Of a stretch of DNA of 41,189 nucleotides, positions 1 through 41,189 are shown piece by piece (positions within the stretch are counted from its first letter, which is position 1; each line of letters begins with the position of its first letter). The stretch comes from a virus. The DNA is taken from IMG/VR virus record IMGVR_UViG_3300010158_000006, positions 1-41,189 of that record, one strand, 5' to 3'. Below the pieces are notes generated by a model. The model did no database searches. It saw only the letters and a list, made by a program, of their open reading frames with translations, and was not told where the DNA came from. The position numbers and the translations under genes are program-made.

Positions 1-123
1 GGGCTTTTATTTCAGATGATTTTCCCATGTTAGGAAATTCCTTTCAATGTTTTCATATAATTATTAGTAAGTTTTTTTGGTTTATTAAAGCGTATCATCC
101 ATTTGTCTTGATTTTCCCAGTTA
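1..123. repeat. Terminal direct repeat, copy 1 (join of a circular genome)
   Basis: Bases 1-123 are identical to 41067-41189. The repeat lies inside coding sequence: the 3' end of the gene at 30-461 and the start of the gene at 40141-41094. Removing one copy leaves a uniform, uninterrupted late operon across the join. This looks like the overlap an assembler leaves on a circular or circularly permuted molecule. A genuine short direct terminal repeat is possible but would be oddly placed in the middle of an operon. Unique genome length is then 41,066 bp. Confidence 0.9.
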
Positions 124-461
124 GGAAATCTTTGCCATAATTTTGATACAATAAATGATGTGGATTCTTTTGTTTTGGAAATCATATCCATTACGCATAT
201 ATCCATTACGGATTCTTCTTCTTTGGTAAATTGTTTAATTGAAAATAGTAAATTTAAAATATTGTTATTGAACTTATTTTCTAATGCATATGTTACACAT
301 ACACCATTAATACCATTTTTGTCTGATGAAACTATAAGATAATTGTTATTAAAAGACCAAATTAAGTAATCAGTAAGTTCTTTATCGTTTAATGTAAAAG
401 GCTGACCTCTTCCAGAATATCTATTTTCTTTGATAAAATCTGTTAAGTCAGAAAGAAGCAT
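30..461 (-). CDS. GNAT-like small virion protein, positional analogue of T7 gp13
   Basis: 143 residues, start ATG at 461, stop TAA at 30-32. No motif identifies it with certainty. The pattern of a short alpha/beta protein with a central YLIVSSDKNG strand and a C-terminal W-x-x-FPNWE stretch followed by MIRFNK recalls the small GNAT-fold proteins found just before the internal core proteins in many podoviruses. Position supports this: it lies between the tail hub and fibre genes and a Q-rich gp14-like protein, where T7 has gene 13. T7 gp13 is needed for particle assembly. The function here is inferred from position; a plain hypothetical protein is the alternative. It is one base upstream of the next gene across the circular join, so it is likely cotranscribed. 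Confidence 0.6.
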   Translation of the reverse strand: MLLSDLTDFIKENRYSGRGQPFTLNDKELTDYLIWSFNNNYLIVSSDKNGINGVCVTYALENKFNNNILNLLFSIKQFTKEEESVMDICVMDMISKTKESTSFIVSKLWQRFPNWENQDKWMIRFNKPKKLTNNYMKTLKGIS

Positions 462-462
462 A

Positions 463-1503
463 TCAATATCCTATAGCAAACCATCTAGGGGCTCCTGTAT
501 TGCCTCTTACACTTCCAGAGTAAGTCAATAAAGCAACAAAAGAACTTGATGTTTGAGGGCCATTAATTTGCCAAAAGTTTTCTGCTTGTGCAACAGGAGA
601 TGTTACAGTAGTTGCAGTTGCACTTGTTACTTGAACCGACAAACAAGCAGTAGGAAAAGGAATAGGAAATGTAATGGTTTGTGAATTATAAGTAGAAGTT
701 CCAGCAGTTCCAACTCCCCATTGCATAATAAGACCATTTGGCAATGTAACATAACCATTTGTTAATTTGCTTACTGTTCCATCAACATATGTTTTGTTAG
801 CAAGATGAGCCCCTATTGTTGGTGCTTGTGGTGCAGAAATATTTCCAACAACACTTCCAATAATTTGGGCTCCATCAAATATAGTAGTACCAGTTACAGT
901 AAGTGTTCCATTAACATATGCATCTCCATTAATGTATTCATTTCCTGTAACATAATGACTTCCAAGATTCTTTGTAGAGGCAAGTTTAATGTAAGAAACT
1001 GTACCACTAGAACCAACAGAAACAGGTGATATTGAATATGTAAATAAATCTACAGATGTTACTGTAATTTTATATATTCCGCTGAATGCTGAATTAGAAG
1101 ATGTAAAAGAAAGAACTTGACCAGTTGAAAGTCCATGAGCCGTAGAAGAAACAGTAACTAATATACCATTTACAGAAGCCCAAGATTTTCCTGTAACTTC
1201 AATTCCGTCATTAGGAGTTAAAGTTATGTCAGAATTAATTTGTCCTACAATATTAGAAGTTGTAAGATTAGTTATATTAGCAGTAGCACTAGTAAGAATT
1301 TCTGTTATTGAAGCCTTTCTAAGAGCAGTTGCTGTTTGGTCATATATAAGTACTAGGTCAGCACCATCAACAGCCCCAGAGATGGCTCCTTGTTCTGTTA
1401 TAGCACCAGCCTGAAGTGTTGAATTGTCAACAAGGTCATTAAGTTTTTGAAAAGTAACCTGTTCAGTATCATGAAATGTTTGTCCTTTAGAAATTTGAGC
1501 CAT
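463..1503 (-). CDS. Tail fibre protein with gp53-like C-terminal domain
   Basis: 346 residues, ATG at 1503. The N-terminus (MAQISKGQTFHDTEQVT) is a typical short particle-anchoring segment. The middle is rich in T, S, V, G and N, as in beta-helical fibre shafts, and contains an AHGLSTGQVLSF stretch typical of beta-sandwich fibre modules. The C-terminal part from about residue 250 has NGLIMQWG, then FPIPFPTACLSVQV, and ends in FAIGY. This pattern matches the gp53-like tail fibre C-terminal domain that many phage fibres carry as the receptor-binding tip. It follows the tail hub gene with a one-base gap. It is one of two probable fibres here, the other being at 3873-5684; which one binds the receptor cannot be decided. 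Confidence 0.8.
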   Translation of the reverse strand: MAQISKGQTFHDTEQVTFQKLNDLVDNSTLQAGAITEQGAISGAVDGADLVLIYDQTATALRKASITEILTSATANITNLTTSNIVGQINSDITLTPNDGIEVTGKSWASVNGILVTVSSTAHGLSTGQVLSFTSSNSAFSGIYKITVTSVDLFTYSISPVSVGSSGTVSYIKLASTKNLGSHYVTGNEYINGDAYVNGTLTVTGTTIFDGAQIIGSVVGNISAPQAPTIGAHLANKTYVDGTVSKLTNGYVTLPNGLIMQWGVGTAGTSTYNSQTITFPIPFPTACLSVQVTSATATTVTSPVAQAENFWQINGPQTSSSFVALLTYSGSVRGNTGAPRWFAIGY

Positions 1504-1504
1504 G

Positions 1505-3526
1505 TTATTTTTTAGAAATTAAGTTTTTAACTTTCTGTGTAGCATATATAAAAGCAGAACGAATTGAGGGTCTTAAATTATCTGTTATAAATCTTAATTG
1601 CATAGAAGTACCATACTTACGAATAGGTACACGCCTAGTTTCATCATTGTTAGTTTGTGAACCATAATTGTCAATATGTTCTATGCTGTCATTATTTGAT
1701 ATATCAGCATAAGTTTGAATATGACCGCCAGCAGAAAAATTGTAATTTATTTCAGCATTAGTAAAACGCTTATCACTATAAGAATTAAATACATAACTTC
1801 TTGTTTTCAAAACACTGCTAATTTGATTTGACTGAAAAGAAGTTTCACTAAGGTATGCAGGAAGTCTGAATGGAAGAATGGGTGTGCCAGTTGCTTGACC
1901 AAACTCATCATAATCCAGTTCTTCCATCAAAAATACCCCTTCAGTTTGGTCTATATAAAATAATCGTCTTTGTTTGTCTTTTTTGGCGATAAGAAGATTC
2001 TTTACAAATGCAGAGCCAGCCTTAGCAAAAAAACAGTCTCCATATTCAGGAATAAGAAAAGCCAAATTTTCAGTAAATGAAGGTTTAATTACAAAAGCAG
2101 ATTCAGGTATTTCTATTGTAAACACTCTGTCATCAAATGGAGCAGAAATTCCGTTGTCATAAAAACCTACAACTAAATAAGTGCCATTTGGCATTAAGAA
2201 ATCAATTTCTGTTTCATCAACTTTATATGATTTTCCAAAATTCATATTTACTTTATCTCCTACTATAAGTCCATGAGGTTGCAATGGAGCAAGTTCTTCA
2301 GATGACTCAATAGTTAGGTAATAGTTTTTACCAAAATAAGTTAAAGATTCCCAACTTGGAGAAGCCTGTCCAATCCATCTATATGCCTGAAGTGTATTTA
2401 CAACGCTAACAGAAGATGGATATAAATCTACCGATTCCCACTGTTTAAGTATAAAATTATATACCAACACAGCGTTATTATCAACCGAATTGTCCAAAGG
2501 AACGGCAAGATAATACCGTCCATTCCAATAGGTAGCAACAGCACCAGAAGCATAAATCCTGTTGATTCGTTGAATAACATCGTTAATTGGTGCTGAAAGT
2601 GGGTTTGCTTGAGTAAGCAACCTCATTGACTCATTAGAGCCAACTTGAGAAGGTTGCATAAAGTATACACCTGTATCAGAAAGAAATATAATACCACCAT
2701 CTGCCTGAACTACGCTACTATTAGCAACACAACCTATGTCATTAACAAGTGTTTTTACAAAACAATCATTAGCAAGAGCATCACCAGTAATATAGCGTCC
2801 AAGTCCAATATTTACATAGAATATTGAATTACGCATGAATACAACGAATTCATTAAGAGTCCAAGGTGCAACTGAAACTACTTCATCATTGCTACCTTGA
2901 TTAAATGTAAATGCATCTAAGTCATCCCAAGTATCAAAATCTAAATAATTACTTACACATACAGTATCTCTAACTCTAGGATGACCAGCAGATATATAAC
3001 CATTACTAGCAGTTTGTCCTATAGCAATCATTCGATTACAATAGTAAATTAAACCTATGCAATTAGGAAATTTACTACCAGTTCCAGTAGTAGGAAATGC
3101 TGTAATAGTTGTTTGCAAGTCCCATTTCAATGGACGCTTGTCATGCCCACGACTGATATAAACATTATCTACTGCACTAACAACAGTACAACCAACAGTA
3201 GTATCAATTGTTTCTCCTTCTGGAAAATTTACCTTAGAAGAAATAGAATCTGTTTGTGGATTATATGTGTATAAACCATCACCTATAACAATAATTATAA
3301 TTTCTTGTCCTGTAGAATCAAGATAAACACCAGACCCAAAAATCTGTTGATTTTCAAGAACTGATGCAGTTTTACGCTGAAGTCCTTTTCTTACCGTAGC
3401 AACACCACGGTCTAGTCTAAAATTCTGTGATTGACTGACTATCCCTTTTGACAATGAGGCAGGGTTGTCACGGCTATTAAGCCCGACAAATGCCATATCT
3501 CCGTCTTGTTGATAGTCATTAGCCAT
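1505..3526 (-). CDS. Tail hub / tail tubular protein B-like protein
   Basis: 673 residues, ATG at 3526. The N-terminus reads like podovirus nozzle proteins: GLNSRDNPASLSKG, then QNFRLDRGVATVRKG at about residues 35-48. After this come repeated hydrophobic strands with GDGLYTYN and DTGVYF motifs, suggesting a beta-propeller. That combination (non-boundary remark, RxGxxxRxG, then propeller-like strands) is common in T7 gp12-like and P22 gp10-like tail proteins. Such proteins form the lower tail tube through which DNA passes. Its ATG overlaps the stop of the 33-residue upstream ORF (TAATG), so translation is probably coupled. Family-level assignment is inference from pattern and order. Confidence 0.75.
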   Translation of the reverse strand: MANDYQQDGDMAFVGLNSRDNPASLSKGIVSQSQNFRLDRGVATVRKGLQRKTASVLENQQIFGSGVYLDSTGQEIIIIVIGDGLYTYNPQTDSISSKVNFPEGETIDTTVGCTVVSAVDNVYISRGHDKRPLKWDLQTTITAFPTTGTGSKFPNCIGLIYYCNRMIAIGQTASNGYISAGHPRVRDTVCVSNYLDFDTWDDLDAFTFNQGSNDEVVSVAPWTLNEFVVFMRNSIFYVNIGLGRYITGDALANDCFVKTLVNDIGCVANSSVVQADGGIIFLSDTGVYFMQPSQVGSNESMRLLTQANPLSAPINDVIQRINRIYASGAVATYWNGRYYLAVPLDNSVDNNAVLVYNFILKQWESVDLYPSSVSVVNTLQAYRWIGQASPSWESLTYFGKNYYLTIESSEELAPLQPHGLIVGDKVNMNFGKSYKVDETEIDFLMPNGTYLVVGFYDNGISAPFDDRVFTIEIPESAFVIKPSFTENLAFLIPEYGDCFFAKAGSAFVKNLLIAKKDKQRRLFYIDQTEGVFLMEELDYDEFGQATGTPILPFRLPAYLSETSFQSNQISSVLKTRSYVFNSYSDKRFTNAEINYNFSAGGHIQTYADISNNDSIEHIDNYGSQTNNDETRRVPIRKYGTSMQLRFITDNLRPSIRSAFIYATQKVKNLISKK

Positions 3527-3627
3527 TACTTACCTGTTATGGCGTTAAGCAATTCTTTGAATTTATCAGACCATCTAGCACCTACATAAACACCGCTTAA
3601 AAAAACAATGCTAATAATGATAATCAT
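3526..3627 (-). CDS. 33-residue single-span membrane peptide
   Basis: A very small ORF fills the gap between the 78-residue gene and the tail hub gene. It starts with ATG at 3627, sharing a base with the upstream TAA, and its own TAA shares a base with the hub gene's ATG. Both joints are TAATG. The product starts MIIIISIVFLSGVYVG, a hydrophobic span of about 16 residues, followed by a basic/acidic amphipathic tail with ARWSDKFKELL. The double overlap strongly suggests a real, translationally coupled gene. Role unknown; a small inner-membrane lysis or entry accessory is possible but unproven. Confidence 0.65.
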   Translation of the reverse strand: MIIIISIVFLSGVYVGARWSDKFKELLNAITGK

Positions 3628-3863
3628 TACTTAATAGGATGCTTAGGAAGTTCAGGAGCAATAGGAGCAGGAGTATACTTCCAGCCCTTAACTTTAATGT
3701 CAGCAAGTGCAGAAGCATTAGTGTTATAAATAGTAGCATCCCAAGCAGTAAAAATGCGTGTAGGCTTGTCTGCAGGAGCGTCTTTAAGTAGCATAACAGA
3801 ACCGTTATCCACAAGGACGCAGGTCTTGCCAGCGGGAAGAATAATATCTTTAGGTGTATTCAT
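3627..3863 (-). CDS. Small hypothetical structural-region protein
   Basis: 78 residues, ATG at 3863. It contains the stretch PAGKTCVLVDNGSVMLL, then a beta-rich middle and a proline-rich end (TPAPIAPELPKHPIK). No recognised family. It is in the tail-fibre cluster, nine bases after the 603-residue fibre gene's upstream neighbour on the transcript and coupled by TAATG to the 33-residue membrane peptide. A small fibre- or tail-associated beta protein is plausible. The alternative frame at 3611-3814 is leucine-rich shadow sequence. Confidence 0.7.
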   Translation of the reverse strand: MNTPKDIILPAGKTCVLVDNGSVMLLKDAPADKPTRIFTAWDATIYNTNASALADIKVKGWKYTPAPIAPELPKHPIK

Positions 3864-3872
3864 AAGTATAAA

Positions 3873-5684
3873 TTAAATGGTTAGGCAGGTGTAAGATGTT
3901 GAAGTGTTAGAATCGTAGATGCTGACTGTGGTGCATTGAATCCACACTCCATCCTTTCTGACATAGTGGTTTCCGTCAATGGGGGCTTCGGGGATTCCAG
4001 CAGTTGTTTGAATTGTGCTGTCTCCAAATGTAATTGAGCCTCCAGTTGATAGACTAACTCCAGTAGAACGCATTTGGGTCGTGTAGTTATCGTCCTGTAC
4101 CGTGATTACATCGTGTTCAATGTATGTAGAGTGAGGAGTACCACTTACATCTTCAAAACCAATATATTCATTAGTAAAATATGCTGTGACATTTGGTGTG
4201 TCGATATGCTGGATGGCAATTGAATCGTGGGCAATTGTAACTCCAAGTTCATTTGTTGACTCAAATACCTTTAACACAGTTGGTGCAACTGATGTATAAT
4301 ACCCTGTAGTTGGAACAGTAATTACTGCATCAGCGTCCATTGAGCCGCCAGCCAAAGGAAGTCCAGCCACCGCCGCCGTAGTTTGAACGCTACCGTCTGA
4401 GAATGATACTCCAATTTGAGTTACAGATGTATCAAAGACGCCATCTCCAACAGAAAATCCATAATAACTAATTTGTGAACCGTAAGGAAAATTGGTAAAA
4501 AGTATACGAGAGTCTACTCCACTAAGTTCAAAATAAGTATTGTAACCATAAATGGTAGAATAACCAACAAGAGTTCCTCCAGAAAGAGGAAGATAACTTC
4601 CTAGTGCTGTTGATAAAGCAGTTCCATCAATAAATCCTAAGTTTGTTGCTGATGTATATTGAACTGAATTATCTTGGAAAGTAATGGCCTGTGTCCAAGC
4701 ATTATTATTTCTAGTGTAACTTGTACCATCGGCAGGAGCATCAGAAAAGCCACCGACTGCCGCCGTTGTCTGAGTTGTATTGTCTGGAAATGTAATTCCA
4801 TCCCAAGATACTTTTGTACCATACCCATTATTAAAACTTACAAGGCTAAGCATACCTCCACTATCTGCATCTAACTGAAGAGCATTTGTAGCACTACTTA
4901 TTTTTACATAACCATCTACCCAAGTAAATTTATCATAATTTTGTGCAACTAAACTAATAGCATAAGCACCAGCAGCACCAATTGCAGTATTTTCTTGACG
5001 AATAGCATTATAACCATATCCACTTGTATTAAAACCAATTTCTCCAGTCATTGTTCCACCAGTCAATGCAAGACTAGGAACTGGAGCAGTTGATTGAGTT
5101 GTATTATCTGGAAATGTAATTCCATAATGACTAATATCAATACCAGTATTATTTCCATAATCCCAAGAACGAAGCGTAGTTCCTGCCACAGAATCTAGAT
5201 AAAGAGGACGAGGTGTAGGCGAATTTTGTTCTGTAGTTCTTAGCCATCCTGCTTGCCAGTTGAATTCATAACCAACTGCACATACAAGGCTAAGACCATT
5301 ACTTCCACCCTTACCAGTATCAAAAGTTCCAGCACCAATATACTGACCAGCAGTTCCAAAGACAATATTTCCAGTCATTGTTCCACCAGAAAGAGGAAGG
5401 CCACCACCGCCACCACCAGTAGCGGCAGTTGTCTGAAGTGTTCCATCAGCAAATCTTAAACCATTAGTAGAAAGTTCAGCATACACATCATCAATTCCTA
5501 CTTGAAGACCACCTTGATATATAACTCCATAAGCAAGACTTGTTGTATCGTATGTATAAAAATCTCCTGTTTCAAGAATTGTAAATGAACTACCATCTAC
5601 AAGATTAATTGGAGTTGCAACATTACCACCAGAAAATGAAGAACCTTGAACCCATACAATTGGGCCTTGTATATTAAAACTCAT
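3873..5684 (-). CDS. Repetitive tail fibre protein
   Basis: 603 residues, ATG at 5684 overlapping the stop of the upstream gene (TAATG). The protein is built from repeated modules. Six times a segment like FPDNTTQ, FADGTLQ, FSDGSVQ or FGDSTIQ is followed by TTAA or a close variant, and four times a block like LPLSGGTMTG introduces a new module. Such DNTTQ/GGTMTG repeats are common in phage tail fibres, where they form trimeric beta shafts. The N-terminus (SFNIQGPIVWVQGSS) would attach to the particle. Near-repeats in the DNA make it a likely site of recombination and length variation. It may bind the host surface or act as a second fibre next to the one at 463-1503. Confidence 0.8.
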   Translation of the reverse strand: MSFNIQGPIVWVQGSSFSGGNVATPINLVDGSSFTILETGDFYTYDTTSLAYGVIYQGGLQVGIDDVYAELSTNGLRFADGTLQTTAATGGGGGGLPLSGGTMTGNIVFGTAGQYIGAGTFDTGKGGSNGLSLVCAVGYEFNWQAGWLRTTEQNSPTPRPLYLDSVAGTTLRSWDYGNNTGIDISHYGITFPDNTTQSTAPVPSLALTGGTMTGEIGFNTSGYGYNAIRQENTAIGAAGAYAISLVAQNYDKFTWVDGYVKISSATNALQLDADSGGMLSLVSFNNGYGTKVSWDGITFPDNTTQTTAAVGGFSDAPADGTSYTRNNNAWTQAITFQDNSVQYTSATNLGFIDGTALSTALGSYLPLSGGTLVGYSTIYGYNTYFELSGVDSRILFTNFPYGSQISYYGFSVGDGVFDTSVTQIGVSFSDGSVQTTAAVAGLPLAGGSMDADAVITVPTTGYYTSVAPTVLKVFESTNELGVTIAHDSIAIQHIDTPNVTAYFTNEYIGFEDVSGTPHSTYIEHDVITVQDDNYTTQMRSTGVSLSTGGSITFGDSTIQTTAGIPEAPIDGNHYVRKDGVWIQCTTVSIYDSNTSTSYTCLTI

Positions 5685-6001
5685 TAAACTTCAGAATAAG
5701 CAAGGTGAATAGGAGTTGCATCAACAGACGCATTGACACGAATAATTCCCATATAATTTTCAATAGAAAATAATTGACCAGCAGAAATCCTAATTCCATT
5801 GTCACCAGTAGAATTAAAAATAACTTCAATTGTTGCACCAGTTGTAGACTTATTTTGAACAATTACATTAATACGCTTAACGCCTACAAGAGCCGCCGCA
5901 AGAATTTCTGTGCTAGAGCCTGCTGTTGCAATCGTATCTATAGTTCCATCTTCATGTGTAAAACTACGAAGAAATGGAGAGGATGTTTGAATTATCGACA
6001 T
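5684..6001 (-). CDS. Small beta-rich tail-region protein
   Basis: 105 residues, ATG at 6001, stop shared with the next gene's ATG. Strand-like segments (KRINVIVQNKS, TIEVIFNST, IRISAGQLFSI) alternate polar and hydrophobic residues, as in small jelly-roll or head-fibre proteins. It lies between the head-tail adaptor and the long fibre gene, so a fibre-base, decoration or trimerisation role is possible. No family is recognised. Confidence 0.7.
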   Translation of the reverse strand: MSIIQTSSPFLRSFTHEDGTIDTIATAGSSTEILAAALVGVKRINVIVQNKSTTGATIEVIFNSTGDNGIRISAGQLFSIENYMGIIRVNASVDATPIHLAYSEV

Positions 6002-6004
6002 AAA

Positions 6005-6799
6005 TTAGTAAGTTTTGTACATATTGATTCTTCCGAATTGTCCCTGCTGACGCAAGAACTTATCATATTCTAAGTCAAGAACTTCTTTTGACTTTGCTTC
6101 AAGTGAGGCGGCTTCTACAACCATTGTTTCAGATACAAACCAGTTAGCCGCCGCACCCCAAGACATATACATACCAAATATGTAAGGTATATTTATTTTA
6201 GTCCAAGCAGTAGGTGTGTTATTAGGATTTTGTCCAGCAATAGTAGAAGGAACATTACATATGTAAAAATTTCCGCTATGAGGTTTTCCAAGAACAGGCA
6301 TTAAAGCACCTGTGCCAGAACCAGAATCAAAGTAAATCTGAACACCTTGAAAATAGGTCACAGCAGGGTCATAAGGGTCTCCTGTAAGGGCTGGAACTGG
6401 AAGTCGGTATAGATACCAGCCTTCAGATATAATGCTCATTACAATGACCTTTTTGACGGTTCCGCTGTCGTATAATGTGTATCCAATTTGGACTGCTCTA
6501 GTTGAATCCAATGGATTTCTATTCCAAACACCAAGAACTTCACTAGCAAGCGGGTCTTGTACAAAATAAGTAACTCCGTTGTCTTGAAGACTAGGTGGCC
6601 CTTCTGGTGGGTCAGTTTGTGTAGTAAAGTATTGCAGACGGACTACATCGTTCCATTGATTAGATTCCCAAGCCTCTTTTAGTCGGAATTGAGCAAAATC
6701 TCTAAATTGAGCAAATGTATCAGCATTTATGTTATTCCTATCGTTGCCAGTAAATTGTACTGCATCGAATAGAACTTGGCTGAAATCAACTGTTCTCAT
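6005..6799 (-). CDS. Head-tail adaptor / tail tubular protein A-like
   Basis: 264 residues, ATG at 6799, which overlaps the upstream stop as ATGA. The first 60 residues (MRTVDFSQVLFDAVQF, then FAQFRLKEAWESNQWNDV) are helical. They resemble the start of podovirus adaptor proteins that dock below the portal, such as T7 gp11 or P22 gp4-like proteins. The middle is beta-rich with Y and P (YRLPVPALTGDPYDP, VTYFQGVQIYF). The end is again helical (EAASLEAKSKEVLDLEYDKFLRQQ). Helix-beta-helix organisation and position between the capsid and tail hub genes support the call. Exact homology is inferred. Confidence 0.65.
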   Translation of the reverse strand: MRTVDFSQVLFDAVQFTGNDRNNINADTFAQFRDFAQFRLKEAWESNQWNDVVRLQYFTTQTDPPEGPPSLQDNGVTYFVQDPLASEVLGVWNRNPLDSTRAVQIGYTLYDSGTVKKVIVMSIISEGWYLYRLPVPALTGDPYDPAVTYFQGVQIYFDSGSGTGALMPVLGKPHSGNFYICNVPSTIAGQNPNNTPTAWTKINIPYIFGMYMSWGAAANWFVSETMVVEAASLEAKSKEVLDLEYDKFLRQQGQFGRINMYKTY

Positions 6800-7161
6800 T
6801 TAGTTAAGAAACCGTCTGCGGTGAATATATGACCATTCACTACGGTCTTTTTGGCATAGTTGCGAACTGCCGTTTCTGGGTTATCTCTTAGGAATTCTTT
6901 CAGAAATGTATCATCCTCCCAGCATTCATATCCTAGTCGATGGCCCCAATAATGCCACGATGTAGCAGGAATTTTCGCTATTGGTCTGCCGATGCCATCG
7001 ACAGCCTTATGTTCATTAAATCTATCAAAATGACCGCTTTGTTTAGCAGTCTTTCTAGCATCAACTTCTTGCATTCTCCAACCATGGAGGAGTTCCTCCT
7101 TAACCCTATTTCTAAGGTCGGGAGGAACTGCCTCTGCCAGACTTTCGATAAAGTCTGACAC
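6796..7161 (-). CDS. Hypothetical protein downstream of the major capsid gene
   Basis: The open frame runs from 7236, but its only start there is TTG and it would overlap the capsid gene by 68 bases. A GTG at 7161 lies eight bases after the capsid stop and gives 121 residues, so I prefer it. The protein is rich in W, H and charged residues (HGWRMQEVDARK, ATSWHYWGHRLGYECWEDD). These resemble short conserved phage proteins between capsid and adaptor genes, but I do not recognise a family. Its stop overlaps the adaptor ATG as ATGA. A head-completion or neck protein is the likeliest role from position. Confidence 0.65.
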   Translation of the reverse strand: MSDFIESLAEAVPPDLRNRVKEELLHGWRMQEVDARKTAKQSGHFDRFNEHKAVDGIGRPIAKIPATSWHYWGHRLGYECWEDDTFLKEFLRDNPETAVRNYAKKTVVNGHIFTADGFLTK

Positions 7162-7168
7162 GGATTGG

Positions 7169-8206
7169 TTAGGCCGAGAAGTTAAACACGCCGAATGCCA
7201 AAGGATTGTAGACGCAAAGTCCAGCAACCGCTTCAATCATTCTCGCTTCACCGCCACCGTAGTTCGGGAGAGCAGTCACGCCAGCAACATTGCCGCCATA
7301 ACGAACTTCCAGAAGGTCGAACGGAATAACGAAACCCTTATGAACATCACCAATACCAGAACCATCAATATTGATGAAATGCGAAGGGTGAAGTCTCAAC
7401 TTACCGAAATCGCCTTCAAAGATATCAACCGAGGAGATGTAGGTAGAGGCATCCGATTCTCTGTTAAGAGTGCGGATAGCAGACTGGGTGTTGGTGGAGC
7501 CAGAAGAAGGAGTCGTGTAAGCAAGATTCGTAAAGGCTCTCTTAAGTGCAGAACCGCAAACGAGGTCAAAGTCACGGAACTGACCAGTCTGTGTGTAGAT
7601 ACCTGTGAGGACATTCTGAACAACAGTTTCAGTTAGAGCCGCAGTGCCGACAGTCGAAATATTGGCTGTAGGAGTCTGGAAGGCCGCAGGAATAGCATGA
7701 GTAGGGTCTTGACCACCACTGCCAGCCGCTTCAAGCCACTTACCAAGACCTCTGGTGAGGTAAGGGTCTGTGCCATCATCAGCCTGCATAGCGTTGTTGG
7801 AAGAGATAGTGCTTTCCATGTCACGCTTAAGTCCCTGAATGCCCTTAGCAACATTGTTAGCAAGTTCATCACGGACACCAGCAACAACAGCGATATCCTG
7901 AGTAAGAGGAGACACACGGACTGCTCTACGGAAAATCTGGATGTAGTTGCTCAGTTCAGCACGATAAACGGTAGCACCATCCTTGACATAGTTTTCATAG
8001 GAAGTAACATCCGTACCATCGACTGTACCAGTTGTTCTGGGAGTCGGGAGACGGTCTGCCTGCCATCTGAAAAGAGTATTTCCAGGTTTGCTACCCTTCT
8101 TCGCCATGGAAGTGATTGGGGTGTCTTTTGCATCGACCATCGAGATGAGGTCTGCGAGTTCTTCTCTCTTACCAGACGAGAAGGAGGGTTCTGTTAGATT
8201 AGCCAT
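7169..8206 (-). CDS. Major capsid protein (SU10 / DUF5309-like, HK97 fold)
   Basis: 345 residues, ATG at 8206. The sequence follows the SU10/DUF5309 capsid family. It opens LTEPSFSSGKREELADLI, then has DTPITSMAKKG, FRWQADRL at about residue 47 and SNYIQIFRRAVRVS at about residue 86. A long helix follows (DELANNVAKGIQGLKRDMES), corresponding to the HK97 spine helix. The C-terminal half has the strand-rich DFDLVCGSALKRAF and VDIFEGDFGKLRLHPS segments. The order scaffold, capsid, adaptor supports it. Length is usual for the family, with no added decoration domain. Codon use is more GC-rich than in the tail genes, as expected for a highly expressed gene. Confidence 0.9.
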   Translation of the reverse strand: MANLTEPSFSSGKREELADLISMVDAKDTPITSMAKKGSKPGNTLFRWQADRLPTPRTTGTVDGTDVTSYENYVKDGATVYRAELSNYIQIFRRAVRVSPLTQDIAVVAGVRDELANNVAKGIQGLKRDMESTISSNNAMQADDGTDPYLTRGLGKWLEAAGSGGQDPTHAIPAAFQTPTANISTVGTAALTETVVQNVLTGIYTQTGQFRDFDLVCGSALKRAFTNLAYTTPSSGSTNTQSAIRTLNRESDASTYISSVDIFEGDFGKLRLHPSHFINIDGSGIGDVHKGFVIPFDLLEVRYGGNVAGVTALPNYGGGEARMIEAVAGLCVYNPLAFGVFNFSA

Positions 8207-8227
8207 AGTATTATATAGGTTTGTAGA

Positions 8228-9238
8228 TTACAGGAATCGGTTTGCAATTATAGATGAAAGGTCATCTCTGTTACCAGAATTCAGAAAACGCTTCTGAGCC
8301 GTATTCGATTGAACTTGCTTTTCAGTAAGTCTAGCGGGTGAGGCTGAAGCCCTAGGTTGTAGTGGTGCTTTTGCTGTAGAGCCTTTTGTATTGCTCTTTA
8401 TTGAAGCCTCTCTGGATTTTACTCCTCGGATATAATCTCCAAGCACCATCTTATAGTCAGGAAATCTTTGTATCTCTGGGAAGTGCTTCATGAATGTCTC
8501 TGCGATTTGTCTCTCAGTAGAACTCCTGTCCTTCCACCATGGATACTCTTTGTTAGCGACTTGTTCAATCTGCATAAAGTTATTCAGGTAATTCATTCTC
8601 TTAGGAAGATGCTCTTCAAGTGCATCCATCGCTTTGATTTTGATTTTCCGAACTTCTTCAGCAGTATATTCAATTTCGTCACCATCATTTTTCCTGACAA
8701 CAGCACCATCGGGATTCATTTCGCACCATCTGCGAATCTGCTTGGCTTGGTCAGCCTCACGATTCACTTCATCAGGAGTTGATAAGTTGGAGTAAGGATT
8801 ATCTCTAGTTGGAACCTGTGCTGGCTTTACAGCCTCTTGGCTCAGTCGTTCCATTTCGTTTTTAAGCCTGTCAACCTCAGCCTCTGCTTCTCTCCGTTTT
8901 GCGGTGAGTTTGTCGATGCGTTTCTTTACACCCTTTGGCAATCCCCTTTCAAAATCATCATCTTCGGACTTGGTTTCTTCGGTTTCCTCGGAGTCCTCGG
9001 TCTGATTTTGTTCGGGTTCTGTTTCTGTTAACTTTGAATGAACATCACTATTCTCGGAGTCTGCGGACTCCGCTTCAGAATTTTGGGAATCTGAAGGTTC
9101 CTCACTCTCCTTGCCTCCTAGGAGCGTCTCGCTAACAATGTCAGCAAGTCTGTTGTTATCAAATCTCTGGGCTAGAGATTCGTTCTTCGTGGGGTTATTT
9201 GATTCCGTCCCAAGGTCGGATGATTCGTTGTTTTCCAT
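8228..9238 (-). CDS. Capsid scaffolding protein
   Basis: 336 residues, ATG at 9238. The first 100 residues are strongly acidic and rich in S, E and D. A long charged coiled coil follows at about residues 105-145 (LTAKRREAEAEVDRLKNEM). The C-terminus is basic with AS-rich linkers (ASASPARLTEKQVQS), ending RDDLSSIIANRFL. Acidic start, coiled coil and basic capsid-binding tail immediately upstream of the capsid gene is the usual profile of phage scaffolds, which guide procapsid assembly and are then removed. Twenty-one bases separate it from the capsid start. Confidence 0.85.
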   Translation of the reverse strand: MENNESSDLGTESNNPTKNESLAQRFDNNRLADIVSETLLGGKESEEPSDSQNSEAESADSENSDVHSKLTETEPEQNQTEDSEETEETKSEDDDFERGLPKGVKKRIDKLTAKRREAEAEVDRLKNEMERLSQEAVKPAQVPTRDNPYSNLSTPDEVNREADQAKQIRRWCEMNPDGAVVRKNDGDEIEYTAEEVRKIKIKAMDALEEHLPKRMNYLNNFMQIEQVANKEYPWWKDRSSTERQIAETFMKHFPEIQRFPDYKMVLGDYIRGVKSREASIKSNTKGSTAKAPLQPRASASPARLTEKQVQSNTAQKRFLNSGNRDDLSSIIANRFL

Positions 9239-9359
9239 TAGATAAAGGTCTAAAGTCCTATATTACTATAGCAGGGTTTTTTGGATTAGTCCCAGAACTA
9301 ATTGCAGTTAAAACCGCAAATTATAAAAAAGCAAATTATTTCTTTAAAAAGCCAATTTC
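9239..9359 (-). promoter_or_regulatory. Candidate promoter and hairpin before scaffold/capsid genes
   Basis: This 121-bp gap is one of the few breaks in the tightly packed late operon. On the minus strand it holds a perfect TATAAT (complement of 9320-9325), with TTTAAA 17 bases upstream (complement of 9343-9348). Further down is a perfect 6-bp hairpin, ATTAGT with ACTAAT around a 6-base loop (near 9284-9303). An internal promoter raising scaffold and capsid output is plausible. The -35 match is weak and no protein-coding signal is seen in the gap. Confidence 0.45.
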
Positions 9360-9611
9360 TTACGAACCACCCTCAGGAGGTCTTCCTTGGTCAATAAGTA
9401 CTTCATTTCTAGTATTCATAAGAACATCCTTAAATGCCATAAGAGCGTCAGCCCTTCCAGCATGCCATGCTCTATCTTCTCCTTTGTTTTCCTTAGATAA
9501 AGCAGTGGAAATCTCTGACTCAATAGATGCATCTAGAATCATGTGAATAGCCTTCCATGTGATATGGTTAGTTTCAAAGGCAAAACCATGTATGATTTCT
9601 TGTGGTAGCAT
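9360..9611 (-). CDS. Small conserved-looking protein after the portal gene
   Basis: 83 residues, ATG at 9611, which shares a base with the portal stop (TAATG). It is mostly helical (KAIHMILDASIESEIST, RADALMAFKDVLMNTRNEV) and ends with a flexible RPPEGGS tail. The WHAGRADALMAFK motif is the kind found in short proteins between portal and scaffold genes of podoviruses. The function is unknown. It could assist the portal or scaffold. It is followed by the promoter-bearing gap. Confidence 0.7.
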   Translation of the reverse strand: MLPQEIIHGFAFETNHITWKAIHMILDASIESEISTALSKENKGEDRAWHAGRADALMAFKDVLMNTRNEVLIDQGRPPEGGS

Positions 9612-11809
9612 TATTGCTGTTGAGGTTGCTGTTGGTCAGCCTGTTTAATTTGTCCCTGCATTTGCTGTGCCGCTTGTTGTGCTACTGGAGTTACCCCAGT
9701 TTTGCCAATTTGCTTGTTTTGCTGTTGCATAACAGACATTTGAAGATTCTTTACATAGTTCTCAAGTAAAGCCCTGAAATGTTGGTCAGATTGCATCTGT
9801 TGCTGTGCTTTGGGGTTTTTGCCCATAATATCTTGCAAATACTGTAGTTTAGTAGGTGCAGATGGGTCATTTTCAACATAATTAGCCTCATTTCCAAGCA
9901 TCATTAGTCCAATATCAGATTGTGTATCTTTATACATCATTTGAGATGCTGTAGCACTTTCAACAATCAAATCCTTGGCCTTGTCTGGGTCAATAGCCTC
10001 AATAGCCGCCTTGACAAGTTTAGTCTTATCAATAACGCCAGCAGAATCAAGTGGCATAACAAATTGCATGATGGCTTTTAGTTTTTCCATTACAAAATCC
10101 GTATCAAGTTCACGAACATCATATTTAACCTGAAAATCATACTGACTAGATATGCTAGAAAGATTTTGAGGAATAGGTTTATTTGTTATATTTTGAATTT
10201 CAGCAGAATCCATGTACTGAAGCATTAAACTAAATATCATATTAAATGTTTCACTCCAAACATCAAGCCAACCATTAACAACAAACTGTTGTGTAGTCTG
10301 TGTTTTTGCTGGCATCACATTAGGATGATACATTCCAAAATAAGAAGCATGATTTTGTTCAACTCTTTCAATTAAAGCAAAAGCCGTTGTTGTATCTCCA
10401 GTAGGAGTAGGCATGAATCTATAATCATCAGGAGAAGTAACAGGTAAATGAATTCCTGGCCCTATTTTGTTAATTCCACCAAGTCTTTTCTTAACAAGAA
10501 TTGGAGGCATCGTTGTAAACGCAGTTCTATCACGAATTGAATCATGCTGTGCTTTAATTTCTTCTTGGTCAGTAACAGCAACTTCTGGAACGCTTCTAGA
10601 TTCCTGAATAGGTCTACGAATACGCTCTCTACGATAAATTATGAAAGGATATTCGTTGTGAGCATAACCTAAAAGTTTATGACTAGCAAAAATTTCACTT
10701 CCAGCCCTAGGACAAAATATAGTGCAATAAACTCCTTGAACATTGTCTTCATCAAGCAATTTAGAATATGCATATACGATTTCAATCATATGCATCTGAC
10801 GATTAATCTGATAATTAATTAAAGAAGCCGCAGGAAGGATGTTAGGGTCATGGAAATTAGAACGAAGACCAGCAACACTTACTGCTTCCTGAACAAACTC
10901 ATCACTCCATCCTTCTTTTTCAGCCATGGAACGAAGTTCCATTTCAGACATAAAACACCGTCTAAAAATAACTCTAGCATCCTGAATTTCGATTGTTTCA
11001 GGAGGAAAAGAAATTTCATCAAAAGGCTTTAATGCACTTATTGCAGGAAGATTCTTAGATTGATAAACTTCAGGAATTTGACATTTGCCAGTTTCACGAA
11101 GGTCTATTACTCCTTTAATTGTATCTTTTTGTTTAATTGTACTAAGGAATGATTCAAGAAGACTTACCGCAAAATCCTGTTGAGCAGGGTCAAGAATAGC
11201 CGCTGGCAAAGCCTTCATCAAACTATTAGGATTCTGTTGCATAACAGTCTGAACCATTTGATTAATATCATCCATAGTAGTGGTCTGATATCTAATTGAG
11301 TCTTCCTGCTCCCAAATTACATGTAATCCAGCCCAACCATATTGCATTGTATATTGTGCAAGAAGTTCGGCTTCATTTCTAATTTCTTTTCTTTTCTTAG
11401 ACTGAGTATACCACTCCATGAGTATATTTGCTGAACTAGCAAAATCATAATCATCAAATACAGTTCCTTTAACCTTAACCTTACATCTATCAAATGTAGT
11501 CATGAGCATGGAAACCATGTCATTAATTGTTCTATCAATTATTCTAACACGAACATCAGATGCTCCTTCAAATGGGAAAGCCCCATCTCCTTCCATTCTG
11601 TTTTCACTGTGTTTCTTTCCATCTCTTGTCTGACCAGTCCATCTAGAAAGACGAATATCGTCATTTTCCATGATGTTAGCGACATTGCCGCCATTCTGAG
11701 TAGAACGATTATATTCCTGAAAGAGATATCTTACATCTGGAACATCAGTAGCATAAACCAGTTTATCTTGACTGGAATTATACTTAGTGTAATCAATATA
11801 TTTTGACAT
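9611..11809 (-). CDS. Portal protein (P22/T7-type head-tail connector)
   Basis: 732 residues, ATG at 11809. It opens with a charged alpha region containing DDIRLSRWTGQ and GDGAFPFEGASDVRV at about residues 50-90. This is close to a widespread podovirus portal signature (small alpha segment, then PFxGASDxR). The stretch MMPPILV-like TTMPPILVKKRLGG and PGIHLPVTSPDDYRF is also typical of this portal group. The C-terminus has a Q-rich tail (QQAAQQMQGQIKQADQQQ), possibly the barrel or crown extension inside the head. The protein forms the dodecameric DNA channel at one vertex. It lies just after terminase and overlaps the 60-residue HTH gene by 17 bases. Confidence 0.88.
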   Translation of the reverse strand: MSKYIDYTKYNSSQDKLVYATDVPDVRYLFQEYNRSTQNGGNVANIMENDDIRLSRWTGQTRDGKKHSENRMEGDGAFPFEGASDVRVRIIDRTINDMVSMLMTTFDRCKVKVKGTVFDDYDFASSANILMEWYTQSKKRKEIRNEAELLAQYTMQYGWAGLHVIWEQEDSIRYQTTTMDDINQMVQTVMQQNPNSLMKALPAAILDPAQQDFAVSLLESFLSTIKQKDTIKGVIDLRETGKCQIPEVYQSKNLPAISALKPFDEISFPPETIEIQDARVIFRRCFMSEMELRSMAEKEGWSDEFVQEAVSVAGLRSNFHDPNILPAASLINYQINRQMHMIEIVYAYSKLLDEDNVQGVYCTIFCPRAGSEIFASHKLLGYAHNEYPFIIYRRERIRRPIQESRSVPEVAVTDQEEIKAQHDSIRDRTAFTTMPPILVKKRLGGINKIGPGIHLPVTSPDDYRFMPTPTGDTTTAFALIERVEQNHASYFGMYHPNVMPAKTQTTQQFVVNGWLDVWSETFNMIFSLMLQYMDSAEIQNITNKPIPQNLSSISSQYDFQVKYDVRELDTDFVMEKLKAIMQFVMPLDSAGVIDKTKLVKAAIEAIDPDKAKDLIVESATASQMMYKDTQSDIGLMMLGNEANYVENDPSAPTKLQYLQDIMGKNPKAQQQMQSDQHFRALLENYVKNLQMSVMQQQNKQIGKTGVTPVAQQAAQQMQGQIKQADQQQPQQQ

Positions 11810-11975
11810 AAATTAGTTTTAATAGGTCATCACGAAAATAACGCTTGTGTCCGCATTTTGTGGTTATTGTCTTAACCTTTTCTGTTTTAATAATACTTTC
11901 AAGTTTATTTCTGCTAAATCCAGTAAACGCCATTGCTTTTTTTCTAGATAAAAATGTAGGATAGAATATTTCCAT
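11793..11975 (-). CDS. Small helix-turn-helix protein between terminase and portal
   Basis: 60 residues if started at ATG 11975, which shares a base with the terminase stop (TAATG). The longer frame upstream lies inside the terminase gene and is not needed. The product contains SRKKAMAFTGFSRNKLESII, then KRYFRDDLLKLI. This looks like a MerR/excisionase-type winged HTH: a DNA-reading helix after AFTGFSRNKL and a wing ending in RYFRDDL. It is unusual to find such a protein tucked between large terminase and portal. It may recognise packaging-site DNA, acting as a minimal small-terminase substitute, or regulate late genes. Neither is shown. Confidence 0.7.
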   Translation of the reverse strand: MEIFYPTFLSRKKAMAFTGFSRNKLESIIKTEKVKTITTKCGHKRYFRDDLLKLIYVKIY

Positions 11976-13582
11976 TAGTAACTTCCTCCACCCCAACTCT
12001 TCATTGCTGAGTTTCCTTGATACTGCAAGTCCATGACCATTAAGTACCTCAAGCAGTCTATTGGGTCTTTTGTTGCCCCCTTTTCGCCATCTTGACCTGT
12101 CCACTCTTTCAGTGAGTATATTAAATTTTGACATTGTTCGCTAATATATAGTTTAGGTTTATTTTCTTCAGATAGGTCTTTAGCCATATCAAATGCAAAT
12201 CCGTCATTAATCATAGCAATTCCTTGCTCTATTCGGATTCCAGCAGAAGGCTGAAAATGCATTGGTATTTCCCCATCGTCAAGCATATCTATTAGGGTTA
12301 TTCCACCTTCATCTGTTACAGCCTTTGTGCCTCCAGCCCTAGGGTCAATATAACGCTCCCATATTTCTTCTCCACGCTCAAGTGTTAATATAAGTTCTTT
12401 ATATTCATGTAAACTTCGTCCTGCGTTATTACGCTGGGCTGTTCCAGCCTTACCGTCTGCATCAGATGAAGGAACTGCCCATTCACCTTCGCTCTCATCT
12501 GGAAATTCACGATATATATACATACTGCCATCTTTAGTAACTCGCATCCAAAGCATAAACCAATTTCTTGCTCCAGCAGGGTCAACTACCATGTAGTTAG
12601 TTCCTTCCTCTGGTACTTTATCAGCAGATACAATATTAAGTTCAGGGCTAAATCTTGGAAATTGATTACCACTTACATTATCAGCCCAACCATATGCACG
12701 AATTTTAATTTCATATGGTTTCTTTCCAGACAACATCTTTTTTAACTGATTAAATGGATTGTATGGATTCAGTTGACTATGAAACCACATCACTGCATGG
12801 CTTCTGATACTTCCTTTGGCCTTATATGGCATATGTCCCCTAGGACAACCCATGACATTAATCATGTCTGGCAATAAGTCGCTTTGTTTTGTTTCAATAA
12901 ACTTAGAATTACTTACATAATCCTTAACTACTGGAGTGTATCCAGAAATAGGAGTAAATGTTATAAGCAACTTTCCCATTCTAGTAACAATACGATATCT
13001 TAAAGTTTCAATCCAATCCATTGGTACAAGTTCATCACACCAAATAAAATCGACCTCACCACCTTCAATAACATCACGCTTTTGAGCGTAGTTCATAAAG
13101 AAACACTGACTTTTGTTTGGAAGAATAAAAGTATTATCGCTGAATCCATTCTTTTGAGTGTACTGAACATTTTGAATCTTATTCTTTTTAAGTTCTTTAA
13201 ATTCACTAGGAAGATACTTATAAATTACATTCTGTTGCATCTGAATGCTTGATTGATTAGTAGTATGTAAACACCAGATTCTTGCATCCTTAATATTAAT
13301 CAAAGATTGAACAACTCTTTTAGCGGCCCATTCTGTTTTAGACGCTCTGTTACCTCCAAGAATTAATAACTCGTTATTTTCTTTAAGTAGTTCGTCTGCC
13401 TCCTTCCAATGTGGAAGGTCGAATCCATGTCTATATGGGTCAAGTTTTTCTGCTAGGATTTTATCCTCACGCAGATTAAGCAATTCCATGACTTTACGCT
13501 CACCATGCTTTTCAACTAAAGTTTTTAATTCATCCTGATTAGGTACAATCAGAATAGGATGAGGCGTAGGCTCAAAAGACAT
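11975..13582 (-). CDS. Terminase large subunit
   Basis: 535 residues, ATG at 13582. The ATPase domain has Walker A GGNRASKT at residues 76-83 and Walker B VDFIWCDE at 177-184, with catalytic E184. The coupling motif LLITFTPISG follows near 210. The C-terminal RNase H-like nuclease begins with VVDPAG (around 330, the first acidic residue). A second acidic cluster occurs near IDPRAGG, and the last near TKDPIDCLRYLM. The protein pumps DNA into the procapsid through the portal and cuts concatemers. No clear small terminase precedes it. Instead a tRNA-Thr and the endolysin do, and the 132-residue protein at 14489-14887 is a candidate small subunit. Confidence 0.95.
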   Translation of the reverse strand: MSFEPTPHPILIVPNQDELKTLVEKHGERKVMELLNLREDKILAEKLDPYRHGFDLPHWKEADELLKENNELLILGGNRASKTEWAAKRVVQSLINIKDARIWCLHTTNQSSIQMQQNVIYKYLPSEFKELKKNKIQNVQYTQKNGFSDNTFILPNKSQCFFMNYAQKRDVIEGGEVDFIWCDELVPMDWIETLRYRIVTRMGKLLITFTPISGYTPVVKDYVSNSKFIETKQSDLLPDMINVMGCPRGHMPYKAKGSIRSHAVMWFHSQLNPYNPFNQLKKMLSGKKPYEIKIRAYGWADNVSGNQFPRFSPELNIVSADKVPEEGTNYMVVDPAGARNWFMLWMRVTKDGSMYIYREFPDESEGEWAVPSSDADGKAGTAQRNNAGRSLHEYKELILTLERGEEIWERYIDPRAGGTKAVTDEGGITLIDMLDDGEIPMHFQPSAGIRIEQGIAMINDGFAFDMAKDLSEENKPKLYISEQCQNLIYSLKEWTGQDGEKGATKDPIDCLRYLMVMDLQYQGNSAMKSWGGGSY

Positions 13583-13598
13583 TATTGTTAGCCATAAA

Positions 13599-13673
13599 TG
13601 GAGCCTTGAATTGGGATTGAACCAATGACCTACGGTTTACAAAACCGTTGCACTACCACTGTGCTACCAAGGC
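13599..13673 (-). tRNA. tRNA-Thr (anticodon UGU)
   Basis: 75 nt with the CCA encoded. Acceptor stem GCCTTGG pairs with TCAAGGC. The D arm is GCAC, loop AGTGGTA, GTGC. The anticodon arm is ACGGT, loop TTTGTAA, ACCGT, giving anticodon TGT. The T arm is ATTGG, loop TTCAATC, CCAAT. All four arms pair well. It reads ACA, a common threonine codon in this A/T-rich genome. It lies between the endolysin and terminase genes inside the late operon, so it must be cut out of the late transcript. Confidence 0.95.
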
Positions 13674-13679
13674 AAAAGT

Positions 13680-14222
13680 TCATCTTGCTTCCTGATGAAT
13701 CATAAAATCAGTATCATCTGGGGGTCTAATCTTATTTTTATTAAGCCAGTCTATGCGATTTTGAGGGTTTCTGTCTTTAGGAGCCAAAGCCCTATGAACA
13801 TCAGCAAAATTATGATATCCTTTGCCTCTATCTCTATCGCTAAAATAAGCGGCAGTAAGTGCTGGGTTAACATCAGGATTTTTGTACTCTGCTGGATTAA
13901 AAAGATTAACTGGTCTGCCTAGCATTTTAGTAAGTTTCTCGCTGTACTGTTTTTTGTTAGCATCACCAGTTAATTGAATAGCACCCATTCCACCACCGCC
14001 TCCTTTTTGCATGGCAGTTCCCTTTCCACCACTTTCAGCCATTATGCTCCAAAGAACATTTTTAATCTCATCATTTTCAAAACCATGATTTTGAAGAGCA
14101 GTAATATATGGAGATGACCAAGCATACCTATCAACTTCCTTTGGATTATTAATCCAATCAGCCATTTTAAAAGTAGGCTCACCTTCTCCTGAATTTTGCA
14201 ATTTTTGATTATCAGATTCCAT
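13680..14222 (-). CDS. Endolysin, lysozyme-like / GH19-like muramidase fold
   Basis: 180 residues, ATG at 14222. The core around residues 55-100 reads NVLWSIMAESGGKGTAM, then GGGGGMGAIQLTGDANKKQY. The ESGG followed by GAIQLTG and a nearby aromatic is typical of lysozyme-superfamily and GH19 peptidoglycan-degrading enzymes, where the first E is catalytic. It lacks a signal peptide, so a holin is needed, and a holin-like protein is encoded at 29382-29687. The N-terminal 30 residues are polar and may be a tail or linker. An alternative role as a virion-associated lytic enzyme is possible given its place beside terminase. Confidence 0.75.
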   Translation of the reverse strand: MESDNQKLQNSGEGEPTFKMADWINNPKEVDRYAWSSPYITALQNHGFENDEIKNVLWSIMAESGGKGTAMQKGGGGGMGAIQLTGDANKKQYSEKLTKMLGRPVNLFNPAEYKNPDVNPALTAAYFSDRDRGKGYHNFADVHRALAPKDRNPQNRIDWLNKNKIRPPDDTDFMIHQEAR

Positions 14223-14301
14223 AAAGAAATATAAATTCTATTGGGTTAGGGTACTCTTCGTCCTCTTCTTCATTATCAGGGTCTGGAGTTCCTATTGACA
14301 C
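14212..14301 (-). CDS. Possible 29-residue acidic peptide
   Basis: A GTG at 14301 directly follows the stop of the upstream 66-residue gene. It opens a frame that ends at 14212, overlapping the endolysin start by 11 bases. The product is PDPDNEEEDEEYPNP-rich and ends in hydrophobic residues (IEFIFLYGI). The fit between two genes suggests translation, but such a short ORF could be chance. No function can be given. Confidence 0.35.
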   Translation of the reverse strand: MSIGTPDPDNEEEDEEYPNPIEFIFLYGI

Positions 14302-14502
14302 TTAGAAGTTCTTGCCTTTGTAATTCTTTTTGCCAACACCACCACGACCCTTAGGAAGACCATTCATGGGTGTCTTGGCGTTAGTCTTGTACTCAGGCTC
14401 AGACTTCATCATCTGCTCCATAGTTTCTTTCTTATTAGATTCAGCCTTTTCGTGCTTGTTCTTCTTTTCGTGTTTCATATAATTTGTATTAATATTTGCC
14501 AT
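14302..14502 (-). CDS. Lysine-rich small protein
   Basis: 66 residues from ATG 14502; the longer frame from 14526 would lie further inside the upstream gene. The N-terminal half is extremely basic and polar (MKHEKKNKHEKAESNKK). The C-terminal part has GLPKGRGGVGKKNYKGK. It looks disordered and nucleic-acid-binding. Similar small K/G-rich proteins occur near capsid and packaging genes in phages, but no family is recognised. It overlaps the previous gene's end by 14 bases. Confidence 0.6.
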   Translation of the reverse strand: MANINTNYMKHEKKNKHEKAESNKKETMEQMMKSEPEYKTNAKTPMNGLPKGRGGVGKKNYKGKNF

Positions 14503-14887
14503 TGTACCTTGGGTGTTTAACAACACACCAGCGAACTCCGTCCCATTTTATGTGTACTTCCATTCCAATGCCAAATTTTGTGTTATCCCGACAAATGACA
14601 TGGCTTTTAATTCCGTCAATAAGAACTTCTAGGACTTTTGGATTTCTGAACTTACTACAAACCGTACCAATTTTAATTTCAGGAATTGCAATTTCCTTTA
14701 CATCTTTAATTCCTAGATTCTCTTTGAGTTTTAAAATGCCATCGTCAGTCCAACTGACTTCCCAAAGAATCTTTGGCTTCTTAGACTCAACCCTTAGCCA
14801 ATCAGTCCCCTCAAGATAAGAACTTCTTATCTCCTTCATAAAATCTCTTGATAGACCAAGAGCGATGCATAATTCCTTTTCTTTCAT
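14489..14887 (-). CDS. Putative DNA-binding protein, first gene of the late operon (possible small terminase)
   Basis: 132 residues, ATG at 14887. The N-terminus MKEKELCIALGLSRDFMKEI resembles a helix-turn-helix, followed by a tryptophan-rich wing (YLEGTDWLRV, LWEVSWTDDG). The rest is beta-rich with KFGIGMEVHIKWDG near the end. It is the first protein gene downstream of the tRNA pair and the GC-rich noncoding tract. A small terminase or late regulator is therefore a fair guess from location. No sequence motif proves it. Confidence 0.6.
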   Translation of the reverse strand: MKEKELCIALGLSRDFMKEIRSSYLEGTDWLRVESKKPKILWEVSWTDDGILKLKENLGIKDVKEIAIPEIKIGTVCSKFRNPKVLEVLIDGIKSHVICRDNTKFGIGMEVHIKWDGVRWCVVKHPRYNGKY

Positions 14888-14905
14888 AATAATAATATAG
14901 TTAAG

Positions 14906-14978
14906 TGGGTGCGGCTGGATTTGAACCAGCGTTTCTTCCGTTATGAGCAGAGTGTTCTGACCTTTGAACTACACACCC
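14906..14978 (-). tRNA. tRNA-Met or tRNA-Ile (anticodon CAU)
   Basis: 73 nt without encoded CCA. Acceptor GGGTGTG pairs with CGCACCC (one G-U). The D arm is GTTC/GAAC. The anticodon loop CTCATAA gives anticodon CAU, on a stem with one mismatch at its base. The T arm is GCTGG, loop TTCAAAT, CCAGC. It could be elongator tRNA-Met or, if modified to lysidine, tRNA-Ile reading AUA. The second would suit an A/T-rich phage. It is five bases from tRNA-Arg. Confidence 0.92.
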
Positions 14979-14982
14979 TAAT

Positions 14983-15054
14983 TCGACCCTCAAGGAATCG
15001 AACCTTGATAACCCGCTTAGAAGGCGGGTGTTCTATCCGTTGAACTAAGGGTCG
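14983..15054 (-). tRNA. tRNA-Arg (anticodon UCU)
   Basis: 72 nt without encoded CCA. Acceptor CGACCCT pairs with AGGGTCG perfectly. The D arm is GTTC/GAAC. The anticodon arm is CCCGC, loop CTTCTAA, GCGGG, giving anticodon TCT. The T arm is CAAGG, loop TTCGATT, CCTTG. It reads AGA, the arginine codon favoured by A/T-rich phage genes. It lies at the head of the late region, next to tRNA-Met(CAU). Confidence 0.95.
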
Positions 15055-15067
15055 TAATTGAACTGGG

Positions 15068-15200
15068 TTAAGGAGTTGCACCTTAAATATCCTCATAAGG
15101 CATTAGTGCAATGCTTGGAACGGCTTATTTGGAGTATCTTTCGTAATCGAAAGCCCAGCAAATTCAATGAACATTTGCACTGTGCTACCAATTAACGACA
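15068..15200 (-). ncRNA. tRNA-like relic or unknown structured RNA
   Basis: Next to the tRNAs is a stretch full of perfect hairpins. These are CTTTCG/CGAAAG (15138-15153), GCATT/AATGC (15100-15114), CAAAT/ATTTG (15159-15177) and TTAAGG/CCTTAA with a 7-base TGCAACT loop (15068-15086). The minus strand also has TTGGTAGCACAGTG, the same 14 bases as the D-arm region of tRNA-Thr, but the D loop is then shortened to one base. A possible acceptor, TAATTGG with CCAAATA, pairs with one mismatch. No complete cloverleaf can be drawn. A decayed tRNA or recombined tRNA pair is likely; a novel small RNA is the alternative. Confidence 0.4.
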
Positions 15201-15239
15201 AGTCAACTTCCATTTTAGGATATTAATAATTACTTATGT

Positions 15240-15727
15240 CAGCCATTAGAACTACTACTAGCCTAAACATTCGGAAGACAACGACTTGACAACTTCTATC
15301 CCGCCCCCCTAATAACCCCCCTGTCGCTCCCTGCAGTCGCTCCTTTTTCAAAGCAGTCTGAGTTGTCTTTTTGGTGAAAAACAAATCCCTGAGTTAACCC
15401 GCTTGGTTTCAGGGTCTGGCCCATCTGGGACTCCCCCCCCCTCCCCCTTGGATTCCCTCAGGTTTTAGGTGCGTCTGGGGGGTGGGGGGGGGGGGGTGGG
15501 CTAGGGCTGGCAGGCAGGCAGGCTGGGCTCAGGCTGGGCTCCCTTTCTGATTGGTAAAGCCTGCAGGCTGGAACGGATTCAGCAGGGGTGTTCAGCAGGG
15601 GTGCTGGCAGGCGAATGGAGGCTGGCTGGGCTGGGCTTGGAGTCTGGGCTGGCGGCTCTGACAGGCTCCGAGAATGGCTGGTGCTGGGCTGGGCTGGCTG
15701 GAGGGGTCAGGCTGGGCAATCAGGCAC
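15240..15727. other. GC-rich repetitive noncoding tract
   Basis: No convincing gene lies here; the long plus-strand frames are products of low complexity. The plus strand changes from C-rich (9 C, T, 5 C at 15433-15447) to G-rich (6 G, T, 13 G at 15477-15496). It then carries CTGGG/GGCTGGGCT-type repeats up to 15727. Included are a CAGG tandem near 15511-15522 and a 13-bp tandem TTCAGCAGGGGTG at 15578-15590 and 15591-15603. The C-run and G-run could pair in a large hairpin, and the G runs could form quadruplex DNA. The minus-strand RNA would be C-rich and G-poor, as Rho-binding sites are. It separates the accessory array from the late operon. Confidence 0.7.
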
Positions 15728-15754
15728 AAAAAAAGGGGAGCCTTGCGGCTCCCC
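15728..15754 (-). terminator. Intrinsic terminator of the last accessory unit
   Basis: On the minus strand, GGGGAGCC, loop GCAA, GGCTCCCC, then seven T. It is a perfect 8-bp stem placed 15 bases after the stop at 15769. Its sequence differs from the other six terminators of the array but the layout is the same. Confidence 0.92.
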
Positions 15755-15768
15755 CTTCTGGCTTCTGG

Positions 15769-21730: not shown

Positions 21731-22192
21731 TTAATTTACATCAATGATATCAGGGCTTTTATCGCCCTTTAGCATCTTATTGATATCCTCATGACTAATC
21801 CTAAGACGATGCTCTACTACAATTGTTGGAGCATCTTGAAGGGCCATAACTTTGTCTGTCATAATGGCTATGGCAAGAGGCAGTTGTCCTGCTGGAATAT
21901 TTTCGATTTCTGCCAGCAATCTGGTAGACCCTTTGGATACTACCTGAGACAGCAATGAGGCTGTCTGCTTTTTCCATGTTCCTAGGTCAAACTTTCCAGC
22001 ATCCTCTTCATCCTTTTTGATGGCTATAATGGCTGGCCTGCTTACTCCAGTTTCTGCGTTGATGGCTCTTGTTCCTACTCCATCCTGAAGAAGTTCCTTA
22101 ACTTTCTCACGCTTGTCAGCAGGGATTTCCTTACCAGTACAACGGATTGAAGGGTTTGTGCTGAGTCTTTCTGGACTGGATTCGTATTCCAT
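21731..22192 (-). CDS. Helix-turn-helix regulator at the head of the leftward operon
   Basis: 153 residues from ATG 22192; a longer frame from 22228 would run through the promoter region. At about residues 26-60 there is KREKVKELLQDGVGTRAINA, then ETGVSRPAIIAIKK. This is a transposase/Cro-type helix-turn-helix with the recognition helix after ETGVSRPA. The rest is helical (KGSTRLLAEIENIPAGQLPLAIAI), suggesting oligomerisation. It is the first gene leftward from the divergent region and may repress or switch the two early promoters. It is also possible that it is a DNA-binding small terminase-like protein. Confidence 0.7.
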   Translation of the reverse strand: MEYESSPERLSTNPSIRCTGKEIPADKREKVKELLQDGVGTRAINAETGVSRPAIIAIKKDEEDAGKFDLGTWKKQTASLLSQVVSKGSTRLLAEIENIPAGQLPLAIAIMTDKVMALQDAPTIVVEHRLRISHEDINKMLKGDKSPDIIDVN

Positions 22193-22247
22193 GATTCTGC
22201 ATAATACATGTTGACACATGCATTGCAAGTAGCATCTTGCGACTTCT
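22193..22247. promoter_or_regulatory. Divergent early control region
   Basis: The two early operons start only 55 bp apart. Leftward promoter: TTGCAA (22223-22228, palindromic) and TATTAT (complement of 22201-22206) with a 16-base spacer, eight bases before the ATG at 22192. Two perfect inverted repeats lie within it: CATGT/ACATG with a 4-base centre (22207-22220) and GCAAG/CTTGC with a 6-base centre (22225-22240). These are likely operators, perhaps for the HTH protein. The rightward promoter is less clear; CATAAT at 22200-22205 is a candidate -10. Confidence 0.6.
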
Positions 22248-22391
22248 ATGTATGAATTTTTACTCGTTTCAGCCTTTATTTTAATTGCTCTATTTGGGGT
22301 TATAAATTTCCTTGCATTTATTTTATTTGTTCTTGGTTTTGGAGATAAGGCTATTGCTTATCGCAAGAACATTCGCCGCTTTAAACTATGA
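22248..22391 (+). CDS. 47-residue early membrane peptide
   Basis: ATG at 22248, stop TGA at 22389-22391, which overlaps the endonuclease VII ATG as ATGA. The product starts MYEFLLVSAFILIALFG and stays hydrophobic to about residue 33 (INFLAFILFVLGFG). It ends with a basic tail (AIAYRKNIRRFKL), so the C-terminus should be cytoplasmic. As the first rightward early gene, it may act at the membrane right after infection, for example in superinfection exclusion or host takeover. Function is not known. The ATGA joint supports real translation. Confidence 0.75.
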   Translation: MYEFLLVSAFILIALFGVINFLAFILFVLGFGDKAIAYRKNIRRFKL

Positions 22392-22759
22392 GATTAAAGC
22401 CTAAAGATATTCCAGCATTCAGAGACCAGCAGGCTCAGGTTCAGGGTGGCAGATGCTGGCTCTGTGATATTAATCTGGATACGGTTGTAGCCTGCCTTGA
22501 CCATGACCACAGTTCTGGACGCATCCGTGGGGTGCTATGCCAGAATTGCAATGGCATTGAGGGTAAGATACACAATCTGGCTCGTAGGGCTTCCAGAGGC
22601 AAATCTGTTGGCTTTTACATCACTGCTGTTCTTCGGTACTGGGAGCATCACAGCATGTATCCAAAGGATGAGGTTCACCCTACCCATAAAACTGCTGACG
22701 AGAAGCGTATAAAGCGGAACAAACAGGCCCGAAAAAGAAGGCTTAAGAAATCCGCTTGA
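22388..22759 (+). CDS. Recombination endonuclease VII-like HNH nuclease
   Basis: 123 residues, ATG at 22388. Zinc-binding C23-x2-C26 and C51-x2-C54 bracket the D38-H39-D40-H41 active site. The context LDHDHSSGRIRGVLCQNCN is diagnostic of the endonuclease VII family. Such enzymes resolve Holliday junctions and branched DNA before packaging. The C-terminal 25 residues are very basic (KRIKRNKQARKRRLKKSA) and probably bind DNA. It is translationally coupled to the 47-residue membrane peptide. Confidence 0.92.
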   Translation: MRLKPKDIPAFRDQQAQVQGGRCWLCDINLDTVVACLDHDHSSGRIRGVLCQNCNGIEGKIHNLARRASRGKSVGFYITAVLRYWEHHSMYPKDEVHPTHKTADEKRIKRNKQARKRRLKKSA

Positions 22760-22783
22760 CACCTTGTGATACATTGGTATCAC
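22756..22783 (+). promoter_or_regulatory. Candidate operator and internal promoter
   Basis: TTGACA at 22756-22761 and TATCAC at 22778-22783 are 16 bases apart. Between and over the second is the perfect palindrome GTGATAC-ATTG-GTATCAC (22766-22783). TTGACA overlaps the end of the endonuclease gene. The palindrome could be an operator controlling a promoter for the recombination-replication genes, or an RNA hairpin near the exonuclease start. It occurs just before ATG 22793. Confidence 0.5.
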
Positions 22784-22792
22784 TGCTGGTCT

Positions 22793-23599
22793 ATGACTAA
22801 TCCAACCACTCCGTCCTACCCTGCGTCATTCGCAGGAATGAAGGACGCTGACTACCGCAACGCTCAGGGTCTGAGCAAATCCATGCTCACGCATTTCATG
22901 CGTTCTCCTGCTCATTACCAGCAGGCCATTAAGACACCTATGGAGCCTACCAAGGCTATGAACTTTGGAACTGCGTTTCATGCTGAGATGCTCATGCATC
23001 ATCCTGAATCTTTTTATGCTATCCAGCCAGAAGCGGATGGTCGCACTAAAGAGGGTAAGGCCATTAAGGAAAAATTTGCTTTGGAGAATGAAGGCAAGAC
23101 AATTATCAGTCAGGATGAAGGCGAGATGATTAAAGGCATGCGTGATTCTATCATGGAACACAGTCTTGCATCTAGCATTATTGAAAATCGTGGACTGTCT
23201 GAGTTTTCCATGTTTGCTAAATTAAACATCACAGGTTCTGATATTCTTTTGAAAGGAAGGTTTGATGCTTTCAATGAAGATACTGGAATCATCATGGACA
23301 TAAAAACATGTGAAGATGCTTCACCTGCTGGATTTAAAAAGGCTATCATGAATTATAAATATGATATTCAAGATGTGCATTATACTTGGTTAGCAAAGCA
23401 GTTGTATAAGGTTCATAACTTCTTCTTTATTGCTGTAGAAAAAACTCCTCCATATGCTGTTGGTGTTTACGAAATTGGAAATGGAATGCGTAGGTATGCA
23501 GAAGAAGAATGGACTAATAAGATGTTCCAGTTCTCTGAATGTACGCAGAATAATATCTGGCCTGCATACAGCCAAGATTCTTACATCATAGAAGCATGA
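22793..23599 (+). CDS. RecE-like PD-(D/E)XK exonuclease (DUF3799-like)
   Basis: 268 residues from ATG 22793; a GTG at 22766 inside the palindrome would add nine. The family pattern is complete. LSKSMLTHFMRSPAHY lies at about 27-42 and FGTAFHAEML at 58-66. Then come GRFD at 155-158, DIKT at 169-172 (catalytic D and K), and Y190/Q193/Y197 of the QxxxY-type motif. Such nucleases chew 5' ends to give 3' single strands for an annealing protein, here the ERF protein at 25254-26012. Together they form a phage recombination pair. The stop overlaps the replication gene's start as ATGA. Confidence 0.88.
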   Translation: MTNPTTPSYPASFAGMKDADYRNAQGLSKSMLTHFMRSPAHYQQAIKTPMEPTKAMNFGTAFHAEMLMHHPESFYAIQPEADGRTKEGKAIKEKFALENEGKTIISQDEGEMIKGMRDSIMEHSLASSIIENRGLSEFSMFAKLNITGSDILLKGRFDAFNEDTGIIMDIKTCEDASPAGFKKAIMNYKYDIQDVHYTWLAKQLYKVHNFFFIAVEKTPPYAVGVYEIGNGMRRYAEEEWTNKMFQFSECTQNNIWPAYSQDSYIIEA

Positions 23600-24255
23600 G
23601 CGAGCCTAAGTTCACAGGAGTCTGGATTCCTACGCTTGTGTTCAAGAACCAGAATCTCAGCATCACCGCAAAGGTGGTGTTTGGGGTTCTGGAGGGCTTG
23701 GATAATGAGTCTGGGTGCTTTGCCTCAAACTCCTACCTATCTGCCCACCTTGGCCTACAGGAGCGTCAGATTCGCAATGTCCTTAAGGAGTTGGAGGATG
23801 AGAATTTGATAGTCAGAGAAGAAATCAATGGACATCGTACCATTAGAACCATCATTAACATTTCTTTAGTGGAGGCAAAAAATTGCCTACCCCCTAGGCA
23901 AAAAATTGCCGCAGGGGGCGGCAAAAAATTGCCTACATATAACAAAGTAGATAATAAAGATGATAAAGATACAGGTACTAACGCACCTTGGGTAAGTCCT
24001 CTTCCATTTGAATCTGAAGCATTTAGCAAGGTTTGGCAGTCATGGATTGATTACCGAAAGCAATGCAAGAAGCCAATTAAGCCAGCGACTATATCTGCAC
24101 AATGGGAGGAATTTAAGAAATGGGGAGAGGACAAATCAATCTTTGCAATTCAACAAAGTATATTGAATGGTTGGTTTGGAATCTTTGAACCAAAGAAGAA
24201 CATTGGTAATTTTAAAGCAAAACCTTTAACCGCTGAAGACCACAATGAGTTCTGA
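23596..24255 (+). CDS. Replication initiator with winged-helix domain (lambda O-like organisation)
   Basis: 219 residues, ATG at 23596. A winged helix at about residues 18-90 has SITAKVVFGVLEGLDNESG, then SYLSAHLGLQERQIRNVLKE, and a wing. A linker at about 93-130 is encoded by three iterons and an A/T-rich stretch. The C-terminal part (FSKVWQSWIDYRKQCKKPIK, then QQSILNGWFGIFEPKK) resembles the C-terminal module of DnaT/lambda O-type replication proteins, which contact the helicase loader. It is followed by a DnaC-like gene, overlapping by 11 bases. It probably binds its own coding sequence to start theta replication. Sequence similarity to O itself is not claimed. Confidence 0.85.
   Translation: MSEPKFTGVWIPTLVFKNQNLSITAKVVFGVLEGLDNESGCFASNSYLSAHLGLQERQIRNVLKELEDENLIVREEINGHRTIRTIINISLVEAKNCLPPRQKIAAGGGKKLPTYNKVDNKDDKDTGTNAPWVSPLPFESEAFSKVWQSWIDYRKQCKKPIKPATISAQWEEFKKWGEDKSIFAIQQSILNGWFGIFEPKKNIGNFKAKPLTAEDHNEF
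23874..23976 (+). other. Replication origin: three iterons and an A/T-rich element inside the initiator gene
   Basis: GGCAAAAAATTGCC occurs at 23874-23887, 23897-23910 and 23920-23933, exactly 23 bp apart. Each copy is an inverted repeat (GGCAA, AAAA, TTGCC). The two 9-base spacers carry CCCCCTA and CAGGGGG, which are complementary in their C5/G5 parts, so a larger inverted repeat surrounds the middle copy. Immediately downstream, 23934-23976 is strongly A/T-rich (ACATATAACAAAG, then AATAAAGATGATAAAG). Lambda ori has the same plan, with iterons followed by an A/T-rich unwinding region inside gene O. Confidence 0.85.
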
Positions 24256-24943
24256 CCTAGCATGCCATTGTGGACGAAGAGGTGCATTATTTGCAAAGGA
24301 TGACGGTAGCAATACTCTTGTGCGTTATCATCATTGCAGGGAGCATATGGACTCAGAGCGTGTTAAGTCTTCAGGATTAATTGACCCAGTATTTCCTCCA
24401 TCTATGCCAAAGATTTTCTTAGATACTGATGTATCAAGACTTCATAACAAAATATCTGCTGTTCTTGATTGGAAGCCTGAAGGAGATATTTGTGGATTGC
24501 TCATGCATGGAACTACTGGAGTTGGAAAGACAAGAGGTATTTGGGAAGTTGTACGCAGGCTGTGGGTTGACGAGGCTCGTAAGGATAAACAACTTCAGTA
24601 TATGTTTCTTACTATGCGTAAGTTTGAAGGAATGATTGAGCAGTCATTTGATGAGCGTAATCATAGCAAGATGATTGATAATGTCATTGAAGCAAAAGTT
24701 CTTGTGTTTGATGATTTTGGAAAAGAGAGACTTACTCAGCGTATGGCATCTGACCTTTTTAGTATTATTGACGAAAGAAGTATTAACAAGCGTTGCACTA
24801 TTATAAGCACGAATTTCAATGGCTCTAGTCTTCTCGAAAGGTTTGACCCTAGAGACAAAGAGACTGGTGTAGCCATTATCAGGCGTTTTAAAGATTATTA
24901 TAAAATAGTTGGTATGGGGCTTGACAATGCTCCAAAGACCTAA
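24245..24943 (+). CDS. DnaC-like helicase loader ATPase
   Basis: 232 residues, ATG at 24245. Walker A GTTGVGKT at residues 89-96 and Walker B VLVFDDFGKE at 152-161 follow the DnaC/IstB pattern. The sensor-like IISTN follows at about 182, and a C-terminal arginine-rich segment ends the ATPase (AIIRRFKDYYKI). The N-terminus has CHC and HHC cysteine/histidine pairs at residues 7-9 and 29-31, probably a zinc site, as in some DnaC proteins. It would load host DnaB at the iteron origin, in concert with the initiator upstream. No phage helicase is seen, which fits. Confidence 0.9.
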   Translation: MSSDLACHCGRRGALFAKDDGSNTLVRYHHCREHMDSERVKSSGLIDPVFPPSMPKIFLDTDVSRLHNKISAVLDWKPEGDICGLLMHGTTGVGKTRGIWEVVRRLWVDEARKDKQLQYMFLTMRKFEGMIEQSFDERNHSKMIDNVIEAKVLVFDDFGKERLTQRMASDLFSIIDERSINKRCTIISTNFNGSSLLERFDPRDKETGVAIIRRFKDYYKIVGMGLDNAPKT

Positions 24944-24983
24944 ATATTCCACCCCGCAAGTCGTGGTTGTCATGCATAGAAAA

Positions 24984-25019
24984 GGGGGGTTGGCTTAAGA
25001 AACCAATCCCCCTCCTTTT
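24984..25019 (+). terminator. Terminator after the replication genes
   Basis: Stem GGGGGGTTGG with CCAATCCCCC (one G-T wobble, correct for plus-strand RNA), loop CTTAAGAAA, then TCCTTTT. It stands 40 bases after the helicase loader stop. An A-run on the other side could let it act weakly in reverse. It separates the replication genes from the RHH/ERF part, which probably has its own promoter with TTGACA at 25024-25029 and no clear -10. Confidence 0.75.
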
Positions 25020-25061
25020 ACAATTGACAGTAATACGATTTTCTTTTTCCTCCAGTTTCCA

Positions 25062-25226
25062 ATGAAAACTAAAAAACCACATATCGCCAAGAATTCCGAG
25101 TTCATGCTTACGGTACGCATGAGCAAAGACATGTTTAATTCCGTAACTAAGAAAGCCAGCAGGCTATCAATTACACGCTCAGACTTTGTTAGAAATACTT
25201 TGAAGTCTGCTATTGACTCCAAGTAA
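25062..25226 (+). CDS. Ribbon-helix-helix (Arc/CopG-like) regulator
   Basis: 54 residues, ATG at 25062, stop TAA at 25224-25226. Basic N-terminus (MKTKKPHIAKNSEFM), then a strand LTVRMSKDM and two helices ending SDFVRNTLKSAIDSK. This is the Arc/CopG layout, with the strand contacting the DNA and the helices making a dimer. It follows the terminator and precedes the ERF gene. It may control the recombination genes or an early promoter. No operator can be assigned to it. Confidence 0.7.
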   Translation: MKTKKPHIAKNSEFMLTVRMSKDMFNSVTKKASRLSITRSDFVRNTLKSAIDSK

Positions 25227-25253
25227 GACATGAGCATTCTTTCCTATATACCA

Positions 25254-26012
25254 ATGAGTAACAACTACGAAAATACCAATGAAAACAAGGTCGAACTCTA
25301 TATCGCCCTTGTCAAAGCAATCTCTGAAACTAAGGACATTGTTGCTGATGCAACCAATCCTTTTCACAAAAATAAATACGCAACGCTGTCTGCCCACCTG
25401 TCGGCACTCAAGCCAGTATTCTCTAAGCATGGTCTGGCTATTCTTCAGTTTCCTATTGGCAATGCTGACTGCGTTGGTGTACGCACCATCATCATTCACA
25501 TCAGCGGACAAAGTATTGAAGCGGATGCTTGTATTCCTGCTGAGAAGGGAATGACTGGTCAAAATGCTGGTGCATTGGTATCCTATCTTCGCAGGTACGC
25601 AATCGCTGGTGTCTGCGGTGTCGCTACAGACGATGATGATGCAGAGACTGACCGTGTAGCCAAGTCATCGTACAAGCCAGCCGCTACGGTAACGCTAGGC
25701 ACTACTAAGGCCAGCAAGTATATTCCTAATCCTAATGCAGAATCTGCTGTACATTCCAAAGGTTCAAGTTCAGCAGTAGCACCATTTGGTGATTCAAAAG
25801 GTGTTCCTTTATCTTCTCTTCCTCGTCAGTCTGATGACCGTAGCAAGAAGTGTGCTGACTTGAACTACTGGGCTAATGTTTGGGAGCCTCGTCCTTTTGG
25901 TGACACTGGAAAAGTTTCAGCAAAAGACCAGCAGACCAAAGCAGAGGCTGTCCGTCTTTGGAATCAAGATGCGGTTCCTGCACAGGAAACCATTGATGAA
26001 GTTCCGTTCTAA
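25254..26012 (+). CDS. ERF-family single-strand annealing protein
   Basis: 252 residues from ATG 25254; ATG 25230 would add eight. The ERF signature is clear. KYATLSAHLSALKPVFSKHG lies at about residues 42-60, with a glycine turn (GADCVGV-like NADCVGVRT) next. GALVSYLRRYAIAGVCG follows at about 106-122, and then the acidic ATDDDDAE. The C-terminal 110 residues are low-complexity and polar, ending IDEVPF, an acidic/hydrophobic tail resembling single-strand-binding-protein tails. It anneals complementary strands, pairing with the RecE-like nuclease. Its gene is the first long one after the terminator. Confidence 0.88.
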   Translation: MSNNYENTNENKVELYIALVKAISETKDIVADATNPFHKNKYATLSAHLSALKPVFSKHGLAILQFPIGNADCVGVRTIIIHISGQSIEADACIPAEKGMTGQNAGALVSYLRRYAIAGVCGVATDDDDAETDRVAKSSYKPAATVTLGTTKASKYIPNPNAESAVHSKGSSSAVAPFGDSKGVPLSSLPRQSDDRSKKCADLNYWANVWEPRPFGDTGKVSAKDQQTKAEAVRLWNQDAVPAQETIDEVPF

Positions 26013-26031
26013 TCTCTAACCACATATAACC

Positions 26032-26232
26032 ATGGAAGCAAACTACTACAAATATCCTGCCAGCGAATACATCATCATGAAAGATGGTTCAGTCGCTCGC
26101 ATCCTAAAGCCTACTTATCTTGGCAATCAGACTTATTATAATCTTATTCTTGATGGCAAGAACAAGCGTATAAATAAGGAACTTCTGATGAAGCCTTTTG
26201 AACAGACTTCTGTTGATGGAACACAGCCTTAA
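26032..26232 (+). CDS. Small hypothetical protein
   Basis: 66 residues, ATG at 26032, 19 bases after the ERF stop. The product starts MEANYYKYPASEYII and has a beta-rich middle (VARILKPTYLGNQTYYNLIL) with a basic end (KNKRINKELLMK). No family. Its reading frame overlaps the next gene by 17 bases. Confidence 0.68.
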   Translation: MEANYYKYPASEYIIMKDGSVARILKPTYLGNQTYYNLILDGKNKRINKELLMKPFEQTSVDGTQP

Positions 26233-26626
26233 TTACTATCATCCTAAGTCAAAAGGGATAACAGCACTTAAGTACGCAGTAAAGAAAACCAAGAACCGTA
26301 AGAATGCTGATAGCGTAACCATAACAATGGAACAAGCAAAACAGATTATCGAACAGTCCAAAGGATTTCATCCTGTAAACGGAATGTACACTCTTGACTC
26401 TAACTCAGTCAAGGGTGCGGCTGTTATACTTTCACTTAGTGCCAATGAATTGATTCAAAGATTGAATTGCAATATTCCTTCTAAGATTATGAATGATTTA
26501 GCACAGGCTAAAAATCAAATTAATGAATTAAAACATGCTGGAAATCTTCTTGTAATTGCTGGAAAAGATATGAATACAACTGATATTTATAGATGGCAGG
26601 AAGCAATAAAATCTTATCATGAGTAA
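26216..26626 (+). CDS. Hypothetical protein with basic N-terminus
   Basis: 136 residues from ATG 26216; the open frame has a TTG at 26198. A basic N-terminus (HPKSKGITALKYAVKKTKNRK) is followed by a polar helical middle (TITMEQAKQIIEQS) and a helix-rich end (LAQAKNQINELKHAGN, then DIYRWQEAIKSYHE). Possibly a nucleic-acid-binding protein. Base composition is A/T-rich, like its neighbour downstream. Function unknown. Confidence 0.65.
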   Translation: MEHSLNYYHPKSKGITALKYAVKKTKNRKNADSVTITMEQAKQIIEQSKGFHPVNGMYTLDSNSVKGAAVILSLSANELIQRLNCNIPSKIMNDLAQAKNQINELKHAGNLLVIAGKDMNTTDIYRWQEAIKSYHE

Positions 26627-26933
26627 ACTTCTTGAAGCATATAGGATTGCATTAACAGAAAATCTAACTGCTAGACAGGCATCAATTAGATTCAATGTTA
26701 AAATGTACTCTATTGCTAAATGTAAAAACAGATACTCACTTCCTAAACTTAGGAGTCACTGGGATTTTTTAATTGAAGAACAAATGGATAAAATGACTAA
26801 TGCTCAATTAATTAAATATGGCGAAGTTCTTTCATTAGATAAGAATTCTCCTAAATATAGAAATGGGTCATTCAGATTTGTTCGTGAACATCGTGTATAT
26901 AATATTTTAATGAAAAAAAGAAAACTTAAATGA
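26619..26933 (+). CDS. Small putative DNA-binding protein
   Basis: 104 residues, ATG at 26619, overlapping the upstream gene by eight bases. The N-terminal EAYRIALTENLTARQASIRF, then NVKMYSIAKCKNRY, resembles a helix-turn-helix of the resolvase type (LTARQAS is the turn). The C-terminus is basic (VYNILMKKRKLK). A DNA-binding role is likely, the target unknown. It is coupled by ATGA to the next gene. Confidence 0.65.
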   Translation: MSKLLEAYRIALTENLTARQASIRFNVKMYSIAKCKNRYSLPKLRSHWDFLIEEQMDKMTNAQLIKYGEVLSLDKNSPKYRNGSFRFVREHRVYNILMKKRKLK

Positions 26934-27268
26934 GCGAACAAGTCCGCAGGAAACTCAAGGTGGCAATGCAGGAAAACGCCCGCCTCAAGGTTGAAATTGA
27001 ACGGCTGACCTTCGACCCTTTGACCTATTTAGACGACCAAGGCGAATGGATGCCGAGGCATACGCACCTTGCCGCCGTGGAACGCCTCAAGGCCGAACTG
27101 ACTGATTTAAAGTCTACGGCTGACAAATCTAAAGCCGAGGTCGAGCGTCTGACGGAAGCGGGGGATGCGATGGCTTCCTCTATTCAATTTAATGAGGAGA
27201 TGGCCCAAGATTACAACGGCCCGACCATCGTTCACCAATCCGTCCAAGCGTGGCAAGCCGCCAAGTAG
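26930..27268 (+). CDS. Coiled-coil protein, first of a duplicated pair
   Basis: 112 residues, ATG at 26930. A charged coiled coil runs through most of the protein (VRRKLKVAMQENARLKVEIE, then LKAELTDLKSTADKSKAE). The segment from LTDLKSTADKSKAEVERLTE to EAGDAM is nearly identical to the next gene. The C-terminus reads YNGPTIVHQSVQAWQAAK. Composition jumps to GC-rich here relative to the A/T-rich gene just before. Function unknown; a structural or scaffold-like early protein is possible. Confidence 0.7.
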   Translation: MSEQVRRKLKVAMQENARLKVEIERLTFDPLTYLDDQGEWMPRHTHLAAVERLKAELTDLKSTADKSKAEVERLTEAGDAMASSIQFNEEMAQDYNGPTIVHQSVQAWQAAK

Positions 27269-27475
27269 GGCAAACATCCGTGAGCCTCTATCCATATAAT
27301 GCAGGAAATATGACTATGACCATACCTATCGCCAAGTTTGCTGACCTTCACGATAAAATCAAAAGCAGAGATGCCGAGAACGCCCGCCTAAAGTCCGAAC
27401 TGACTGATTTAAAGTCTACGGCTGACAAATCTAAGGCCGATGTTGAACGGCTGACGGAAGCGGGTGATGCAATGG
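27093..27475 (+). repeat. 81-bp direct repeat pair shared by two coiled-coil genes
   Basis: 27093-27173 and 27395-27475 are 81-bp near-identical copies. They start CCGAACTGACTGATTTAAAG and end GATG(C)(G/A)ATGG, with only a handful of differences, mostly at codon third positions. The units encode LTDLKSTADKSKAxVERLTE and EAGDAM. Sequence outside the repeat differs between the two genes, so a partial duplication followed by divergence or recombination is likely. Confidence 0.85.
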
Positions 27476-27555
27476 TTGAAGAACTAAATGGTAGATATTT
27501 TGGAAAACAACTCATCAATGACTGGAACGCCGCCAAGGAGGGCGAAACCAAATGA
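27310..27555 (+). CDS. Coiled-coil protein, second of a duplicated pair
   Basis: 81 residues from ATG 27310, chosen because GCAGGAAAT upstream gives one of the few plausible Shine-Dalgarno matches. A GTG at 27250 would overlap the previous gene. It begins MTMTIPIAKFADLHDKIKS, then the shared coiled coil (NARLKSELTDLKSTADKSK), ending YFGKQLINDWNAAKEG. It is a paralogue of the preceding gene over about 27 residues. Coupled to the metallophosphatase by ATGA. Confidence 0.68.
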   Translation: MTMTIPIAKFADLHDKIKSRDAENARLKSELTDLKSTADKSKADVERLTEAGDAMVEELNGRYFGKQLINDWNAAKEGETK

Positions 27556-28289
27556 GCAAACTAATTAAATTTGTAGCCGTGGGAGACAACCACGGAGATA
27601 TGGTTGACAAGGATGTTGCATCCGAGTTCTACAAATTTCTTAAGTGGTTCGACCCAGACGAAATCATTCACCTAGGGGACAACTGGGACTTCCGCAGTAT
27701 CCGCAGGGGTGCTGGTCGTAAAGAAGAAGACGAATCGCTTGTCGCTGATGTGAAGGCTGGCAAGGATTTTATCAGCCGTGTGCAACCTACTATTTTCTTA
27801 AACGGAAACCACGATGACCGCCTCGACCAAATCATCCACGGCTCTACTAGTGGTATGATGGTGGACTACTGCCACGACCTCAAGAACGACATCCACAACC
27901 ATCTCAAGAAGAATGGCTGTAAGAAGATTTACGATTACCACGCTGAGGATGGCGTACACGCTCTTGGTAAGGTCAAGTTCGTACACGGATATACCTGCGG
28001 AACTCGTGCTGTAGAGGAACACGCTATCCACTACGCAGAGCCTCAAGGTGCTGTTATTATGGGTCACCTTCATTCTATCCAGCAGACCAACGCTAAGAAA
28101 CACGGAGGGGCTGTTGGCTTCTCTGGTGGTTGTCTATGCGTCAAGACGATGGACTATAGTAAGAACCGCCTAGCCACCAGTAAGTGGGGGTCAGGCTGGA
28201 CTTATGGATTTGTCCAAGGGTCGGATTGGAAAGTGTGGCAGGCTCACCGTGTTGGTAAGAAATTCATTTACTCTATCAAGGGACTATGA
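27552..28289 (+). CDS. Metallophosphatase (calcineurin-like phosphoesterase)
   Basis: 245 residues, ATG at 27552. The metal-binding motifs are in order: GDNHGD (about residue 11, with D and H), LGDNWD, NGNHDDR, HG in VKFVHGYT, and GHLH near residue 172. This is the metallophosphoesterase (MPE) superfamily, which includes phage protein phosphatases and Mre11-type nucleases. The substrate (protein, nucleotide or DNA) is not predictable. Coupled by ATGA on both sides and GC-rich compared with the next gene. Confidence 0.9.
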   Translation: MSKLIKFVAVGDNHGDMVDKDVASEFYKFLKWFDPDEIIHLGDNWDFRSIRRGAGRKEEDESLVADVKAGKDFISRVQPTIFLNGNHDDRLDQIIHGSTSGMMVDYCHDLKNDIHNHLKKNGCKKIYDYHAEDGVHALGKVKFVHGYTCGTRAVEEHAIHYAEPQGAVIMGHLHSIQQTNAKKHGGAVGFSGGCLCVKTMDYSKNRLATSKWGSGWTYGFVQGSDWKVWQAHRVGKKFIYSIKGL

Positions 28290-28534
28290 ACAATTCTAAA
28301 CTCAAAAAACTTCAAATGCTTGTCAACAAATGGCAAGTTGAAACTCCAGATAAAAACTTTTATACTGTTCGTCAGTTAGGTAAAATGTGGAATATAAATC
28401 AACGAACTGCTTCAACAAGAATTCAACGCTGTATTGAAGCAGGGTTAATTGAAGTAAAGAATTTTAGAATTAAATCTGGTATGGTTACTAGACCTATTCC
28501 GCATTATAAAATATATGAAGCATCTAGAAAGTAA
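28286..28534 (+). CDS. Winged-helix DNA-binding protein
   Basis: 82 residues, ATG at 28286 overlapping the metallophosphatase stop. The core reads FYTVRQLGKMWNINQRTAST, then RIQRCIEAGLIEVKNF. This is a short winged helix of the GntR/MarR kind. The rest is basic and ends YKIYEASRK. Likely a regulator or replication accessory. Strongly A/T-rich again. Confidence 0.72.
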   Translation: MNNSKLKKLQMLVNKWQVETPDKNFYTVRQLGKMWNINQRTASTRIQRCIEAGLIEVKNFRIKSGMVTRPIPHYKIYEASRK

Positions 28535-28709
28535 TCATTTAGTTTGTATTAAATGTAATACCATTTTGTCAGCCCCAGAAGGTGAGAATCAAAAGAATCA
28601 ATGCAGATGTTCTAATCGTGCTTGGATTCGGAAACTTCCTGAGAAGAGTCTATGGGCTTATGGAGCGTTAGACCCTCAACAGATTCAGCGTGTGAAGAAG
28701 TTGGCTTAA
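28515..28709 (+). CDS. Small zinc-ribbon protein, last rightward gene
   Basis: 64 residues, ATG at 28515, overlapping the winged-helix gene by 20 bases. C11-x2-C14 and C30-x-C32 could bind one zinc ion (VCIKC, QCRCSN). The rest is basic and helical, ending QRVKKLA. Its last 98 bases lie antisense to the end of the lipoprotein gene at 28612-29385. This is a natural convergent junction where the two operons meet. Confidence 0.65.
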   Translation: MKHLESNHLVCIKCNTILSAPEGENQKNQCRCSNRAWIRKLPEKSLWAYGALDPQQIQRVKKLA

Positions 28710-29385
28710 GTGAAGTGAATACAGTATAAACTATATCACATATAACTATTACAACAGCAGAACCTATTACCCATTGAAACCAGAATGTATCAAGTATCCA
28801 ACAAGATGAAACAGCCAGTCCTCCACCTATTGACAATACAAATCCTCTGAACTTCCAAGTAACTGGTGCAAAGGAAATTATTAACAATCCAAGTACAGCA
28901 ATTCCAGCACCAACACAAGATACCATCCATAGAATTTTATCTTTTATTTCCCTTTGATTATTAGCCTCAACGATTTGCAAGGATATCTTTGCCTTATTGA
29001 GTTCGGAGTCTTTTTGTACTATTATAGACCTAAGAGTATCAGCATCATTATTTACTTTAATCGCTTCTTTTCTGTCTTGTTCAAGGGCAATGATGTTATC
29101 TGATGACAATATCTTTTTAAATCTCTCTGTCGTTTCGACAGACGGTTTCGAGATGGCTGACAATCTTTCGATTTGATTTTCGACAAGCCCTTTAGGAATT
29201 CCTTCAGGTAAGGTTTGAACCACCGCAACAAGGGCTGATACAGATTCTGAAACTTCTTTTTCAATCTTATTAATGTATATATCTTTTTCATTATTTTCAA
29301 GTATGATAGTAGTTGGTGCAGGAATAGATGTGCAACCAATTAATGTTACAAAAGAAAAAAGCATTATTAGTTTTTGAAAACTCAT
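28612..29385 (-). CDS. Lipoprotein with C-terminal membrane spans (lysis-region protein)
   Basis: 257 residues, ATG at 29385. A lipoprotein signal ends in L-I-G-C with Cys18 (MSFQKLIMLFSFVTLIGC). A periplasmic-type coiled coil follows (KIEKEVSESVSALVAVV, then ERLSAISKPSVETTERF). Three hydrophobic segments come after: about 150-175 (MVSCVGAGIAVLGLLII), FRGFVLSIGGGLAVS, and WVIGSAVVIVICDIVY. It overlaps the holin-like gene by four bases. A spanin-like or holin-accessory role is possible; its many spans make a classical spanin unlikely. Its 3' end overlaps the rightward operon antisense. Confidence 0.75.
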   Translation of the reverse strand: MSFQKLIMLFSFVTLIGCTSIPAPTTIILENNEKDIYINKIEKEVSESVSALVAVVQTLPEGIPKGLVENQIERLSAISKPSVETTERFKKILSSDNIIALEQDRKEAIKVNNDADTLRSIIVQKDSELNKAKISLQIVEANNQREIKDKILWMVSCVGAGIAVLGLLIISFAPVTWKFRGFVLSIGGGLAVSSCWILDTFWFQWVIGSAVVIVICDIVYTVFTSLKPTSSHAESVEGLTLHKPIDSSQEVSESKHD

Positions 29386-29687
29386 TTATATTGCTGAGTA
29401 AATTTATGTTTAACCCATTCAAAAATGTCTGGGGCAAGTGAACCAGCAGAAGCATATATAATGCTTTTTAGCATTGGGTCTATGGTAGAAGAGTTAATAG
29501 CAAAGTAGCACAGCGTACCTATAATTGCTCCAGCAATTACTTTTCTAATCCAAATAATAGGTTTAAACTTTTCCTCAGAGATAACCAGCCTAGCAAAAGC
29601 ACCCAAGCCTCCTAGGACAGCCACTACCCATCCACCCTTTTTAAAATCTTCTGCTGTCTCAATCAGAGTTGGGTCTACAGGACTCAT
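29382..29687 (-). CDS. Holin-like membrane protein
   Basis: 101 residues, ATG at 29687, coupled to the neighbouring genes on both sides. Two to three membrane segments are apparent (GGWVVAVLGGLGAFARLVI, then VIAGAIIGTLCYFAIN, and LKSIIYASAGSLAPDIF). The C-terminus is charged (EWVKHKFTQQYK). Size, spans and tail match phage holins, which open the membrane for endolysin. The endolysin candidate lies far away at 13680-14222 in the same late operon. Alternative: a virion membrane protein. Confidence 0.72.
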   Translation of the reverse strand: MSPVDPTLIETAEDFKKGGWVVAVLGGLGAFARLVISEEKFKPIIWIRKVIAGAIIGTLCYFAINSSTIDPMLKSIIYASAGSLAPDIFEWVKHKFTQQYK

Positions 29688-32600
29688 CGTTTAGGTTCCT
29701 CTCTTTGAACTCTACGCTTTGCCTGTTCTTCATTTTTGTAAATACCCATTAATTGTTTGTAAGGATTATATACTCTAAAATTACCATTCTGTTGCATGAT
29801 TATCCAGCCTAACGCATTACTTAAACTTGAACCATTACTGTATGTTTCAGTCTTCCAAGAACGCCATACACTGATATCAGCCTTAGTGTAATCACGCTTA
29901 GGCATTTGTACAGGAGGCTTAGGAACCTTAGTAGGAACTACAGGAGGAACTACAGGAGGAACTACAGGAGGAACCTTAGGTTGAACTACAGGAGGAACTA
30001 TAGGAGGAACTACAGGAGGTACTACAGGAGGTACTATTCTAGGTTTACCTGTTTCTGTATCAATAATAGGTTTTTTGTTTTCATCTATTTCAATTTTATT
30101 ACCTTCAATATCTATTATATATTTAGTTCCATCTTCTTCTATATAAATCTTTTGTCCATCTTCAGTAACTTCATGAGTTCCTGTTTCTGTATCTACAACT
30201 GATTCATGCACTTCTTCCTGTACAGGATGTTCATCACCAGTAATAAGTTCATATCTTTGAGTGTTTTCATTCCACATTCCAGCAGTAACTGGATTTCCTT
30301 TATTTGTAAGTAGATGACTTGGAGAAACTTTTTTAATATCTCTTTTTAATCCACTAACATTTGAAACACTTTGTATAGATGTTTCTTCTAAAGATTTAGG
30401 TTTCATTACATCTATTTTAACTGAATTCATTCCTTCAAAACCTATTTTAAGTTTCTTCCATATTTGCCAATCAGATAATCCTTCAAGCGGGCTTTTTTTA
30501 TTATTTTGAATAGACCATTCATTCATTTTTTCTCTCCATTCATTTACATGAATCTTTTCATTTGAATTAAGATATCCTACAGGTCTTTCTGGCAACTTAT
30601 CATTAACACCTTTTTCATTTTGTAAATCTGTTAAAAGAATATCATTTGGGCTTCTTCTTCCAGCATCAAGAACATTTGTTATTTCATTTATTAATTGATT
30701 AAGTATTGTTTTTGTAGGCTTTGATTCTGAAGTTACAAATTGAGATACTGCCTCTGAAACTTGATAATTTAAATCACTTATATTAGGAAGTAATCCAGCC
30801 TTTATTTCTGGAGTTTCAAGTGATTTAAGTAATTCTGGATGTTCAGGAATAAGTGACCATTGACCCATTAACTGTGGGTCATTAAATAATGCTATTTGAA
30901 ATTCAGCCGTAGATATAAGCCTATATACACTTGTTAATTTTAATTCTGGTGATTCAAGTTCAAATCCTTTTGTATTAAGAAATTGATTTAAATATGAATT
31001 AGTTGCTGGTGCATTTGCAGAACCACCAGTTCTATTACTAGACATTGCTTGCCTTGCATAATCCCAAGGAGAAGTAACAACATATCCTTTTTCCATATCA
31101 CCTCTCTTTGAAGAAGGGTTTCCTTTTTCAGTATGAGTAGCCTTATTTAATATAATTCCTTTTGAAGTCCAAGCAGGTTCTATAGCACCAGTTTTTTCAT
31201 TTTTAATAAATGTATTTTTAAGCATCAATCTTTGCAGTGCAAGTATTCTTGCAAATGCAACTTCTGATTTTGGAAGAGTTATTCCATTTGCAATTCTTAA
31301 TTCAGTTTTAGATATAAATTCATCAACTCCTCTTGCCCATGGTTGTCCTTTGAGGTTAGAACCTTTGTCGGGATTATCATTATAAGTAAAAAGAAGATTT
31401 TTAAGTTCTGGATTAGCACCAATTGCATGTGCTTCAGCCTGAGCCAATAAAGAATGACCCATTTCTTCAAGTGCTGTTCCTTCAAATGAATGACCAGATA
31501 AAGCCTGAACTCTTCTTTTGTATTCACTTCCAGAATAATCACCTATGTTGTATTGGCTTTTTTGTGCAATCCAAGCCTTATCAATTAACTGTGCTAGATT
31601 AAGATGAAACGGTTGATGGCTCTTTCTTTCATTTACTACAATTTGAGCAAATCTAAATTTAGCATCTTTTTCCTGTTCTTGTTCAACGCCATCTTCTGCT
31701 TCTTCATCTCCAGAAATTCGTTGTGTTTTTTTCTTTTTTTCTTCTATTTCAATTTTATTACCTTCAATCTGTTTTTTAAGATTTGCTGCTTCTCTTATTG
31801 ATTCTGGGTCTATTGATTCTACAAGTTGTGCATATCTTTCCTGAAGTGTTGATTCTCTAGTAACCCTTTCTTCATATTGAGTACCTACTGCAATATCTTT
31901 TATTCCTCCATGCCAAGTCTTTCCAGAATTAATATGAACAGGAAGACTTAACTGATTATCTTCAGCCATAGCCATAAGATATTTTGCAATCTTGCTATGA
32001 TAATCATTTACAACATTAGGATGAACAGAATCACCCATGTCTGTAATATATTTTAATATATCTTTAACAAGTACGGTTGATTTTTTCTTTTGATGATAAT
32101 CTAAATATTGCCAAAGATTATTAACTCTTGGATTAGGAACTGTTGCAAATGGGTCTTTAGTTCCTCCAGCATGTCCAACTAAACTTTCAAATAAAGTAGG
32201 GTCAAACTGCCTTGACTCTATACCAGATGGAAGGTTATATTTTTCGTAAGTTTTAAATGAATCTTTAAATGTTTTATATTCTAAACTATCTGGAGAAAGC
32301 ATTGATTCTTCACCTCCAGCCTCATGCGGAGAATAACGAGTATTAGGGTCTAGTTCATTTCTAACAAAAAGAGAGTTCTGTTGTTCTCTAAGTCTATGCT
32401 CCATTACCATTCTATCTACAGTTACATAATTTTTTGCCGCAAGTTGTTCAGCCTGAAATCTTGAAAGTCTAGTAAGGTCTGGAAGAGTATAATATTTATC
32501 TCCTCTTATTCTTTCATTTGCTTCAGACGCAGGAATTGTTTCAAAAGATTTTTGTCCTACTTCGTCTTCAACTTCTCTCATTAATGAACCAAACATCTTT

Positions 32601-35600
32601 CTTCTTATTCCAACAGGTTCTCTTCCAACAAGCATGCCATCCATATATTTAACATTACTAGCCCTTAGCCTTTCAGCCATTTCAGAATAAAGAAGTTTGC
32701 CAAAACCTTTTCCTGTAAACTTAGGATTATCAACTGTAGAAAATCCAATAGTTGCGGCATCTTTAAAACGGTCTATATTTGCAGATATTGTAGCAAAAGA
32801 ACTTCCATTGCTTCCATCCATATCAGGATGATGAAGTTCTATCTTTAATCTATAAGGAGAATTTTGAACAAGTTTAATAGTAAGTTTTCCGTCTGGGTCT
32901 ATCTTGTCTTTATTTAATTCATGAAATTTTCCTAAAAATGAACTTTTCCATTCACTTGATGCTAAATCATATTTGCGTCCAAATTCACCTGTCTTATCTC
33001 CATCATTCATATTAGATGCAAGAAGAACACTTGAAGGTTCTTTCGATGCTATCTTACGCATTGCTTCAGCCGCATCATGAGATGTAGGGAATCTGCCTAT
33101 TTTATTTCCGTTTTCATCAAATGCATCAGTTTGTCCACCTTTGTATTGAATAGCCCTAAAGCCAGAAGGATGCCAGAATGTTCGTCCATTAGATGTTTCT
33201 TCACTATGCATCTCATTTGGAGACCAATTGCGAACTAAATCTCTATAAGCATTGGCATGCGTATAAGGAAGACTTTGTGACCTAACACGAACATTTGTCA
33301 TTCGGTTAAGACTAAAATCAAATACGCTAGACATTGAATTTCTTTTAATCTCAGCAAGAGGAGAATTCAAAAATGTATCAGCCTCTCCTTTTGCAAGACC
33401 AAGAGCCTGATGCATTACATTTCTTCTGTCTTCACCTAAGCCATCAGTCCAAAGTTGTGCAGATGGAACTCTATCAGCATTAACAGTGCCATCAGGATTA
33501 AATGCATTTTTAGATGCATTTTCAAGATATCTATAAAAATCAGCCTTAAATTCTGTAGAGTTTCCATTCCAAAGTTTCTGAGTATTAGTGTCAGCCCACA
33601 TATTATTCAAACGCAGTTCAATAACTTTATAATCAAGCATGTTAGCCTTGAATGTATAATCTCCATCTTTGCTAATGGCTATATCAAGACCATACAATAA
33701 TCCAGTCCTAGATTTAAATGGAACATTCTTTCCCCATATTCTTGATGGATTATTAACATCTCCAGCCCTTTCAGCAGTCACTCCAATGCCACCAAAATCA
33801 ATTAGATTACCTTTGATATCTCCAGAAATAACTTTCTGAGCCATCTTAAGTTTGTTTCCAAACTCTCTACTCATATGTCCAGAGTTAATCATTTGGTCAA
33901 CAAGTTCATCACTAAATGGCCCTCTTATCACTCCTTCACCATCAGTAGTAAATGTACGAAGATTATCAGGAACACCTATAAGCATCTTATAGATATTCTT
34001 TCCTTTAATCTTATTTTCTTTAGCAATTTGTGCTTCTGTGTTATGCCTATAAGTTCCGTCAGGCTGTTTTGTAAATACACCATCAAGTCCATTACCATCT
34101 ATAAATCTTTGTCTGGCATCTTTAGACAAAGCATTGATATCAAAAACTCCAGTTTGATTTACATGCCTTTCAATTTTAAGCATATCTTTAAAGAATCGTT
34201 CCATAGCAGGATTGATAACTCTACTACCCCTATAAGGTTTAAATACTTCATCAATAGGAACAAGTCTTTCTATGCCATCTTTATCAGTATATGTTCTGTT
34301 AAAATCAAATTCAGGATGGCTGAAGTTCATTCTATCTCTCCAATATTCAGTCCAAGAAAGATTTACATTTTCTAAAACTCCACGAATTCCTGGCAAATCT
34401 CCAGCATGATATAGCCAATCTATTGGCTTATTCATTACTAGGTGAGAGAAATAATATGCACCAAATTCTTCTGCAAGATGTTCAAGAAGCGGTCTTCCAC
34501 CAAGTTCAGCATCAGCAACCATTTGACCTCCTTCAGTCCATTTATCTTGAGCCATCTGTAGACGCTTTAAAGCATCAGCATGTGCTTCAGGATTTTGACT
34601 AAATTCAGCGTCAATATATCTTCTGAACATATCATTGACTTCATTCTGTTTTATAACGCCTCTTTGAATTTCATTACCAGCGTTATCCCTTTCGCCAAGA
34701 ATTCTGCTTTTAAGTTCAGAAACATAATAATCTTTCATTACGCTTGTGCGTAGAATTGAATGCAAAATTTCGTGAGGAAGAGTAGCCCTAGATGCATTAT
34801 CTGCATTGATATGTATTTGCACAGAACCATTAGCACTGTTTTCAACTACATATCCATTGTTATGTTCAAATGTCTTTTGGCTTAATGGCATATCTCCATC
34901 AGGAAGAATAGTCATTCCATCATACTTTTCAGGGTCAAGTCCTTTGCTAAGAAGAAACTCTTTATTTCCTTCATTAGAACGAATATGAATAGATGTATCA
35001 GGATGTACTATATCTTTGGCGGCAAGGATTCCATCAAATGAAAATCCTTTTGCATTTGCCCATGTTTCTGCATTTCTCCACATGTTAGCCTGAGCAGGAG
35101 CAATTTCATCAAGACCTCTAAGTACAAACTGTGCTTCAATGTTAGTACGCATCTTACGAGTAGCACCAAAAGCATCAGAAGCCAAGCGTCCAGTAGTAGC
35201 ACCAATAGAACCTAAAGCCAGACCAGCACCAGCACCAGCGGCGGCTCCTTCAGTTCCTTCACTCCACCAACCAAGGCCAGCACCAATAGCAGAACCTGTA
35301 AAAGCACCCTCTGCTACATGTGTTCCGTAATCTATAAGTGGGTCAAATCCATTTACAAGTTTAAGCAAGGCTCTTGCCTGAGGAGATATTTCAACACCTC
35401 TTTTTGCTGTCTCATTTAATGCTCTTTTAGCATATGAAGCCAAACCACGCTCTCCCTGAAGAATCTGGTCTCCAATAAGACCAACAGCCTCTCCTATGCC
35501 AGAAGCGGCTACAGAAGCCCCATAGGTGGCAGTACCAACCCCTACAGTTGCAGAAGCATATGGTATGCTATGTCCCAATGCAGAAGCACTAAGACTGCCC

Positions 35601-36529
35601 ACGCCAGCGGCTTTAAGGCCATTTCTGAAGTCATCTTTAGATACTCCAGCAATAGCCTCAAATCCTTGACCAGCCTTTTCAGCCGCATAATCAAGAGTTC
35701 CTCTTGTTGCTTTTCCTACAAATTCAATAGGAAATCCAACTCCATATTTAAGTCCACCGCCAACAACAAGAGCCTTAAGACCCTGTATTTTAGCAGATAC
35801 AAGCATAGCCTTTTCGCCAAGACCAACAGCATGTGCGGCTCCGCTTGCAATCCCTCCAAATGGAATGAACCAAGAAGGGTCAGCAACATAAGAAGCGGCC
35901 TGAACTACATCATTATTAAGAAGGTCTTTATCTTTTATAATAAGACTTGTTTCACCTTTTTCAAGTTGTCTTCCTTCTCTTAGGAAATTTCTAGCATCAA
36001 GAAATTCACGATAAGCCGCATCACTATTTTCTTTAACTCCATTTAATGCATTAAAAAATCTACTTTGAGGTGATGTTGAATTAGCACTTTGTGCAAGAAT
36101 TCCATACATCATTCTTGTTGATTGACCAAAAGCCTCAACAACGCTAGGTGCTAATTTATTGGTTATATCTGATGGATTGTTAGCAAGAGAACTTCCTGCT
36201 TTTGCAAATTGTTGATATATACTTCCAGCCGCACCAGACAAAGAATCAAATACATCTGTTTCTTTTGTTTTGTAAAAATCATTTAACTTTATCCAATCTT
36301 CTTTATTAGGGTCATATACTTGCCCTGCTTCATCAGCGGAAAGCATGTCCTTATAAATTTCTCCACCGCTTTTAGGGGCAGTTATTTTATCATAAGCATC
36401 TTTTCTTTCTTCCTGTGGAAGAGAATTTATGTAAGAATCAACATCTGGATTTCCAGTAAAAACTTGTCCTCCAATGTTATTATTATTTACAGGTTCTTCA
36501 CCCTGAGGACTAGCATATATTTCAGCCAT
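29684..36529 (-). CDS. Giant internal virion / ejection protein with protease-like, GNAT-like and Pro-rich parts
   Basis: 2281 residues, ATG at 36529. Glycine-zipper and membrane-like segments occur near residues 315-355 (ALGHSIPYASATVGVG) and 410-445 (GSAIGAGLGWW and AAAGAGAGLALG). The HExxH zinc-protease motif LPHEILHSIL is at about 586-590. A GNAT-like part (TGKGFGKLLYSEMAERLRAS) lies near 1265-1290. Later come long helical regions and a proline-rich (VVPP)n stretch at about 2160-2210, then a compact C-terminal domain. The gene sits where T7 gene 16 is. Such proteins are ejected into the cell to build a DNA channel and to act on host walls and proteins. The mixture of enzyme-like parts suggests a 'polyvalent' protein. 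Individual activities are inferred. Confidence 0.8.
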   Translation of the reverse strand: MAEIYASPQGEEPVNNNNIGGQVFTGNPDVDSYINSLPQEERKDAYDKITAPKSGGEIYKDMLSADEAGQVYDPNKEDWIKLNDFYKTKETDVFDSLSGAAGSIYQQFAKAGSSLANNPSDITNKLAPSVVEAFGQSTRMMYGILAQSANSTSPQSRFFNALNGVKENSDAAYREFLDARNFLREGRQLEKGETSLIIKDKDLLNNDVVQAASYVADPSWFIPFGGIASGAAHAVGLGEKAMLVSAKIQGLKALVVGGGLKYGVGFPIEFVGKATRGTLDYAAEKAGQGFEAIAGVSKDDFRNGLKAAGVGSLSASALGHSIPYASATVGVGTATYGASVAASGIGEAVGLIGDQILQGERGLASYAKRALNETAKRGVEISPQARALLKLVNGFDPLIDYGTHVAEGAFTGSAIGAGLGWWSEGTEGAAAGAGAGLALGSIGATTGRLASDAFGATRKMRTNIEAQFVLRGLDEIAPAQANMWRNAETWANAKGFSFDGILAAKDIVHPDTSIHIRSNEGNKEFLLSKGLDPEKYDGMTILPDGDMPLSQKTFEHNNGYVVENSANGSVQIHINADNASRATLPHEILHSILRTSVMKDYYVSELKSRILGERDNAGNEIQRGVIKQNEVNDMFRRYIDAEFSQNPEAHADALKRLQMAQDKWTEGGQMVADAELGGRPLLEHLAEEFGAYYFSHLVMNKPIDWLYHAGDLPGIRGVLENVNLSWTEYWRDRMNFSHPEFDFNRTYTDKDGIERLVPIDEVFKPYRGSRVINPAMERFFKDMLKIERHVNQTGVFDINALSKDARQRFIDGNGLDGVFTKQPDGTYRHNTEAQIAKENKIKGKNIYKMLIGVPDNLRTFTTDGEGVIRGPFSDELVDQMINSGHMSREFGNKLKMAQKVISGDIKGNLIDFGGIGVTAERAGDVNNPSRIWGKNVPFKSRTGLLYGLDIAISKDGDYTFKANMLDYKVIELRLNNMWADTNTQKLWNGNSTEFKADFYRYLENASKNAFNPDGTVNADRVPSAQLWTDGLGEDRRNVMHQALGLAKGEADTFLNSPLAEIKRNSMSSVFDFSLNRMTNVRVRSQSLPYTHANAYRDLVRNWSPNEMHSEETSNGRTFWHPSGFRAIQYKGGQTDAFDENGNKIGRFPTSHDAAEAMRKIASKEPSSVLLASNMNDGDKTGEFGRKYDLASSEWKSSFLGKFHELNKDKIDPDGKLTIKLVQNSPYRLKIELHHPDMDGSNGSSFATISANIDRFKDAATIGFSTVDNPKFTGKGFGKLLYSEMAERLRASNVKYMDGMLVGREPVGIRRKMFGSLMREVEDEVGQKSFETIPASEANERIRGDKYYTLPDLTRLSRFQAEQLAAKNYVTVDRMVMEHRLREQQNSLFVRNELDPNTRYSPHEAGGEESMLSPDSLEYKTFKDSFKTYEKYNLPSGIESRQFDPTLFESLVGHAGGTKDPFATVPNPRVNNLWQYLDYHQKKKSTVLVKDILKYITDMGDSVHPNVVNDYHSKIAKYLMAMAEDNQLSLPVHINSGKTWHGGIKDIAVGTQYEERVTRESTLQERYAQLVESIDPESIREAANLKKQIEGNKIEIEEKKKKTQRISGDEEAEDGVEQEQEKDAKFRFAQIVVNERKSHQPFHLNLAQLIDKAWIAQKSQYNIGDYSGSEYKRRVQALSGHSFEGTALEEMGHSLLAQAEAHAIGANPELKNLLFTYNDNPDKGSNLKGQPWARGVDEFISKTELRIANGITLPKSEVAFARILALQRLMLKNTFIKNEKTGAIEPAWTSKGIILNKATHTEKGNPSSKRGDMEKGYVVTSPWDYARQAMSSNRTGGSANAPATNSYLNQFLNTKGFELESPELKLTSVYRLISTAEFQIALFNDPQLMGQWSLIPEHPELLKSLETPEIKAGLLPNISDLNYQVSEAVSQFVTSESKPTKTILNQLINEITNVLDAGRRSPNDILLTDLQNEKGVNDKLPERPVGYLNSNEKIHVNEWREKMNEWSIQNNKKSPLEGLSDWQIWKKLKIGFEGMNSVKIDVMKPKSLEETSIQSVSNVSGLKRDIKKVSPSHLLTNKGNPVTAGMWNENTQRYELITGDEHPVQEEVHESVVDTETGTHEVTEDGQKIYIEEDGTKYIIDIEGNKIEIDENKKPIIDTETGKPRIVPPVVPPVVPPIVPPVVQPKVPPVVPPVVPPVVPTKVPKPPVQMPKRDYTKADISVWRSWKTETYSNGSSLSNALGWIIMQQNGNFRVYNPYKQLMGIYKNEEQAKRRVQREEPKR
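29927..30045 (-). repeat. 12-bp tandem repeat coding (VVPP)n
   Basis: A 12-base unit (GGAACTACAGGA on the plus strand) recurs with small changes over about 120 bp. Each unit encodes V-V-P-P on the minus strand, making a stiff proline-rich tether of about 40 residues near the C-terminus of the giant protein. Such tandem units gain and lose copies readily, so the length of this tether may vary between related phages. Confidence 0.85.
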
Positions 36530-39500
36530 TATTTTTTAAGATTTTGTAGATAGCGTTCTCTTGCCGCCATTATATCGGAAGATTTATCCTTAGGAAGAAT
36601 TACAGTCAAACCAAAAGCCTGAGGCTTTGTAATAATCTTTTGTGTAACATTGTCACGCAATTGATTATATTTAGCCCTTGTTGTGCTTTTAAGAGAGAAA
36701 AAATCTGTAGGGTTTTGAACTATATCTTCAAGTAATTTTTGCTCATAATCAGATACATTACCAACACCAATAAGTTCTTTTCTTAAATTTCCAGCAAGTT
36801 CTCTTGTTAATTGTAATGCAGTACCTCTTTGCTCAGGACTTAAAGAAGCAAATTGAGTTTCATTAATTTTTTCAAGTTTATCAATAATTGAAGTAGCATT
36901 CAATATATGTGTATATTCTTCCCTGAACTTTGAAGCATCAGCAGGAGAACCAAAAGAACCAAGACCACCTAGTTTAACTGGGCTTGTAGATATAAACTGT
37001 GTAGGAACATAATCTCCATTTGGAGTAAGTTGACCAAACTGAACAGCCTTGTTAGCGGCTAATTCATGAGGTTGCATCCCAGAATGGCTCATTTGTTTCC
37101 ATTCTTTACCATCAAAGAACACTGCACCATAGGGAGTATTTCTAAACTGCAAAGATTCTTCAGGATACATCTGCTTATACATATCATTAAACGAAGCAGG
37201 AAGATACCCAAACTTTTTAATAAGATATTGTTTAAGTTGTGTTTTCTTTTCTTCAGCACTTAAAGTTTCTGGAGTCTGTAAATTTCCTAGTACTTGAGGT
37301 CTAACATAAGTATAATCGCTTACACCAGTGCCAGAATCAACAGTGTTATTTTCAGGAGGTTTTTGATAAGCAGGATTTATCGTAGAATCCTGACCAGAAA
37401 GAACCTTTGGATAAATGTCGTTAAGAAGCATATCATGATTAACAAGCCTTGATTTTAACTGCTGTTCAATTCCAGAAAACCCCTGTTGTCTAGATTTCAT
37501 ATCGTTAATCTTGTTATCAAGAGTAGCCATGATTCTAGATTTTTCAAGAGAAGTCATATCATCTTTAGCACCTAGTTCTTTTGCAAAAGGAATTCCTCCA
37601 GCAAATCCATATCCAGTTCTTAGTTTTCTTACATCTGTAAGTGCAGAATTTATTTCTGTTCTTATTGTTGCATCATAAATATTATCAGGAACATCTTCTT
37701 TTCCACCTTTAACCATTCCATTAACAAGAGCAGTCCAGAAAGCACCTCTTGCCGCTTGAGTTCCAACTTTTGCAACAAGGTCAGCCTTTTGAGCCGCAGT
37801 AAGACTTGCTTTAATAAGTCCACCTTCACGAAGTGCAGAATCAATAGCATTTCCAAGAAGTTCTTTTTTGCCAGCAGATGAAATAGTCTCATTGCCAATT
37901 TCAGCAACTTTAAGATATCCATCATATTCCTTTTTTGCATTAGCGGCAAGTTCAGCAATTCTAGTTTCTTGTGCCATTCCTTTCATTCCTTTAATTGCCT
38001 GAACTCCTTGTTTTAGTCCTCCACCAAGTTTAGCACCAGCACCAAACCAAAGTAAAGCCGCATCAGCACCTACTTTTGTAGCAAGTGCAATATCAGGATG
38101 CATCATTGCAGATTGACCTATGGTATTATAATCAACCATAGAGGAATCTCCTTTTGCAACAGAATCTCTCATTGCCTGCAAATATCCAATAGCAGGTTGA
38201 ATAGAACGCTTTTGAGAATCAATATCACTTAGTCTTTCATATGTGCTGTCTTTTGCTATCCTGATTTTTTCTTGTTCAGGTTGCGTATAAGAACTAATAG
38301 GTTTTTGTGCAGATACTTCAGGAAGTTTAGCACCAGATGCAATAGCACCAGCCTGATTACCCATAGCAAGTCTGCTAGGAGTATTTACTGGAAGTATGTT
38401 AAGAGGAACTTGTGTTGCATCATATTCTGAATCTACAACTTTTTCAGGAGATATTTTAGAGGCATTAACATCTCCAGTATAAGAAATGTTTCCTTCAGTA
38501 TCTGTGCTAAATTTATTTATGTCTGATTCACTAGGCCCATTTTCACCTAATGCACCTTCATTGCTATTGTTTTGATACTGTTCAATACCCTGAGAAACAT
38601 CATATGGTTCTGGTGGAGTATAATTTTTATTATTAATATCAACTTGTTCTTTATTTACTTTTCTAGGTTTAAAAATTTGAACTCCTTCTTTTGGTTTAGG
38701 AACTCCTACGCCTACTGCATCTACTGATAAATCAATTTTAGTACCAACTTTTATAGTATTAGGATTGTAACCTTGTGCAATCATTGCTTTTGCAACCCAT
38801 GTAGTACTTCTTCCTGTTGCATTTGCAATCATAGCAGGAGTATCTCCTTTTTTAATTGTATACAAAGAATCTGAATTTTCAGAAGTTGACTCAGAAGCAT
38901 TAAGATTACCAACTAAATAAGGAGGTGCTATATTAGTTCTAGTCTGTTGGCTTGGGTCAGTATAACTTCCACTTTCAGCAAGAACCCTTCCAAGTTGAGT
39001 ACGCTTTGTTACAAGAGATTTAAGAAGAGAAATATCAGATTCATCTTTAAGCCCCCATTGTTTTGAAAGTTTATCTTGAAGAGCAATTGCCTGAGAATTT
39101 GTTTTCTTAAATTCATTGTACAGTTGCAAACTTTGTTCAGAACTAAACTTAGGAGCAGGAGCCTGTGCTATAACTGCAGATGTACCTAAATTAGCAGTAG
39201 TTCCTGTCTGTTGCATTGAAGGCAGATTAATGTCAGGAAGTCCTGTTTGAGCCGCAGGGTCTCCTTGATAAGAAGTAGCATTAGTTCCAGAATTAATAGC
39301 ACTAGAAGGTAAAGGAAGTCCAGCAGGAGCAGATTGAGGAGAGCCTTGTCCTTGAGCCCATTCATTGTCTCTTGCATTAGAATAATATCTATCAAACAAC
39401 GACATTGGATGATTAGACAATTCGCTGTTATTAAATTCATCAACAGAGTTAACATTTCCAACTAGGTCTAAGGAATAAGCCTTAGCCTGAGGACTCATTT

Positions 39501-40137
39501 TATCATTTGAATTAATAGCATTAGGAAGATTACGCTTCCAATTATCTACATATTCCTGTTCAGCAACAGGTTTAGCACCAGCAGGAAGTTTAGATACCTG
39601 ATTGCGATAACTATTTCTTACAGATTGTTCATTGTCATTAAATGACATTCCATTGCTCCATCCTTCAGCCTGACCCATTGCAGATGTATTTTGAACACCA
39701 GTTTCAGGATTAAATTCACCAATGGCTCGTCTTTGCTGACTTGATTTAATTTGTTCATATACACCTAAATCTCTATTGAACTCACCCCATGTAGCCTTAG
39801 CCTGATTTAAAATGCCAAGTCTTGCAGGAAGAGCCTTTGTTTTAACAGAAGAAAGGTCATTAACAAGAGGGTCTAGATGATGTGCAAATTGAGCATATTC
39901 TGGGTCTGACAATAGCATCTCTTGCATTGAAGCAATATGATGAGACATAGCATCAGCATCAGCAAGAGACTGGTCATTCAGTGCTGAATTTTTATGATAT
40001 TCTTTAATTCCTTCAGCAAGATTTAAACCAAAAGCCTGTATTCCTTGTTGATAATTTCTGCCTATATTAGCACCAGCCTCAGACATTCCTGAGACTGGCT
40101 GAATGCCATTAGTATACTGTTGGAAATTAGAAGCCAT
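36529..40137 (-). CDS. Large internal virion protein with LysM domain, T7 gp15 position
   Basis: 1202 residues, ATG at 40137. The N-terminal 200 residues are helical and polar (GIQPVSGMSEAGANIG, then LADADAMSHHIASMQEM). A LysM domain is at about residues 420-468 (LYTIKKGDTPAMIANATG, then STTWVAKAMIAQGYNP), which binds peptidoglycan. Mixed helical regions follow, with AELAANAKKEYDGYLK and a possible membrane-inserting stretch (LLWFGAGAKLGGG). The protein lies between the gp14-like and gp16-like proteins. In T7 the corresponding protein is part of the tube that spans the periplasm. LysM here would anchor it to the wall. No catalytic motif is seen. Confidence 0.78.
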   Translation of the reverse strand: MASNFQQYTNGIQPVSGMSEAGANIGRNYQQGIQAFGLNLAEGIKEYHKNSALNDQSLADADAMSHHIASMQEMLLSDPEYAQFAHHLDPLVNDLSSVKTKALPARLGILNQAKATWGEFNRDLGVYEQIKSSQQRRAIGEFNPETGVQNTSAMGQAEGWSNGMSFNDNEQSVRNSYRNQVSKLPAGAKPVAEQEYVDNWKRNLPNAINSNDKMSPQAKAYSLDLVGNVNSVDEFNNSELSNHPMSLFDRYYSNARDNEWAQGQGSPQSAPAGLPLPSSAINSGTNATSYQGDPAAQTGLPDINLPSMQQTGTTANLGTSAVIAQAPAPKFSSEQSLQLYNEFKKTNSQAIALQDKLSKQWGLKDESDISLLKSLVTKRTQLGRVLAESGSYTDPSQQTRTNIAPPYLVGNLNASESTSENSDSLYTIKKGDTPAMIANATGRSTTWVAKAMIAQGYNPNTIKVGTKIDLSVDAVGVGVPKPKEGVQIFKPRKVNKEQVDINNKNYTPPEPYDVSQGIEQYQNNSNEGALGENGPSESDINKFSTDTEGNISYTGDVNASKISPEKVVDSEYDATQVPLNILPVNTPSRLAMGNQAGAIASGAKLPEVSAQKPISSYTQPEQEKIRIAKDSTYERLSDIDSQKRSIQPAIGYLQAMRDSVAKGDSSMVDYNTIGQSAMMHPDIALATKVGADAALLWFGAGAKLGGGLKQGVQAIKGMKGMAQETRIAELAANAKKEYDGYLKVAEIGNETISSAGKKELLGNAIDSALREGGLIKASLTAAQKADLVAKVGTQAARGAFWTALVNGMVKGGKEDVPDNIYDATIRTEINSALTDVRKLRTGYGFAGGIPFAKELGAKDDMTSLEKSRIMATLDNKINDMKSRQQGFSGIEQQLKSRLVNHDMLLNDIYPKVLSGQDSTINPAYQKPPENNTVDSGTGVSDYTYVRPQVLGNLQTPETLSAEEKKTQLKQYLIKKFGYLPASFNDMYKQMYPEESLQFRNTPYGAVFFDGKEWKQMSHSGMQPHELAANKAVQFGQLTPNGDYVPTQFISTSPVKLGGLGSFGSPADASKFREEYTHILNATSIIDKLEKINETQFASLSPEQRGTALQLTRELAGNLRKELIGVGNVSDYEQKLLEDIVQNPTDFFSLKSTTRAKYNQLRDNVTQKIITKPQAFGLTVILPKDKSSDIMAARERYLQNLKK

Positions 40138-40140
40138 AAA

Positions 40141-41094
40141 TTATTTACCTTTGAAAGTCATTCCATATTGACCTAAGTAAGAAGAAGGGGAACTTGAAAG
40201 CCCAGCACCTATAGCACCACCAGCAACTGTACTAGCGGTAGTTCCACCTAGTATAGAGCCTAGTGCTGGATTTCCAAGGAAAGCACCGCCAATAGCACCA
40301 GCCATTCCCATAAGTCCACTGGCAAATCCAGACTGAGCCTGAGCATTAGCCATTTTTGCTTGCATCTCGTTTTGTTGATTAGCAGAAATAAGTGAAGCGT
40401 TATATTGAGATTCTGGCTGAAATAGCATACCTTGATTTAAAGCACTATAACTAGAAGATGCTTGATTCATAAGACCATTAGCAGAAACAGCATTCAATTG
40501 GTTCATCATAGGAACTCCGTATTGATTCATTGCATTCCCTTGTCTTTCAACTCCCATATTATAAGCAGTGCTTGCATTAGCCAAAGCCTGTTGCTGACGC
40601 TGTTGACCCATGTTATAAGAGTTAAGAACTTCTTGACCAATAGCCTGATTACCAGTAAGTCCTCTAGCCGCCATAGCCGCCCTAGCAGATTGCTGTGATT
40701 GCTGTGTCATCTGGGCAGTTAATCCAGTTCCAGCATTCAACTGTTGTTGTGCTGTATTCTGAATTCCATTAAACAAATTATTAGTATTAGCACCTAGGCT
40801 ATTTGAATAAGTCTGACCAGCGGATTGTCCAAGATTATTATATATAGAATTCTGAGAACCAAGCATTTGACTCTGTAAACCTTGAGATTGATTAATAGCC
40901 TGACCATACATAGTTCCAATAGAGCCCATCTGTCCCATAAGCCCCTGCTGTTGCATCTGTTGATACTGAGGAACATATTGTCTTTGAAGACTAAGAAGTT
41001 GATTTTGAATTCCACCTTGTGCGTTTAAAGCAGAAGACATTTCCCCCTTATAATCTCTTGCTTCAGGGGCTTTTATTTCAGATGATTTTCCCAT
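40141..41094 (-). CDS. Q/N/G-rich internal virion protein, T7 gp14 position
   Basis: 317 residues, ATG at 41094 in the repeated end (position 28 in the other copy). Low-complexity Q, N, S and G fill residues 25-200 (LLSLQRQYVPQYQQMQQQ, NQSQGLQSQMLGSQN). A glycine-zipper near the end (GMAGAIGGAFLGNPALGSI, then GGAIGAGLSSSPSS) probably inserts in a membrane. Such proteins form the outer-membrane pore of the ejection channel in T7-like phages (gp14). Directly followed by the LysM protein. The call rests on composition and gene order, not on similarity to T7 gp14. Confidence 0.75.
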   Translation of the reverse strand: MGKSSEIKAPEARDYKGEMSSALNAQGGIQNQLLSLQRQYVPQYQQMQQQGLMGQMGSIGTMYGQAINQSQGLQSQMLGSQNSIYNNLGQSAGQTYSNSLGANTNNLFNGIQNTAQQQLNAGTGLTAQMTQQSQQSARAAMAARGLTGNQAIGQEVLNSYNMGQQRQQQALANASTAYNMGVERQGNAMNQYGVPMMNQLNAVSANGLMNQASSSYSALNQGMLFQPESQYNASLISANQQNEMQAKMANAQAQSGFASGLMGMAGAIGGAFLGNPALGSILGGTTASTVAGGAIGAGLSSSPSSYLGQYGMTFKGK

Positions 41095-41189
41095 GTTAGG
41101 AAATTCCTTTCAATGTTTTCATATAATTATTAGTAAGTTTTTTTGGTTTATTAAAGCGTATCATCCATTTGTCTTGATTTTCCCAGTTA
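41067..41189. repeat. Terminal direct repeat, copy 2
   Basis: Exact copy of bases 1-123. It contains the first codons of the 317-residue internal virion protein, whose ATG at 41094 equals position 28 of the window. The stop of the gene at 30-461 therefore lies one base away from that ATG on the circle, as expected for neighbouring operon genes. Confidence 0.9.

Follow-up and report, generated by a model that had tools for sequence, protein, structure and literature searches.

A putative replication origin within the initiator gene of an uncultured SU10-capsid phage, with iterons that appear to track one residue of the recognition helix

The replication initiator gene of this uncultured phage carries within its own coding sequence three exact copies of a 14-bp palindrome followed by an AT-rich tail, and with high confidence we regard a phage replication origin lying inside, and recognised by, its own initiator as the best reading. 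The repeats, their frames and place, their conservation, their covariation with the protein and the order of the surrounding genes can be read directly from the sequences compared here. As an origin, this would add to the lambda-style replicons already known, from a lineage of uncultured phages. More weight falls on the wider result: dozens of natural initiator–iteron pairs were found by DNA pattern alone, and their specificity appears to hinge on a single residue and a single base pair. Should this hold, one could tell from sequence where metagenomic phages have their origins and to which replication compatibility group they belong, and tailed phages would join the staphylococcal and PLE replicons in which module swapping is known.

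Iterons and AT-rich tail inside the initiator gene

The window (the whole stretch of DNA analysed, 41,189 bp) is the virus record itself, so that motif counts cover the entire record. The features concerned are the following.

22766–23599, plus strand: exonuclease VIII-like (DUF3799) gene; PHROG_412 6.1e-69, DUF3799 5.3e-29
23596–24255, plus strand: replication initiator gene, 219 aa; HTH_36 2.3e-9, PHROG_270 5.1e-18, and PHROG_678 'replication initiation O-like' 1.8e-20 over residues 8–205, most of the protein
23761–23799, plus strand: recognition helix, residues 56–68, from the AlphaFold2 model
23773–23775, plus strand: codon 60 (Arg), proposed specificity residue, covarying with the iteron
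23874–23887, plus strand: iteron 1, GGCAAAAAATTGCC, from the exact copy search
23888–23896, plus strand: spacer 1, TACCCCCTA, a C-run here and a G-run in 26 of 30 family genes
23897–23910, plus strand: iteron 2, GGCAAAAAATTGCC, from the exact copy search
23911–23919, plus strand: spacer 2, GCAGGGGGC, a G-run in 30 of 30 family genes
23920–23933, plus strand: iteron 3, GGCAAAAAATTGCC, from the exact copy search
23934–23975, plus strand: AT-rich, purine-rich tail, putative DNA unwinding element, from composition and synonymous-codon identity
24245–24943, plus strand: DnaC-like AAA+ helicase loader; PHROG_50 3.1e-20, IstB_IS21 1.7e-6
25230–26012, plus strand: ERF single-strand annealing protein gene; ERF 4.4e-20

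The initiator comprises a winged helix-turn-helix (wHTH) domain at about residues 7–88, a linker (residues 89–129) and a helical C-terminal domain (residues 141–191). It matches HTH_36 (PF13730, also written pfam13730) with 37.3 bits against a curated cut-off of 25; neither Pfam Phage_rep_O nor, by sequence, any PDB chain matched it at E up to 1, and RepA_N was not among the three Pfam families listed. The AlphaFold2 model of the protein (mcc172f0ba849; mean pLDDT 66, pTM 0.37) has pLDDT values of 70–83 in the blocks of the wHTH and of 36–39 in the linker. The linker is disordered in this model, so that the iterons, which stand between the wHTH and the C-terminal domain of this O-like initiator, lie in DNA coding for a segment predicted to be disordered. 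A Foldseek search with the model gave no match at E ≤ 0.001, the best being staphylococcal plasmid initiators, and the top four structures in VIA-align were N-terminal domains of staphylococcal Rep proteins (4pql, 4pt7, 5kbj, and 4pta, Z 9.9–8.7), closely followed by MarR-type and repressor wHTHs at about 8.

The three exact copies of GGCAAAAAATTGCC start 23 and 23 bp apart, which reproduces the positions and spacing given in the original prediction, and no further exact copy exists in the record (three forward, none in reverse, and none of the backwards control). Allowing up to three mismatches adds a single site, at 32425, against 7.3 expected by chance, so meaning attaches to the exact cluster alone. 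A 14-mer repeated exactly three times within 120 nt is found once in the record and in none of 200 first-order Markov simulations; the triple is not a product of chance. The copies are translated as AKNC, QKIA, and GKKLP, that is, in three different frames, so protein constraint cannot explain their identity and their conservation acts on the DNA, not on the protein. Their place in the linker is likely explained by the tolerance of this stretch for almost any peptide, since the iteron is open in three frames and spacers made of G- or C-runs give Gly or Pro in any frame.

Protein searches yielded 27 and then 36 related loci, to which three found by motif (L001, L005, and L007) were added, making a family of 39 genes and 32 distinct proteins; L169, a short partial match, was excluded. 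In two members, L130 (6001–6647) and L168 (3001–3647), only one iteron is present and the frame is broken, which looks like a loss of repeat units by recombination or their collapse in assembly; both were excluded from the codon-identity comparison, the C-terminal tree, and the spacing counts. Three near-palindromes stand at the same place in all 30 intact family genes. The spacing is 23 and 23 bp in 16 of them and 22 and 23 bp in the other 14. The reading frames of the iterons are either (2,1,0) or (0,1,0) and thus always at least two in these 30 genes. Pairing of the arms is perfect in 15 of 30 first, 12 of 30 second and 21 of 30 third copies, with a minimum of 2/5 in one middle copy, which makes the middle iteron the most degenerate. 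Elsewhere in the 28 records checked, no other instance of GGCAA-N4-TTGCC was found. The C5/G5 inverted repeat described around the middle copy does exist in the window (TACCCCCTA / GCAGGGGGC), but the C-run of spacer 1 occurs only there and in L001, L005, and L007; being missing in 26 of the 30 genes, a functional cruciform was rejected as a conserved part.

An A/T-rich tract does follow the repeats, as had been noted (23936–23975, 25% GC and 72.5% purine). Its AT content is moderate: of all 40-bp windows, 7.4% in the whole record and 4.3% within positions 22389–28700 are equally AT-rich, and composition by itself would not make the tract conspicuous. The conservation of the tail is therefore the stronger point. 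Across 371 divergent pairs, the same codon is used at shared residues with a frequency of 0.887 in residues 114–127, versus 0.501 in residues 1–88 and 0.539 in residues 128–219, and the best 8-residue windows for codon identity in the initiator gene all fall within the region of residues 114–127. Such near-invariant synonymous codons reflect a constraint on the DNA, and the tail is a putative unwinding element beside the iterons.

Covariation of residue 60 with the iterons

Within the family, the iterons match residue 60 of the initiator, position 5 of the recognition helix: Arg is found with GGC..GCC iterons in 15 of 15 cases and Gln with TGC..GCA or CGC..GCA iterons in 17 of 17, one of the latter (L168) being counted in the T class after a one-base register shift. 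Arginine prefers guanine and glutamine adenine. L123 and L125, whose wHTH DNA is 90% and C-terminal DNA 93% alike, differ at E56V, at R60Q, and in all three iterons, and L127 and L116 share 96.6% of their DNA 3' of the iterons yet have different iterons and helices. The iteron class undergoes 10 changes on the C-terminal tree, six of them forced by starred branches, and its clustering is no better than that of shuffled labels (278 of 500 as low). Judging from these comparisons, the HTH and the iterons re-assort freely against the C-terminal domain, and R60 tracks the iteron in six of six independent pairs on this tree (p 0.03). In L125 (6001–6693) and L154 (1085–1777), iteron 1 is half converted (GGCAAGAAATTGCA) and copies 2 and 3 are of the TGCA type, possibly an intermediate in a specificity switch.

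Since only about 100 bp separate residue 60 from the iterons, the match within the family could result from linkage alone, or from shared ancestry, neighbouring pieces of one gene being inherited together; the module swapping on the C-terminal tree also speaks for this. Loci outside the family bear on the question. We scanned for three tandem NGCA-N6-TGCN palindromes, which gave 77 loci for N = T, 38 for G, 18 for A, and 80 (of 81 stretches) for C; the repeats lie within an ORF of at least 100 aa in 63, 34, 18, and 77 loci, respectively. A wHTH was recognised in 111 of these 213 loci (22 of 38 for G, 38 of 77 for T, 3 of 18 for A, and 48 of 80 for C), always upstream of the repeats and in one ORF with them. 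These wide sets were thus found by DNA motif, and their A class has only two points.

With a first wHTH profile (E ≤ 0.05), and with L168 again counted as T, the comparison of G with T after clustering at 50% identity gave 10 clusters with Arg or Lys and G, two with Arg or Lys and T, none with another residue and G, and nine with another residue and T (p 2.2e-4). With a second profile (E ≤ 0.01) and all four classes, the corresponding numbers were 13 (Arg or Lys with G), 4 (Arg or Lys with non-G), 1 (other with G), and 22 (other with non-G; p 2.4e-6), or 11, 2, 1, and 18 when restricted to spacings of 20–26 bp. Position 60 ranked first of the 43 wHTH positions tested with the first profile and first of the 50 tested with the second, a rank reached at 50% clustering by none of 500 and none of 1000 shuffles, respectively. 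The exceptions are Phe60 with G in L016 and L248 and Arg with T in L176, L222, and L186 (spacings of 18 among them), with C in L364, and with A in L281.

These results make an explanation by mere linkage or shared ancestry unlikely. All wHTH positions are similarly linked to the iterons, yet position 60 stands out (z 15.5 versus 3.6 for the next position at 90% clustering, and 6.2 versus 3.7 at 50%), and the rule, formed on the family, held in motif-found clusters less than 50% identical. In favour of linkage, the wHTH tree of the wide set, poorly resolved, gives only one supported independent pair; with so weak a tree, independence in the wide set rests on the 50% clustering.

The covariation also concerns the possibility that the repeats act on the mRNA as hairpins, in attenuation or in translational coupling to the loader, each copy being an inverted repeat that could form a 5-bp stem. 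The arms change together with the recognition helix of the protein, the 22–23-bp spacing is kept in every intact family gene, and most of them have no C-run to pair with the G-run on the other side of the middle copy, all of which renders an RNA role extremely improbable.

The strong correlation suggests that iteron sequence tracks a single recognition-helix residue, and this is the new part; no statement of such a rule was found in the mostly open-access literature searched. We lean, with moderate confidence, towards a large class of HTH_36-type phage initiators in which a basic residue 60 reads the outer G of NGCA..TGCN iterons, Gln or other non-basic residues going with T or C, and in which HTH and iterons are exchanged together as an incompatibility module whose junction with the separately evolving C-terminal domains lies in the conserved AT-rich tail. 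This would be a simple and testable recognition rule.

Gene neighbourhood and proposed working of the probable origin

As originally predicted, a DnaC-like loader gene lies downstream (PHROG_50, 3e-20), its start overlapping the end of the initiator gene, and both stand within a recombination–replication block with the exonuclease VIII-like gene upstream and the ERF gene downstream. Of 27 relatives, 26 have the loader next after the initiator, and in the remaining one the locus has just 243 bp left; the exonuclease gene is found upstream in 25 of 27 and the ERF gene downstream in 26 of 27; the missing neighbours concern L117, L118, and L128, loci cut near the gene. GC skew follows gene direction in this record and was left unused as uninformative about the origin.

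One could also take the repeats for an operator at which the initiator represses or roadblocks its own transcription, replication starting elsewhere. Covariation tells us that the HTH and the repeats belong together, not what binding does, and an initiator bound within the gene could stop transcription before it reaches the loader. As a rule, however, operators are found upstream of genes, the record has no other copies or cluster to serve as a separate origin, and the conserved AT-rich tail and the nearly constant loader gene fit an origin, so that we give the operator a small probability. The lambda-style origin in the initiator gene that had been proposed is, by contrast, supported by the family match, the iterons in the predicted disordered linker, the AT-rich tail, the adjacent loader gene and the iteron–helix covariation.

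For such an origin we infer dimer binding, melting, loader recruitment, and theta replication. The initiator, probably a dimer, would insert its wHTH recognition helix into the two arms of every 14-bp palindrome, where Arg60 would recognise the outer G of GGCAA. With three dimers in place at a 23-bp pitch, a complex resembling the O-some could arise, and the strain it exerts would melt the AT-rich tail. Recruitment of the loader would then fall to the C-terminal domain or to loader already attached to that domain; the loader would deliver the host replicative helicase, and host enzymes would carry out the remaining steps.

The capsid and ejection genes had been described as T7/P22-like, which was not confirmed: the head protein matches Pfam SU10_MCP (7169–8206 of the window, minus strand, 1e-46), making the capsid SU10-like, and the two ORFs at 36.5–41.1 kb have no PHROG match. 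SU10 is a podovirus. The terminase and portal proteins match almost nothing. The window also encodes a small HTH protein of 82 aa (28286–28534, plus strand) with a weak match to PHROG_428 'replication initiation protein' (0.006), and three tRNA genes, Thr(tgt), Met(cat), and Arg(tct), at 13599–15054 on the minus strand.

Comparison with known replicons

In the lambda O gene, four 18-bp iterons are spaced by 20, 24, and 23 bp and followed by an A-rich tract. The lambda origin thus resembles the present one in its palindromic iterons inside the initiator gene at 20–24 bp, in the AT-rich, purine-rich tract after them, and in the loader gene that comes next; it differs in having four 18-bp iterons instead of three with the 14-bp core GGCAAAAAATTGCC, and in its loader, P, instead of a DnaC-like AAA+ protein. 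Between lambda O and the profile of this family there is no more than a 14-residue alignment at E 0.34. The proposed analogy with O and P therefore stands for the layout and the adjacent loader but not for the proteins themselves: with no Phage_rep_O match and a loader other than P, the likeness to lambda O is one of way of working, not demonstrated homology. According to PMC7466680, iterons are bound by the O protein of lambda and by those of Stx phages, the latter being dimers. Six annotated phage initiator genes contained no convincing three-copy palindrome under the search rule applied (PP9W2 gave a poor GC-rich match), the lambda control being recovered, so internal iterons are not universal.

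The staphylococcal RepA_N initiators, which gave the best fold matches, likewise have a wHTH with sites inside their own gene; they belong to plasmids, not phages, and the window initiator does not share their Pfam family. According to PMC5703833, the N-terminal wHTH of pSK41 Rep binds boxes central in rep, the central part of the protein is a dispensable linker, and Rep, as a further difference, binds the primase DnaG; in pPR9 about 500 bp (N-terminal domain and origin) are swapped for a phage-like pfam13730 version and the pSK41-type C-terminal domain is kept. SPP1, likened here by its description in PMC6316719, also has the sites of an origin-binding protein within its own gene: the direct repeats of oriL, bound by gp38, lie in gene 38, and the system includes an AT-rich unwinding element, the loader gp39, and the helicase gp40. 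It differs by a second origin, oriR, 13 kb away; this record holds no second cluster. In PLE satellites of Vibrio cholerae, the DNA-binding domain of RepA covaries with the origin and is swapped, as a module, against a conserved C-terminal part, cognate pairs being required; the origin is intergenic there, the protein belongs to the RepA_N family, and the passages of PMC8263062 consulted contain no single-residue rule. The origin-in-initiator layout is therefore already known from lambda O, SPP1 gp38, and pSK41 Rep, and module swapping from pPR9 and PLE. For this uncultured phage with its SU10-type capsid, an origin of an ordinary kind is well supported.

A scan of genome contigs for the motif gave 86 stretches, for the most part arrays of Bacteroides or Halomonas type that do not lie in initiator genes, and was not used for the residue 60 rule. 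Palindrome arrays of the TTGGCAAAnnTTTGCCA type, with an exact 22-bp period and many sites per genome, occur in Bacteroides and relatives mostly outside long ORFs (genome-contig loci L020–L105, e.g. L027, L094, and L099 of Bacteroides oleiciplenus). In Halomonas, Billgrantia, and Litchfieldella, three GGCAAG..CTTGCC-like palindromes with 19/21-bp spacing stand outside initiator-like ORFs (L030, L032, L034, L035, L085, L086, L098, and L105).
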